Shown in pieces: positions 1 to 53,133 of a stretch of 53,133 nt of DNA. The stretch is from the NCBI RefSeq assembly GCF_001939115.1, contig NZ_MQTZ01000011.1, positions 60,864 to 113,996 on the forward strand, in the 5' to 3' direction. The notes below the pieces were generated by a model. The model ran no database searches. It was not told the origin of the DNA and saw only the letters and a program-made list of their open reading frames with translations. This DNA comes from Leptolyngbya sp. 'hensonii'. GTDB taxonomy: Bacteria > Cyanobacteriota > Cyanobacteriia > GCF-001939115. Positions within the stretch are counted from its first letter, which is position 1; each line of letters starts with the position of its first letter. The position numbers were made by a program, and so were the translations under genes.

Positions 1-94
1 CACCCCCAACCCCCTCCCCCTCTCCCGCTGGGAGAGGGGGCAGGGGGGTGAGGGCAATCAGGAGTTTATCGGTGTTATTTAATTCTCATTCCTA
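1..94. repeat. Partial copy of a MITE-like palindromic element
   Basis: The first 94 bases are almost the same as 43296-43395. A C-rich arm and a G-rich arm form a strong hairpin (CTCCCGCTGGGAG at its tip). It is followed by an AT-rich end running to CTCATTCCTA at 85-94. The last 47 bases or so are identical to the second copy. The left part lies outside the window, so its left end and target duplication cannot be seen. It sits about 140 bp upstream of the psb35-like start codon. Confidence 0.8.
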
Positions 95-231
95 GCTATT
101 TTCTTTGCGTTATGTAACGATTTTCTTATATGTACCTCTTTAGAAGGGGGGCATATAGCACCTGTGCTGGAAGCATAGGCCAGAATTACAACTTAAATTG
201 GTAGAACTGTCCAAAACTGAGGGTATCGGAG

Positions 232-456
232 ATGTTTTTTACGGCTAATTTTTTGTCTAAGCTAGTTGCTGCTGCTGATCAAGCACCCCACTTTCCAGTG
301 GCGTTTACCCTGGTTTATGGGGTGGGGTTTGTTGCGGCGGTGGGCATTGGGTCCATTGCCTGGTACAACTCCAAGCGGCCAGCGGGTTGGGAAGATAAGG
401 GACGGCCTGACTTTGTGCCCGAAGTGAAAACGGAAGAGAGTTCTGATCCGGAATAG
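232..456 (+). CDS. psb35: Psb35-like photosystem II assembly protein
   Basis: A 74-residue protein with one transmembrane helix (about residues 24-45), followed by a conserved SIAWYNSKRPAGWE block and an acidic C-terminal tail. The helix plus the YNSKRPAGWE signature resembles the cyanobacterial Ssl2148/Psb35 family. In Synechocystis that protein associates with the CP47 assembly module and high-light-inducible proteins in the thylakoid membrane. The name rests on remembered family sequence, not on a search. GGAG lies only two bases before the ATG, so initiation may not be classical. The gene stands alone, with a MITE-like repeat upstream and a hairpin just after the stop. Confidence 0.65.
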   Translation: MFFTANFLSKLVAAADQAPHFPVAFTLVYGVGFVAAVGIGSIAWYNSKRPAGWEDKGRPDFVPEVKTEESSDPE

Positions 457-467
457 GAGATAAAAAA

Positions 468-487
468 GGGTAGGCATTAGCCTACCC
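468..487 (-). terminator. Intrinsic terminator, mainly minus strand
   Basis: A perfect 8-bp stem, GGGTAGGC / GCCTACCC, with an ATTA loop. On the minus strand it is followed by TTTTTT, the usual form of an intrinsic terminator. It would end the minus-strand gene at 602-994. The same hairpin lies 11 bases after the psb35-like stop, so it may also slow plus-strand transcription. Confidence 0.7.
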
Positions 488-601
488 AAAATCTCAATTG
501 GCAGTTATTGAGCAGTTACATCACTGGTCCATCAAAAGGAAAATTTTGTAGAGCGAGGAGAGGGCGCTGATTTTCTTGCTGTGAATTCAGGGCTTGCAGT
601 C

Positions 602-994
602 TTAGCAGTAAGCCGTTATATCTTCGCCACACTCATCGGCCAGATAGCAGAGAGCCCGAAATCTTAGGGCAACGACCTCTTCGTAGAGGGGGTTTAGCTT
701 ACAGAGGGGGGGAATGGAGAGAAGGGTTTTGCCGAAGAATTTGATATCTCTGGCAAAGGGACATTGGGAAGGAATTGACTTGCAAATAAAGTGAGCTCGT
801 TGCAAGTCGCGAACATCGATTTCATTCAACCATTGGCGGAGAGGTTGTAGAACATTGAGCAGTTCTGGTGCAGATGAATGAGGGATAGAAGGGTGACTGG
901 AAGCGTGCGTCTCCTGATTCAGGATATGGCCTGGTTGAATCCAGATCCAGCTCACTAAAGCAATATTTTCAGTTGAAGAGGTAGACATAGTCAT
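602..994 (-). CDS. Orphan Mo-dependent nitrogenase C-terminal-domain protein
   Basis: About 130 residues. The C-terminal two thirds match the cyanobacterial Mo-nitrogenase_C family (PF06967): PLRQWLNEIDVRD, then IPSQCPFARDIKFFG, PPLCKLNPLYEEV and FRALCYLADECGED. Despite the family name these are free-standing proteins of unknown function, common in cyanobacteria whether or not they fix nitrogen. No nif gene is visible nearby. Conserved cysteines (CPF, PLCK, LCYLADEC) suggest a metal or structural role, which is inference. The ATG at 994 is preferred because GGAG lies nine bases upstream; ATGs at 1009 and 988 are alternatives. Confidence 0.75.
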   Translation of the reverse strand: MTMSTSSTENIALVSWIWIQPGHILNQETHASSHPSIPHSSAPELLNVLQPLRQWLNEIDVRDLQRAHFICKSIPSQCPFARDIKFFGKTLLSIPPLCKLNPLYEEVVALRFRALCYLADECGEDITAYC

Positions 995-1180
995 CAGCAA
1001 GAACTCCACAGCGTAGCAAGCCTCAAAGCCTTGAACTTCTTAGGTTTTGACTTTTTCTTTTCTACTGCTATAGTGCCTCAGATTGAAGGCATGATAAGTG
1101 AGGGGAATCACTTATTTTTCGTGATTATCAATTGCTAATCTCAGGGACTTTACTCACAAATTCTAAGGCTATGAAAGAGT

Positions 1181-1213
1181 AGACCTCCGACTTCTTGAGG
1201 AAGTTGGAGGTCT
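1181..1213 (-). terminator. Long hairpin downstream of rnj
   Basis: A 14-bp arm (AGACCTCCGACTTC) pairs with GAAGTTGGAGGTCT with one mismatch around a TTGAG loop. It lies 55 bp after the rnj stop and probably ends the asd-dapA-rnj transcript. There is no clear T-run, which is common for cyanobacterial terminators. The rest of 995-1267 shows no gene. Confidence 0.55.
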
Positions 1214-1267
1214 AGCTTATAGGCAAATTTAGGAAATCTATCGCAACGCCTACAGGTGTGAGCAGGC

Positions 1268-3019
1268 TTAAGGGGCAATATTCGCAGCTACTTTAGGAGG
1301 GCTGATTTTGACCTCGGCAGGTTCCTCAGGCGTTTGCATTAGGAAAACGAGTAAGGAATTGATTTGAAGCTCTTGTCGGAGGAATCGCCGCAGGGCTGTC
1401 TCAATCTGGGTTCGTAACCCTACCCAATCCACTTCGGTGTTGTCACCAAAGCGACGGGCAAAATCCTGCCAGCGATCGCGCAGGACAGGTTTAATTGCTT
1501 CCTGCACCAGTTTTCTTAACAGGGACCGATCAACGGTAGTCACTACACCTTTGAGATGGACCTCGGGTTGGGCTAGAAGCGTACCATCCCAGCCGATCGC
1601 AGCGGCGATGGTGACTACCCCATCCTCAGCCAGTTGCTGCCGTTCTTTCAGCACCCCATCTTTGACAATGCCATCCCGGGTCATGAGCTCGATGCCAGAT
1701 GGCACCTTACCGGCAACCCGAATGCTATCGCGGGAAACTTCGACAATATCGCCATTGTCGATAATCACCATGTTCTCTGCTGGGATCCCACATTTTTGAG
1801 CTGTTTCAGAATGTTTAACGAGCATCCGGTGTTCTCCATGTACGGGCAGGAAGAACTTGGGCCGAGTCAGCCCAATCATTAGCTTCTGATCTTCTTGGCA
1901 ACCATGACCGGAGACGTGAATCCCTTGCTCCCGACCGTAGATTACTTTGGCTCCCTGCATCATCAATTTGTCGATTAAGTTGACCACTGAGATGGTATTT
2001 CCGGGAATTGGGTTAGCCGAGAAGACCACTGTATCCCCTTTTCGAATCTTCAATTTGGCATGTTCGCCATTGGCAATTCGACTCAGGGCTGACATCGGTT
2101 CTCCCTGGGAACCAGTTGTCAGGATGATGATTTTATCATCGGGGGTCTGGCGCAGGGTATGCAGAGGCTGTAGTAGGCTATCTTCACATTTGATGTAACC
2201 CAGATTGCGGGCATGGGCAATCACATTCAGCATGGAACGACCCAGAATAGAGACAACCCGACCATGCTGCTTGGCCAGTTCCAGAATCATATTGATGCGA
2301 TGGACAGAGGAAGCAAAGGTGGTGACCAGAATCCGACCTTTGGCCTGGGCAAAAACTCGATCCAGATTGGGAAAGACCGATCGTTCTGACGGCGTAAAAC
2401 CAGGCACTTCCGAGTTCGTGGAGTCGCTGATCAGGCAGAGCACCCCTTTCTCGCCATACTCTGCCAGTTTTTGCAGATCATAGAATTCCCCATCTACAGG
2501 GGTATGGTCAAATTTGAAATCCCCCGTGTGAATAATCACCCCTGCCGGAGTATGAAGCGCCACGGTAAAACTATCGGCAATAGAATGGGTGTTGCGAATG
2601 AACTCTACCAGAAATGAGTTCCCCACTCGCACCATGTCTCGGGGCCGGACTGTCCTGATTTCAGTTCGATTTCGGACACCAGCCTCATCCATTTTACCCT
2701 CTAGCATCGCCATAGCCAGACGGGGACCATAAATAACAGGGATTTCAAACTGCTTCAGGTGAAAGGGAATCCCCCCAATATGGTCTTCATGACCATGGGT
2801 CACAATCATGCCCTTAATTTTGTGGCGGTTTTCCCGCAGATAGGTCATATCTGGGAGGATGATGTTCACACCGTGCATGCTGGCAGAGGGAAAAGCGAGA
2901 CCCGCATCCAATAGCAGGATTTCATCATTAATTTCAAACACGCAGGTATTTTTGCCAATTTCGTGCAAGCCACCTAGGGGGATGATCTTTAAAGCTGGTG
3001 CAACACCGTTTTGAGTCAT
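1268..3019 (-). CDS. rnj: Ribonuclease J
   Basis: A 583-residue metallo-beta-lactamase/beta-CASP ribonuclease that degrades and matures mRNA and rRNA (family knowledge). The zinc motif HGHEDH is at residues 75-80. Further motifs are GDFKFDHTPVDG, SDSTNSEVPGFTPSE, the beta-CASP stretch TTFASSVHRI, a TGSQGEP motif and VHGEHRM. Length fits bacterial RNase J with its C-terminal domain. The start at 3019 (MTQNG) is chosen because AAGGAG lies just upstream; an in-frame start at 3040 has no such support. It is the third gene of asd-dapA-rnj, 68 bp after dapA. Confidence 0.95.
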   Translation of the reverse strand: MTQNGVAPALKIIPLGGLHEIGKNTCVFEINDEILLLDAGLAFPSASMHGVNIILPDMTYLRENRHKIKGMIVTHGHEDHIGGIPFHLKQFEIPVIYGPRLAMAMLEGKMDEAGVRNRTEIRTVRPRDMVRVGNSFLVEFIRNTHSIADSFTVALHTPAGVIIHTGDFKFDHTPVDGEFYDLQKLAEYGEKGVLCLISDSTNSEVPGFTPSERSVFPNLDRVFAQAKGRILVTTFASSVHRINMILELAKQHGRVVSILGRSMLNVIAHARNLGYIKCEDSLLQPLHTLRQTPDDKIIILTTGSQGEPMSALSRIANGEHAKLKIRKGDTVVFSANPIPGNTISVVNLIDKLMMQGAKVIYGREQGIHVSGHGCQEDQKLMIGLTRPKFFLPVHGEHRMLVKHSETAQKCGIPAENMVIIDNGDIVEVSRDSIRVAGKVPSGIELMTRDGIVKDGVLKERQQLAEDGVVTIAAAIGWDGTLLAQPEVHLKGVVTTVDRSLLRKLVQEAIKPVLRDRWQDFARRFGDNTEVDWVGLRTQIETALRRFLRQELQINSLLVFLMQTPEEPAEVKISPPKVAANIAP

Positions 3020-3087
3020 TGGTCTCCTTATTAGGTACAAAGTTGCTATTCAATTGTTTTGAGATCTGAAATTTTCCTGGTTAATAA

Positions 3088-3966
3088 TTACGATGCAAGT
3101 TCTGCCAGCACCGTTTTCAGGGTTTGAACAACCTCGTCAGAGGGCTCAGATAGGGGAAGACGAGTTGAACCAACATCCCAACCTCGTAACTTGAGGGCAG
3201 CCTTGACGGGAATTGGATTGGTTGTTAGGAACAACGCCTTAAACAGGGGGAAAAGCTGTAGATGAATCTGGGTCGCGAGTTGGGGTTGATTCCCTTCGAA
3301 CGATTGAATCATTTGTTGAAGCTGATTGCCAACCAGATGGCTGGCTACACTGACAACCCCTTTAGCCCCGATCGCCAGCAGGGGCAGGGTTAGAGAATCA
3401 TCTCCAGAGTAAATGGCAAATTCAGGGGGGGTCAGCCTACGAATTTGACTGGCCTGATCCAGATTGCCGCTGGCCTCTTTAATCCCCACGATGTTTGGCA
3501 CTTCAGCAAGGCGAGCAACCGTTTCTGGCTGCAAATTTTGGCCCGTGCGCCCTGGAACGTTATAGAGCATGACAGGCAAATCGGGGGCAGATTCAGCGAT
3601 CGCCTTAAAGTGCTGGTAGAGACCCTCCTGGGGAGGCTTATTGTAATAGGGAACGACTTGCAAAGACCCATCTAACTTCAGCTTATCGGCTTTCTGGGTG
3701 GCTGCGATCGCTTCCCGGGTAGAGTTTGACCCTGTTCCAGCCATGATCTTTGCTTTGCCTGCCGTTGCCCGCTGAATCACCTGAAATAACTCATACTCCT
3801 CGTCCCAGGTCAGTGTGGGAGACTCGCCAGTTGTTCCACAGACTACAAAGGTATCCGTGCCATGATCGGCCAGGTGAACAGCTAACTGCTCGGCTTTAGC
3901 GTAGTTAATGCTGCCGTCCGCCTTGAACGGCGTTACCATTGCTGTAAGAACACGTCCGAAATCCAC
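3088..3966 (-). CDS. dapA: 4-hydroxy-tetrahydrodipicolinate synthase
   Basis: A 292-residue TIM-barrel enzyme of the DapA family. It condenses aspartate semialdehyde with pyruvate in the lysine/diaminopimelate pathway. The GTTGESPTL substrate loop is at 44-52, the catalytic tyrosine Y135 in LYNVPGRTG, and the Schiff-base lysine K163 in [10 protein letters not shown]. Length is normal. It lies 37 bp downstream of asd, whose product is its substrate, so the order matches the pathway. Confidence 0.97.
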
Positions 3967-4003
3967 TAGGCTTTACCTACCTGTATATATCTGATAGCAG
4001 CAA

Positions 4004-5071
4004 TTAGAGGGAGGAATGGGCAGGTTGCTGTTCCCCTGGGGGTTTGTGCTTTTGACCCACGAGCTTCTGGGAAATCAGCAATTCAGCAATTTGAACAGCA
4101 TTCAAGGCTGCCCCTTTACGAATCTGGTCCCCACTGAGCCAGAGTTCCAGCCCGCAGGGATGGGAAATATCCTGGCGAATTCTGCCTACCAACACCTCAT
4201 CTAACCCGCTGGCTTCTATGGGCATCGGGAAATAGTTGGCCTCCCAGTCTTGCACCAACTTCACACCGGGAGCCTGACTTAAGAGCTCCTCTGCCTGCTT
4301 CACACTAAAAGGAGCCTCAAACTCCAGGTTAATCGCTTCAGAGTGAGCTCGGAGTACGGGAACCCGTACGCAGGTGGCCGTGATGCGAATCTCTTCTGTC
4401 CCGAAGATTTTGCGGGTCTCGTTCACCATCTTCATTTCTTCCTCGCAATATCCCTGGGGATTGAGCTTGGAATTGTGGGGAAACAGATTAAAGGCCAGGG
4501 GATACGGAAAAATCTCTGCTTTGGGGGGTTCATCTGCCAGAATAGCACGGGCCTGGGTTTTCACCTCTTCCATCGCCCTAGCTCCAGCACCACTGGCAGA
4601 CTGATAAGTGGCTGCTACGATGCGTCGGACTGGCTGAACCTGATGCAGCGGCCAGACCACTACCGTCATTAGAATCGTCGTGCAGTTGGGATTGGCAATA
4701 ATCCCCTGATGGGCTGCTGCGGCTTGAGGATTAACCTCTGGGACTACCAAGGGGACCTGGGGGTCCATCCGGAAGGCACTGGAGTTATCAACCACTACTG
4801 CTCCAGCAGCAACGGCTTTGGGAGCCCAGACTTTTGAAGTTGAACCACCCGCAGAAGCCAGAACCAGATCGATACCCTGGAAAGAAGATTCTTCGACCAC
4901 CTGGACGGGAACCTGCTCTCCCATAAAGGGGAGTGTGCTGCCCGACGATCGAGGAGAAGCCAATAATCTTAATTCAGAAATTGGGAACTGCCGACTTTCC
5001 AGCAACTGGAGTAATTCCGTACCCACTGCGCCCGTCGCCCCTAAAATGGCGACTCGATACGATCGACGCAA
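4004..5071 (-). CDS. asd: Aspartate-semialdehyde dehydrogenase
   Basis: A 355-residue protein that reduces aspartyl phosphate to aspartate semialdehyde, the branch point to lysine, threonine and methionine. The N-terminal nucleotide-binding loop is GATGAVGTEL (11-20). The catalytic cysteine is C130 in ANPNCTT, and SGAGARAMEE forms part of the substrate site. The lysine- and proline-rich tail (from about 339) is likely disordered. It is the first gene of asd-dapA-rnj, with its promoter expected in the 5072-5380 spacer. Confidence 0.96.
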   Translation of the reverse strand: MRRSYRVAILGATGAVGTELLQLLESRQFPISELRLLASPRSSGSTLPFMGEQVPVQVVEESSFQGIDLVLASAGGSTSKVWAPKAVAAGAVVVDNSSAFRMDPQVPLVVPEVNPQAAAAHQGIIANPNCTTILMTVVVWPLHQVQPVRRIVAATYQSASGAGARAMEEVKTQARAILADEPPKAEIFPYPLAFNLFPHNSKLNPQGYCEEEMKMVNETRKIFGTEEIRITATCVRVPVLRAHSEAINLEFEAPFSVKQAEELLSQAPGVKLVQDWEANYFPMPIEASGLDEVLVGRIRQDISHPCGLELWLSGDQIRKGAALNAVQIAELLISQKLVGQKHKPPGEQQPAHSSL

Positions 5072-5380
5072 ACTAATGTCCTCCTTGAGTTAAAGCTAGT
5101 TTTCTACCAGGTCAAGCGTAAAAATTCTATTAGTCAATTTTAGATCAAACAAAATATTAATTAATACAAATGTTCTTATGAGGGGATCATAATTAAGCAG
5201 GTTCTAACATGTTAGCGGATTTTGCTCGACCTCAATAAAGGAGATTATGTTCTCACTCAATGAAACATTATTTGGCTCGTCGCAGCTTTAATCACCCAAC
5301 CCAAAAATCGGCCAAACCAGGAGTTTGGCCATCATAATCGGCAATAAACTGGTTTTAGCTGTTGTTCGGCTAATCAAAGA
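5072..5380. other. Spacer upstream of asd
   Basis: 309 bp without a convincing ORF. It should hold the promoter of asd-dapA-rnj. The part nearest asd is AT-rich (about 5110-5200), but I could not assign a clear -35/-10 pair. The far end holds the terminator hairpin of the neighbouring minus-strand gene. Confidence 0.6.
5310..5330 (-). terminator. Intrinsic terminator for the 5381-5896 gene
   Basis: GGCCAAAC and GTTTGGCC form a perfect 8-bp stem around a five-base loop. On the minus strand it is followed by GATTTTTGGG, which gives a short T-run 50 bp after the stop codon. Confidence 0.75.
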
Positions 5381-5896
5381 CTAAGGCAGTTGCTGCTTGA
5401 GCTGGGCCAGTTCTGCCTGGGTCAGGGTGGCCCTTACCTCCAACACCTGTGCCTCATCCCGCAAAGTTAGCACATACTCGCTCCCCTTTGCCTTGACTTC
5501 AACGCGGGGATGGGTCAAGTCCACTTGCTGGTAGACCACTGCGGGTAATCCCACCCGAAGCACAATGTCTGGTTGAGATTGGGGGAAAGCGTAGAGCTGC
5601 TGGCGCAAGGCGTCCAATTCCAATTTTTGAACTGTGATATTGCGTTCCTCCTGGATATCTGGCTTCCGCCAGTAGAGGGTGATCCCCCGAATCTCAGGGG
5701 TGGTCAGAACAAATTTCTCGTCAAATCTCTGAGGGTCCCAGTTCAGTTCACTCACATCTCCCATGGGGGTGAGCACCCGTTGTTGCCAGGTAATCTCCTG
5801 GCCATTGAGTTTAGACCACCATTGACCAATAGCGGCCAGATGATCCCCATTCTCAGGATTACTGCTCCCGTACTGCCAGACTAGTCTCGCTTGCAT
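5381..5896 (-). CDS. Conserved hypothetical protein
   Basis: 171 residues with no signal peptide or membrane segment. The sequence looks soluble and beta-rich: early tryptophans (QYGSS, QWWSKLNGQEITWQQRV), then ITLYWRKPDIQEERN, and a lysine/glutamine-rich C-terminal helix ending in LAQLKQQLP. I do not recognise a named domain; it resembles uncharacterised cyanobacterial proteins. It is a single gene with its own terminator, divergent from the HDAC-family gene, whose start lies 65 bp away. Confidence 0.7.
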   Translation of the reverse strand: MQARLVWQYGSSNPENGDHLAAIGQWWSKLNGQEITWQQRVLTPMGDVSELNWDPQRFDEKFVLTTPEIRGITLYWRKPDIQEERNITVQKLELDALRQQLYAFPQSQPDIVLRVGLPAVVYQQVDLTHPRVEVKAKGSEYVLTLRDEAQVLEVRATLTQAELAQLKQQLP

Positions 5897-5961
5897 GGAA
5901 AGTCCTCGATCGTCATTGCTATTCTAATCTTTGAAAGCCAGACAACAAGGGTAGAGACTGC

Positions 5962-6873
5962 ATGGACCTTCCCCTGATCTACCACCCCGATTACGTGGTG
6001 GCTCTGCCGTCAGGCCATCGTTTTCCGATGGCCAAATTCCGCCTGCTTTATGACCTGTTACTGGCTGATGGCGTGGCTGATCGAAATCAGTTCCACCAAC
6101 CAGAACGACCTGATGCCGCCTTGATTGAGCTGGTGCATTGTGCCGCTTACGTACAGGCTTACTGTGACGGAACCCTGGATGCCAGAGCCCAGAAGCGCAT
6201 TGGCCTGCCCTGGAGTTCAGAGCTGGTGCATCGCACCTGTGTAGCGGTGGGAGGAACAATTCTGACAGCCCAACTGGCCCTTCAGCACGGGCTGGCCTGC
6301 AATACAGCCGGGGGGACCCACCATGCTTTTCCAGACTATGGCTCCGGATTTTGCATTTTCAATGATCTGGCGATCGCAGCCCGACTTCTACAGCAATGGG
6401 GACTGGTCCAGAAAATTCTGATTCTGGATCTGGATGTGCATCAGGGAGACGGGACCGCTGCCATTTTTCAAGCAGATCCACAGGTGTTTACCTTCTCCAT
6501 GCATTGTGAAGTCAATTTTCCAGGCACGAAACAGCAGAGTGATTTAGATGTAGCACTCCCAGCCGGAATGGAAGATGACGAGTACCTGCAGACATTAGCC
6601 TGCTATCTACCGGATCTACTCTCGGCAGTCAAGCCAGATCTGGTCCTGTATGACGCAGGGGTTGATCCCCATGGGGGCGATCGGTTGGGCAAACTGGCTC
6701 TGACGGATACAGGACTGTTTCGACGGGAGATGCAGGTGTTGGGGACCTGTGCATCTGCAGGCTATCCGGTAGCCTGTGTGATTGGGGGAGGCTATGCGGA
6801 GGATCTGAATGCCTTGGCCTATCGCCACTCCCTCCTGCATCGGGCTGCGTCAGCGATATACCGCCAATATTGA
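5962..6873 (+). CDS. HDAC/acetoin-utilisation family deacetylase
   Basis: A 303-residue zinc hydrolase of the arginase/deacetylase fold. The family removes acetyl groups from lysines, polyamines or related amides; the substrate here is unknown. Key elements are the active-site pair in GGTHHAF, GFCIFNDLAIAA, the zinc site DLDVHQGDGT, and the third zinc ligand with the glycine-rich turn YDAGVDPHGGDRLG. The C-terminal IGGGY loop is present. All catalytic residues look intact. It converges on the pentapeptide gene with only four bases between stops. Confidence 0.9.
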   Translation: MDLPLIYHPDYVVALPSGHRFPMAKFRLLYDLLLADGVADRNQFHQPERPDAALIELVHCAAYVQAYCDGTLDARAQKRIGLPWSSELVHRTCVAVGGTILTAQLALQHGLACNTAGGTHHAFPDYGSGFCIFNDLAIAARLLQQWGLVQKILILDLDVHQGDGTAAIFQADPQVFTFSMHCEVNFPGTKQQSDLDVALPAGMEDDEYLQTLACYLPDLLSAVKPDLVLYDAGVDPHGGDRLGKLALTDTGLFRREMQVLGTCASAGYPVACVIGGGYAEDLNALAYRHSLLHRAASAIYRQY

Positions 6874-6877
6874 CGGA

Positions 6878-7378
6878 CTAGGGGCAACCCAGGGAGTCAC
6901 GGGTGTTTACGCCTGTAATTGGATTGATTCCATTGGCGGCTGCGCACAGGTCCATTACCTGTTTGCGGTCCAGCACGGCATCACTGAAGTCTGCACCTGT
7001 AATTTTGGCCCCTTTAAAGTTGGATTTCAGCAGCATGGCTGAGGTCAAAACAGCATCACTCAGATCTGCGTTGGCAAAATTGCTGAGGTAGGCAATACCG
7101 TTACTGAAGTCCACCCCATGCAGGTTGGCTTTGGTCAGATTCGACCCGTTGAACACCGCGCCCTGTAAATTAGCCCCGGTAAAGTCAGCGTCAATTAGTC
7201 GGACGTTGGCAAACTCGGCGCGAATCAATTGTTGACCAGCGTAACTTTTAGCAGTGGCTTCTGCATCGTCGATCGCCCGAATGGCGGCTGAACTGGCAGC
7301 CTGAGCAGGCAATGGCAGGGCTGTCAACAGGAGGAACAGGGCCAACAGGAGGCTGAAGCAGGATTGCAGAATACTCAT
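6878..7378 (-). CDS. Secreted or lumenal pentapeptide-repeat protein
   Basis: About 166 residues. An N-terminal signal peptide (LLALFLLLTALPLPAQAASS) is followed by around 16 pentapeptide units of the A(D/N)LxX type, such as DADFTGANLQGAVFNGSNL. The C-terminus (MDLCAAANGINPITG, then a final cysteine) resembles thylakoid-lumen pentapeptide proteins of the TL15/TL17 kind. These fold as a right-handed quadrilateral beta-helix; their function is unknown. The ATG at 7378 is preferred over an in-frame TTG at 7393. Confidence 0.85.
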   Translation of the reverse strand: MSILQSCFSLLLALFLLLTALPLPAQAASSAAIRAIDDAEATAKSYAGQQLIRAEFANVRLIDADFTGANLQGAVFNGSNLTKANLHGVDFSNGIAYLSNFANADLSDAVLTSAMLLKSNFKGAKITGADFSDAVLDRKQVMDLCAAANGINPITGVNTRDSLGCP

Positions 7379-7546
7379 AGCTGAAGGCAACACTCACTCA
7401 CTTCAAGACTTTAACGTAACATTTTTTAATCTTGTTTCATCGTCATCTTCGATCGCTTCGGGAGCAGACATTTCCGATCGGCCTCAAGTACAATTGTTCA
7501 AGCAGGCTGGCTGCGATCGCTGGTAGCCCTTTAACCTACAATCTTC

Positions 7547-8878
7547 ATGACCTCATCCGCTAAAATTCCCAAGCGAATTTCTACTGCTTTGATTAATGCC
7601 CTTAGTGCCGGGGTTGTTCCTAGGGTTGGGCTGGAGCATATTGCTGTCGGGCGAGAGCAGGAGATTAAGGTGCTCCTGCAGGATTTGCACAACACGGCAG
7701 AAGGGGGAGCTGCCTTCCGGTTTGTGGTTGGACGCTATGGGGCCGGAAAGAGCTTTACGCTGCAGCTCCTGCGTAACCATGCCATGGAGCAGGGCTTTGT
7801 AGTGGCAGATGCAGACCTCTCACCGGAGCGACGCCTAGCCGGGTCAGGGGGCAGCAGTGTCGCCACATACCGGGCCTTGATGCAAAATCTCTCAACCAAG
7901 ATTCGCCCTGATGGGGGTGCCCTAGCTCCGATTCTAGAGCGCTGGATTGCTGGTATTCAAACTCAGGTGGCCCAGGAGAGTGGCAAACGGCCCAATGATG
8001 CAGGGTTTGATGATCTGGTCGAAACCAGAATTCGGGAAGTCGTGAAACAGATGGAAGAACTGGTCAACGGCTTTGAATTCGCAAACGTCATCATCGCCTA
8101 CTGGAGTGGCTACCGAGCTGACGATGAGCCACGGAAGGATGCGGCCTTGCGCTGGTTACGGGGTGAGTTTGCCACGAAAACGGAGGCAAAAGCAGCTCTG
8201 GGGGTGCGGGTCATCATTGATGATGAAAGCTGGTACGACTACCTCAAGCTACTGGCCCGATTTGTAGCTGGGATTGGCTATAAAGGTTTACTGGTCTTGC
8301 TGGATGAAGCGGTTCATCTCTACAAAATTACGACTAGTGCCTCCCGGCAGAATAACTATGACAAGTTGCTGATGATGTTTAATGATGCCATGCAGGGTCG
8401 AGTGGGGCATCTGGGTATTTTGATTGGGGGAACCCCTCAGTTTGTGGAAGACCCCCGCCGGGGGCTTTACAGTGATCCGGCCTGGCAGCGCCGCACCACC
8501 AAAAGCCAGTTTGTGAAGATAGCAGTTCAGGATCTCTCTGGTCCCGTGATTCGCCTGGAACCTCTGAGCCAGGACGAAATTCTCCAGTTGCTACAGCGGT
8601 TGGCAGAGATTCATACAACCCATTATGGGTATAAGGGAGGTCTCAAAGCTCAGGACTATCAGGATTTTCTGCAAGAGGTTGTCAAACGACTGGGGGCAGA
8701 AGCGCTGCTGACACCGGGTGAAATCGTCCGGGATTTCATCAGTGTTCTGACTGTATTGCAGCAAAATCCCAAGCTGACATTGAACAAGGTGTTGGGGGGG
8801 GCTGGGTTCCAACCGACTCAAGCGGGCAAGGATCCAAAAGGGGATGAACGTAACGAGTTCGCCGAGTTTACCGTATGA
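7547..8878 (+). CDS. BrxC/BrxD-like (DUF2791) AAA-type ATPase
   Basis: A 443-residue P-loop ATPase resembling the BREX ATP-binding family (DUF2791; BrxD-like). The Walker A motif GRYGAGKS is at 62-69, and a Walker B strand, LVLLDEA, is at about 249-255. The opening RISTALINALSAGVVPRVGLEHIAVGRE and the DADLSPERRL block are typical of the family. In BREX and related defence clusters such ATPases partner with helicases, nucleases or methylases; none is present here. The only close partner is the permease starting nine bases after the stop. The role is therefore open; ATP binding is well supported, the defence link is not. Confidence 0.8.
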   Translation: MTSSAKIPKRISTALINALSAGVVPRVGLEHIAVGREQEIKVLLQDLHNTAEGGAAFRFVVGRYGAGKSFTLQLLRNHAMEQGFVVADADLSPERRLAGSGGSSVATYRALMQNLSTKIRPDGGALAPILERWIAGIQTQVAQESGKRPNDAGFDDLVETRIREVVKQMEELVNGFEFANVIIAYWSGYRADDEPRKDAALRWLRGEFATKTEAKAALGVRVIIDDESWYDYLKLLARFVAGIGYKGLLVLLDEAVHLYKITTSASRQNNYDKLLMMFNDAMQGRVGHLGILIGGTPQFVEDPRRGLYSDPAWQRRTTKSQFVKIAVQDLSGPVIRLEPLSQDEILQLLQRLAEIHTTHYGYKGGLKAQDYQDFLQEVVKRLGAEALLTPGEIVRDFISVLTVLQQNPKLTLNKVLGGAGFQPTQAGKDPKGDERNEFAEFTV

Positions 8879-8887
8879 TCAGACGAC

Positions 8888-9787
8888 ATGACTTCCACTC
8901 GGCTTCCACTTATCCGCCTATTTGATTTTTCCAGGGGAACCAGTCTGTCTGCCCGCATGACCCGGGTGGGGCTGGTGATGACCCTACTTTTTTTGGCGAT
9001 CGCGCTCCTGGCTCCCGTTTTGCAATCCTGGGGTTGGATTCAGAATCCGATCGAAACCCTGAGTAATCCCATCCATGAACCTCCTTCCCTGCGCCACTGG
9101 TTCGGCACCACTCGCCAGGGATATGATGTTTTTTCCCGCACCCTATTTGGCAGTCAGGCCGCCCTTCAGGTTGTCGTCCTGGCAACTGTGATGAGTCTGG
9201 CGGTTGGGGTGCCCATGGGTATGGTCAGTGGCTACCTGGGGGGGAAACTGGACCGATCGCTCCTGTTTTTAATGGATACCCTCTATACTCTGCCGGGGCT
9301 GATCCTCTCAGTGACCCTGGCTTTCGTCGTGGGACGTGGGATCCTGAATGCGGCGATCGCCCTCAGCATCTCCTACATTCCCCAGTACTACCGGGTCGTA
9401 CGGAACCACACGGTTAGCGTCAAGACGGAACTATTTATTGAGGCGGCTCAGGCCATGGGAGCCTCCACCTGGACGGTCCTCTCCCGTTACCTGTTCCTGA
9501 ATGTGATCCAGAGTGTGCCTGTCTTGTTTACCCTCAACGCTGCCGATGCCATCCTCACATTGGGAGGGTTGGGGTTCCTGGGGTTGGGCCTGCCAGAGGA
9601 AACGCCAGAATGGGGTGCTGACCTGAAACAGGCCCTGGATGCTCTGCCTACCGGAGTCTGGTGGACAGCCTTTTTCCCCGGCCTGACGATGACGGGTATG
9701 GTGGTGGGCTTATCTCTTCTGGGAGAGGGATTAAATGAATTTGTAAATCCCCTGTTGAGACGGGAAAATTGGAACCGAAAAGCCTGA
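8888..9787 (+). CDS. DppC/OppC-type ABC transporter permease
   Basis: A 299-residue inner-membrane permease of the peptide/nickel class. It has a first helix near residues 25-45, then the conserved HWFGTTRQGYDVFSRTLFG segment, four or five more helices, and the ABC-contact EAA loop (EAAQAMGASTWTVLSRYLF, then the GGLGFLGLGLPEETPEWG motif). It lacks its partner permease, ATPases and binding protein here. In cyanobacteria these subunits are often scattered, so it probably works with subunits encoded elsewhere. It is tightly packed behind the BrxD-like ATPase gene. Confidence 0.88.
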   Translation: MTSTRLPLIRLFDFSRGTSLSARMTRVGLVMTLLFLAIALLAPVLQSWGWIQNPIETLSNPIHEPPSLRHWFGTTRQGYDVFSRTLFGSQAALQVVVLATVMSLAVGVPMGMVSGYLGGKLDRSLLFLMDTLYTLPGLILSVTLAFVVGRGILNAAIALSISYIPQYYRVVRNHTVSVKTELFIEAAQAMGASTWTVLSRYLFLNVIQSVPVLFTLNAADAILTLGGLGFLGLGLPEETPEWGADLKQALDALPTGVWWTAFFPGLTMTGMVVGLSLLGEGLNEFVNPLLRRENWNRKA

Positions 9788-9839
9788 AACTGTCGTCGTA
9801 GATAACTGTAGGTTTCTACGCAGGTTTGAGGAGGTTACT

Positions 9840-10400
9840 ATGGCCCGGAATTTGTCGCTTCTCTCAACAGCCGGATTCTTGACCCTGGTGGTGGCTGCTG
9901 CTGGGGCCTTTCGTCTGATCCCGGACGAACCCATGAATGCCCAAATTAACCCGCTTCCCAGTCCCCTCGCTCCCATCAGCAAACTGGCTAAGATTAGTCC
10001 AGATGGTGCTCTTGCCCCAGTCCATCCTGATGAGCCGACAGCGGACACTCTCAACCAGCGCTTCACTTTGGAGAATTCCCTAACCCGATTGCAGCAAATC
10101 AACGCTGCCCTGACAAGTTTCCGCCAATTAACCGAAAAAACGAAGACTGTCGAAGTTGGAGCCGTTGGCAATACAGACTGGGAAACCCAAAACCTGGGCT
10201 TTCCCAACTGGACGACTTCTGTAGAAGGGACTCTGCGTCGTCAGCATTTGCAGATCAAGCAACTGGAACGGGAACTGGCCCGCAAACAGTATGCCGATCG
10301 GGAAATCAGTAAAGCAGCTTTAGAGAAAAAGCAGGCAGAGTACCAGCAGGCTGAACGGGACTTTCAGAATTATTGGAATTCTGTAAAGATTGCCGATTAA
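9840..10400 (+). CDS. Hypothetical exported coiled-coil protein
   Basis: 186 residues. An N-terminal hydrophobic segment (LSTAGFLTLVVAAAGAF) acts as signal or anchor, followed by a proline-rich linker (residues 30-65). The C-terminal half is helical and heptad-like, rich in Lys, Glu and Gln (RRQHLQIKQLERELARKQYAD), and probably forms a coiled coil. No catalytic motif and no known family recognised. A good GGAGG lies before the ATG. It follows the permease by 52 bp and may share its transcript. Confidence 0.65.
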   Translation: MARNLSLLSTAGFLTLVVAAAGAFRLIPDEPMNAQINPLPSPLAPISKLAKISPDGALAPVHPDEPTADTLNQRFTLENSLTRLQQINAALTSFRQLTEKTKTVEVGAVGNTDWETQNLGFPNWTTSVEGTLRRQHLQIKQLERELARKQYADREISKAALEKKQAEYQQAERDFQNYWNSVKIAD

Positions 10401-10408
10401 TCGGCAAT
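10389..10408 (+). terminator. Palindrome at a gene end
   Basis: A perfect 20-bp palindrome (ATTGCCGATT / AATCGGCAAT) that includes the stop codon of the 9840-10400 gene. It is probably a terminator or mRNA 3' stabiliser; no T-run follows. A regulator site is possible but there is no matching regulator gene here. Confidence 0.5.
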
Positions 10409-10477
10409 TGGGGGGATCAAGGTTGAATCTGGAAGAGGTATGTCAAGCAATGCCTTAGCAAGATTCAGAAGGTCACT

Positions 10478-11164
10478 ATGCAGCTCAAGGATATCCCCTC
10501 ACAGCCCACCCCAGAAGCATCTCCCCAGCCTGTTCTGGAAGCTCCCTTAACTGACTATTGGACAGAGTTAGAAACCCCTAGAACGCCGATCTTTGAAACC
10601 CAGGCTGACAGTGCTCCTGATGCCGATTCCAATCTAATCGATCAAAAGCCATCCAGAGGGTGGTCTATTCTGAAGGTTTTGCTGCTGTTGATTGCCGGTG
10701 CTGGCAGTCTCCTGGGGCTATTATTTATTGCAGCCCTATTCATGGTTACGAGCAGTGGTGGCTGTGGTAACAAGGCCAGACAGTCTGAAGTAAAGCAAAA
10801 TGTCGGCTCAATGAATCGAGGGCAGCAGGCTTTCTATCTGGAGCATGGCCGCTTCTCTAAGTCAGTCAAAGCCCTGGGCCTGGGAATCCAGACGCAAACC
10901 TATAACTATCAATACTTGACTCAAGGGACTAAAACAGCAGCTTTCAGCTATGGGATTGCCCGCAACGATCAGGTCAAGAGCTATGTGGGCGCAACCTTTC
11001 TGCTGCCTGAAACTGGTCAATCCAACAAGACTAAGAGTGAGCCTTGGATGGTCACAGTGCTCTGTGAGGCTAACCGATTTGGCGTTTATCAACCCGCTAA
11101 CCCAACCTTACAGAAGGGCACGCCGACCTGTCCTGAAGGGACAAAGACGATCGAGACCCGATGA
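10478..11164 (+). CDS. Type IV pilin-like G/H family protein with long N-terminal extension
   Basis: 228 residues. About 65 acidic and proline-rich residues come first, then one transmembrane helix (LKVLLLLIAGAGSLLGLLFIAALFMV, about 66-91). The exported part begins GGCGNKARQSEVKQNVGSMNRGQQAFYLEHGRF, the typical start of the cyanobacterial pilin G/H C-terminal region, and continues into a beta-rich domain with paired cysteines. Classical prepilins have a short leader and a GFTLIE-type cleavage site; neither is present. It is therefore probably a membrane-anchored pilin-fold protein and not a filament subunit (inference). Confidence 0.75.
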   Translation: MQLKDIPSQPTPEASPQPVLEAPLTDYWTELETPRTPIFETQADSAPDADSNLIDQKPSRGWSILKVLLLLIAGAGSLLGLLFIAALFMVTSSGGCGNKARQSEVKQNVGSMNRGQQAFYLEHGRFSKSVKALGLGIQTQTYNYQYLTQGTKTAAFSYGIARNDQVKSYVGATFLLPETGQSNKTKSEPWMVTVLCEANRFGVYQPANPTLQKGTPTCPEGTKTIETR

Positions 11165-11255
11165 CCATTCCAGGTCCATCCAGTTTGAATTTTGAATTTT
11201 GAATCGATTCCCCGTAGAATTGTCAAACTGAATACGATCGAAAATCCTCGCGCCA

Positions 11256-12152
11256 GTGACAACTTCTACGGTTTTGGGCATTGATGTTGGTGGCTCGGCT
11301 ATCAAGCTAGGACAATTCGACCGGGAGGGGCAATGTCTTCAATTTCTGACGGTTCCCACTCCCCAGCCCCCCCAGCCAGAAGCAGTGTTGGTGGCTCTGG
11401 TGGACGCGATCGCCCAGATGGAGCAAATGGAAACCTGTGGGGCGATCGGCGTCGGAACTCCCGGTCCAGCCGATGCCACAGGCCGGATTGCCCGCATCGC
11501 GATTAATCTGCCCGGTTGGCGGGAGGTGCCCCTGGCTGATTGGTTGGAAGCAAAAATCGGCTTGCCGACCGTGATTGCCAATGATGCCAACTGCGCTGGA
11601 TTGGGCGAAGCCTGGTTGGGGGCGGGTCGCCGCTTCAAGAACCTGATCTTACTCACCCTGGGCACAGGAGTTGGGGGGGCTCTGATTCTGGATGGCAGAT
11701 TGTTTACTGGACCCTATGGTGCAGCTGGGGAACTGGGACTGATCACCTTGAGACCGGAAGGTCCGGCCTGTAATAGCGGCAACGCCGGATCCCTGGAGCA
11801 GTATGTCTCGGCCCAGGCGATTCGACGACGGACTGGCCTGGAGCCCCATCAACTGGGAGAGCGGGCCAGGGCCGGAGACCCGGAAGCCCTGACCTTCTGG
11901 CAGAGTTACGGGCGGGATTTGGGATCTGGGCTGGCTAGCTTAATCTATGTTCTGACCCCTGAGGCGGTGTTACTTGGAGGAGGCATCAGTGCCAGCGCAG
12001 AGTTTTTTTTGCCTGCAACTCAGGCAGAACTTGAGTGGCGGGTGATGCCCACTTCTAGAGAGAAGATGTGCCTGCTCAGGGCAGAATTGGGGAACCGGGC
12101 GGGTATGGTTGGGGCAGCTAAACTGGCCTGGGAAAAGGGAATGAATCCTTAA
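11256..12152 (+). CDS. ROK family protein (glucokinase-like)
   Basis: 298 residues with the ASKHA sugar-kinase fold. The phosphate loop is [12 protein letters not shown], the catalytic aspartate is in [12 protein letters not shown] (D110), and [12 protein letters not shown] is the second nucleotide loop. It may phosphorylate glucose or a related sugar, or act in regulation; there is no DNA-binding domain. The ROK zinc motif CxCGxxGCxE is degenerate here (C172, then NSGNAGSLE), and the usual zinc histidine after GE(I/L)G is leucine. The start is GTG. Its stop overlaps the convergent xseB stop by four bases. Confidence 0.88.
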
Positions 12153-12436
12153 AGGTCAATCTCATCGGTCAAGGTTTCAATCAACAAATCCATGCGTTTT
12201 TGCCGATCGGCAAGGAAAGTTTCACATTGCTGGAGCCGATCGACGGCCCTGGAAAACTGGTCAAACACTTCTGCTAGTTCCAGTTCTCCTGATTCAATCC
12301 GGGTAATGATCGCTTCAATTTCAGCGACCGTCGCTTCGTAATTCCAGTCCAGAGATGACCTGTAGGAGGCTGAGGTGAAGCCAATGTCATCCTGATCAGG
12401 GTTGAGAGGGTCAGTGGCTGCCAGAGAATCTGTCAT
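12149..12436 (-). CDS. xseB: Exodeoxyribonuclease VII small subunit
   Basis: 95 residues. The C-terminal half ([43 protein letters not shown]) is the XseB helical hairpin. That motif covers roughly residues 34-76, with ESGELELAE as its core. It binds the XseA C-terminal region to form the single-strand-specific nuclease. The N-terminal 30 residues are an acidic, disordered extension. Its start overlaps the xseA stop by four bases (ATGA), which implies coupled translation. Confidence 0.93.
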
Positions 12437-13701
12437 GGGAGGTTCACATCAGCGTTTGTACTAGCATCCAAATTCATCATATCGGTTACTTTGACTTTAA
12501 TCTGCCCCTGGCCCAGTTGGACGAGCAACTCTTCATTTAAATGAAGCGTCTGGGACGATCGGGCGATCGTGCCATCGGTCTGACGAACAACAGCATAGCC
12601 CCGCCGCAAAACAGCCTGAGGGTCCAGAGTCGCTAGCTTCTGCTTGAGCATCTGACAGTGCTGGTCGGCTTGTCGGAGATGTTGGGTGGTGGCCCGCAAC
12701 AGCCGCTGCCGCTGCCAGCGCATGAACTGCATCTCCCGTTGCAACTGTCGTTCTGGATGCAGGCGTTGCAGCCGATCGCGCAACCGTTGCTCATGAGTCC
12801 GTAACATGTTGAGATAATGGCTGGATGCATCCTGCAACCAAGCCACCCGATTGCGGTGTTCCAGGTAGAGATCGGCCAGCAGGGGCACACTCTGCTCCGC
12901 TGCTGCCGTGGGGGTATGGGCACAAATATCGGCAGCCAGATCGGCGAGGGATTCGTCTCGCTGGTGGCCAATACCTGCGATCACGGGGATGCTACAGGTG
13001 GCGACAGCCCGGACTACCCGTTCGTCATTAAAGCAGGCCATGTCTTCGGTTGCCCCCCCACCTCGGGCCAGAATCAGGGCTTCTGCTCTTCCATCTTGTT
13101 CCACCCTTCGAATTGCGGTGACGATCGAGGCGGGAGCCTGTTCTCCCTGGACCAATGCTGGGGAGAGCAAGACATGCAGACCTGAGTAGCGACGTTTAAG
13201 GGTGCGCTGGATGTCTCCCCAGGCTGCCGCTTGGGGGGAGGTTACTACGGCAATGGTCTGGGGGTGTGAGGGGATCGGTCGTTTACGAGCCGGATCAAAC
13301 AGCCCTTCTATCTCCAGACGATCGCGCAACTGTCGATAGCGCAAGGCTCTCAACCCTTCACCTGCCGGGAGAGCCTGCCAGATGATGAGCTGGTATTGTC
13401 CCCGTTGGGGATGCAGATGAATGCGACCCAGCAAAATGAGCTGGGCCCCCTGAACCGGTAAGGTGGCTAACTTATGGAGCTGGCTGTTCCAGACGACACA
13501 GTTGATCGAAGCTTTAATATCGGGATCTTGCAGGGTAAAGAACAATCCACTGCGATATTGGGTGGCACTGGAAACTTCACCGATGACCCAAATCTGCTGC
13601 AGTCGATCGTCCTGCTCCAGAACTGTTTGGATGTAAGTGGTTAGACTACCAACAGAGAGTGCTGTATCGGGAACCAGAAGATTGGGAAAAGGGGAAGACA
13701 T
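12433..13701 (-). CDS. xseA: Exodeoxyribonuclease VII large subunit
   Basis: 422 residues. An N-terminal OB-fold ([23 protein letters not shown]) binds single-stranded DNA. The central catalytic domain includes [35 protein letters not shown] and the [16 protein letters not shown] motif. A long coiled-coil region follows, then the small-subunit-binding C-terminus ([13 protein letters not shown]). It degrades single-stranded DNA during repair. It is divergent from recA, and a LexA-like palindrome lies 55 bp upstream of its start, so the pair could be co-regulated by damage (inference). Confidence 0.96.
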
Positions 13702-14021
13702 TTTTTAAATCATTGAATGATTAAAACCAAAATTATTAAATAAAGCATACTTTATGGTACAAACGTACTTTAGATTGTAAAATAGATGAGGTGTTTCGTC
13801 TGAATACCTTAACTGGACTTTCTGAAAATACACAGTAGAATAAGCTGCATTTATTCCTCCATTCTCAGGATTATGTCTGAATTGAATATCAATAAAATTA
13901 TTCCTGCAGGCAAATCAGGTTTTTAACATGAGGTCTAGAGAATTCAGACATTCAATCCATGCATTAACCTTAGCTGGCATAAATCATCCTAACTTCTTCT
14001 AAGTTTTGTTTTGAGGCATTA
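13702..14021. other. Divergent xseA-recA regulatory spacer
   Basis: 320 bp, AT-rich, with no convincing ORF. It holds the promoters of xseA (leftward) and recA (rightward). The LexA-like palindrome at 13756-13769 is the one strong element I see. GAGG at about 14010 precedes the recA ATG. Confidence 0.7.
13756..13769. promoter_or_regulatory. Candidate LexA box
   Basis: GGTACAAACGTACT. It fits the published cyanobacterial LexA consensus RGTACNNNDGTWCB at every fixed position except the D, which is C here. The two GTAC half-sites make a symmetrical operator. It is 55 bp before xseA and about 250 bp before recA. Confidence 0.55.
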
Positions 14022-15128
14022 ATGGCACCCAAGCATACAGACAATCTTGAAAAAAATAGTTCTGAAAAGCAGAACCCAGAAAAGCAAAAAGCGCTAAACC
14101 TGGTACTGAGTCAGATTGAGCGGAATTTTGGTAAGGGAACAATTATGCGATTGGGAGATGCCAGTCGCATGCGGGTAGAGACCATTCCCTCCGGAGCTTT
14201 AACCCTGGATCTGGCTTTGGGAGGAGGTCTACCCAAAGGCCGGGTCATTGAAATCTACGGCCCAGAGAGTTCTGGTAAAACAACAGTGGCGTTGCATGCG
14301 CTGGCAGAAGTGCAGAAAGCCGGTGGCGTGGCTGCCTTTGTGGATGCAGAGCATGCCCTTGACCCAACCTACTCTGCGGCGTTGGGAGTTGATATTGATA
14401 ACTTGCTGGTGTCCCAGCCGGATACAGGCGAAGCTGCGTTGGAAATCGTAGACCAACTGGTGCGGTCGGCGGCGATCGATATCATTGTGATTGACTCTGT
14501 GGCTGCTCTGGTGCCCCGGGCTGAAATCGAAGGGGAAATGGGGGATGCCCATGTGGGTCTGCAGGCTCGATTGATGAGTCAGGCCCTGCGAAAGATCACG
14601 GGCAATATCGGTAAGTCCGGCTGTACAGTGATTTTCCTGAACCAGCTCCGGCAGAAAATTGGGGTTTCCTATGGCAATCCCGAAACGACGACGGGGGGCA
14701 ATGCTCTAAAGTTCTATGCTTCGGTGCGGCTGGATATCCGCCGTATTCAGACCCTGAAGAAAGGAACCGAAGAATATGGGATTCGGGCGAAGGTCAAAGT
14801 GGCCAAGAACAAAGTTGCGCCACCTTTCCGCATTGCCGAATTTGACATCATTTTTGGCAAGGGAATTTCTACTCTGGGTTGCCTGGTAGATATGGCCGAG
14901 GAAACGGGTGTACTAACTCGTAAGGGAGCCTGGTACAGCTACTCTGGGGATAACATCAGCCAGGGCCGGGATAACGCAATTAAGTATCTGGAAGAAAATC
15001 CGGAGTTTGCGAAGACGCTCGAACAGCAGGTGCGCCAGAAGCTGGAAATGGGGGCAGTGGTCTCGGCGAATTCAGTGGTCCCGATCGAAGAGGAGGATGA
15101 AGATCCCTATCTGGAAGATGAGATGTAG
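14022..15128 (+). CDS. recA: Recombinase RecA
   Basis: A 368-residue strand-exchange recombinase for homologous recombination and SOS signalling. Walker A is GPESSGKT (80-87), Walker B is [10 protein letters not shown], and loop L2 follows [26 protein letters not shown] (key residues Q, R, G, N, P, E, T, G). The C-terminus is acidic ([13 protein letters not shown]), as usual. Cyanobacterial RecA of normal length, no intein. The N-terminal 25 residues are lysine- and glutamate-rich and variable. It may be controlled by the LexA-like site upstream. Confidence 0.98.
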
Positions 15129-15288
15129 GAAACGCAGGCTCCTGACAGGACGCGATGGCTGAACAGTCAGATTCTGGTTGCTCTGGTGGCAAGTTTAGCC
15201 AGAGGACAGCCCCTGCTGCCCGAATTGCCCTTGGGAATCATTTCCTTTATGCTACCCAAGAGCAGGTGTAGTGGAGGCTAGCGCATAC

Positions 15289-17223
15289 ATGCAGATACAA
15301 GATAGAACCTTATTGTCCAGGGTGGAGCAGGCGATCCAGGTCAGCCAGTCCTATCTTCTTTCTACCCAACATCCTGATGGCTATTGGTGGGTGGAACTAG
15401 AATCTAATGTGACGATTACCTCTGAAGCGGTTCTCCTGCACAAAATCTGGGGAACAGATCAATCCCGCAATCTGCATAAAGTCGAAACCTATCTGCGACA
15501 GCAGCAGCGGGACCATGGGGGTTGGGAACTCTTCTACGGGGATGGGGGCGAACTGAGTACCACCGTGGAAGCTTATATGGCTCTGCGATTGCTAGGGGTA
15601 CCAGCCAGCGATCCGTCGCTGTTGCGGGCCAAGACATTCATTCTGGCGCGGGGTGGTATCAGTAAGACCCGCATTTTCACCAAAATGCACCTGGCCCTGA
15701 TTGGTTGCTATAGCTGGCGCGGTCTGCCTTCCATTCCGCCCTGGATTATGCTGCTGCCCGACAATTTCTTCTTCAATATCTATGAAATGTCCAGTTGGGC
15801 CAGGGGTAGCACGGTACCGTTGCTAATTGTGTTCGATCGTAAGCCCGTCTTTCAGGTGGAGCCGCAGATTACCCTGGATGAACTCTATGCCGAAGGGATT
15901 GAACAGGTTCGCTATGAGCTGCCCCGTAATCATGACTGGACTGATTTTTTTGTCACCCTGGATGATCTGTTTAAGCTAGGGGAAAATCTGAATCTGGTGC
16001 CGTTTCGGGAGCAAGGACTGCGGGCTGCTGAGAAGTGGGTGTTGGAACGGCAGGAGGCAACAGGAGACTGGGGTGGTATTATTCCGGCCATGCTCAATTC
16101 GCTGCTGGCCCTCAAGTGCCTGGACTATGCTCCGGCAGATCCGATCGTCGATCGGGGGCTGCGGGCGGTCGATAACTTTGCCATTGAAGATGAAACGACC
16201 TATCGGGTGCAACCCTGTGTCTCGCCGGTTTGGGATACAGCTCTGGTGATGCGATCGCTGGTGGATTCTGGTCTGGCTCCTGATCACCCGGCGCTGGTCA
16301 AAGCTGGAAACTGGCTGCTGGAGAAGCAGATCCTCGACTATGGGGATTGGATCGTGAAGAACCGCCAGGGGAAGCCAGGAGCCTGGGCTTTCGAGTTTGA
16401 TAACCGGTTTTACCCCGATGTGGATGATTCGGCGGTAGTCGTGATGGCCCTGAACGCGGTGCAGCTCCCGAATGAGGATCTGAAGCAGGCCGCGATCGTC
16501 CGGGCTTTGAACTGGATTGCCACCATGCAGTGTCGTCCCGGTGGTTGGGCTGCTTTCGACCTCGACAATGATCAGGACTGGCTGAACAAGCTGCCCTATG
16601 GAGATCTGAAGGCGATGATCGATCCCAATACCGCAGATGTGACCGCCAGAGTTTTAGAGATGGTGGGAAGGATTCAACATTCAGTCTCTACCATCCCTAA
16701 TACATCACTATCAGATGAGCGACTGGCGCGAGGACTGGCCTACCTGCGGCAGGAGCAGGAACCGGAGGGCTGCTGGTTTGGTCGCTGGGGGGTGAACTAC
16801 ATCTACGGCACCAGTGGCGTCCTGGCGGCTCTGGCCCTTGTTGCGCCTAAAACCCATCGATCGGACATCGAACGGGGGGCCGCCTGGTTAGTTCAATGTC
16901 AGAATGCCAACGGGGGTTGGGGTGAAACCTGTTTCAGTTATAACGATCGCGCCCTCATGGGCCAGGGAGATAGCACGGCATCCCAAACGGCCTGGGCCTT
17001 GATCGGGTTGCTGGCTGCTGGAGAGGCTACAGGTCGGTATGCGGAGGATGAAATCGATCGGGGAGTCACCTATCTGCTGGAAACGCAGCGATCGGATGGC
17101 ACCTGGGATGAAAACTACTTCACGGGGACAGGCTTTCCCTGCCATTTCTACCTGAAATATCACCTGTACCAACAACATTTTCCCCTGACCGCCTTGGGAC
17201 GCTATCGGGTTCAACGCGGGTAG
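15289..17223 (+). CDS. shc: Squalene-hopene cyclase
   Basis: About 644 residues. This membrane-associated triterpene cyclase converts squalene to hopene/hopanol, the first step of hopanoid synthesis. The protonating DxDD motif is DVDD (377-380 from this start), close to D374-D377 of the Alicyclobacillus enzyme. Several QW repeats are visible (QHPDGYW, QQQRDHGGW, QEATGDWGG, QNANGGWGE, QRSDGTWDE). The ATG at 15289 is preferred over the GTG at 15271, because GGAGG at 15273-15277 is well spaced from it and overlaps the GTG. No other hopanoid gene is adjacent. Confidence 0.96.
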   Translation: MQIQDRTLLSRVEQAIQVSQSYLLSTQHPDGYWWVELESNVTITSEAVLLHKIWGTDQSRNLHKVETYLRQQQRDHGGWELFYGDGGELSTTVEAYMALRLLGVPASDPSLLRAKTFILARGGISKTRIFTKMHLALIGCYSWRGLPSIPPWIMLLPDNFFFNIYEMSSWARGSTVPLLIVFDRKPVFQVEPQITLDELYAEGIEQVRYELPRNHDWTDFFVTLDDLFKLGENLNLVPFREQGLRAAEKWVLERQEATGDWGGIIPAMLNSLLALKCLDYAPADPIVDRGLRAVDNFAIEDETTYRVQPCVSPVWDTALVMRSLVDSGLAPDHPALVKAGNWLLEKQILDYGDWIVKNRQGKPGAWAFEFDNRFYPDVDDSAVVVMALNAVQLPNEDLKQAAIVRALNWIATMQCRPGGWAAFDLDNDQDWLNKLPYGDLKAMIDPNTADVTARVLEMVGRIQHSVSTIPNTSLSDERLARGLAYLRQEQEPEGCWFGRWGVNYIYGTSGVLAALALVAPKTHRSDIERGAAWLVQCQNANGGWGETCFSYNDRALMGQGDSTASQTAWALIGLLAAGEATGRYAEDEIDRGVTYLLETQRSDGTWDENYFTGTGFPCHFYLKYHLYQQHFPLTALGRYRVQRG

Positions 17224-17250
17224 GGGCGGGACTAATCGCGTCCCTACCCG
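17217..17250. terminator. Hairpin between convergent shc and leuS
   Basis: Arms at 17217-17230 and 17237-17250 pair at 12 of 14 positions around an ACTAAT loop. It includes the shc stop codon and lies ten bases beyond the leuS stop, so it can serve both. The core (GGACTAATCGCGTCC) belongs to a palindrome type also seen at 33617 and 40328. Confidence 0.65.
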
Positions 17251-17259
17251 GCTATAAAA

Positions 17260-19827
17260 TTATTCCGTAACGACGAAATTGACCAATTTTCCGGGGACCA
17301 CGATCACCTTTTTCACATTTTTGCCGGTAATATACCGCTGGGCCAGATCAGATTCCTTGGCATAGCGTTCCAGGTCAGCTCGATCGGCGGTAGCGGGCAC
17401 TTGGATCGATCCCCTGGTCTTGCCACAGACCTGGATGACCAGGGTGATTTCATCGGCTACCAGCGCCGTCGGATCGGCGATCGGCCAGGTTTGTTGATGA
17501 ACGGAATTTCTATGCCCTAACTCCTGCCACAATTCTTCAGCAATGTGGGGGGCAAAGGGAGCCAGAAGTAGAAGTAATGTGCGGATGCCCTCGCCATAAA
17601 CTGGAGACTCTTTGCAGGGACAATCCGTCAGGGCATTACTCAACTTCATAAGCTCTGAAACAGCCGTATTGAACTGGTAGTCTCCTTCCAGGTCTGCGGT
17701 AATTTCCTGAATAGCAATGTGAATCGACCGCCGCAGGTCTTTCTCAAGTTTAGTCAAGGTTGCGGGATCGTAGGGGTGCACCGCTCTATCGCTGGTTGCA
17801 GCAAATTCCGTGACCAGTCGCCAGACTCGGTTCAGAAAGCGAAACTGGCCTTCCACATCGGCATCATCCCATTCTAGGTCTTTTTCAGGGGGTGCTTTGA
17901 ACAGGATGAACATGCGCGCAGTATCGGCCCCATATTTGTTGATCACGTCCTCTGGAGCCACCCCGTTATATTTTGATTTGGACATGGTTTTGTAGGAGAC
18001 TTCCAGCTTTTCTCCTGTTTCCGGATCACGGGGATCGTCGGGATCAACCTGAGCTGAAGGAATCCACTTGCCTGTGGTGGGGTTCATATAGGTCAACCCC
18101 TGCACCATGCCCTGAGTGAGCAGCCGTTGAAACGGCTCATCCAAGTTCAGCAGTCCCCGATCGCGCAACACTTTGGTAAAGAAGCGGGAGTAAAGCAAGT
18201 GTAGAATGGCGTGCTCAATCCCACCGACATACTGATCCACAGGCATCCAGTCATTGGTGCGGGCTGGATCAAAAACCTGGTCTTCATTCCGAGCGTCGGG
18301 ATAGCGGAGAAAATACCAAGAGGAATCGATGAAAGTGTCCATTGTATCTGTCTCCCGCTGGGCTGGCTCCCCACAGGAAGGACAGGGAACTTTCACCCAG
18401 GATTCCAACTGGGAGAGTACAGAAGGACCCCGGCCTGATAGTTCAATGTCTTCTGGCAGCACTACTGGCAGGTCAGTATCGGGTACCGGCACAATCCCAC
18501 AACTGGGGCAATGGATCACAGGGATGGGAGCCCCCCAATAGCGCTGCCGGGAGATCAGCCAATCTCGCAGACGATACTGAATCCGGGCCTTGCCAATTCC
18601 CTGCTGTTCGGCATACTCAATGATGGCTTGCTTGGCCTTGGGAGAGGGTAGGCTATCAAACTGACTGGAATTGACTAGAATACCCGCTTCAGTGTAAGCG
18701 GCTGCTAAGGGTTCACTCCCACTGTTGCCCTCCGGGACAATCACCACCTGAATCGGCAGGCCCTGCTGTTTCGCAAACTGGAAATCCCTGGCATCGTGAG
18801 CGGGGACGCCCATGACGGCTCCTGTACCGTACTCGTATAACACGTAATCAGCAATCCAGATGGGGATCTCTTGGCCCGTGAAAGGATTGATGGCTTTGCC
18901 TCCGGTGGGAATTCCCCGCTTGGGCTTGTCTTCAGCGGTGCGCTCCAGCTCACTCTGGCCAGAGACTTCTTGAATAAAGGCAGCCACAACCGCCTGTTGC
19001 TCTGGGGTAGTGACTTTGGCAGTCAAGGGATGTTCTGGAGCCAACACCACATAGGTGACCCCGTAGGCCGTATCCGGACGGGTGGTGAATACCCCGATCG
19101 TTTCTTCAGACCCCACGATCGGAAATTCCAGGTAAGCTCCCACGGATTTACCAATCCAATTAGCTTGCATCAGTTTGACCCGCTCCGGCCAACCTGTGAG
19201 GTTGTCCAGATCATTCAGCAACTGCTCGGCATAGTCCGTAATTTTGAGGAACCACTGGCGTAACAGCCGCCGTTCAACTTTGGCTCCCGATCGCCACGAT
19301 CGGCCTTCGCTGTCCACCTGTTCGTTAGCCAGCACTGTCTGGTCAATGGGATCCCAGTTCACGGCTGCTTCCTTCTGGTAGGCCAGTCCAGCCTGGAAAA
19401 ACTGCAGAAAAATCCACTGGGTCCAGCGGTAATAATCGGGTGAGCAGGTGGCCACTTCCCGGTTCCAGTCGTAGGAGAGGCCCAGTCGTTTCAATTCCGA
19501 TCGCATCTGGGCAATATTCTGGTACGTCCACTTGGCTGGATGGATGCCCCGTTGAATGGCCGCATTCTCTGCGGGCAGACCAAAAGCATCCCAGCCCATG
19601 GGATGGAGGACTCGATAACCCTGCATCCGATGCACTCGACCAATCACATCTGTAATCGTATAGTTGCGGACATGCCCCATGTGCAGGTTGCCCGACGGAT
19701 AGGGAAACATGGACAGGGCATAGAATTTGGGGCGATCGTCCCCATCCGGGGCTAGGTCTAAACCCTGTTCAGACCAAACCTGTTGCCATTTCTCCTCGAT
19801 CTCGGCGGGATTGTAACGGGACTCCAC
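17260..19827 (-). CDS. leuS: Leucyl-tRNA synthetase
   Basis: An 855-residue class Ia synthetase that charges tRNA-Leu. The HIGH-type motif HMGH is at 49-52, after YPSGNL. The CP1 editing domain is present (the threonine-rich [21 protein letters not shown] region and [15 protein letters not shown]). The KMSKS loop reads TMSKS (614-618): the first lysine is threonine, while the catalytic second lysine is kept. The anticodon-binding and C-terminal domains are complete. It converges on shc. Confidence 0.98.
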
Positions 19828-19893
19828 AAAAATTCTCCTACTCTCAAATCCAATGAATGCGTTTCGCCCCTACAATTCTGACACAGGACCGAT

Positions 19894-21009
19894 TCAGCTA
19901 CAGACAATCACAATCTTGCCCGCCTGCCAGGCCTGCTGGAGATAGGCCATTTCTGCCGCAAATCGTTCATCGATATAGGTCGTCATAAAGGTCTGATATT
20001 GTTCCAGGTCAGCAGTTAATTGGGCCTTCTGATGATCATCCGCATAGAAACTTTGTACCTGGCGGAATGCTCCTGCTGCTTTGACAAAAGCAATATCCAC
20101 CTGAGATAGCGCCCCATCGGCCATCCGATACACCGGATTGACGATGTCATAGGCGACGAATCCCTGCTGGCGCATCAGGTCCATCACGTCATAGAACTGG
20201 TTAAACAGGGTCATTTCGATGATGGCGTACTCAGTTTCCTGCAGAACTCTAGTGGCCCCACTCAGAACATCCACCTCCGGGCCGTCAACATCGACCTTAA
20301 GCAGGTAAGGGCCTATTAGATGACGATCGACACAAATCTGATCCAGGGTGACCATGGGCACTGTTCTGGGACTTCCATCCTGACCCGGAAAAGCCAGGCT
20401 ACCCGGTTCCCGACCTGCAGCCGCTGTCAGGTAGGTCGCGTTGGGAAAGAGGGTACAAATTTTTTCCAGGTGGGGGGCATCCTCCTCTCGGGGTTCCAGG
20501 AGTAAATGCTTGGCCTCCGGAAAGATATGGTACAAATCAAAGGTCCCCACTCCGGCTCCTACATCAATCACGGTTGCAGGTTGAAAGCCCAGATGCTTGA
20601 TGTTATATAAGCTTCCGGGCCAGGAATGGCGCTGAATCCTGACCTCGTCTGGGGTTGTGGCTGGGAAGGATGGAGGGGGCAGGGCCGCTTCATCAGGATG
20701 AAGTTCCCGAATATACTGTCGAATCACCTCTGCCAAGCGATAGCCTTCCAGGCGCTCGAATCGTGCTGCTTCACTGACCAGAATTTGAAACAGGTGAGCC
20801 AGATGCTGATCGGCGACAGATTCTGGCTGGCCTAAGCCAGTCATCCAGGTGACCTGAGCCTCTTCCTCGTATCCCTGAAGCAGGTAAATTAGCCCCAGAT
20901 ACCAGTAGTTCCGCACATCGGTGGGGTCAACCGCGATCGCGTCCTCATAGAGTCGGGATGCTTCGGCATACTCTGCCTGAAGAAAATAGTGATAGGCCAG
21001 ATCAAGCAT
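19894..21009 (-). CDS. TPR-FkbM family methyltransferase
   Basis: 371 residues. The N-terminus (about 1-60) holds tetratricopeptide-like helices (AEYAEASRLYEDAIAVDPTDVRNYWYLG, key residues A, Y, A, P, Y, L, G). The C-terminal domain is a class I, SAM-dependent FkbM-type methyltransferase. Its motif I is VIDVGAGVGTFDLYH, with an acidic end LLLEPREED, and the domain-typical LKVDVDGPEVDVLSGA. Such enzymes often O-methylate sugars or polyketides; the substrate is unknown. It follows leuS upstream on the same strand, but the 66-bp gap gives no firm operon. Confidence 0.85.
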   Translation of the reverse strand: MLDLAYHYFLQAEYAEASRLYEDAIAVDPTDVRNYWYLGLIYLLQGYEEEAQVTWMTGLGQPESVADQHLAHLFQILVSEAARFERLEGYRLAEVIRQYIRELHPDEAALPPPSFPATTPDEVRIQRHSWPGSLYNIKHLGFQPATVIDVGAGVGTFDLYHIFPEAKHLLLEPREEDAPHLEKICTLFPNATYLTAAAGREPGSLAFPGQDGSPRTVPMVTLDQICVDRHLIGPYLLKVDVDGPEVDVLSGATRVLQETEYAIIEMTLFNQFYDVMDLMRQQGFVAYDIVNPVYRMADGALSQVDIAFVKAAGAFRQVQSFYADDHQKAQLTADLEQYQTFMTTYIDERFAAEMAYLQQAWQAGKIVIVCS

Positions 21010-21132
21010 GGATGCAATGGATAACTGATTTGTGATTCAGTCTATCCCAGCCACCCCGTTTGCAGGGGTTTGTAAAATTTATCCTTCCCAATTTGTTGCA
21101 TCATAGGCATGGTGGCTTGGGTGAGATCTGAG

Positions 21133-21552
21133 ATGACCGATGAACCGCTATCAACTCTGCTCAGGGTGTTTGTCTATGGCAGCTTGAAGCCAGGTGGATT
21201 TTATTACGATCGCTATTGTGCGGGTAAGGTGATTAAGGCCCAGCCTGCGATCGTTCCAGGTTGCCTTTATGGGCTGCCGATGGGATACCCTGCTATGACT
21301 GAAGGGGCAGGTACGGTTCACGGTGTACTACTCACATTCAATGACTTCGGGGTTCTGGATAACCTGGACGAACTGGAAGGTTATGACCCCGATCTCCCCT
21401 CCTATGAAAATGAGTATGAACGGCGCTGGCTGGAAGTTTTTGATTCCAAAGGAGAATCCCTCGGATCGGCCTGGGCCTATGTCATGAAGCAACAGCAAGC
21501 CGAACAACTGGGAGGGACTTTGATTCCTAAGGGAAATTGGCAGCCTAGTTAG
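21133..21552 (+). CDS. Gamma-glutamylcyclotransferase-like (AIG2/GGCT) protein
   Basis: About 139 residues. The fold's start motif is VFVYGSLKPGGFYY (the YGSL substrate loop). The catalytic acidic residue is expected in LDNLDELEGYDPD, which matches LDxxEGY of the family. Such enzymes release 5-oxoproline from gamma-glutamyl amines, or are uncharacterised AIG2-like. The ATG at 21133 (MTDEPLS) is preferred over 21109 because family members begin just before the YGSL strand. The stop overlaps the anti-sigma stop by eight bases. Confidence 0.85.
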   Translation: MTDEPLSTLLRVFVYGSLKPGGFYYDRYCAGKVIKAQPAIVPGCLYGLPMGYPAMTEGAGTVHGVLLTFNDFGVLDNLDELEGYDPDLPSYENEYERRWLEVFDSKGESLGSAWAYVMKQQQAEQLGGTLIPKGNWQPS

Positions 21553-22153
21553 GATTGGTTTGGATGATCCAGGTGGGACTTTCAGGGGCAGAAACGGGAG
21601 CTTTGGGAATGTCAACCACTGGACGATCGAGGGCAATCATCAACGAGTCAGAGGTTACCCTGGGTCGGGTAGGACCATTCAGAGAAACTTCTAGATTGGA
21701 ATTGTCCGATTTAGCCATTTGGGCGTTTTCCAGGAAGGGAGAACGAACACCCGGAACGAGACCTGCAACGGCAGCAACAAAGAGGGCTGCGATTGCCGTC
21801 CCCGCCCAAGTTGCTCTCGAACGACGGGCTAAGTGGCGCAAAACACCCGCTTGAACCTGTTCGGTCGACTGCTGGGACCTAGGCACAGGGGCGGTCTGCA
21901 ACCCCTGACGCAGCTGAAGCAGGCGAACATAAAGACGCTGCACAACTGGATCCGTATCTAACCACTCTTCGACCTGGCGACGCTCAGTCGTGGTGACCTC
22001 ATGATCCAGGTAGGCACTCAGGAGCTCAAATCGATCGCGCTTCAATCCATCCAGAAGATGATGAGGTTGGGGCTCACTGATGGGTTGGCCTCGATCGGAG
22101 AAAGGGGTAGGATTCTGATTCAAGTTTTGGTTGGGCTCAAAGTTAGAAGTCAT
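21545..22153 (-). CDS. Anti-sigma factor, partner of the ECF sigma upstream
   Basis: 202 residues. The cytoplasmic N-terminal domain (about 35-90) has the RseA/anti-sigma start ELLSAYLDHEVTTTERRQVEEWL, but no HxxxCxxC zinc motif. One transmembrane helix follows (TWAGTAIAALFVAAVAGLVPG), then a periplasmic, proline- and serine-rich tail. It lies 148 bp downstream of the ECF sigma gene and most likely sequesters it at the membrane. This is the arrangement of Synechocystis slr1545-slr1546 (SigG and its regulator), from established knowledge. Confidence 0.85.
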   Translation of the reverse strand: MTSNFEPNQNLNQNPTPFSDRGQPISEPQPHHLLDGLKRDRFELLSAYLDHEVTTTERRQVEEWLDTDPVVQRLYVRLLQLRQGLQTAPVPRSQQSTEQVQAGVLRHLARRSRATWAGTAIAALFVAAVAGLVPGVRSPFLENAQMAKSDNSNLEVSLNGPTRPRVTSDSLMIALDRPVVDIPKAPVSAPESPTWIIQTNPN

Positions 22154-22301
22154 CTCAGTATTACTACCAAGCGGGGATGCACAGTCGGTAAAAGCCTACA
22201 GTCAGTAAAAGTCTATAGCAGTTTACCAACTCTATCTATGAAAGGGAAAGGCAGACTCCGTTGGCCTCCAGGCCAAAGAGCTTGAACCCAAGAACAGTTT
22301 A

Positions 22302-22964
22302 TCACTTGCCATTCAAATAAGTTTGCAATTGTTGCTGCAAACGATAGCGGGCCCTGGCAATTCTGGATTTTACGGTTCCCAGGGAAACTCCGGTCAGTTC
22401 AGCAATCTCTTCGTAAGCCATCCCTTCGATTTCTCTCAGGACGATGGTTGTGCGAAAGACCTCTGGCAAGTCAGCAATTGCTTCCCGCAATTGATCGTAG
22501 AACTCCAGGGTGGTCAGGTTTTCCACAGGTCCTGGATCATCGGAAGCAATTTCCCAGTCCATCTCACCATCGTCCAGTTTGCGAGGAGCATCCAGGGACA
22601 GCGGCTCAAGAACGCGTTTCCGTTTCCGGAGTTCGTCATAGAACAGGTTCGTTGCAATTCGCGTTAGCCAGCCCCGGAACTTGATAGGATCCTGCAGCCG
22701 CTTGATATTGCGGTAAGCCCGAATCCAGACCTCCTGAGCCAGATCAGCTCGATCTTGCCAATCGGGAGCCAAATGGTAGAGCACCTTATCGACATGGGGT
22801 TGATACCGCCGCAACAGCTCTGCGAAAGCAGATCGATCAGGACGGATCCCTTCCTGACAGTGCAGGATTAGATCACAGTTTGAAAGTTTATCGAGCTGTA
22901 TTGCAGGACTTTGAGGTTCTTGGACCCCATTTGTCAACCAGGTTGCAGAAATAGAATGGCTCAT
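22302..22964 (-). CDS. sigG: ECF RNA polymerase sigma factor, SigG/RpoE-like
   Basis: 220 residues. Sigma region 2 (AFAELLRRYQPHVDKVLYHLAPDWQDRADLAQEVWIRAYRNI; key signature DLAQEVWIRAY) recognises the -10 element. Region 4 (LPEVFRTTIVLREIEGMAYEEIAELTGVSLGTVKSRI; key VSLGTVKSRIARAR) binds the -35 element. The 40-residue N-terminal extension is typical of cyanobacterial group 3 sigma factors. It is followed by its anti-sigma gene. It probably controls an envelope or light-stress response, as SigG does in other cyanobacteria. Confidence 0.9.
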   Translation of the reverse strand: MSHSISATWLTNGVQEPQSPAIQLDKLSNCDLILHCQEGIRPDRSAFAELLRRYQPHVDKVLYHLAPDWQDRADLAQEVWIRAYRNIKRLQDPIKFRGWLTRIATNLFYDELRKRKRVLEPLSLDAPRKLDDGEMDWEIASDDPGPVENLTTLEFYDQLREAIADLPEVFRTTIVLREIEGMAYEEIAELTGVSLGTVKSRIARARYRLQQQLQTYLNGK

Positions 22965-23168
22965 GGATTTGCCCCAGACAGTTAGGAAGGACGCAAACTT
23001 GTTGAGAGAAGTTCCTGCACATTACCGGCACCGAACCAATGCAGTTGTTTCTCTCTCTCTATCTTTGAGATTAACGTCAACCACTCCATCAGTCAGAGGG
23101 AGGATGTACAACTTCCAGGATTGTCCACTGAAAGCCTGAAAATTGAACCTGCTCCGCGAACAACTGGT

Positions 23169-24116
23169 CTAAATAACTCGCAAAATCATCCCTTCTCGGG
23201 CCAGGATGGCCATGGGAAAGGCAGCCTGAACTTCGGATTCTACCCGATCTAGAAAATCATCATCATGGTTAGGATCATGGTGGAACATCACTGGACGCTT
23301 CACCCCGGCTGCCTTCGCAACCTCTAAGCCAGCCTGCCAGGTTGAGTGGCCCCACCCCGTTTTCGGGGATTTGGGGTCATTGTATTCCTGATCGGTATAG
23401 CAGGCGTCATAAATCAAAATATCGGCATCGCGAGCTAGATGAACCAGGTTTTCATCTACCCGATCGGGATAATGTTCCGTGTCAGTAGCGTAAACTACGG
23501 AGTGACCCTTCCAACTCACTCGGTAGCCCATGGCTGAGTTGGGATGGTTAAGCAACCCTGTTTCGATTGTGACATCTCCTAAACTGACCTGATCGCCAAC
23601 GGTCAGATCCACGAACTTTAAGTCAGATTTCATGATCTGAATGGGGACTGGAAAATTAGGATGTAGCATCTGATTGGTCAGACGCTGTTTCATCGTTTCT
23701 CCGCTGGCTGCGATTGCCCCGTAGATCTGGAAGCAGTTTCCCGGAATGAACGCTGGGACAAAGAAGGGAAACCCCTGGATATGATCCCAGTGGGAATGGG
23801 TAAAAAAGATATGGGCCTCGATCGGCATCTGACTCAACAGATGCTTTCCCAGGACTCGCAGACCAGTTCCGCCGTCAAAAATCAGGCGTTTGCCACCGAC
23901 CCGCATTTCAACGCAAGAAGTATTGCCTCCGTACCGGACGGTTTCAGGCCCTGGTGAAGGAATGCTCCCCCGGACTCCCCAAAAATGGACTTCAAAGATG
24001 TCTCCTGAATCAATCGGAGCATCATGAGGTAGATTTTCTGGACCAGGTTCCAGGGCTGGGCTGGCCTGGTCTTCTGGAAGTTGCGAACCTGGGTTAGCAA
24101 TGTCAGTTTCTGGCAT
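23169..24116 (-). CDS. Metallo-beta-lactamase-fold hydrolase
   Basis: 315 residues. A proline/acid-rich N-terminal 45 residues precede an MBL domain of the PhnP/RNase Z-like class. It starts [26 protein letters not shown]. The zinc motif is THSHWDH, with further ligands in [30 protein letters not shown] and the final HHDPNHDD. Probably a phosphodiesterase; substrate unknown. Its start overlaps the panD stop region by 14 bases, so the two are cotranscribed. Confidence 0.88.
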
Positions 24117-24510
24117 GTTCCGTCAAGTTAGCCTCAGCTAGCATTTGATCGTACTTGTGGACCTCCAATGGGCGATTTTGAGAGTCCACAAGTACAACAG
24201 TGGGTGAGTGATGGCTCAGTTCTTCCTGAGTCAATTGACCGTAGGTCATGATAATCAGACGATCTCCCTTCACACCCAAACGGGCTGCCGCTCCATTCAG
24301 CTCCACAATACCTGAGTAGGGTGGTGCTGAAATGGCATAGGTAATCAGACGTTCACCATTCATGACGTTGACCACCTGCACTTGCTCATAGGGTAGAATT
24401 CCGGCTGCGTCCAGCAGAGCCTGATCGATACCTATGCTACCCATGTAGTGCAGGTTTGCTGAAGTCAGGGTACAACCGTGAATTTTTGCTAGAAGAAGCG
24501 TTCGCTGCAT
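24103..24510 (-). CDS. panD: Aspartate 1-decarboxylase
   Basis: A 135-residue pyruvoyl-dependent enzyme making beta-alanine for pantothenate. The self-cleavage site is G24-S25 within HYMGSIGID, which gives the pyruvoyl group on the larger chain. INGAAAR-type ([15 protein letters not shown]) and LIIMTYGQ motifs follow. Length is slightly above the E. coli enzyme (126), as in other cyanobacteria. It overlaps the MBL-fold gene; no other pantothenate gene is near. Confidence 0.96.
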
Positions 24511-24628
24511 CTTTGAAGCCTACCCATTAGCATTGTGAGCGGGATTACCCCAGTAAATCCAACGTGATAGCTGTATTAATTGACTTGATTCAGTCCTGAG
24601 ATCAGTGGACTCCTAAAGATTCAGTGAG

Positions 24629-25138
24629 CTACTGAGCCGCCTTAATACATTTTTCAACCAGGGGGAGCACCTTATCCACATTTTGCCAGCCCAGAATCTC
24701 AGTTACCTTCTTCTCTAGATTTTTGTAAGTCTTGAAGAATTCGGCAATTTCATCCAGGCGGTGAGAAGCAACATCCTGGAGTGACTTGACGTTGGCATAG
24801 CGTGGATCTTTGGCTGGAACGCAGAGGATTTTTTCGTCCCGATCGCCTCCATCAACCATCTCCAGCATACCAATTGGACGAGCTGCGATGACGCATCCGG
24901 GAAAAGTTGGTTGATCCATCAATACTAAGCCATCCAGGGGGTCGCCGTCATCTGCCAGCGTGTTGGGAATGAAACCGTAGTCGTAGGGATATTGCACCGA
25001 AGAGAAAAGCACTCGGTCCAGGGCAAATGCCTGCATATCCTTGTCGAACTCGTATTTATTCTTACTACCTGCCGGGATCTCGATCAGCACATTGATGAGA
25101 TCGGGTTTAGGTTGAGCCGGGATACGTGATAAATCCAC
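24629..25138 (-). CDS. ppa: Inorganic pyrophosphatase
   Basis: A 169-residue soluble family I pyrophosphatase hydrolysing PPi to phosphate. The motif NKYEFDKDM, the metal site [10 protein letters not shown], and [17 protein letters not shown] are intact. The real start is probably the GTG at 25138 (VDLSRIP), since GGAG lies eight bases upstream and the family begins MDLSRIP. Reading further upstream to 25225 adds an unrelated, non-conserved 29 residues. Confidence 0.96.
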
Positions 25139-25260
25139 AATGGTTCTCCAAGCGAATGAAACATAATTGAGGATACAAAACCCTCCGAGTAGCATTCTAC
25201 ATGGGCAATAGAGACGTTGACCCACTGGCTCAGTGACAAAATCAAATGGATAATTTAGCG

Positions 25261-25614
25261 ATGAAAATTTTTACAAAACTGACTACAGCAGCCCTGGTTA
25301 GTGCAGGCATAACGGGTATCTCTCCCGTTGTGCTGGCTGAAAGCCCTGCCATTTACCTGAAACAGGGAACCTGGAATATTAATCAGAAAGCCTGTATTGA
25401 TTCTGCAGTCAAGGGTTTGAGGCAGAATCGGTTTCAGGCCCTGACGACTAGCAAGTCTGGTGCCTCTGGAGAGCAGGGGAATTATCGGGCGGTGGTGACC
25501 TGCGAGACGATCGACGGGGTGCGCGATCGAATCTGGTATTTGATTGTAGTATCAGGTCCGACCCTGGCTGGGGCCAAACAACTGGGGCTGGCGATCGACA
25601 AGGCTATGGAATAA
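25261..25614 (+). CDS. Small exported hypothetical protein
   Basis: About 117 residues. The start at 25261 (MKIFTKL) begins a good signal peptide ([19 protein letters not shown], cleavage after about residue 24). The mature part has two cysteines (QKACIDSA and VVTCETID), likely a disulfide. The domain ends [23 protein letters not shown]. It resembles small uncharacterised periplasmic proteins of cyanobacteria. No function assigned. It is divergent from ppa. Confidence 0.65.
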
Positions 25615-25654
25615 CCCTGAAATAAGCATCCAGGCTGTTCTGGCGGGTTGGATG

Positions 25655-25682
25655 TTGACTCGCCTGTATTTTGTAGTATAAT
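25655..25682 (+). promoter_or_regulatory. Sigma70-type promoter for rtcB
   Basis: TTGACT at 25655-25660 and TATAAT at 25677-25682 with a 16-base spacer, close to the consensus. A start near 25689 would leave a leader of about 20 bases with GGGAGG ahead of the rtcB ATG. TGTAGTATAAT is followed by a near-copy, TGTAGTATTAT. Confidence 0.7.
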
Positions 25683-25709
25683 TGTAGTATTATAGGGAGG
25701 CAAGCGATT

Positions 25710-26891
25710 ATGCCCTACAGCGAATTAGATCTTTCCAGTCCTGCGCCTGTGTTGTCCTGGGCCGGTCATCCTCTGGCGTCGGATGAGACCCGAATGGCGA
25801 AAAATGTTGCCTCTCTGCCGTTTATCTTCAAGCATGTGGCCCTGATGCCGGATGTTCACCTGGGTAAGGGAGCCCTGGTGGGTTCTGTGATTGCTACGAA
25901 GGAAGCTATTATTCCGGCAGCAGTAGGTGTAGATATTGGCTGTGGCATGTGTGCCATCAAGACGCCCTTTGGGGCTGATCAACTGGAGGGCAAACTCAAG
26001 AAAATTCGTCAGGACATTGAGGCTCAAATCCCGGTAGGCTTCAACGAGAATGATGAGGTCGAGAAGTCGGTTACCAACTGGCAGGGCTGGCGGCAGTTCA
26101 AGGAGCTGCATCCTGGTGTTCAGCGACTGGAGGGTAAGGCGATGAAACAGTTGGGTTCCCTTGGGGGTGGCAATCACTTCATTGAATTGTGCCTGGATAG
26201 GGAGAACCAGGTCTGGCTGATGTTGCATTCTGGCTCCCGGAATATCGGCAACATGCTGGCCCAAAACCATATCAACACGGCTAAGGATCTGGCCAAACTG
26301 GCTGGTTTGTCTTTGCCAGATCAGGACCTCGCTGCTTTTGTAACTGGCACACCCGAATTTGCGGCCTACTGGCACGATCTGCAGTGGGCTCAGGAGTATG
26401 CCCGGTTCAACCGGGAGGTAATGATGGCTCGCTTCAAGCGGATCATCGAGTTGCATCTGGCGGGTGGAAAGCCGACGAAACCCCTGCTCTCTGTCAACTG
26501 CCACCACAACTATGCCGAGAAGGAAGTTCATTACGGTGAGGCGGTCTATGTCACTCGTAAAGGGGCCGTGCGAGCCAGGGAAGAGGACTATGGGATTATT
26601 CCCGGATCAATGGGGACCAAATCCTACATTGTGAAGGGCAAGGGCAACCACGAGAGCTACTGTTCTTGCTCCCATGGGGCAGGACGAGCCATGTCCCGGA
26701 ATAAGGCCAAGCTGCAATATACGCTGGATGATCTGATTCAGCAAACGCAAGGAATCGAGTGTCGTAAGGATGAGGGTGTGCTGGATGAAATCCCGGCAGC
26801 CTACAAACCGATCGATCAGGTGATGGACAATCAGGCTGATCTGGTGGAGGTAGTAGCGACCCTAAAGCAGGTGGTCTGTGTGAAGGGTTAG
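25710..26891 (+). CDS. rtcB: RNA-splicing ligase RtcB
   Basis: 393 residues. RtcB joins RNA 2',3'-cyclic phosphate or 3'-phosphate ends to 5'-hydroxyl ends using GTP and Mn2+. Manganese and GTP motifs are present: MPDVHLGKGALVGSV, AVGVDIGCGMCAI (metal cysteine), LGGGNHFIEL, HSGSRNIGN, NCHHNYAE, GSMGTKSYIVKG, and SHGAGRAMSR, whose histidine is the guanylylated residue. Length is that of the shorter bacterial class. No rtcA or archease gene is adjacent. The strong promoter upstream suggests steady expression. Confidence 0.95.
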   Translation: MPYSELDLSSPAPVLSWAGHPLASDETRMAKNVASLPFIFKHVALMPDVHLGKGALVGSVIATKEAIIPAAVGVDIGCGMCAIKTPFGADQLEGKLKKIRQDIEAQIPVGFNENDEVEKSVTNWQGWRQFKELHPGVQRLEGKAMKQLGSLGGGNHFIELCLDRENQVWLMLHSGSRNIGNMLAQNHINTAKDLAKLAGLSLPDQDLAAFVTGTPEFAAYWHDLQWAQEYARFNREVMMARFKRIIELHLAGGKPTKPLLSVNCHHNYAEKEVHYGEAVYVTRKGAVRAREEDYGIIPGSMGTKSYIVKGKGNHESYCSCSHGAGRAMSRNKAKLQYTLDDLIQQTQGIECRKDEGVLDEIPAAYKPIDQVMDNQADLVEVVATLKQVVCVKG

Positions 26892-26919
26892 GTATTACCG
26901 CAGAAACGCGGCGGGGAAT

Positions 26920-28281
26920 TCAGTCTAGCTGGATTCCCTGAATGGAGTAGTCTAGCAGTTGCATGGGGTGGAGGACGGGGACCTGTTTTCCCTGCAATTC
27001 CAGATGGCGGGTAATCTGGACGAAGCAGCCGATATTTGCTGAAGCAATGACATCTGCCTTTGTATTCAGCAGATTGGTCACTTTTTGTTGACCTAATTCT
27101 GCGGCAACATCCGGTTGCAAAATGTTGTAGACTCCGGCACTGCCACAGCAGAGGGCGGCGTCTATGGGTTCTCGGAGCTGGACGCCGGGGATCTGACGCA
27201 ATAATTGCCGGGGTTGCATACTGATTTTCTGACCGTGGAGCATGTGGCAGGCGTCTTGATAGACCAGAGTGAGGGGCTGGTTTTGTAGGGGGGAGAGGGG
27301 TGAGGTGAGCTGGACTTCAGCCAGGAATTCCTGCACGTCTCGAACTTTGTCGGCAAAGGCTCTGGCTTGATCGCGATAAACCGGATCGTCTTGCAGAATC
27401 GTGCCGTACTCTTTCAGGGTGTGGCCGCAGCCAGAGGCGTTGATCAGGATGTAATCAACAGGAGCATCCGCAAAGCTGTCGATTAACTGACGGGCCAGGG
27501 TCCGGGCCTGCTCTTCCTGGCCCTGATGGTGGGAGAGGGCTCCGCAGCAGCCCTGGGTGGCGGGTACGACAACGTCACACCCATTGGCAGTCAATACCCG
27601 TACAGTGGCATCGTTCACGTCCGGGTTGAATAACCGCTGGACACAACCGAGGATCATCCCTACCCGATAGCGGCGTTCTCCCTGGGCTGGAATCAGGGTT
27701 GGGATATTGTCCTGAAATGATTTGATCGAAATCCTGGGGAGCATGGCTTCCATGGCGGCCAGTTGGGGTGAGAGTCGTTTGAGCCAGCCCAACGATCGCA
27801 CCCACTTCTGTAAGGGGGAATTCTGATACAGGCCAGCGGGGAGCAGAAGCAGGCGCAAGCGCTGAGGATAGGGAAAGAGGGAAAAGATGAGTTGGCGCAG
27901 GAGGCGATCGGCCAGAGGGCGAGGATGGTTCCGCTCGATCTGGGGGCGGGTGGCGGCGATCAGTTTGTCGTATTGGACGCCAGAGGGGCAGGCCGTAGTA
28001 CAGGCCAGACAGCCCAGACAGGAATCGAAATGTTGCACAGAAGCACTGGACAGGGGGGCCTGTCCTTCGTTAATGGCATCCATCAGATAGATGCGACCTC
28101 TGGGAGAGTCATTTTCTTTCCCAATCACCCGATAGCTGGGACAGGTGGAGAGGCAGAACCCACAGTGAACACAGGCATCGATCAGGGTTGGATCAGGGGG
28201 GTGCTGGGAGTCAAATTTCTGGTTCGCAGGGATATCGGGGATGATCTCTGGTTCTGCAGCGTGCATCTTACAGGTTGCCAA
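26920..28281 (-). CDS. glcF: Glycolate oxidase iron-sulfur subunit
   Basis: 453 residues. Two 4Fe-4S motifs sit in the N-terminal third: CVHCGFCLSTCPSY and CLGCLACTTACPSG. Two CCG domains follow (GCCGALSHHQG and LCCGSAGVYN). It passes electrons from glycolate oxidation, part of the photorespiratory pathway of cyanobacteria, to the membrane quinone pool (family knowledge). Its start overlaps the glcE stop by 14 bases. The catalytic glcD is not in the window. Confidence 0.93.
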   Translation of the reverse strand: MATCKMHAAEPEIIPDIPANQKFDSQHPPDPTLIDACVHCGFCLSTCPSYRVIGKENDSPRGRIYLMDAINEGQAPLSSASVQHFDSCLGCLACTTACPSGVQYDKLIAATRPQIERNHPRPLADRLLRQLIFSLFPYPQRLRLLLLPAGLYQNSPLQKWVRSLGWLKRLSPQLAAMEAMLPRISIKSFQDNIPTLIPAQGERRYRVGMILGCVQRLFNPDVNDATVRVLTANGCDVVVPATQGCCGALSHHQGQEEQARTLARQLIDSFADAPVDYILINASGCGHTLKEYGTILQDDPVYRDQARAFADKVRDVQEFLAEVQLTSPLSPLQNQPLTLVYQDACHMLHGQKISMQPRQLLRQIPGVQLREPIDAALCCGSAGVYNILQPDVAAELGQQKVTNLLNTKADVIASANIGCFVQITRHLELQGKQVPVLHPMQLLDYSIQGIQLD

Positions 28282-29596
28282 TCACGAAACGACAGGGATT
28301 CAAAAGATTGTGGGGGTCAAACTGCTGCTTCAGACGGCGCATTAGTTCCAGGGCATTACCGGGGTATCCCCAGACCGCCAGTTGCTGTTTCCACGCGATC
28401 GGGGCTTGAAGCACAGATAGAAAGCCACCTCTCGACTGGCACAGGCTACGGAGTTGGAGCAGGCGTTGGACAGAGGCAGAGGAGGCGGGGCTTTGCAGAT
28501 AGCCCACTCCACTCCCAGCATAAATCAGGCCAATGGTCTGATCAGGAATGAGGGATTCCAGTTCCACCAGTAAAGAGGTCGCATCAGAGAGCTTCACCCC
28601 TATTTTGCAGGCTATCACGGCATCTTGCCCATCAGGCTCCATTGCCGATCGTAATCGATGCCATAGAGCGGCCTCATCTGTGTCGGAGCAGGAAGTGCCG
28701 GTCAGGTGCAGGGATTGGCCCAGGTCCAACAATCGCCTGGTTTGTTCCTGCACACTCTCTGCCAGACTTTGAAATCGCAGCATCAAGCCCATGCCCTGTC
28801 CCAATCCCAGAGATTGCACCGTGGGAGCAGACAGGAGATTGAGGCAGGTCGGGGTCAGGGCTGAAGTCAGCAGCGCAGCAGTGGCTTCGGTGATCGCAGT
28901 AGGTTCTCCCGTTAAGATCACGGTCTGGGAGGCTGTCGGTATGGGATAGAGGCGAAAGGTTACCTGGGAAAGAATGCCGAGGGTGCCGTAGGAGCCAGTG
29001 AGTAGTTTCATCAAATCATAACCGGCCACATTTTTAACAACGCGCCCTCCAGCCTTGGCCAATTGACCGTCCGATCGGACAAAGGAGACTCCCAGCACCA
29101 TGTCCCGCACGCCGCCGTAGCGCTGCCGCCAGGAGCCGGTATCTGCAGTGGCCACGATGCCACCGATCGTCGCCTGCGTTCCATAAGCCGGGTCCAGAGC
29201 CAGAAACTGATTGTGCTGAGCCAGGGTTGCCTGCAGCTCAGCAAATTTCATGCCTGCTTCGACGGTGACGGTCAAATCGCCCACGGCATGCTCTACCAAA
29301 CGATTCAGGCGTGTCATGCTGACCCCAATCTGGACCCGATCGGCCAACCCACCCCAGTGGAGTTTAGTCCCGCTGCCGCAGGGCAACAGGGGCCACTGAT
29401 TCCGATGGGCGCAGGCCACGACTTCGGCCAGTTCTGCCTGGGTTTGGGGATAGACCATGCCACCGATCGTGGTGGCTGGTGTGACGGATTGCTGCAGGCG
29501 TTGCCGCCAAGGGTCGTCTAGCTGGTCATAGGGAGTGACAGATCCTGTCCCTACGATCGCCGCCAGTTCTTGGATTAACCTTGTTTCCGTCACCAT
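28268..29596 (-). CDS. glcE: Glycolate oxidase FAD-binding subunit
   Basis: About 442 residues with a PCMH-type FAD domain: YPQTQAELAEVVACAH, LPCGSGTKLHWGG, DPAYGTQATIGGIVATADTG and VVKNVAGYDLMKLLTGSYGTLG. The C-terminal half is shorter than in GlcD, and PHNLLNPCRF closes the fold. It fits GlcE better than GlcD because of this length and its coupling to glcF. The start at 29596 (MVTETRL) is preferred; the upstream start at 29623 adds nine non-conserved residues. Confidence 0.9.
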   Translation of the reverse strand: MVTETRLIQELAAIVGTGSVTPYDQLDDPWRQRLQQSVTPATTIGGMVYPQTQAELAEVVACAHRNQWPLLPCGSGTKLHWGGLADRVQIGVSMTRLNRLVEHAVGDLTVTVEAGMKFAELQATLAQHNQFLALDPAYGTQATIGGIVATADTGSWRQRYGGVRDMVLGVSFVRSDGQLAKAGGRVVKNVAGYDLMKLLTGSYGTLGILSQVTFRLYPIPTASQTVILTGEPTAITEATAALLTSALTPTCLNLLSAPTVQSLGLGQGMGLMLRFQSLAESVQEQTRRLLDLGQSLHLTGTSCSDTDEAALWHRLRSAMEPDGQDAVIACKIGVKLSDATSLLVELESLIPDQTIGLIYAGSGVGYLQSPASSASVQRLLQLRSLCQSRGGFLSVLQAPIAWKQQLAVWGYPGNALELMRRLKQQFDPHNLLNPCRFVIGNL

Positions 29597-29645
29597 GCTG
29601 CCTCTTATGGTTCTTCTGCCCAAGAGACATGGTACAGGTTATGTA

Positions 29646-29813
29646 TCAAATATTTCCGATCTCGGATAACTGCATCACCCCGCTCAAGACACGGTCAAAA
29701 AACCAGGTTTGATCGCAAGTGCAAATCGTCACAAAGTAATTGCCATTCGCAGCATAATTCCAGTGGGGATAACGGGCAGATTCAATCCGATCGCGGTTTT
29801 TGTATCGGGTCAT
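29646..29813 (-). pseudogene. Remnant of a REP-associated tyrosine transposase (RAYT)
   Basis: Only the first 55 codons remain. They carry the RAYT/TnpA_REP start YKNRDRIESARYPHWNYAANG, then YFVTICTCDQTWFF and the GVMQLSEIG motif. A TGA follows directly after GNI; intact proteins continue for another 100-150 residues with the HUH and catalytic Tyr motifs, which are absent. It lies between glcE and the zinc-ribbon gene and next to a REP-like hairpin. Confidence 0.75.
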
Positions 29814-29818
29814 AGGCC

Positions 29819-29841
29819 AGAGACCTGGAGGCCAGGTCTCT
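29819..29841 (-). repeat. REP-like hairpin with GTAG foot
   Basis: A perfect 10-bp stem (AGAGACCTGG / CCAGGTCTCT) with a three-base loop. On the minus strand, the strand of the RAYT remnant, GTAG stands at its 5' foot, as in bacterial REP elements recognised by RAYTs. It starts six bases upstream of the RAYT ATG and overlaps the stop codon of the 29840-30121 gene. Confidence 0.6.
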
Positions 29842-30121
29842 ACTGAAAACCGGAATCCCCATCCTCGGCATCCGACAAATCTTGCATTTTGAATTGGGAG
29901 GGGGGCCGATCGCTGCTCCAGGCCCACCAGGGGGTTCCACATTCGCAATTGTAGAACTCCTGCCATTTGCGCCGATTAGTCTCCGTATAAACCGGCGATC
30001 GACGATTCAACCAGACTTGCAATGCCCCTGTTGGACTGGCTCCACAAGCCGGACAACAAAACTGGTGGGCATGTTTTGCAGGTCCAGTCCAATCCGGCGG
30101 AATTGGTTCAAAGGCGTCCAT
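29840..30121 (-). CDS. Small zinc-ribbon-like hypothetical protein
   Basis: 93 residues. Two cysteine knuckles, CCPACGAS (about 22-29) and CECGTPWW (about 66-73), are spaced as in a zinc ribbon. The segment between them has LQVWLNRRSPVY and KWQEFYN, and a tryptophan-rich end follows. Perhaps a protein-binding or nucleic-acid-binding ribbon; no family recognised. The last residues and stop lie at the edge of the REP-like hairpin, so the C-terminus may have been altered by that insertion. Confidence 0.6.
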   Translation of the reverse strand: MDAFEPIPPDWTGPAKHAHQFCCPACGASPTGALQVWLNRRSPVYTETNRRKWQEFYNCECGTPWWAWSSDRPPSQFKMQDLSDAEDGDSGFQ

Positions 30122-30254
30122 ACGAATAAACTTTTTTGAAGGCAGGCGTAGGGAATCGAATTCTTCTGCTAGGTTAATCGAGTTCTTGCGCCTGAATAGG
30201 GTATTGTTACGCTTATTCTAGGCTGGATCAGCAGCGATGCAATAGGGTTTTAGC

Positions 30255-31958
30255 ATGGGTTATAGCTATCTCAACCTGATTTCCTTCATCGGCATTTTTG
30301 CATTGTGTTTGATTGCCTGGATCTTCTCAGAGGACCGTAAATACGTCCCCTGGCGAGTGATTGGCAGTGGAATCGCCTTGCAATTGTTGTTGGGGTTTTT
30401 CGTCTTTCAGTTTCCTCTGACCCGCGAGATCTTGAACATCTTCAGTAAAGCCCTGGATGGGGTCTTTGCTGCGGCTGATGCAGGGGCAAACTTCGTTTTT
30501 GGATACTTTATGGTTCCAACGCCCGGTCTGGTACCGGGTCCCTCTCAGGCTCCCTTTATCGTGCGCGCTCTTCCGCCGGGAGCAACCCAATGCCCTCCTC
30601 CCCAGATCCCATTCTTACCCGGCTACTGTGGTACAGATAGGCTCAGTTACATCTTTGCGTTTCGCTCCCTGCCAGCAGTTATTTTCTTCTCCGCCCTCAT
30701 GTCTCTGCTCTACAACATTGGGGTGATCCAGGTTGTAACCAACTTCTTTGCTAAGGTCTTTTATCGGACCATGCGTCTGAGCGGAGCAGAATCCCTCAGT
30801 GGAGCAGCCAATATCTTTGTGGGCATTGAAGCTGCGATCGCAGTTAAGCCCTATATTCCCAAAATGACCCGCAGTGAGCTGTGCGCGATTCTAGCCTGCT
30901 GTTTTGGAACAGCCGCTTCCTCCACCCTAGCCATCTACGTGGGTTTCCTGAAGGGAACCTTCCCTAATATCCTGGGGCATCTGGTTTCAGCCTCGATTAT
31001 CGCCATTCCAGCCTGTTTCGTCCTGTCTAAAATCCTCGTGCCAGAAACGGGGATCCCGGTCACAGCCGGAGGTATTCCAGTGGAAGAGGACTTGCCTCCA
31101 GAGGAGATTGATCCCGAGGATGAACAGGCCCCAACAGAAACAGTTGGTGGTGAACCGATCGAGCGGGTCAGCCCGCTGGATGCTGCCATTGTGGGAGCTC
31201 TGGATGGGGTGAAGATGGCGGTTTCCATCGCAGCAGTGTTGATCCTGATTGTGGGTCTGGTCTATCTACTGGACCTGATTTTTGATAGTCTGGCTTCCCT
31301 CAGAACCTTTGGTGATGTCGTGGAAGGGACACCCCCACCCCCCGAAGCCCTATTACCGCTGGCTCCTATCATTCGAGTCGTGGGTCAGTTTTTCAATGTG
31401 GTCAATTTGCAGAACATTGAAGGGGCTTTGTTCTATATCCCAACATTGCTCACGGGTGTGCCTTTTGATGAATCCTGGAAAGCCGCTGTCATTATTGGTC
31501 GGCGATTAACAGAAACGGCTATTCCCCCTTATCAAGAGTTAGGTCGAGCTGCAACTGCTGGGGAATTGAGTAGTCGCACGGTATTGATTGTCAGCTATGC
31601 CCTTTCTGGCTTTGCCCATGTTGCTTCCGTCGGAATTTTTGTTGGAGGCACGATCGCCCTGGCCCCTTCCCGCCGCAAGGATATCTCCCAACTGGGCTGG
31701 AAAGCCCTCTTTATTGGGACCCTGGCAACGCTAATGATTGCTTGCGTCGCAGGTGTCTATGACAATGGTAACCCCAGCATTTTCGGAGAGAAGAAAGCGG
31801 CTCCCCCTCCGGCTCAAGTCAATCCGGCGGCCAGTCCACTGGCTTCACCAACAGCTCCGGCCAGTCCCAGTGCGACCACAACCCCATCTGTGGTTCCCAC
31901 GAGTCCCGCTCCGGTGACCACACCCTCAGCCGCTCCAATCCCACCAAAACGGCCTTAA
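30255..31958 (+). CDS. Concentrative nucleoside transporter (NupC/CNT family)
   Basis: 567 residues, about 9-10 membrane helices. It takes up nucleosides with Na+ or H+. Family blocks include FVFQFPLTREILNIFSKAL, the FRSLPAVIFFSALMSLLYNIGVIQVV region, GAANIFVGIEAAIAVKPYI, MTRSELCAILACCFGTAASSTLAIYVG, and the conserved RRLTETAIPPYQELGRAA segment. A cytosolic acidic loop (about 275-305) and a tail of some 50 residues rich in Pro, Ala, Ser and Thr are unusual additions. It stands alone, ended by a hairpin. Confidence 0.85.
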   Translation: MGYSYLNLISFIGIFALCLIAWIFSEDRKYVPWRVIGSGIALQLLLGFFVFQFPLTREILNIFSKALDGVFAAADAGANFVFGYFMVPTPGLVPGPSQAPFIVRALPPGATQCPPPQIPFLPGYCGTDRLSYIFAFRSLPAVIFFSALMSLLYNIGVIQVVTNFFAKVFYRTMRLSGAESLSGAANIFVGIEAAIAVKPYIPKMTRSELCAILACCFGTAASSTLAIYVGFLKGTFPNILGHLVSASIIAIPACFVLSKILVPETGIPVTAGGIPVEEDLPPEEIDPEDEQAPTETVGGEPIERVSPLDAAIVGALDGVKMAVSIAAVLILIVGLVYLLDLIFDSLASLRTFGDVVEGTPPPPEALLPLAPIIRVVGQFFNVVNLQNIEGALFYIPTLLTGVPFDESWKAAVIIGRRLTETAIPPYQELGRAATAGELSSRTVLIVSYALSGFAHVASVGIFVGGTIALAPSRRKDISQLGWKALFIGTLATLMIACVAGVYDNGNPSIFGEKKAAPPPAQVNPAASPLASPTAPASPSATTTPSVVPTSPAPVTTPSAAPIPPKRP

Positions 31959-31961
31959 AAC

Positions 31962-31994
31962 CTGTGCAGCCGACCTGATGGATCGGTTGCACAG
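31962..31994 (+). terminator. Hairpin after the nucleoside transporter
   Basis: CTGTGCAGCCGA pairs with TCGGTTGCACAG at 11 of 12 positions around a nine-base loop, three bases after the stop. No T-run follows; cyanobacterial terminators often lack one. Confidence 0.55.
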
Positions 31995-32012
31995 CCTGCT
32001 ACAATCGGGGAC

Positions 32013-32615
32013 ATGAATTCTGAATTTGAAATTCGCCGCCTACTGGAATTGATGCCCGCCACGGGCCGAATGCGCTGCCCGATCGTCAGCCGACCGGGGC
32101 AGCGTAAGGTCATCGAAACTCTCTTTCCCAAACCCTGGGCCTGGGAACGGAAAATCCTGATTAATTTTGACCTGTGGGATCGGCTGACCAAGCCCCAGCG
32201 AGATTTGGTATTGCTCCGAACCGTCACCTGGCTGTTAGAAATCCGCTGGTTCAAGCCTGACCTCTATCAGGGCCTTACTCTGATCGGTCTGGTGGGTACC
32301 ACCGTAGAATTTCTGCAGGCAGATGCCGTGGGGGTAGCAGTAGCTGGAACTCTGAGCGCGATCGCCGCCAACCAGATTTTTCGGTCCAATCGCAACCCCC
32401 GGATTGAACTGGCAGCCGATGAGGCCGCCATTAAAGTTGCCCTGAGGCGAGGGTACACCGAAAAAGAAGCTGCCTGCCATCTAATCTCAGCGATCGAAGC
32501 AGTCGCTGAGATCGAACAGCGTTCCGGCCTGGACTTCACAGAGTTGGTTCGGTGTCAAAATTTGAAAGCGATTGCCGGAGTCTCTCCCGCCAGCGTTCCA
32601 GAATTACTCCGTTAG
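32013..32615 (+). CDS. DUF3318 family protein
   Basis: A 200-residue protein matching the cyanobacterial DUF3318 family. It opens with EIRRLLELMPATGRMRCPIVSRPGQ, then a basic PWAWERKILINFDLWDRL segment, RPQRDLLLLRTVTW-like (KPQRDLVLLRTVTWLLE), and two short hydrophobic helices (about 90-120). The C-terminal half is helical and acidic. Probably membrane-associated; no function is known. Confidence 0.75.
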   Translation: MNSEFEIRRLLELMPATGRMRCPIVSRPGQRKVIETLFPKPWAWERKILINFDLWDRLTKPQRDLVLLRTVTWLLEIRWFKPDLYQGLTLIGLVGTTVEFLQADAVGVAVAGTLSAIAANQIFRSNRNPRIELAADEAAIKVALRRGYTEKEAACHLISAIEAVAEIEQRSGLDFTELVRCQNLKAIAGVSPASVPELLR

Positions 32616-32708
32616 AGAGAAACTCCTGCACCTTATAGTTTGATTCGCTAGACTTTTGCCAGGGATGCACAGGCACGCATTCTAAACATGAGCAGCGGAG
32701 GTATAACT

Positions 32709-33596
32709 ATGTTTCTGGTTACCGGAGCAACAGGAGGGTTAGGGCGGCGGGTGGTGCGGCTGTTGCGAGAACGGGAGCAGCCTGTACGGGCCTTTGTCCG
32801 CTTGACTTCGCGCTATGCCGAGCTAGAGCAGCGTGGCGCAGAGATCCTCATTGGCGATCTGTTACAAGAGCGTGATATTCAGCGGGCCATGGGAGGTGTA
32901 CGTTGTGTAATCAGCACCCACGGCTCCAACGAGACCGATGGAGGCAATGCCCAAGAGATTGATTACCGGGCCAATATTGATCTCATTGATCAGGCCAAAG
33001 CAGCAGGCGTAGACCATTTTGTCTTTATTTCCGTTCTTGGCAGCGATCGGGGCTATGAAGATGCACCTGTCTTTAAGGCCAAGTATGCCGTGGAGCGCTA
33101 TCTGCAACAAAGTGGCCTGACCTACACCATTCTTCGGCCCTCCGGCTTTGCATCCAACCTGCTACCCCTAGCCGAGCGCTTCGATGAAACCGGCATTTAT
33201 CTCCTGATCGGCGATCCCAAGAACCGATCCTCCATCGTCAGCACCGACGACCTAGCTAGAATTGTGGTAGATTCCACGACGATCGCCGCCGCCCGCAACC
33301 AGATTTTTTCCGTTGGCGGCCCCGAAATCCTGCATCGGGAAGATATCCCCCGGATCTTTGGCCAGGTTTGCAAGCGAGAGCCCCTGATCATCAATCTGCC
33401 CCTGATCACCGTAGACGGGGTTCGGAGCCTTCTGGGACTCTTTAATCCTCAAGCCCAGGAAGCCCTGGGCACCTTTCGCACCCTGCTCGCCAACGAATTC
33501 TTCTGCACCCCCACCCAAATCGAACACCTGCAAACAACCTTCGGCATCGAGCTCGAATCTCTGGAAGACTTCATCCGCCGCTACCTCAGCACCTGA
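32709..33596 (+). CDS. NmrA-like/atypical SDR NAD(P)-binding protein
   Basis: 295 residues from the ATG at 32709, chosen because GGAGG at 32697-32701 is well placed. The Rossmann motif is TGATGGLGRRV. Further conserved elements are FVRLTSRYAELEQRGAEILIGDL, VDHFVFISVLGSD, the active-site-like FKAKYAVERYLQQSGLTYTILRPSGF and VSTDDLARIVV. Plant and cyanobacterial relatives (Ycf39/HCF244-like) act in photosystem II assembly, but here the family is too wide for a firm role. It converges on the DUF92 gene. Confidence 0.82.
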   Translation: MFLVTGATGGLGRRVVRLLREREQPVRAFVRLTSRYAELEQRGAEILIGDLLQERDIQRAMGGVRCVISTHGSNETDGGNAQEIDYRANIDLIDQAKAAGVDHFVFISVLGSDRGYEDAPVFKAKYAVERYLQQSGLTYTILRPSGFASNLLPLAERFDETGIYLLIGDPKNRSSIVSTDDLARIVVDSTTIAAARNQIFSVGGPEILHREDIPRIFGQVCKREPLIINLPLITVDGVRSLLGLFNPQAQEALGTFRTLLANEFFCTPTQIEHLQTTFGIELESLEDFIRRYLST

Positions 33597-33616
33597 TTCC
33601 CAGCCACCGCCGCTGT

Positions 33617-33640
33617 ATAGGCGCGATTCATCGCGCCTAT
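33617..33640. terminator. Hairpin between convergent genes
   Basis: ATAGGCGCGAT and ATCGCGCCTAT are perfect 11-bp inverted arms separated by TC. It lies 20 bp after one stop and 14 bp after the other, so it can terminate both. Its CGATTCATCGCG core matches the elements at 17217 and 40328. Confidence 0.65.
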
Positions 33641-33654
33641 ATCGCGTCCGTAAA

Positions 33655-34500
33655 TCACACCCCCGGCAACACCAGCGCCAGCCCGATCGCAATCAGCGCC
33701 CCCGCCAGCGTATTCACCCCATTCACCACCTCATTTGTCAACCAGGCATATTTAGACTGCAAGGTTGCACCAATGACACTCTCCAGATTCGTGGCCAGGA
33801 ACGCCGCCACCACACAGATGCCCACCCCCAGACCAGTCACCAGCCCGATCGCCCAGCCCAGCAGCCCGATCGCCACCGCCGCCACCAACCCCGCAACCGT
33901 CCCCTCCAGACTCACCGCCCCTTCCGTCCCGCGAGGAACCGCCTGCAGCGTCGTAATCAGAAACGTGCGTTGACCATAAGCCTTACCAATCTCGCTGGCA
34001 CAGGTATCCGCCAGTTTGGTGCAGAAACTGGCCACATACCCCAGGAGCAGGAGAGGCCCGATCGCCGTTGCCTGGGGAACTAGGAGCGTCACGACCAGAA
34101 CCCCGATCGCACAAATTGCCCCCACCAGGGCCGACCCCCAGACATTCTCCGGCCCCCTGGCTCCAGATCGTTTTTCAGCAATTCCGGCGGCCTCTTTTTC
34201 CGCCATCCCCACCCGCGTCACTGCCGACCCCACCAGGAAGTAGACCATGACAACGGTATAGCCTTTCCAGCCCAAACATCCCCACACCAGCACCCCCAGA
34301 AACCAGGCATGGAGTAATCCGGCAGGGGTCAGCAGTTGTTTGGGAGCCAAGCGGGCAATCACAGCCAGAATGGTATTAAGCCCGATCGCAATTAACCACG
34401 GTAAAACAGGCTCCCAGACTATTCCATTGCCAGTCAGGAAAGGAAGCATAAAAGACAACCATTGGGACAGGAAAGGTGGATGATAGTGAAGGGCATTCAT
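33655..34500 (-). CDS. DUF92 membrane protein, VTE6/phytyl-phosphate kinase-like
   Basis: A 281-residue protein with about seven helices. Signature blocks are LTPAGLLHAWFLGVLVWGCLGWKGY, the GARGPENVWGSALVGAICAI segment, FCTKLADTCASEIGKAYGQRTFLITTLQAVPRGTEGAVSLEGTVAG (key ADTxASEIG, VPxGTEGAVSxEGT), and NEVVNGVNTLAG. The family includes Arabidopsis VTE6 and Synechocystis sll0875, tied to phytol salvage for tocopherol. The role here is by family. It is divergent from the VOC gene, with 26 bp between starts. Confidence 0.85.
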   Translation of the reverse strand: MNALHYHPPFLSQWLSFMLPFLTGNGIVWEPVLPWLIAIGLNTILAVIARLAPKQLLTPAGLLHAWFLGVLVWGCLGWKGYTVVMVYFLVGSAVTRVGMAEKEAAGIAEKRSGARGPENVWGSALVGAICAIGVLVVTLLVPQATAIGPLLLLGYVASFCTKLADTCASEIGKAYGQRTFLITTLQAVPRGTEGAVSLEGTVAGLVAAVAIGLLGWAIGLVTGLGVGICVVAAFLATNLESVIGATLQSKYAWLTNEVVNGVNTLAGALIAIGLALVLPGV

Positions 34501-34526
34501 GTATTCATTGGCCTCCCATTGTATTT

Positions 34527-34973
34527 ATGGATCCAGTACTGTTCCATCTTGCTTTTCCAGTGGGCAACATTCCCCAGACAAAGACATTTTATGTGGAAGG
34601 ATTGGGATGTGAGCCTGGGCGTGAAGCGATCGATTCCTTAATCCTCAATTTTTATGGCTATCAGCTTGTCGCCCATGTCACAGATGAGCCCCTGAAGCCG
34701 CAAAAAGGAATCTATCCCCGTCACTTTGGGCTGGTATTTACTGCAGAGGCCGATTGGGAAGCTATGGTTGCCAGGGCCCAAACCCATCAGTTGTGCTTCT
34801 ACCAGCAACCGAAACGACGCTTTCCCGGTTCTCCCCTCGAACACCGGACTTTCTTTCTGGAAGATCCTTTCCACAACCTGCTGGAATTCAAATACTACTG
34901 CCACCCGTCCGCCATCTTTGGGAATCGAGAACATGCCCAGGTTGGAGATCGTCCCATCGAGGCCATCCATTAA
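34527..34973 (+). CDS. VOC (glyoxalase-like) family protein
   Basis: 148 residues from the ATG at 34527 (MDPVLFHLAFPV), chosen because the fold's first strand starts here and it avoids the DUF92 start. Two beta-alpha-beta-beta-beta units are visible: LFHLAFPVGNIPQTKTFYVEGLGCE and HFGLVFTAEADWEAMVARAQ, with TFFLEDPFHNLLEFKYY. Potential metal ligands are H (first strand), H in PRHFGLV and E in LLEFKYY. Substrate unknown. Confidence 0.8.
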   Translation: MDPVLFHLAFPVGNIPQTKTFYVEGLGCEPGREAIDSLILNFYGYQLVAHVTDEPLKPQKGIYPRHFGLVFTAEADWEAMVARAQTHQLCFYQQPKRRFPGSPLEHRTFFLEDPFHNLLEFKYYCHPSAIFGNREHAQVGDRPIEAIH

Positions 34974-35054
34974 CCCTGGGGATTACAACAAAACCGGCGG
35001 ACTTTAGGCTTAGCCGTTGAGGTTTTAGCCATCAGAACCTTGCCAACCCTGTCT

Positions 35055-35099
35055 GGTCGATAAAGGGAACCGAGATCGCTACACCCCCCTTTATCGATC
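35055..35099. promoter_or_regulatory. Inverted repeat upstream of the DUF485-ActP pair
   Basis: GGTCGATAAAGGG (35055-35067) pairs with CCCTTTATCGATC (35087-35099) with a single G-T mismatch and a 19-base loop. It could be an mRNA leader hairpin, a regulator site or a VOC terminator; the rest of the spacer shows nothing clear. Confidence 0.4.
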
Positions 35100-35243
35100 G
35101 ACTGCTGCCATGAAATTTGCCCAGGCAGGGCTTGTTCATTTGTGGCCATAGCCATTGGGATTGAGCTCAAAGGATCATTAAGCAAATATCTTCAAATCCA
35201 TATCTTCTTTTATAATTATTTAGCTATCTTGTTAAAAAAGAAT

Positions 35244-35525
35244 ATGAACGATCGTTCAAGGGCGCTAACTGCTCTAGCAAATAAGCGTTGGCAGATATCC
35301 CTGTGGTTAACCGCAGCCATGGTTGTGATTTACTTTGGCTTCATCCTGCTGATCGCTTATAACAAGCCCCTTTTAGGAGTGCTTGTGGTTCCAGGTCTCT
35401 CTCTCGGCATTCTGTTAGGAGCCCTGGTCATCGTTGCGGCCTGGGTCCTGGTCTACCTCTATGTTCGGTGGGCCAATAATTACTACGACAAAAAACTTTC
35501 AGAATTGCGCGAAGGTGATCGGTGA
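35244..35525 (+). CDS. DUF485 membrane protein, partner of ActP
   Basis: About 93 residues with two membrane helices ([20 protein letters not shown] and [18 protein letters not shown]) and the family block [17 protein letters not shown]. Proteins of this class (YjcH) are encoded next to acetate permeases and are thought to be accessory subunits. The start at 35244 is chosen because the domain begins here; an upstream ATG at 35142 adds a non-conserved stretch. The stop overlaps the actP GTG by four bases (GTGA), indicating translational coupling. Confidence 0.85.
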
Positions 35526-37057
35526 ACACAACTCTGGGTCAATTTAATCCATTAGCAATTTTCTTTTTCATTGTTTTCATCACGATTTCTCTGGGAATTA
35601 CTTATTGGGCTGCCAGGAAGACCAAGAGTACGGCCCATTTCTACGCTGCTGGCGGTAATATCAGCGGGTTTCAAAATGGGCTGGCCCTGGCGGGAGACTA
35701 CATGAGTGCTGCCAGTTTCCTCGGTATTGCTGGCCTGGTAGCACTGAATGGTTTCGACGGGCTGATCTACTCGATCGGTTTTCTGGTCGGCTGGCCAGTC
35801 GTCATGTTTCTGATTGCCGAACCACTGCGGAATCTGGGTCGCTACACCTTTACCGATGTTGTGGCCTATCGCTTGCGCCAGAAGCCAGTACGGATTGCGT
35901 CTGCGATCGGCACACTGGCTGTCGTGAGCTTTTATCTGATCGCCCAGATGGTTGGGGCTGGTAACCTGATTCGCTTGCTGTTTGGCATTGACTACAATCT
36001 GGCCGTGATCATTGTGGGCGGTGTGATGCTGGCCTACGTCATCTTTGGGGGCATGATTGCCACCACCTGGGTGCAAATCATCAAAGCAGTTCTGCTGTTA
36101 GGCGGAACCATTCTGCTCGCCCTGATGGTGCTGGCCCAGTTTGGCTTTAACCCACTGGTGCTGTTTCAAGCTGCGGCAGACAAGTATGGTGGGGCGGTGT
36201 TAGCGCCAGGGAAACAGGTCACCGATCCACTGGATGCCATTTCCCTGGGGCTGTCCCTCATGCTGGGTACAGCGGGATTGCCTCACATTCTGATGCGGTT
36301 TTATACGGTTCCCAATGCCAAAGCCGCTCGGATTTCCGTCATGTATGCCACCTTATTTATCGGCTTTTTCTATCTACTCACCTTCATCCTGGGCTTTGGG
36401 GCGATGGTGCTGGTGGGGCAAGATCCCATTAGCAAAATTGACAAAGGGGGCAATATGGCCGCTCCCATGCTGGCCGAAGTTTTGGGGGGCAATGCCTTCC
36501 TGGGATTCATTGCAGCCGTTTCCTTTGCCACGATTCTGGCCGTCGTCGCTGGACTCACCCTTTCGGGGGCCGCTGCACTCTCCCACGATCTCTGGGTGAA
36601 TGTGGTGCGCCATGGCCAGACGAATGAAACCGAAGAATTTCGGGTGGCCCGTGCGGCTACCCTCTTACTGGGTGTTCTGGCCATTGTGTTGGGGATTGTG
36701 TTTCAGGGACAAAATGTGGCTTACATGGTGGGTCTGGCCTTTGCGATCGCCGCCAGTGCCAACTTCCCGGCATTGCTACTGTCTATGCTGTGGCGACGCT
36801 TCACCACGATCGGGGCGGTGTCAAGCATGGTCATGGGTACCATTTCCTCCCTAGTGCTGATTTACCTGTCACCCACCATTCAGGTCACAATTTTGCATCA
36901 GGCGTCTGCACCGTTCCCGCTCAAAAATCCGGGATTGATCTCCATTCCCCTGGCCTTCCTCGTTGGGATTGTGGTTTCGTTACTAACCCATGAGGAGGCA
37001 GCGATGGAGAAATTTAGTGAGGTTGAACATCGGATCCATACCGGGGAAGTGATGTAA
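35522..37057 (+). CDS. actP: Cation/acetate symporter, ActP-like (SSS family)
   Basis: A 511-residue sodium:solute symporter with about 13 helices. Typical of ActP are the opening [52 protein letters not shown] (key [24 protein letters not shown]), [24 protein letters not shown] and the [15 protein letters not shown] block. It should import acetate or similar short carboxylates. The start is a GTG coupled to the DUF485 gene. A terminator-like hairpin follows. Confidence 0.9.
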
Positions 37058-37078
37058 GGACTACCCATTCCCCCCTTG

Positions 37079-37120
37079 TGCCCTGTTTGAGGCGTCGCAT
37101 CCAACCTCTCGAACAGGGCA
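37079..37120. terminator. Hairpin between convergent actP and 37134 gene
   Basis: TGCCCTGTTTGAG at 37079-37091 pairs with CTCGAACAGGGCA at 37108-37120 with one G-T pair and a 16-base loop. It lies in the 76-bp gap between two stops and may serve both directions. Confidence 0.6.
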
Positions 37121-37133
37121 TCCCTTTAATGGG

Positions 37134-37604
37134 TTACCCCTGGAATGACAACATATTCAACGCCGATAACACAGCAGACAGGACATCCTGACCAGGTTTC
37201 AGATAGGTTACCTTGGATGGGGCAAGGTTTTCCGTCAGCGTCGTCAGAATCAGGCTGGCGCAACTGTGGGTCAGCATTAAATTGACGCCCATGTGTTCAC
37301 CACTACCCCGGAAGTCAGTTCGCAGACCCACGATCGGAAGTCCCCTGGCATAGGCGTACCCCATCTCGAAACAACTCCCCGAATCAGCATCAGGTCCATC
37401 CAGAATCACCAGCACGATCGCTGCGCCATCCAGACCCCGGATGCAGGTAGCAAAGAGGGCTGCCGGTTCTGTGATGCCCACACATTCCTGCTGGGGCAGG
37501 TAAACCTGATACCCCTGCTGCCGCAAACGATCGGCCAGTTGCTGGTTAAACGCCACTTCGGCCTGGGTAAACAACGGGCCAGCCAGATAAATCCATCCGG
37601 TCAT
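37134..37604 (-). CDS. Nucleoside 2-deoxyribosyltransferase-like protein
   Basis: 156 residues. The N-terminal strand WIYLAGPLFTQAEVAFNQQLADRLRQQGYQVYLPQ and the central DGPDADSGSCFEMGYAYARGLPIVGLRTDFR fit the family; the E of CFEMGYA is the usual nucleophile (key motif DSGxCFEMGYA). It would exchange or remove deoxyribose bases in nucleotide salvage. The asparagine-containing ending VNLMLTHSC resembles the partner-site contact. Alone here, divergent from the SWIM gene. Confidence 0.85.
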   Translation of the reverse strand: MTGWIYLAGPLFTQAEVAFNQQLADRLRQQGYQVYLPQQECVGITEPAALFATCIRGLDGAAIVLVILDGPDADSGSCFEMGYAYARGLPIVGLRTDFRGSGEHMGVNLMLTHSCASLILTTLTENLAPSKVTYLKPGQDVLSAVLSALNMLSFQG

Positions 37605-37644
37605 CCTGATCTCCTAAAGGGAATATTCAGGCAAATCATATAGG

Positions 37645-38550
37645 ATGGCTATAATCTCTCAAAACAGGATGATTTGGAATTTCAAACCTGCAGCTATGAC
37701 CCAATCTCCCCTTTCAGATCATGGTGATAAAGGCAGTCGTGAATGGTGGGCGCAGCGCTGGATTGACGTGCTGGAGTCCTTTGGTTGGCGCAGACGCCTG
37801 GAACGGGCGCGGATCTATGCCAGGGAGGGACATGTTCTGAGCTTGGAGTTCCAGGGGTCTAAAGTCTTCGCTCTAGTTCAGGGCACTGCTGCCGAACCCT
37901 ACAAAGTTTCCCTCTCCCTCGATCCGTTCAGCCAGGAGCAATGGCAGTATGTGATTGAAACCATGGGGCAGCGAGCCATTTTTTCGGCCAAGTTGCTGGC
38001 TGGTGAAATGCCCCAGAACATCGAAGAAGTATTCACAGCCAATGGTTTAAGTCTTTTTCCCTTTACCAAGTTTGATATTCATAGCCGTTGTTCCTGCCCC
38101 GATCCGGCTAATCCCTGCAAGCATATTGGTGCAGTTTACTATGTGCTGGGCGATCGGTTCAGCGAAGACCCCTTTGTCCTCTTCCAGTTGCGAGGACATA
38201 CCAAAGAACAGATCATCACCGCACTGCGTCAGTTGCGTAGCACAGAAACCTCTGAACCAGAGGATGTGCTCACGGTTCAACCTGCAGCCCTTAGCGCCCA
38301 GTCTCTCCCCACACCCCTCAAGCTGGATCAGTTTTGGGACTACAGTGACCAGTTAGAACCCTCCCTGGTGGTGATTGCGCCCCCCCCGACCACTGAGACG
38401 GTGCTGGATACCCTGGGTCCGATTCCGGTCAAGGCAGAAAGTCCAGGGGCATCAGCCTCCCAGACTGCGCTGGTGATGGAATATCTCCAGGGCATTTATC
38501 GAGATGCCAGCCAGCAGGCTGTTTTGACGGCCATGACCACGGATGGATGA
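37645..38550 (+). CDS. SWIM zinc-finger protein
   Basis: 301 residues (or 284 if the ATG at 37696 is used; SD evidence does not decide). The N-terminal half has GSREWWAQRWIDVLESFGWRRRLERAR, typical of cyanobacterial SWIM proteins next to SNF2 helicases. The SWIM motif is CSCPDPANPCKHIGAVYY (CxC, then CxH), a zinc and nucleic-acid or protein-binding site. The C-terminal half is proline-rich and less conserved. The SNF2-type helicase usually adjacent is not here. Confidence 0.82.
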   Translation: MAIISQNRMIWNFKPAAMTQSPLSDHGDKGSREWWAQRWIDVLESFGWRRRLERARIYAREGHVLSLEFQGSKVFALVQGTAAEPYKVSLSLDPFSQEQWQYVIETMGQRAIFSAKLLAGEMPQNIEEVFTANGLSLFPFTKFDIHSRCSCPDPANPCKHIGAVYYVLGDRFSEDPFVLFQLRGHTKEQIITALRQLRSTETSEPEDVLTVQPAALSAQSLPTPLKLDQFWDYSDQLEPSLVVIAPPPTTETVLDTLGPIPVKAESPGASASQTALVMEYLQGIYRDASQQAVLTAMTTDG

Positions 38551-38564
38551 GAGGCGTTAGGTTC

Positions 38565-39398
38565 CTACTGGGGTTTGGTTGGTTTTTTGGGGGGTTGTAG
38601 CAGCCGTTTGATCCGATCGAGGGCATCCTGGGCCTCATCAGGCTTCCCCGCCTGACTATACAGTTCTGCAGCTTTACGGTAATCGTCGATCGCAGGCCGC
38701 TGTCTACCCAGACGGACCTGGGCCAATGCCCGATTGAAGTAAGCATCAGCCAGACTACGGTTACCCCAGGATTGGTTCAGGCGAATGGCACGGGTGTAGT
38801 TATCGATCGCGCTCTGGTGATCACCAGCCTCCAGCAATAGATTTCCCCGGTTGTAATAGATCAGGGAATAGTTAGGACTGAGGCGAATCGTCTGGGCATA
38901 GTCCTGCATAGCACCCATCTTGTCCCCCATCTGTTCTCGGGCAATCCCCCGATTCAGGTAAGCGGCTGCTACGTCAGGCTGTTGTTGCAAGAACCTGGAG
39001 TAGTCCTCGATCGCACCTCGCAGATCCCCCACTGCGGCGCGGGCAATGCCCCGATCGAAAAGGGCATTGATCTTTTTGGGGTCCAGGGTAAGCACCTTTG
39101 TATAATCTGCGATCGCGGCTTGATAGTCTCCCAGACGGCGCAAGGCAATCCCCCGATTCAGGTAGGCACTGGCAAAATCGGGGTCTAACTGAATGGCGCG
39201 ATTGTAGTCCTCCACGGCACCGCGCCAATCAGCCTGACGATACTTATCAATGCCCCGATTGTAGTAATCCTCAGCAGTGAGTTGCTGGGCCAGAATCAGG
39301 GAAGGACGGGCAGAGGCAACCTGAAACAGGCTACCACCCAACAGGGCAGTGGCCACCACCCATCCCAAGACGGCCATGTATCTCTGTGATCGACTCAT
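38565..39398 (-). CDS. Exported TPR-repeat protein
   Basis: 277 residues. A signal or anchor helix (MAVLGWVVATALLGGSLFQVASA) is followed by about six tetratricopeptide units of 34 residues, each with the pattern YNRGIxxxxxGDxxxAIxDYxxAIxLDP (e.g. AYLNRGIALRRLGDYQAAIADY). The C-terminus is lysine- and proline-rich. Likely an envelope-located protein-interaction scaffold; partner unknown. It converges on the SWIM gene, 14 bp between stops. Confidence 0.85.
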   Translation of the reverse strand: MSRSQRYMAVLGWVVATALLGGSLFQVASARPSLILAQQLTAEDYYNRGIDKYRQADWRGAVEDYNRAIQLDPDFASAYLNRGIALRRLGDYQAAIADYTKVLTLDPKKINALFDRGIARAAVGDLRGAIEDYSRFLQQQPDVAAAYLNRGIAREQMGDKMGAMQDYAQTIRLSPNYSLIYYNRGNLLLEAGDHQSAIDNYTRAIRLNQSWGNRSLADAYFNRALAQVRLGRQRPAIDDYRKAAELYSQAGKPDEAQDALDRIKRLLQPPKKPTKPQ

Positions 39399-39413
39399 AG
39401 GCTAAGGGGGGGG

Positions 39414-40277
39414 TTAACGCATCCCAGCCGTCAGGCGCACGGTGGTGGTGAGGGTCTCTCCGGGTGGTAGAGACACCAGCCGATCGCCCGTAATCATGGC
39501 ATTGCGCAGGGAAGTCCAGGGTTCCAGACAGTAGAAAGGTTTACCCTTCACCGTCCAAAACACCAGTACCGAATAGGTCGTATCGTAATACACCTTGAGT
39601 TCCAGGGCTCCGTCTCCGACAGAGGCCGAATGGGCTGTGAGGTCGGGAAAAGCCACATCGATTTCATCCTGCTCAAAGTCAAAAGATTCCGCAAAAGAGT
39701 GATGGGAAAGGGTGCGGTGATCGATCAGTTCCGTAGCTGGAATATTAAACCGGAGCTGAGTCTTATCCGTGACTGCAAAGTAGGGATGCAATCCAGTGGA
39801 GAAAGGCATCGACTCCTGCGATCGATTCGTATATTTCTGCAGGATTTCCAGTTGATCCCCTTTCAGGATGTAGGTGAAATCCACCTGAAAGTCAAAGGGG
39901 TAACCAGCACGGGTTTCGTCATTACTTTCCAGAGTCACCGTCAGGCCAGCCCCGTCCTGGGTGCTCTGCCCCGTGACTTGCCAGGGCAGATTACGGGCAA
40001 AACCATGCTGCTTCAGGGTATACTCCTGGCCATTATGAGTATAGGTATTGTTCGGTAGGCCACCACAAATTGGGAAGAGAATGGGAATCCCGCCTCGAAC
40101 CGTCAGGTCTGGATGGGTGAACCGTTCCGTATCCATGTAGAACATTTCCCGGCCATCGACCTGCCAGCTTGTCACAATCCCGCCCCGCTCCGGAACCACC
40201 TCCACCCTGGAATTAGCCTCCTGATCAGAGAGCACATAGGTCTGATACTGTCGTTGCTCAAGCGCGATCGTGTACAT
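39414..40277 (-). CDS. Aldose 1-epimerase family protein
   Basis: A 287-residue mutarotase-fold protein. Catalytic-site elements are GGIPILFPICGG, the histidines in KQHGFARNLPW and TGLHPYFAV, and the glutamate in FYCLEPWTSLRNA. These match galactose mutarotase and the related hexose-6-phosphate mutarotases; the exact sugar is uncertain. It lies 15 bp downstream of the TPR gene's start, on the same strand upstream of it in transcription, so the two are likely cotranscribed. Confidence 0.85.
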   Translation of the reverse strand: MYTIALEQRQYQTYVLSDQEANSRVEVVPERGGIVTSWQVDGREMFYMDTERFTHPDLTVRGGIPILFPICGGLPNNTYTHNGQEYTLKQHGFARNLPWQVTGQSTQDGAGLTVTLESNDETRAGYPFDFQVDFTYILKGDQLEILQKYTNRSQESMPFSTGLHPYFAVTDKTQLRFNIPATELIDHRTLSHHSFAESFDFEQDEIDVAFPDLTAHSASVGDGALELKVYYDTTYSVLVFWTVKGKPFYCLEPWTSLRNAMITGDRLVSLPPGETLTTTVRLTAGMR

Positions 40278-40327
40278 GGTAACCTCCTCCCTGCCTAATC
40301 CATACTCAACTACTATAAGCCACGTAA

Positions 40328-40347
40328 AGACACGATTTATCGCGTCT
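40328..40347. repeat. Small palindrome, CGATTTATCGCG-core family
   Basis: AGACACGAT TT ATCGCGTCT, an inverted repeat with one wobble pair. It shares its core with the hairpins at 17217 and 33617 but lies between divergent genes, so it is not an obvious terminator. Confidence 0.5.
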
Positions 40348-40473
40348 CAATAACCGCACCTTACCGATCGTGTCCAACTCATCTGTCTGCCCGATCACCT
40401 CCCCAGATACCATCGGGACTCCCTACGATACAACTATATTGAATATGGGAATGACCCTGACAATCACAGGAGT

Positions 40474-41283
40474 ATGGCCGTGCCTTCACCGTTTCCGGGA
40501 ATGAACCCCTACCTTGAACACCCCACCTTCTGGTCATCGTTTCATACGCGGCTGTTGGTCGCGATCTCAGACGCCCTCGCCCCTGTTCTGCGCCCCCACT
40601 ACTACATTGAAGTGGAAACCCGCACATACAGAGAGCAAGACAAGCGTGAAAACGAAGAGGACGAACTGTTAGTTGGCATTCCAGATGCAGCCGTTCTGTC
40701 AGCAACATCGAATCAGACTAGAGCGCAGTTCCAAGCAGAGACCAGTGGGACTCTAACCCAGAAGCGGCCCCAAGCTGTCATTCTGCCCATGCCCATTTTG
40801 CTGAAGGAAAGGTACCTGGAAGTTCGAGAGTTGGGCAGTGAGGCTGTGATTACCGTGATTGAGGTGTTGTCCCCCAAAAACAAGAAGAAAGGAGTGGGGA
40901 GAATCGCTTACGAAAGAAAACGGGGACGAATCCTGGGCAGTCGCTCTAACTTAGTTGAGATTGATTTGCTTCGCAGTCATGCACCGATGACGATGATGGG
41001 AGAAGTCCAGCCAACCGATTATCGGATTGTGGTCAGTCGGAGTGAACAGCGTCCTGAAGCGGATTTGTATGGGTTTAATTTGCCAGAACCCATTCCGGTA
41101 TTCCCACTGCCCCTGAAGCCAGCTGATGCAGAACCGCCAGTAAACTTGCAGGTGATGATTGAGGGAGTCTGCGATCGGGCGGGGTATCACGATCGAATTG
41201 ATTATCGCCAGCCTGTTCCCGCGCCAAAACTCTCAGAAGCGACTCAGCAGTGGGTGGATGATTTACTGGCTCCCATGGGATGA
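40474..41283 (+). CDS. DUF4058 family protein
   Basis: 269 residues. The opening MAVPSPFPGMNPYLEHPTFW is the hallmark of the cyanobacterial DUF4058 family. It continues SSFHTRLLVAISDALAPVLRPHYYIEVETRTY and EVLSPKNKKKG, the latter a plausible PD-(D/E)xK-like core (VIEVLSPKNK; inference). These are multi-copy accessory proteins of unknown function. It is the first gene of the accessory patch that also holds Uma2 and Rpn-like genes. Confidence 0.85.
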   Translation: MAVPSPFPGMNPYLEHPTFWSSFHTRLLVAISDALAPVLRPHYYIEVETRTYREQDKRENEEDELLVGIPDAAVLSATSNQTRAQFQAETSGTLTQKRPQAVILPMPILLKERYLEVRELGSEAVITVIEVLSPKNKKKGVGRIAYERKRGRILGSRSNLVEIDLLRSHAPMTMMGEVQPTDYRIVVSRSEQRPEADLYGFNLPEPIPVFPLPLKPADAEPPVNLQVMIEGVCDRAGYHDRIDYRQPVPAPKLSEATQQWVDDLLAPMG

Positions 41284-41310
41284 CCCGCTCTGGCCTGTAG
41301 GGCCAGCCAT

Positions 41311-41353
41311 CAAACCCACCCCGGCGCTACGCGCCACCCCTCCCAAGAGGGGA
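41311..41353. repeat. Dispersed repeat, copy 1
   Basis: Shares ACCCCGG(C/T)GCTACGCG and the following CCACCCCTCCC with 44858-44900. Each copy ends in a C-run/G-run hairpin. It lies just downstream of the DUF4058 stop. Confidence 0.65.
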
Positions 41354-41488
41354 GCGGGCGTGCAGACGAGGGGAATGAGGCAATAACCAAGGCCAGTCAA
41401 GGTTTCGTTGGGTTCCGCCAACACTTCACTAACCCGCTACGACTCAATCCGCAGGGGGCAAAAAAAGCGGGAGGGGCAGAGCCTGGGT

Positions 41489-41746
41489 ATGAGGGAGGGG
41501 CAGGAAGCGATCGTCACTTCCACTTCAGCGATCGTTAGGAATGGAGAAGCTGTCGTCACTTCCACTTCAGCGATCGTCACTTCCACTCCAGCAGTCGTCA
41601 CTTCCGCTGAAGCGATCGTTAGGAATGGAGAAGCAGTCGTTACTTCCGCTGAAGCTGTCGTCGCTTCCACTCAAACTGTCGTTACTTCCACACCTATTTC
41701 AGACCATCCGACCTGTGCGAACCTATGGCAACTAGAATTTACCTGA
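41489..41746 (+). CDS. Possible heptapeptide-repeat ORF
   Basis: If translated from the ATG at 41489 this gives 85 residues, most of them nine heptads of the type EAIVTST, SAIVRNG and EAVVTSA. GGGAGG-like purines surround the start but no classical site is well placed. The opposite strand is also open. It may be non-coding; the repeat explains the open frame. It ends one base before the Uma2 stop on the other strand. Confidence 0.25.
   Translation: MREGQEAIVTSTSAIVRNGEAVVTSTSAIVTSTPAVVTSAEAIVRNGEAVVTSAEAVVASTQTVVTSTPISDHPTCANLWQLEFT
41504..41692. repeat. 21-bp minisatellite, nine units
   Basis: Nine direct 21-bp units. Seven carry GTCACTTCCACT-like ends (type A) and two carry GTTAGGAATGGA (type B, units 2 and 6). 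Many begin GCGATCGT or a variant, close to HIP1. The type pattern A B A A / A B A A / A shows an 84-bp higher-order period. Confidence 0.9.
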
Positions 41747-42565
41747 TCAAGACAACGCATCTGGATCTTCTCCCAACTCTCGGAGACGGGCAGCCAGGCG
41801 ATCGGCCCGTTCTGCATCCGTGGGAATCCAGATGTTGCGATCGTCATACCAACGTAACCACAGACGTTCAATGCCTTCAAAGGCTCCACTCCACAGCCCA
41901 ATTCCAAGCTTTAGCTCAGGAATCCAGATACGCGGTTGCTGAGAGTCAAGCACCTGCTCTTGATAGCGTCCGCCGACTAACTTGAAAAACCGGATCTGGT
42001 TGGTGTAGCGGCTGAAAACAATGTAGTAAGGGACACGCAGGATTTGTTCATAGACTTCCCACTTACGGGGAGGTTTATCCTGGATCGTTTCCCCATTCCC
42101 AACTTCCGGCTGCAAATTTAGCGTAGCAGCCACGATCGAGGGGTTTACCTCTGGCAATTTGGCATGATCACCCAAATCCTCTTTTTCAGTGCCAGGAGAA
42201 AGTAGTTCTACTGCGACGAAAGGAGCAACCCCTTCCTGCCAGAGCACATAGCTTGAGCGCAAATCAGTTCCTTGGTAGAGGCGTTGCACTCCAAGCACGA
42301 GAAACCAATCGGGACGTTTAAACCACTGAGGATGGTGAACATCGTAATACAGGTTCAAATCCGTTCCTGTAAAGATCTGAGATTTAGCGTAATGGTGGAG
42401 GCGTAGGGTAGCACTGAGGAGTTGGGGCTGAAGGTCATGAAACTCGTCTGGCAAGCCGGAATCCTCAGGTGTCTCGCTGGGCAAATCGTACATGGTGGGC
42501 AGCGTTTGGCAAGGTGCCAGCGGTAGCCCAGGCTGGGGTAGGGAAGGATGTCGCTGGCTCATCAT
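41747..42565 (-). CDS. Uma2 family endonuclease-like protein (DUF820)
   Basis: 272 residues with the Uma2 pattern: NLYYDVHHPQWFKRPDWFLVLGV (PD motif), APFVAVELLSPGTEKEDLG (V-E-L-L-S, the ExK-like strand) and YEQILRVPYYIVFSRYTNQIRFFKL. These proteins have a PD-(D/E)xK nuclease fold and occur in many copies in cyanobacteria; activity is mostly untested. The arginine-rich C-terminal end is typical (ADRLAARLRELGEDPDAL). Confidence 0.85.
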   Translation of the reverse strand: MMSQRHPSLPQPGLPLAPCQTLPTMYDLPSETPEDSGLPDEFHDLQPQLLSATLRLHHYAKSQIFTGTDLNLYYDVHHPQWFKRPDWFLVLGVQRLYQGTDLRSSYVLWQEGVAPFVAVELLSPGTEKEDLGDHAKLPEVNPSIVAATLNLQPEVGNGETIQDKPPRKWEVYEQILRVPYYIVFSRYTNQIRFFKLVGGRYQEQVLDSQQPRIWIPELKLGIGLWSGAFEGIERLWLRWYDDRNIWIPTDAERADRLAARLRELGEDPDALS

Positions 42566-42793
42566 CGATCGGGTTCAGCCACAATCTTTTGACACCATAA
42601 TATCAAGCGAGAAGATTACGAGGTAAAGTTTGCAACCACTGGTGCAAGTCGTCCAGGTGGTTGAAGTCAAGCAATGCCTCTCCCAAATCCTCCAGTTGAA
42701 TTAGGGATAGAGCCCGCACCTGGGCTTGAACCTCATCCGGGATAGTGCTCTGGATGCGACGGCTCAGTTGCCGCAAGATCAGGGTCAACGCTT

Positions 42794-42849
<56 letters not shown>

Positions 42850-43260
42850 AAAATATCCTGATAGATGACGGATTCGCGCATGGTCCTCTCCCGAAACAGT
42901 TGACGAATTACCTTTTTCTTAAACCGTAAGCCTGCCAACAATTGAACGTAAGCGGAGACTTCCCGCTGTTGCTGACTTGATTCTATCCTGTCCACCTGTT
43001 GGGCGATTTCTGCCAACAGTTGTTCTGGATTGGAAGCAGCAGCCAGAGGAGCCAGGGGTAGCAATGCCGGGTCCTGCAAGAAAAAGGCCGGGTCTTGTTC
43101 CCACATAGGAATGATGCGATATTCATGGCGAGTTGAAGCCGCCACAAATGCAGTTTCGATCGGGGTGCCCTCTGCTGGAGGCGTCAGCAGCACCACTGCC
43201 TGAGTCACGGGCAGCCGATAGAGACGGTGCAGCCGGATGAAGTAATCCAGCATCCTAAGG

Positions 43261-43391
43261 ATCGTGGATTTAATAACTCCGAAATTTTCAGCCCTCACCC
43301 CCAACCCCCAACCCCTCCCCCTCTCCCATCGGGAGAGGGGGAGGGGGGGTGAGGGCAATCAGGAGTTTATCGGTGTTATTTAATTCTCATT
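43261..43391. mobile_element. MITE inserted in the Rpn-like gene
   Basis: About 131 bp between direct repeats CCTAAGG at 43254-43260 and 43392-43398. It has imperfect terminal inverted repeats (left ATTTAATAACTCCGA, right, in reverse, ATTAAATAACACCGA) and a GC-rich central hairpin (CTCTCCC ATC GGGAGAG). It carries no ORF of its own. From 43296 on it matches the left edge of the window. Whether CCTA belongs to the element end is uncertain, since CCTA also follows the other copy. Confidence 0.85.
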
Positions 43392-43658
43392 CCTAAGGGG
43401 TAAAGGCGGATCTGACTCCAGCTTGACCTGAAACTCCAAGTGCAGGATCTGCTCTTGCAAACCCAAGAAAATGACTGAATCAGCCCGAATCGGCTCAATG
43501 CTCAACTCTGTTTTGAGCACTTCGACAGCAGGGGGTAGATAGCCCAAAATCCAGGCCGCAAAGCGATCGGGATACTTCTCTGAAAGCAGCTTGCAGACGT
43601 TATCGAAGGACATTTAAGGGACGTAGATGTTTGGCTGGCTGACGCGATGAGATTCCGT

Positions 43659-44717
43659 TCAGAAGGTGGGAATTAACTGGCGCAGGGTCTGGGCCAGCCG
43701 TTCCGCACTATCCGGCACTGCCAGGGAACGGGCCTGAGCCGACATTTCCTGCAGCCGTTCCGGTGCTTGCAACAGGTGCGTTACCTTTGCCTCCAGTGTG
43801 TCAGGCGTCAGTTCTGATTGCCGGAAAACCAGGGCCGCCCCAGCCTCGGCAAAGGCAGCCGCATTGTACGCCTGGTGATCTTCTGCAGCAAAAGGGAAGG
43901 GAATTAGAATGGCGGGCAGACCCGCGATCGCCAGTTCCGTCAGGGTACCGGCTCCAGCTCGACTGATGGCCAGATTGGCCCGATGAAACAGACCGGCCAT
44001 ATTGTCATAGAAGGGCAGGGAAATATAGTGAGGATGATCCAGGCTCTGGGCCTCTGGATCATTGTCTCCCGTGAGATGCACCATCCAGGCCCCGGCAGTT
44101 AGCCAGGTCGGGGCACATTGGCGCACCAGACGATTCACAGCCACGGCTCCCTGACTGCCCCCCACAACCACAATCAGCGGCACCTCAGCCGGAATGGGCA
44201 GATCGATCGGTGGCGGTGTCTCCACCCGGAATTGTGCCCGCACGGGGGTTCCAACACAAATTGTTCGAGCCTTAGGTAAGAACCGAGCTGCGGCCTCAAA
44301 CCCGATCGCCACCGTACTGCACCAGGGACTGAGCCAGCGGGTGACCTTACCGGGAATAGCATTCGATTCGTGCAGGAGGGTGGGCAAACCCAGGGAGCGG
44401 GCCGCAATGATGGCTGGCGCAGCGATATAGCCACCTGTGGTAAAAACCGCCTGAAACTGGTCGCGCTGCAGCAGTTGGCGCACCTGCCAGATGGCCCGCA
44501 GGAACTTGAACATCACTCTTAGCGTGGCCAACCCCCGCTTCTGGAACCCCTCAACCGGCACAATCCGCAGGGGATACTGGTCAGGCACCAGGCGAGTTTC
44601 CATCCGATCGGGCACCCCCAGCCATTCGATCTGATAGTCCGGCAGTTGCTCAGCCACTGCGATCGCAGGGAAAACATGGCCTCCCGTCCCACTGGCAGCA
44701 ATCAGAAGTTTTGGCAT
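43659..44717 (-). CDS. murG: UDP-GlcNAc:undecaprenyl-PP-MurNAc-pentapeptide transferase
   Basis: A 352-residue GT-B glycosyltransferase that makes lipid II at the inner face of the membrane. The N-terminal loop is ASGTGGHVFPAIAVAE, then GLPTLLHESNAIPGKVTRWLSP, the donor-site VVVGGSQGAVAVNRLV, and SRAGAGTLTELAIAGLPAILIPFPFAAEDHQAYNA (key SRAGAGTLxE, HQxxNA). Length and motifs are normal. No other mur gene is adjacent. Confidence 0.96.
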   Translation of the reverse strand: MPKLLIAASGTGGHVFPAIAVAEQLPDYQIEWLGVPDRMETRLVPDQYPLRIVPVEGFQKRGLATLRVMFKFLRAIWQVRQLLQRDQFQAVFTTGGYIAAPAIIAARSLGLPTLLHESNAIPGKVTRWLSPWCSTVAIGFEAAARFLPKARTICVGTPVRAQFRVETPPPIDLPIPAEVPLIVVVGGSQGAVAVNRLVRQCAPTWLTAGAWMVHLTGDNDPEAQSLDHPHYISLPFYDNMAGLFHRANLAISRAGAGTLTELAIAGLPAILIPFPFAAEDHQAYNAAAFAEAGAALVFRQSELTPDTLEAKVTHLLQAPERLQEMSAQARSLAVPDSAERLAQTLRQLIPTF

Positions 44718-45123
44718 GGGTCATTCGTGATTCGTCATTCGCTATTATCGGCCTGAAGGGTGTCAGCCGGGGCTAATTCTTCGTTAAAGGAGATCAAAAG
44801 TGGGCGGATGGGCATCCTCCAATCGTGAATGACTCATTAGTCATTCCCTGATCCATCCAAACCGACCCCGGTGCTACGCGCCACCCCTCCCCAGGGGGGA
44901 TCAGCCCCTTGGGCCAATCTGCGACAGGGACAGGGCTCCATCACACGGGCCTTGAGCCTCGATCTAGATTACTGGACCAAGCTCTTTGCCTTCCCAGAAT
45001 GAATAACCCGTGCTCTCGGAAGGGGATCCACCCAATGACTAATGACCAATGACCAATAACTAATGGTTTAGTCTAGAATCGTGGTCTACATCATCCCTCT
45101 CCCCAGATACCTGCTTACTGACT
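44718..45123. other. Repeat-bearing spacer between murG and 45124 gene
   Basis: 406 bp without a convincing ORF. It contains a GAATGACT-CATT-AGTCATTC hairpin at 44827-44846, the second copy of the dispersed repeat, and a run of near-tandem TAATGAC/CAATGAC units at about 45034-45065. The murG and 45124-gene promoters should lie here but are not clear. Confidence 0.6.
44858..44900. repeat. Dispersed repeat, copy 2
   Basis: Matches 41311-41353, with ACCCCGGTGCTACGCG and CCACCCCTCCCC in common and a C/G hairpin at the end. The copies are 3.5 kb apart, one on each side of the Uma2/Rpn/murG stretch. Confidence 0.65.
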
Positions 45124-45933
45124 ATGCAAATCCAGTATTTTTCTGCTGCTTCCCAAGTCAACTGGGCTCGTTCTCTCTTCCTCACCCTGGCCCTGACGGC
45201 TGGAGGATTTGGCTGGCAGGCTGATCGAGCCCGTGCAGCATCTCCAGACACAGCACCGGTTCCGATTAAAGCGGCCCTAACCCAGATCGATGCGGCAGCT
45301 AATAACCGGGATCTGCAAACGGTTTTGCAGTTTTACAGCGAGAACTTTACCAATACGGATGGGCTAACCCGGCAGAGTCTGGCGGATGCCCTGACAGCTC
45401 TGTGGAAGCGATATCCCAAACTGACCTACCGGACTGAGATCAAGTCTTGGAAAGCTGATGGCAATGGTTTCATGGTGGAGACAGTAACCACCATTACCGG
45501 TATCCAGCGGGCAGATGGGAAAGAAATGGCTCTGACCGCAACCCTGCGGGCACAACAGCGGGTGGAGGGCAATAAGATTGTGCGCCAGGAGATTCTGGCA
45601 GAACGCAGTCAACTGACTTCGGGAGCCAAACCCCCCACGGTTCAGATTATTCTGCCGGAACAGGTGACGGTGGGGCAGGCTTACAACTTTGATGCGATCG
45701 TGAAGGAACCCCTGGGAGATGGGGTTTTGCTGGGAACCGCGATCGAGGAACCCGTTCGGGCTTCCAATTACCTGGTAACCTCCCCTGCGGAATTGGAGAT
45801 CCTCTCAGCAGGTGGGATCTACAAAACGGGACGAGCTCCCAACACGCCAGAAAGCCGCTGGATTTCAGCCGTGCTGGTGCGGGAAGATGGAATGGTGATC
45901 ATTACTCAACGTCTGCGCGTGGTGCCGAAGTGA
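45124..45933 (+). CDS. Exported NTF2-like hypothetical protein
   Basis: 269 residues. A signal peptide (ARSLFLTLALTAGGFGWQADRARA, then ASP) is followed by an NTF2/SnoaL-like domain (IKAALTQIDAAANNRDLQTVLQFYSENFTNTDGLTRQSLADALTALWKRYP; key DLQTVLQFYSENF). A second beta-rich domain from about 165 (PTVQIILPEQVTVGQAYNFDAIVKEPLG) looks like an immunoglobulin-type fold. Role unknown. The TGA overlaps the downstream SDR gene's GTG, so the two are coupled. Confidence 0.72.
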   Translation: MQIQYFSAASQVNWARSLFLTLALTAGGFGWQADRARAASPDTAPVPIKAALTQIDAAANNRDLQTVLQFYSENFTNTDGLTRQSLADALTALWKRYPKLTYRTEIKSWKADGNGFMVETVTTITGIQRADGKEMALTATLRAQQRVEGNKIVRQEILAERSQLTSGAKPPTVQIILPEQVTVGQAYNFDAIVKEPLGDGVLLGTAIEEPVRASNYLVTSPAELEILSAGGIYKTGRAPNTPESRWISAVLVREDGMVIITQRLRVVPK

Positions 45934-46715
45934 GCCGGATTGAGAACCAGATTGTTTTAATTACCGGGGCCAGTAGCGGGATTGGGGCAGCCTGTGCCGA
46001 GGTCTTTGCCCGATCGGGGGCGAGGCTGATTCTGGCGGCTCGTCGTGGTGAGCGACTGGAACACCTGGGCACCGAATTGCAGCAGCAATATGGCAGGCCC
46101 GTGCTGTGCCTGACGCTGGATGTGCGCGATCGGGTTCAGGTCGAGGCAACTTTGCAATCCTTGCCAGCAGAGTGGGCTGCGATCGACATCCTGATCAACA
46201 ATGCTGGCCTCAGCCGAGGTCTGGACAAGCTGTATGAGGGTAAAGTCCAGGACTGGGAAGAGATGATCGACACCAACATCAAGGGGTTGCTCTATGTCAC
46301 CCGGACGGTGGTACCGGGAATGGTCAGCCGGGGACGGGGGCATGTGATCAACATTGGGTCGATCGCAGGCCATCAGACCTACCCGAAGGGAAATGTCTAC
46401 TGTGCCACGAAGGCGGCTGTCCGGGCTCTTTCAGAGGGGCTGAACATTGATTTGCTGGGAACAGCAGTCCGGGTCAGCTCAGTTGATCCGGGCTTGGTAG
46501 ACACGGAATTCAGCACGGTTCGATTTCATGGAGATACCGATCGAGCCAAAGCGGTTTATCAGGGGCTAACCCCCCTCAGTGGGGAGGATGTGGCCGAGGT
46601 CGTTCTGTTCTGTGCCACCCGTCCGCCCCATGTGAATTTGAGCGAGGTGCTGCTGTTGCCGACGGCTCAGGCCACGCCAACGCTGGTGCATCGATCGGAG
46701 AGTGCTGCTGATTAA
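45930..46715 (+). CDS. Short-chain dehydrogenase/reductase
   Basis: A 261-residue classical SDR of the YdfG type. Cofactor motif TGASSGIGAACAEV, then DVRD, NNAGLSRGLD, the serine in NIGSIAGHQTYP, and the catalytic YCATK (YxxxK). YdfG-like enzymes oxidise serine or 3-hydroxy acids with NADP+; substrate not certain. GTG start overlaps the previous stop (GTGA). In-frame codons continue past its stop (see findings). Confidence 0.88.
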   Translation: MSRIENQIVLITGASSGIGAACAEVFARSGARLILAARRGERLEHLGTELQQQYGRPVLCLTLDVRDRVQVEATLQSLPAEWAAIDILINNAGLSRGLDKLYEGKVQDWEEMIDTNIKGLLYVTRTVVPGMVSRGRGHVINIGSIAGHQTYPKGNVYCATKAAVRALSEGLNIDLLGTAVRVSSVDPGLVDTEFSTVRFHGDTDRAKAVYQGLTPLSGEDVAEVVLFCATRPPHVNLSEVLLLPTAQATPTLVHRSESAAD

Positions 46716-46811
46716 GCAGTGTACAGTTTGGGCCAGCGCAAACTCTGCCAGCAATTACAGCAATCGGGCCAGACAGTCCTGGAGCAGAAGCTGCCATTAC
46801 TACCTGCTGAA

Positions 46812-47918
46812 TTAATTCCTGTCAACCTGCGGAATGTCGGATTGCAGATATTGAATTAACTGTAGGATGATTTGGCGGGGAGAAAAATGATGCAACACAA
46901 ACTGTTGGGCTTTTCTCCCCCGAACAAGGCTTTCCTGGGGATTTTGTAGACAAAATTCCATCTTTTCAGAAATTGCAACCGGGTCTTCATTATTTACCAC
47001 AAAGTTAGCAGGACCAGCTATTTCAGGGAGACCCCCCATGCAGCTCACAATCGAGCAGGTCTGAACACTGGACGCCTCCAACACGACATAGGGAGCTGGA
47101 TCTTGCCATCGGGAGGGAACCACAAGAGCCAAGGCCGAGGTCAAAGCCTGTAACACTTCAGCCTGACTTAATCGACCTAAAAACTGCACATGATCCTCGA
47201 TGGCTAAATCAATTGCCATTTGCTTGAGCTTTTTTGCTTCTTGACCTTCTCCAATAATCAGAACCTGGAACTCTTGATAGTGAGCAGATAAAATCCGGGT
47301 AGCTTGCAACAGGAGATCGACTCCTTTATCGTGACTCAGTCGCCCAACAAAAACAAAGGTGTAGGGTTGGGAGAGGGTTTCCCTGTTTTTGGGGATTGGG
47401 CTTTCAGTAATCGGAATGGGATTGTATAAGGTCAAGACATCCCAGGGAAATGCAAGGGACTCTGCTAAAAACTGACTGCAAGCCAGATGACGATCGGCCA
47501 GCCAGGCTGTGCAAAGACGAATAATCAACCTGACCCATATCACGATCGCATACAGTTGCCACTTCAAGGGATATTTCGGTTTTGGGAGAGAATACAGAAC
47601 ATCAGTTCTAATTCTCTCCAGAAATTTCATGGGCTGATATTGGATATGGATAGATTGATAGAACAAATAGTGATATTTAATCACTATTTTTCTATTAAAT
47701 ATTTTGCACAGGCAAGCGAATAATAAGTGATTTGAATTCATATGGACAATATCGGCCCAAAGAATCATCTGCAACCACTGATAACAATTCTGTTCATGAG
47801 TCGAAACAACTTTGGTATCTATGCCTTGCTCTTTCAAACCTAAGGCGATGTAATTCACATAAGTAAGAACACCACTAATCTCATCGTTCCTGTGTCGATG
47901 TTGAAGTAATACCTTCAT
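46812..47918 (-). CDS. Family 4-type glycosyltransferase
   Basis: About 368 residues, GT-B fold. The C-terminal donor-binding half has TFVFVGRLSHDKGVDLLLQATRIL, IIGEGQEAKKL, VQFLGRLSQAEV and the acidic VVPSRWQDPAPYVVLEASSVQTCSIVS (E-x7-type motif). The N-terminal part has RNDEISGVLTYVNYIALGLKEQG. The ATG at 47918 is chosen because it overlaps the upstream stop as ATGA. It likely adds sugar to an exopolysaccharide or lipid; acceptor unknown. Confidence 0.87.
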   Translation of the reverse strand: MKVLLQHRHRNDEISGVLTYVNYIALGLKEQGIDTKVVSTHEQNCYQWLQMILWADIVHMNSNHLLFACLCKIFNRKIVIKYHYLFYQSIHIQYQPMKFLERIRTDVLYSLPKPKYPLKWQLYAIVIWVRLIIRLCTAWLADRHLACSQFLAESLAFPWDVLTLYNPIPITESPIPKNRETLSQPYTFVFVGRLSHDKGVDLLLQATRILSAHYQEFQVLIIGEGQEAKKLKQMAIDLAIEDHVQFLGRLSQAEVLQALTSALALVVPSRWQDPAPYVVLEASSVQTCSIVSCMGGLPEIAGPANFVVNNEDPVAISEKMEFCLQNPQESLVRGRKAQQFVLHHFSPRQIILQLIQYLQSDIPQVDRN

Positions 47919-49102
47919 AGAAACAGATTCATTTCCTGGCATAGAGAATGAAAAACACTCAGAAAATTGGCTTGATTATGAGTCGATTCAATCCAAATTC
48001 TTCCAGCTTTACCCAGGTATTCTCTCCGATCGGAATCATGCAAGAGCGTATTCAAAGCAGCCTCAAATTTGGGTAAAATTTGCAGCCCTGTCCCATTGGC
48101 ATCGCCCACAAATATCCCAAAGTGAGCAGTGACCTGATCGGGATTGACACAACTAATGATGGGAGTTTCCCAGGCAAGAGATTCTTGAAAAGTTACTGGC
48201 AGCCCTTCATGAATAGAGGTGTTGAGCAAAACCCAGGCTGAAGACATCAGTTGGGCCTTTTGCTCACCATCAACGTGACCCAACATCTGAACGTTAGCAG
48301 GCAATGCTTCTGCCTCCCAACCTCCTGCTCCCTTAAAGTGATTCTCCCCCAAAAAAATGAAATCTACTGTGGGAAATTTTTCTGCTAAAGCAACCGCCAA
48401 CCAGGGGCGTTTAATCGGATCCAGTCGGCCCACCACAATCACAGTTGGCTTGGTAAACTTCTGTACCGGTCTGGTATTTCTTGCCAAAATATTTGGCAGG
48501 TAGTGAATTTTGGCAGGTTGAAAACCGTAAGTGGGCAGGATTTTATCCGCCAAAAAAGGAGCTGGTACTGCAAAGCTCATAGGACGACCCAGGGCCTGGG
48601 AAAGATAATAATCCAGGCAAAATGACCGCATATCCCGTGATTGGGTTCCCCGTGGGGGATGGGAACTGCCAGGAATTTTCAGGCTTTGGATCAGAGCTTT
48701 ATCAGCAGGTGGCCAGGGATCACGGATCCAAAACAAAATAGGAGTGCGAGGAACAGCCCAAAAAAATAACCGATAAATTGCCTGATTATCAATACTGACT
48801 AGTAGGTCAAATTTCTCAGCTTGAATACGTCTGAACTGCTCTCTTAAAGTACCCGTTCGCCACAAAACTCTTGAGCCATGAAGTGTTTCTATCTTTGTAT
48901 GGGAAGCTTCCACCTTTCTAGCCATTAATAGAACAGCTTCTATACCCAGCTCTACGTTTTGACTGAAACATTGGGAAAGTTGCTTCGCGGCCCATCCAAA
49001 ACCACCAATTCCAGTAATTTTTGGGGCGAATAATTCACCTGAAATAATTCCAACCTTTAAAGGTCGCCCTTTAATTCTAAAATCAAACTCTGGTTGTTCC
49101 AT
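47915..49102 (-). CDS. Glycosyltransferase, family 1/4-like
   Basis: 395 residues, GT-B fold. The N-terminal part has GELFAPKITGIGGFGWAAKQLSQCF, a glycine-rich acceptor loop. The donor half has IVVGRLDPIKRPWLAVALAEKF, FIFLGENHF, VQMLGHVDGEQKAQLMSSAWVLLNTSIHEGLPVTFQESLAWETPII (key HEGLPVTFQESLA) and a nucleotide-sugar-type end. It translates into the downstream glycosyltransferase through an ATGA overlap. The pair is a small polysaccharide or glycolipid unit; lower GC than neighbours hints at transfer, which is only an impression. Confidence 0.87.
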   Translation of the reverse strand: MEQPEFDFRIKGRPLKVGIISGELFAPKITGIGGFGWAAKQLSQCFSQNVELGIEAVLLMARKVEASHTKIETLHGSRVLWRTGTLREQFRRIQAEKFDLLVSIDNQAIYRLFFWAVPRTPILFWIRDPWPPADKALIQSLKIPGSSHPPRGTQSRDMRSFCLDYYLSQALGRPMSFAVPAPFLADKILPTYGFQPAKIHYLPNILARNTRPVQKFTKPTVIVVGRLDPIKRPWLAVALAEKFPTVDFIFLGENHFKGAGGWEAEALPANVQMLGHVDGEQKAQLMSSAWVLLNTSIHEGLPVTFQESLAWETPIISCVNPDQVTAHFGIFVGDANGTGLQILPKFEAALNTLLHDSDRREYLGKAGRIWIESTHNQANFLSVFHSLCQEMNLFL

Positions 49103-49415
49103 GTCTCAAGTGATGTTGTGATAGCTCAAGCGATCACATAATAAGCGATCGCGAATAGTTTGTAAGAAGGAGACCTGGAGACTTTGTAAAGCAACGATAA
49201 TAATTCCAGATGGCAACGATTTGAACGGGTACATGTCATCTTTGCCCTCACCCTAAATCCCTCTCCCAATTTGGGAGAGGGACTTTGAAATGATTCGGCT
49301 CGCCTTCGCCCTTTTTGGGAGAAGGGGCTGGGGGATGAGGGCTAGAAAGTATCACTGCAAAAGTGACATGCTCCCGATTTGAACTTTGGGAGTTCAAAGG
49401 GCATGATAGGGAGTT
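49103..49415. other. Spacer with a CCCTCA-type palindromic repeat
   Basis: 313 bp without a supported gene. It separates divergent glycosyltransferase and MarC genes and carries the repeat at 49244-49342. Confidence 0.6.
49244..49342. repeat. Palindromic repeat, GCCCTCA...TGAGGGC
   Basis: Bounded by GCCCTCA and TGAGGGC. It contains CCCTCTCCCAA / TTGGGAGAGGG (49259-49281) and a second hairpin around CCCTTTTTGGGAGAAGGG. It shares its C-run/G-run plan, but not its AT-rich ends, with the MITE copies at 1 and 43261. Confidence 0.75.
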
Positions 49416-50066
49416 ATGTGGCAAACTCTCCTTTCCTATGCAGCGGGTACCGTTGTGGCTCTGTTTCCGATCGCCAATCCGATCGGTGCAATTCCCATAT
49501 TCTATAGTTTGACCGAGCAGGATAGCCCGCCCTATCGCCATGCTCAGGCCCGGGCAGTGGCCCTGAATGTCCTCTGGGTGCTGGCCCTGTTTCTGTTTGC
49601 AGGTCGGGAAATTCTTGGCTTCTTTGGGATTTCCCTGGATGTGCTGCGGATTGCTGGCGGGCTGCTGGTGGCCCATACGGCCTGGCAAATGGTGACGGTG
49701 CGCCAGCGTTTGACCGATCTGGAGCACGAGGAAGCGATCGACAAGGAAGACATCTCCTTTACCCCCATGGCCGTTCCCCTGGTGAGTGGGCCGGGGGCTA
49801 TTGGTATTGTGATCAGTATCTCTGCCAGATTGAGCGACTGGGCCAGCTATGTGGGCTCTTTGATGGGAGTGGCCCTCTTAGCTATATCTCTGTACTTTTG
49901 CCTTACTCTGGGCGAACCGTTAGTCAAGGCTCTGGGACGGAATGGGCTGGGGGCACTCAATCGGGTGTTTGGGTTTTTTATTCTGGCGATCGCTGTGCAA
50001 TTTATCAGCGAGGGTTCCCTCAATCTACTGAGGGAGGCTTTGGGTGAACTGTTCCATCAAACTTGA
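49416..50066 (+). CDS. MarC family integral membrane protein
   Basis: 216 residues with six membrane helices. The opening VVALFPIANPIGAIPIFYSLT is the MarC/UPF0056 signature; the second half repeats it as FTPMAVPLVSGPGAIGIVISI. The family was once tied to antibiotic resistance; some relatives transport amino acids. Function here unknown. Alone, with a palindromic repeat upstream. Confidence 0.88.
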   Translation: MWQTLLSYAAGTVVALFPIANPIGAIPIFYSLTEQDSPPYRHAQARAVALNVLWVLALFLFAGREILGFFGISLDVLRIAGGLLVAHTAWQMVTVRQRLTDLEHEEAIDKEDISFTPMAVPLVSGPGAIGIVISISARLSDWASYVGSLMGVALLAISLYFCLTLGEPLVKALGRNGLGALNRVFGFFILAIAVQFISEGSLNLLREALGELFHQT

Positions 50067-50152
50067 CAGATCCAGATTGGATCGGCATCCGTATATCTGA
50101 TTGCACAGGCATTGCCTGCAGGTAACCCCTTTAATCAAATCGCTGTAAAGTT

Positions 50153-50563
50153 ATGACGATCGTTAACCTTGCTCCCACAACCGTACAATCTGTAGTACAG
50201 CAATATTTCGCAGCCAGTCGATCGACCACTAAAGTCGAAGGTATGGTAGCTTGCTTTGCTGAAGATGCCACGACCTATGAGCCTGTGGGTGGTCCCCCAT
50301 CCCAGGGTCATGCTGCCATTCGCCAAACCCTGCAAGGATTGGTCGATTTATTTGCTGAGGTGGGTCTCAGGGAAGAGTTTGTTTCGGTGAATGGCCATCA
50401 GGTGGCTGTGAAGTGGCGAGGACAGGGGCTGGGTCGAAGTGGCCGGACGGTAGCCTTCGAAGGCATTGATCTATTTGAGGTGAATGAAGCCGGTCAGATC
50501 CAAACCCTGTGGGCCTACTGGAATCCAATGGCACTGGTGGCAGAGTTACAAGAGGCCGCATGA
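50153..50563 (+). CDS. NTF2/SnoaL-like protein
   Basis: 136 residues with the cone-shaped NTF2 fold: FAASRSTTKVEGMVACFAEDATTYEPVGGPPSQGHAAIRQTLQGLVDLF (key ACFAEDATTYEPVG, GHAAIR) and a beta-sheet ending ALFEVNEAGQIQTLWAYWNPMAL (key LFEVNEAGQI). It may be a small enzyme or a binding fold for a lipophilic ligand; substrate not known. Its stop overlaps the acyltransferase start by ATGA. Confidence 0.8.
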   Translation: MTIVNLAPTTVQSVVQQYFAASRSTTKVEGMVACFAEDATTYEPVGGPPSQGHAAIRQTLQGLVDLFAEVGLREEFVSVNGHQVAVKWRGQGLGRSGRTVAFEGIDLFEVNEAGQIQTLWAYWNPMALVAELQEAA

Positions 50564-51858
50564 TCAGGCAGATCAGTCGTTCCCTGGGTCCCACAGAACA
50601 AGCACTCTGGCTACACGATCAAGCCCATCCACTACATTTCGTGCTGACGGCTCAGTTCCGGGGAGATCTGGATCCAGTCGGCCTGGCCCAGGCCCTCGAT
50701 CACCTGCAGGCTCGCCATCCATTACTGCGGGTCAGCATTCACACCGATCTGTCTGGCTCCCCCTATTTTGTGGAAGGTTCAGCGCCTATCCCCCTGCAGG
50801 TACTTCCCCGCCTGCACTCCCAGCACTGGCAACAGAGGGTGGCCCAGGAACTGACCCAACCTTTTGATTGGGCTATCGCCCCCCTGATCCGGATCGTGCT
50901 GCTGCAGTCCCCCGGTCTGTCAGATCTGCTGATGACCTGTCACCATACGATCGCGGATGGCCTGTCAGCGGTGATTCTGCTGCGGGAATTGCTGACTCTT
51001 ATGAATCAGAGTCCATTGCCACCGGCCCAACCACTCCCCTCGGCTCTGGAGACCTTACTGCCTGTCCAAGAGCCAGCCTACCCAGTCCGGGTGGGTCAGA
51101 CAGTTCTAGCCCGATCGCTGCTCTGGGTTAAACGACTGTTTCAACCCGCCCGCCCGCCGTTCCATCCCCTGGCTAATCTCCAGCTTCGGGTCCAGTCTGG
51201 CTCCCTGCCCCCAGCAATGACCAGGGCCTTGTTACGCCAATGTCGCCAGGAACAAACCACGGTTCATGCAGCCCTCTGTGCTGCTTTTCTCCTGGCTTTG
51301 GCCCAACAGGAGAGCCATCTACACAGCCTACACTGCTTCTCGCCGGTGAATCTACGGCCCTATCTGACTGCCTCCCTAGCAGAAACCTGTGGGCTGTACA
51401 TTGTTCCCGCCAGAACCACCCATGACCTGACTGCAGGACAAACCTTCTGGAATATAGCCCGATCGTTGAAATTCCAGATGACTGGGCAACTGACGATGGA
51501 GAAGCTACAGTCCGCCTGCCGTCAGATCCAGGCTCTGACAGCAGCTCGACCTGATCCCCACACCCTGCTGGAAATTTTTACAGACAACCTGAATTCAGAT
51601 CTGATGGTAACGAATCTGGGTCGCCTGGATCTGCCACAGCAGGCAGGTTCTCTGAGCCTGGAGGCAGTTTATGGGCCTGCGGTACTATCAGGATTCCGCC
51701 AGGAGCGGGTTGTGGGTCTGGCTACCCTGGACGATCGCTTATTTTTTACTATAGTTTGCTCAAAATCTGCTGGAGATGATGGGAGCGATCGCTGGCCAGA
51801 AGCAGCGGTGCAGATTCTGGAACGGATGCTTGCACCCTGTCAACCAGAGGTGCGTTGA
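50560..51858 (+). CDS. PapA5/condensation-like acyltransferase
   Basis: About 432 residues. The start at 50560 is chosen for its ATGA overlap with the NTF2-like gene. It opens with ISRSLGPTEQALWLHDQAHPLHFVLTAQFRG (key LGPTEQALWL). The active-site motif HHTIADG (about 128-134) fits HHxxxDG of condensation domains and PapA-type acyltransferases. No carrier-protein or adenylation domain is fused, so it is a stand-alone acyltransferase, perhaps forming an ester or amide of a lipid. It belongs to the NTF2-like/acyltransferase pair. Confidence 0.82.
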   Translation: MIRQISRSLGPTEQALWLHDQAHPLHFVLTAQFRGDLDPVGLAQALDHLQARHPLLRVSIHTDLSGSPYFVEGSAPIPLQVLPRLHSQHWQQRVAQELTQPFDWAIAPLIRIVLLQSPGLSDLLMTCHHTIADGLSAVILLRELLTLMNQSPLPPAQPLPSALETLLPVQEPAYPVRVGQTVLARSLLWVKRLFQPARPPFHPLANLQLRVQSGSLPPAMTRALLRQCRQEQTTVHAALCAAFLLALAQQESHLHSLHCFSPVNLRPYLTASLAETCGLYIVPARTTHDLTAGQTFWNIARSLKFQMTGQLTMEKLQSACRQIQALTAARPDPHTLLEIFTDNLNSDLMVTNLGRLDLPQQAGSLSLEAVYGPAVLSGFRQERVVGLATLDDRLFFTIVCSKSAGDDGSDRWPEAAVQILERMLAPCQPEVR

Positions 51859-52230
51859 TTCACTGACCTATTTTCCAGGAGTGCCCTACTACATTGCAGG
51901 GATACAATACTCCTGCCTTGTCGTCAGTCTGGAGCATTTGATGGGCAATTAGCGCCGTGGCCAATAATGCCTCACCCGCAACAAGCAGCTCAATGCCCAG
52001 GGCAGAATTACTGCAGGGGAAAGATGATGAGGCTGACTACTCTTTTTATTATTTAATAACCATATAGCTATTAAATTTACTGCTTGACCTATAATAAGGG
52101 TGTGATCCGGATGAATGGATTGAGCTGAATACACGGGTTTAACCCATATCTGCTCCTCTCCGTGTCAGCATTTCGGCAGTCCAGTCCTCACAATCATGGG
52201 GGCGTTGTAATCTCTCAGGAGTCAACTTGA
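51859..52230. other. Spacer upstream of the heme protein gene
   Basis: 372 bp without a convincing ORF. A TATAAT at 52090-52095 in an AT-rich tract (52041-52100) may be the -10 of the downstream gene, but no good -35 lies 17 bp upstream. A short GGGTTTAACCC palindrome is at about 52136-52146. Confidence 0.5.
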
Positions 52231-52851
52231 ATGATGTGGAACCAATCGACGATTGGTATGCTTCATCGCCTATTCCTATCCTTGGGAGTGGTGGTTCTTA
52301 TGTTCAATCTGCAGACCCCTATTGTCCTGGCCCAGACCAATCCGTCAGAGCTCTCAAGAGCTGTGCAGGAGATTGAACTACTGGATACAATGCGCTCTGA
52401 ATTGGCTTCTACCCTCGAAGGTAAAACCGAAGAACCAACGATGCAAACCATGAAAGAAGTCTGCTATCCGGTAGGAATGCGTGTTATGCAGTTGAGTCAG
52501 GAAAATGGTTGGCAGGTAAAACAGATAGCCAGTAAGTATCGGAACCCTGCCCATGCCCCTGACGATTTACACGCCAAACTGGCACTGGCTAAGTTTCAAC
52601 AAGATCAAGACCTGGTGGGTTTTTGGGAGCGGGAAACCATTAATAACCAGCCAGGGACGCGCTATTACCGTCGAATCAACGTGGAACAGAGTTGCCTGGT
52701 ATGTCATGGGCTGAAAGATGGGCGGCCCCAATTTGTGAAGGAGAAGTATCTCCAAGACCTGGCCTACAACTTTCGAGTTGGGGACTTGCGCGGAATGTAT
52801 TCAGCGTTCATTCCTGATTTGAAGGCAACCTCACAAAGCACACAAAAATAA
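52231..52851 (+). CDS. Tll0287-like (DUF3365) heme protein, exported
   Basis: 206 residues. A signal peptide (LHRLFLSLGVVVLMFNLQTPIVLAQ) is followed by the DUF3365/Tll0287-like domain: VCYPVGMRVMQLSQENGWQVKQIASKYRNPAHAPDD (key KYRNPAHAPD), then SCLVCHG, in which C155-x-x-C158-H159 is a c-type heme site. Ends FRVGDLRGMYSAFIPD. It is likely a periplasmic or lumenal heme protein of redox or sensory role (family inference). AGGAG lies about eight bases before the start. Confidence 0.83.
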   Translation: MMWNQSTIGMLHRLFLSLGVVVLMFNLQTPIVLAQTNPSELSRAVQEIELLDTMRSELASTLEGKTEEPTMQTMKEVCYPVGMRVMQLSQENGWQVKQIASKYRNPAHAPDDLHAKLALAKFQQDQDLVGFWERETINNQPGTRYYRRINVEQSCLVCHGLKDGRPQFVKEKYLQDLAYNFRVGDLRGMYSAFIPDLKATSQSTQK

Positions 52852-52906
52852 TGCAGGAAAGATTGCTAAATTTGGCGTAATCTTGAGCAGACTATAGGAG
52901 GCAAAA

Positions 52907-53041
52907 GTGCAATATCACAAAAGCGAAAACAGCCAAAAAGCTGGCTTCAGTTATTGGCTTACTGCAGGAGCATGTGTTGCAGCAATGATGAACGTTGTGT
53001 TAGCAGAATTCCTATTTAGTGCAATCAGGAGGTCAATATGA
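52907..53041 (+). CDS. Small membrane protein, GTG start
   Basis: A 44-residue ORF not listed by usual length cuts. AGGAGG lies six bases before the GTG. After a polar start (QYHKSENSQKAGFSYW) there is one hydrophobic segment (LTAGACVAAMMNVVLAEFLF), then IRRSI. Its TGA overlaps the next ATG (ATGA), and AGGAGG before that ATG adds support. No family recognised. Confidence 0.5.
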   Translation: MQYHKSENSQKAGFSYWLTAGACVAAMMNVVLAEFLFSAIRRSI

Positions 53042-53133
53042 CGGTTAAATATGTCACCCATACCCTGACAACTGGAGAAATCACGGTGATGGGAAATATC
53101 ATCGATGTGATTACGGTCAAAGGGCATACCATT
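53038..53133 (+). CDS. 5' part of a coupled ORF cut by the window edge
   Basis: 32 codons are open from an ATG at 53038 to the window edge, beginning MTVKYVTHTLTTGEITVM. It starts by ATGA overlap with the small membrane ORF, and AGGAGG is just upstream. The short beta-rich start is not enough for a family call. Confidence 0.5.
   Translation, partial: MTVKYVTHTLTTGEITVMGNIIDVITVKGHTI

Follow-up and report, generated by a model that had tools for sequence, protein, structure and literature searches.

The window, by which we mean the whole 53,133-nucleotide stretch of DNA analysed (G000:C11:60864-113996, from an assembly of 5.94 Mb in 77 contigs that its genes and the relatives found indicate to be cyanobacterial), contains a short leftwards-transcribed ORF that lies between two other minus-strand genes and is preceded by a perfect hairpin (Table 1). 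The upstream gene is a conserved one, present in 63 of the 96 genomes searched from the class, and its ORF (30121-29840) stops with TAG.

Table 1. Features at the RAYT remnant and in its immediate surroundings.
Feature	Position in window	Strand	Remarks
Upstream gene, small cysteine-rich protein, 93 aa	29840-30121	minus	Zinc-ribbon-like by inspection; no Pfam match
GTAGAGAC, foot and stem base of the REP family	29836-29843	minus	TAG at 29842-29840 is the upstream stop codon
REP-like hairpin	29819-29841	minus	Perfect 10-bp stem, 3-base loop
RAYT gene remnant	29646-29813	minus	First 55 codons and stop; HUH and tyrosine parts missing
ORF downstream, resembling a glcD/E oxidase by inspection only	28268-29623	minus	Starts 22 bases past the remnant stop

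The 55 residues encoded from the ATG at 29813-29811 align over their full length with the N-terminal parts of intact REP-associated tyrosine transposases (RAYTs), at 51-66% identity, and this bears out the proposal of the first-pass annotation that the ORF is the start of a RAYT gene. A protein search of 59 genomes with these residues matched 10 genomes including its own, with a 191-aa protein of genome G033 at the top (E 7e-16, 56% identity); a paralogue in the same genome as the window (C43:139508-139672) is 53% identical to the remnant. A lack of RAYT similarity in a profile search had been named as a refutation. By themselves the 55 residues match no Pfam or NCBIfam family up to E 1, PF01797 and NF047646 included; a three-row profile finds relatives in 106 of the 291 genomes searched, all related genomes used being from the same class. 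Even the intact G033 protein matches the NCBIfam REP_Tyr_transpos model (E 3e-14) below the curated cut-off, and intact relatives score 53 and 75 bits against NF047646, for which the cut-off is 80. Among the named relatives, which come from 80 loci, the best is from Planktothrix rubescens (65%), and others are in records titled Bacteroidetes, Calditrichia, KSB1, Thermoflexales, Moranbacteria and Spirochaetes, among others.

Intact relatives contain the motifs MPNHxHG and YIxNNP. The window ORF ends at codon 55 and has neither the HUH motif nor the catalytic tyrosine; it is therefore a gene fragment with RAYT homology at its N-terminus rather than a RAYT. The C-terminal two thirds are gone, and no further RAYT sequence was found downstream in the three minus-strand frames read. 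Since the oxidase ORF begins so close to the stop codon of the remnant, the remaining part of the RAYT gene is absent.

The hairpin reads AGAGACCTGG-AGG-CCAGGTCTCT on the plus strand, exactly at 29819-29841, and AGAGACCTGG-CCT-CCAGGTCTCT on the minus strand (29841-29819), where it starts within the upstream stop codon. The perfect 10-bp hairpin previously described upstream of the ATG is thus exact, although it is separated from the ATG by five bases (29814-29818) and not by six. A GTAG had also been placed at its 5' foot on the same strand; this is present on the minus strand at 29843-29840, but the AG forms part of the stem, and TAG is the codon at which the conserved upstream gene stops, so that the foot is not independent evidence. 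Including the foot, the minus strand reads GTAGAGAC-CTGG-CCT-CCAG-GTCTCT. The pattern was not matched in any of 100 shuffles of the window, and stems of at least 10 bp with a loop of 3 occur at four positions in the window, whereas 30 shuffles average 0.17. An Rfam scan of the window gave no matches.

Hairpins are enriched at related RAYT loci. At the 80 named loci those with stems of at least 10 bp reach a density of 2.29 per kb within 200 bases upstream of the gene, 1.17 per kb inside it and 1.45 per kb within 200 bases downstream, against a background of 0.078 per kb; the upstream density is 29 times background (36 in 15.7 kb versus 25 in 320 kb). Their usual form is GTAGAGAC-apex-GTCTCTAC, with AGAGAC-type cores at 55 of the 80 loci (26 upstream, 47 in the gene and 16 downstream) and none at the other 25; an earlier reading of the motif covered 41 loci, six of them without it. 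The inner five bases are identical in 43 of 58 pairs from within a locus, compared to a fraction of 0.106 of random pairs from different loci. The in-gene REPs (L137-L215, for example L144, L156 and L205) are situated inside the open reading frame in many phyla, and vary in sequence from locus to locus. The window hairpin shares GTAGAGAC with these relatives and differs in having four rather than five pairs in its apex stem, and CTGG where they have CTAC as a second foot; it has no extra outward palindromic arms and looks like a form of the 24-base core with one base deleted.

The hairpin thus has the short, perfect stem and 5' GTAG of a REP and is associated with a RAYT gene, in that the remnant is five bases away and the stem base is the one present at the loci of its relatives. 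Because the ORF resembles RAYT N-termini and the GTAGAGAC stem base is common at RAYT loci, and with the hairpin on the usual 5' side, the suggestion that the pair is a decayed REP-RAYT unit holds up well. Very probably it belonged to subclass 2.4 of TnpA_Y1 (Bertels group 4), with the 5' hairpin and the first 55 codons kept and the remainder deleted. Points against this reading are the five-base spacing, shorter than the 21-161 bases at 28 upstream hairpins measured in relatives, the lack of a curated-profile match for the 55 residues, the stop codon within the foot, a close copy of the hairpin that has no GTAG, the 25 loci at which no core was found, and a position in the RAYT tree without starred support. 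The upstream 93-aa gene is not part of the unit, yet ends inside it. That a chance palindrome should lie beside an ORF with a chance resemblance is scarcely credible: no curated profile matches the 55 residues, and a single GTAGAGAC is not rare (there are six in the window), but GTAGAGAC, a perfect stem and a RAYT start occur here all together, and both the 59-genome search, with its E value to an intact relative, and the three-row profile contradict coincidence, as does the hairpin density at the 80 loci.

The position of the hairpin allows two other interpretations. It could be an RNA element at the 3' end of the upstream gene that stabilizes the message or ends transcription, with the RAYT remnant beside it by coincidence. 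The stem begins inside the stop codon, the hairpin is stable (-20.2 kcal/mol and z -3.6 for the plus-strand 46-mer), and REP-like palindromes between convergent genes of another genus stay paired as both sides change. However, the z value is only -1.8 for the minus-strand 71-mer that includes the end of the gene, a scan of 29300-30400 found neither promoters nor terminators, including T-tract terminators on either strand, and among 19 relatives of the 93-aa gene that were read none ends in GTAGAGAC; the match of the stem base to the RAYT family would also have to be coincidental, and we consider such an element unlikely. The ribosome site of IS200 tnpA is hidden by a 5' hairpin, and the window hairpin could similarly be a regulatory element that masks the RAYT ribosome site and not a mobile REP. 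Its location five bases before the ATG agrees with this, as does an imperfect hairpin seen by eye directly before the ATG of the paralogue in the same genome. The 28 measured upstream hairpins of relatives, in contrast, stand at distances that vary from -21 to -161, and similar sequences are found again within and after the gene, sharing their inner bases within a locus, which makes a purely regulatory role very unlikely.

In the form with a 3-base loop, and allowing up to three mismatches, the hairpin is unique in the 5.94-Mb genome, so that the search for the 23-bp sequence proposed in the first-pass annotation finds no second copy of the exact form, and a single near-copy once the loop is varied. 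The pattern AGAGAC-N4..20-GTCTCT occurs at 34 places, compared to 10 for the control, and one of these is the near-copy, AGAGACCTGGCAGGCCAGGTCTCT (C63:27829-27852), which has the canonical 24-base core with the apex CTGGC and sits just past the end of another gene. It lacks the GTAG foot, for which the first-pass annotation had proposed to inspect the copies. The pattern GTAGAG-N12..20-CTCTAC is present at 18 places (six for the control), mostly as 28-base palindromes with other apex stems. REPs typically occur in many dispersed copies; seen here are one close copy without GTAG and this wider GTAGAG family. A looser pattern, GTAGAG-N10..24-CTCT, was dropped as uninformative because it is no commoner than its control (178 versus 191). 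Small dispersed repeats are reportedly treated by Elhai et al. in 2008.

The paralogue on C43 is frameshifted past about residue 100, and queries with the 55 residues, the profile and a 90-aa sequence found no intact RAYT of this group in the genome, only the remnant and this paralogue. Two RAYTs of other types score above the NF047646 cut-off (C23:25155 and C20:140580). The idea that another active RAYT keeps hairpin copies elsewhere is therefore not sustained, with one close copy lacking GTAG and no intact group member found. With only broken members of the group found, this genome's GTAGAGAC hairpins seem orphaned, although a divergent or unassembled enzyme could exist. The RAYT on C20 (L018, G000:C20:139080-142334; NF047646, 97.7 bits) has an array of CTGGTTCCCAG/CTGGGAACCAG repeats on either side; these repeats form 11-bp hairpins of a different type. 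We also note an IS200-like tyrosine transposase (L016, G000:C43:246357-249701) that is the best PF01797 match in the genome (E 1.3e-20), and whose gene is flanked by long ORFs resembling, by inspection only, CRISPR type III proteins. Across the 291 genomes, in which shared descent is uncontrolled, GTAGAGAC-N6..14-GTCTCTAC is present in 40 of 106 with a RAYT and 30 of 185 without (p 6e-5). Five or more copies are present in 13 of 106 and 18 of 185, respectively (p 0.56), which speaks against a simple rule that genomes with a RAYT have many REPs.

In the genome containing the window, 10 of 14 double-foot copies examined extend outward by at least four paired bases, different in each copy, compared to none of 20 copies in two other genomes (G288 and G177) and 5 of 81 at RAYT loci; copy-specific extra arms are also seen in the genus of G161. 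The outer arms, unique to each copy, reach 18 extra pairs in the genome of the window (L042, L046, L049, L088, L093, L094 and L095) and 11 in the G161 genus (L246-L265). Some cyanobacterial REPs lie inside longer palindromes, according to excerpts of PMC3733652. At one convergent-gene site in five species of the G161 genus (L266, L267, L269, L270 and L271) a REP-like palindrome is kept with four different stems, GTAGAGAC, GTAGGGTC, GTTGGGGC and GTAAGGGC, which pair completely or almost so and in which both sides have changed; this looks like either upkeep at the RNA level or palindrome correction. A comparison of this site in eight genomes was aimed at distinguishing insertion into a hairpin tip from later growth of the arms. 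Five have a REP-like paired hairpin, one an imperfect hairpin, one an unrelated hairpin and one none, and the intergenic sequence is too diverged for an empty site to be read. Within the window, a perfect 12-bp palindrome at 33616-33641, TATAGGCGCGATTCATCGCGCCTATA, has TATA at its foot and an apex resembling the GCGATTAATCGC apex of the double-foot palindromes of this genome.

The literature used for comparison consisted of excerpts of PMC6006769, PMC3733652, PMC3116915 and PMC8266576. Subclass 2.4, as described in those of PMC6006769, has the protein motifs NH[IFV]H and YIxNNP and 'double-foot' REPs that are also inserted in its own gene. The likeness to this subclass (RAYT group 4) extends to the type of N-terminus and the HUH and Y motifs of intact relatives, to the REPs that relatives carry ahead of the gene, in frame within it and behind it, to the GTAG at both ends of relatives' hairpins, and to the abundance in Cyanobacteria. 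The intact relatives have the in-frame REPs and both protein motifs, and the remnant lacks the region in which these would be found. The window differs in that the gene is cut after codon 55, the hairpin has only one foot and an apex stem with one pair fewer, and its genome yielded no intact enzyme of the group. Compared by description, the GTAG-15, GTAG-16 and GTAG-12 cyanobacterial REP families (PMC3733652, excerpts) are likewise short palindromes tagged with GTAG. REPtrons of E. coli and group 3 are similar in having a GTAG-footed hairpin and an HUH/Y1 enzyme and dissimilar in their stems, the excerpts of PMC8266576 being concerned with groups 2 and 3. For the E. coli and group 3 enzymes, the excerpts of PMC8266576 and PMC3733652 describe single-strand recognition of REPs, with GTAG guiding cleavage close to the hairpin.

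The stem base of a hairpin seems to go with the branch of its enzyme. The four bases that follow GTAG at RAYT loci are mostly AGAC, GGGC or GGAC. Of 152 candidate loci, 130 have a readable motif, 119 are distinct after removal of repeats and 113 are included in a tree, short rows and the frameshifted paralogue having been left out. All 13 GGGC loci fall on the same side of one branch, which has SH-aLRT 100, and the remaining typed rows comprise 58 AGAC and three GGAC; the tree requires three stem-base changes, compared to 15.2 in shuffles, with none of 200 shuffles as low. These three named types account for 74 of the 113 rows, and the other 39 are unexplained by the pattern. When loci are sorted by protein start instead, branch A includes two GGGC loci (L021, whose start has no HH, and L031, where a stop codon interrupts the start) and three with other four-base types. 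The remnant sits in the tree without starred support and on a long end branch (0.76 versus a median of 0.33); four of its five nearest rows are typed, and all four are GTAG-AGAC, as is the window hairpin.

We tentatively suggest that the four base pairs beside GTAG might act as an address, AGAC for the KNKYRxESxR-like branch and GGGC for the HHRRSIRL-like branch, with a few GGAC, while the apex is free to vary. The AGAC branch would then span many phyla, with the apex shared mainly within one locus, and the window hairpin would be an AGAC fossil left after the last group enzymes of this genome broke. Excerpts of PMC6006769 distinguish two REP types in subclass 2.4, one with three G-C pairs at the bottom of the stem and the other double-foot. 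The branch-by-branch match of the stem base and its spread over phyla are a new, modest finding, of which the excerpts searched contain no statement.

As a history of the locus, we propose that a complete subclass 2.4 unit once resided here, with the gene for the small cysteine-rich protein on one side and that for the oxidase on the other. By analogy with characterized relatives, its HUH/tyrosine enzyme, acting on single strands, would have recognized and cut GTAG hairpins around and in its own gene, and this single-strand chemistry may have moved or multiplied the unit before it was truncated. The deletion would have taken everything past the first 55 codons, including the in-gene and 3' hairpins, leaving the 5' hairpin, short of a single apex base and of its second foot, overlapping the upstream stop codon. 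The unit was presumably active in the past, and the remnant probably has no function at present.

The locus itself is a commonplace relic of an element already described, and it is a clean example of a possible order of decay in which the enzyme goes first and the hairpin last. The match between enzyme branch and stem base, found while collecting relatives of the remnant, is sharp across phyla, and hairpin recognition by group 4 enzymes, which the literature excerpts leave open, therefore becomes testable with a few oligonucleotides.

Follow-up and report, generated by a model that had tools for sequence, protein, structure and literature searches.

Gene-disrupting MITEs that lack a matching resident IS have already been described in cyanobacteria, and it is well supported that the event reported here is of this ordinary kind. 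Anabaena sp. 90 has 147 MITE copies, 132 of them intergenic and 15 in disrupted ORFs, and its type II MITEs are hairpin-forming elements of 77–541 bp whose terminal inverted repeats (TIRs) are shared by no resident IS (PMC3542288). Nezha is an active MITE in cyanobacteria according to the title of Zhou et al. 2008 (cited in PMC10969869), and as far as that title goes our element is like it in being a cyanobacterial MITE. Among larger elements, the IS1031 subgroup of IS5 has a TNA target and exclusively 3-bp repeats (PMC12016507), and the NuwaII elements of the related eukaryotic PHIS superfamily have a C/TNA/G target (PMC4482050).

The window analysed here is a 53,133-nucleotide stretch of the Leptolyngbya sp. 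'hensonii' genome (positions 60,864 to 113,996 of contig NZ_MQTZ01000011.1), in which a 135-bp insert lies inside a DUF4351/Rpn-like gene; we are highly confident that this insert is a non-autonomous DNA transposon (MITE). It resembles the type II MITEs of Anabaena sp. 90, as these are described, in being a short hairpin with TIRs that is mainly intergenic and has no matching resident IS, but its host belongs to another order. It shares the TNA target and 3-bp duplication of the IS1031 subgroup and the C/TNA/G target and probable 3-bp duplication of NuwaII (PMC4482050). Unlike it, however, the IS1031-subgroup element is an autonomous IS of 857 bp with other ends (PMC12016507), and NuwaII is eukaryotic and encodes a transposase.

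The interrupted gene and its empty site

The interrupted gene occupies 42603..43613 on the minus strand of the window and has 290 codons once 138 bp are discounted. Its N-terminal half is an ORF of 77 aa (43380..43613, minus strand) whose last few residues and stop belong to the element, and its C-terminal half, which includes DUF4351 (42603..43358, minus strand), is open from a TTG in the element and includes about 35 element-derived residues. Joining the flanks without the 138 bp restores the open frame of 290 aa that had been proposed (...LPLR/MLDYF...), and the original prediction was also right that a net insertion of 138 bp keeps the frame, which is blocked solely by an internal TAA (43382-43380) and TGA (43361-43359), both on the minus strand. 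The C-terminal half matches DUF4351 (PF14261) with 74 bits against a gathering score of 25, and the joined protein matches the Rpn family model TIGR01784 with 31.9 bits (E 1.1e-7), which is below its curated cut-off of 52.1. Positions D45 and E60-x-Q62 are in the N-terminal half; D45 and E60 are conserved and Q62 is nearly invariant in the homologue alignment, and by inference these three residues fit a PD-(D/E)XK nuclease. The joined protein has no sequence match among solved structures. The gene had been called an Rpn/DUF4351 nuclease gene: the DUF4351 assignment stands, "Rpn-like" is a reasonable label with a sub-threshold family score, and "nuclease" is an unproven prediction based on that sub-threshold score, the conserved residues and DUF4351. 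Two repeat features were seen in the same region. Within the DUF4351 gene, window positions 42795-42848 form a minisatellite of 12-bp units that encode EGRQ repeats, and its repeat number varies among homologues; a short ORF of degenerate VTSTxAIV/SLPLQ-type repeats (41408-41746) adjoins the DUF4351 gene region.

An intact, uninterrupted paralogue that is 86% identical is present in the same genome (C4:48289-49125). Its sequence at the insertion point is ATCCTAACGGGTAAAGG, and at this point the window has ATCCTAAGG, the insert and then GGTAAAGG; in a longer comparison the paralogue has AACATCCTAACGGGTAAAGG and the joined window flanks have AGCATCCTAAGG/GGTAAAGG. Fifteen homologues from other cyanobacteria were aligned, and all of them continue without a break across the insertion point between R74 and M75 (PLPLR/MLDY), beside which P72, R74, D77 and Y78 are invariant, and homologues from many named cyanobacteria are likewise contiguous there. 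The insert is found in no homologue, and since the paralogue and homologues are uninterrupted, the uninterrupted gene is ancestral. The murG neighbour is carried by no homologue locus outside the host genome in our synteny comparison, so it shows no empty site at an orthologous position. The empty site that we see is a paralogous or homologous one rather than an allelic one. Because the assembly is a draft of 77 contigs, some of which end within copies of this MITE (C27:5-91 and the end of C17), one could suspect that the insert results from misassembly or a sequencing error at a repeat. On both sides, however, it is joined without a break to unique sequence in a contig of 178,754 bp, and the paralogue has exactly the empty site expected; we consider an artefact scarcely credible. 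The host genome thus provides both a recent gene-disrupting MITE insertion and its exact empty site. The insertion would inactivate the Rpn-like/DUF4351 gene, a loss that is probably tolerated because paralogues remain.

Extent of the element and its target duplication

The heptamer CCTAAGG is present on both sides of the insert, at 43254-43260 and 43392-43398 (repeat starts 138 bp apart), as had been noted in the original prediction, and an 8-bp repeat, TCCTAAGG, begins one base earlier, at 43253 and 43391. This had been taken for a 7-bp target duplication, a reading ruled out by the flanks of 37 copies of the element in the genome. In 31 of the 37 the flanks match over exactly 3 bp, where about 0.6 copies would be expected by chance, and in none over 4 bp or more; the other six lack a perfect 3-bp match. 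The target consensus over these copies is C (27/37), T (36/37), a middle A or T, A (35/37) and G (29/37), and so the duplicated triplet is nearly always TAA or TTA, with C before it in 27 and G after it in 29. The 37-copy flank comparison therefore gives C/TWA/G as the target and 3 bp as the length of the duplication, correcting the target rule from 7 bp. At the window copy the duplicated TAA lies at 43256..43258 on the left and 43394..43396 on the right (both plus strand), inside the two apparent repeats, and the apparent 7-bp CCTAAGG is made up of this TAA, the terminal GG (left) or CC (right) of the element, and target bases that match by chance.

The outer ends of the element, set by reading these flanks, are GG...CC, and the genome copies and flank comparison place its body at 43259..43393 on the plus strand (GGATCGTGG...CTCATTCC), a length of 135 bp instead of the roughly 131 bp first proposed. 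The hairpin and imperfect TIRs of that proposal are both present. The left TIR (43259..43276, plus strand) is GGATCGTGGATTTAATAA and the right one (43376..43393) reads GGAATGAGAATTAAATAA on the minus strand, and these 18-bp ends are complementary at 13 of 18 bp. They are of the GGA...ATTAAATAA type and enclose a C-rich/G-rich palindromic core at 43291..43356 (CCCTCACCCCCAACCCC...CTCCCATCGGGAG...GGGTGAGGGC). Folded as RNA the insert forms a long hairpin of -82.3 kcal/mol (z -8.3), which was equalled in stability by none of 200 shuffles, and folding as DNA gives a z of -6.1. Among the open reading frames of the 135-bp element there is no transposase ORF, in agreement with the original prediction. 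Comparison with Rfam gave sub-gathering chance matches to hairpins and nothing more, the plasmid and phage collections contained no match to the element, and no matching paper was recovered by a literature search with the repeat sequences. The element thus has the features of a bacterial MITE, namely a size below ~600 bp, TIRs, many copies, a target duplication of fixed length and an empty site.

Copies in the host genome

A search of the 5.94-Mb host genome (77 contigs, the draft assembly that holds the window) found about 41 copies or fragments of the element, of which about 30 are nearly full length with at least 90% identity. The mean pairwise identity among the 29 best copies is 96.9%, and the amplification of the family is on this account recent. 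The transposition that had been proposed is borne out by these copies, the 86%-identical empty-site paralogue and the contiguous homologues; neither an insert shared by all orthologues nor a lack of other copies and empty sites, the outcomes that would speak against it, was found.

The family resides mainly between genes. Among the 37 copies only the window copy clearly interrupts a long open frame (289 codons). Copy L008 interrupts a 175-codon frame, L023 and L025 are weak cases of about 110 codons each, and none of the remaining copies has a frame that is open for 45 codons or more on both sides. These data bear on the idea that the insert is a domesticated coding palindrome, translated in frame within the protein like the Rickettsia palindromic elements. 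The net insertion is indeed a multiple of 3, an ORF runs from the TTG of the element into the C-terminal half, and RPE-like in-frame fusions are known (PMC10969869). However, the in-frame TAA and TGA block translation through the insert, no homologue or paralogue has the insert, and almost all the other copies are located away from long ORFs (only 2 of 37, the window copy and L008, are in a substantial frame), and we judge domestication very improbable. Strong hairpins, many copies and a mostly intergenic location would also suit a REP/REPIN-like palindrome moved by a RAYT (Y1) transposase, but such an element would not be bounded by TIRs, and a precise 3-bp duplication and defined TIRs are found across the 37 copies. 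A precise target duplication and TIRs are typical of DDE transposition, and single-strand Y1 transposition leaves the target unduplicated. We give a REP/REPIN origin very little credence, and take the element to be a MITE in what follows.

Several other features of the family were observed in this genome. Window positions 1-92 are part of another copy of the same MITE (locus L029, C11:60823-60957), whose flanks match imperfectly (TAA/TAG). A second subfamily has the ends GGAACGGG.../GGAACGAG..., and two mosaic MITEs, L032 (C28:26201) and L033 (C41:501606), have ends of both subfamilies and a common core, which suggests recombination through the G-rich hairpin. Contigs C3, C4, C17, C27, C51 and C62 stop inside a copy of the family or directly next to one, so the hairpin or the repeat appears to break the assembly.

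The putative transposase and the spread of the terminal repeats

The ends, the copy number and the fixed 3-bp duplication point to a DDE transposase, which would act in trans on both ends, cut or copy the element, and make 3-bp staggered cuts at a preferred C/TWA/G target. In the window the element struck a CCTAAGG in a gene that has several Rpn-like/DUF4351 relatives in the genome, and it brought in 138 bp with two in-frame stops. Movement in trans had been asserted in the original prediction; it is an inferred step, and our search for a transposase with matching ends found none. The end pattern expected of an autonomous partner is TNA-GGAWYGNGRATTWAATAA. No IS with these ends was present among the detected transposase loci or TIR pairs of the host draft genome, where the DDE_Tnp_1 loci have other ends or no detectable ends and DDE_Tnp_4 has no match. 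TIR-pair spacing in four TIR-rich genomes gave no IS arrangement among the matches listed, and a non-exhaustive search beside about 95 sampled transposase loci (about 65 PF01609 from six TIR-rich genomes and 30 PF13359, nearly all from other cyanobacteria) found no matching ends in an IS arrangement. Among the elements sampled, those of the ISL2 type (DDE_Tnp_4) have AGACYT... ends and flanks that are not TNA, and other IS-like inverted repeats that were recovered begin GAGG.... Two loci of another cyanobacterium, L208 (1860-1953) and L236 (1427-1475), were considered as autonomous partners and rejected, as they resemble IS5-like insertions that are unrelated and bear GACCTCCTGCA ends; the MITEs in which or beside which these IS5-like elements sit belong to the same TIR superfamily. 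A type I MITE has a resident IS with the same ends, and none was found in the host draft genome; the element is a type II MITE in the usage of PMC3542288, in that no matching resident IS was found in this draft. A draft assembly may lack multicopy ISs, so the absence of an autonomous partner is unproven.

The MITE copies have the TNA target and 3-bp duplication that characterize the IS1031 subgroup (PMC12016507), and from the C/TNA/G target and 3-bp duplication we slightly favour an IS5 (IS1031-like)/PIF-Harbinger-related enzyme as the putative transposase. Since no autonomous partner with these ends was found, this assignment to IS5 rests on the target site only. A DDE transposase of a non-IS5 family is a serious possibility, to which we would give somewhat less than an even chance: our search recovered no IS5-type element that has these ends, the ISL2-type elements have AGACYT... 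ends with non-TNA flanks and the other inverted repeats are of the GAGG... kind, but in the literature a TNA or C/TNA/G target with 3 bp is the mark of the IS5-IS1031 and PHIS groups.

When at most one mismatch is allowed, 53 of 291 cyanobacterial genomes contain the terminal repeat TNAGGAAYGRGAATTAAATAAM, and it is present in at least 34 of 130 genera; a reversed control pattern gave essentially no matches (one among the matches listed). Many of the loci that we read are short elements of about 65–215 bp with one GGAATG-type end and one GGATCG/GGATTG-type end. The C/G-rich core alone has some match in 30 of 59 genomes, with similar cores in many other cyanobacteria. In the plasmid and phage collections the terminal repeat alone gave weak matches; 14 of them lie on a Kovacikia minuta plasmid, where a short MITE-like pair flanks one of the 14 places. 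These elements may form an old, phylum-wide cyanobacterial MITE superfamily with asymmetric ends (GGAATGAGAATTAAATAA / GGATYGYGRATTAAATAA), a C/TNA/G target and hairpin cores that are interchangeable, for which no autonomous partner is known; this is a tentative proposal that we consider rather unlikely as it stands. The same ends occur in at least 34 of the 130 sampled genera and no autonomous element was found, and the hunt for the transposase is thus a defined and answerable question. If the superfamily reading is true, the transposase that moves these MITEs across many genera would be either undescribed or a domesticated enzyme of the host.
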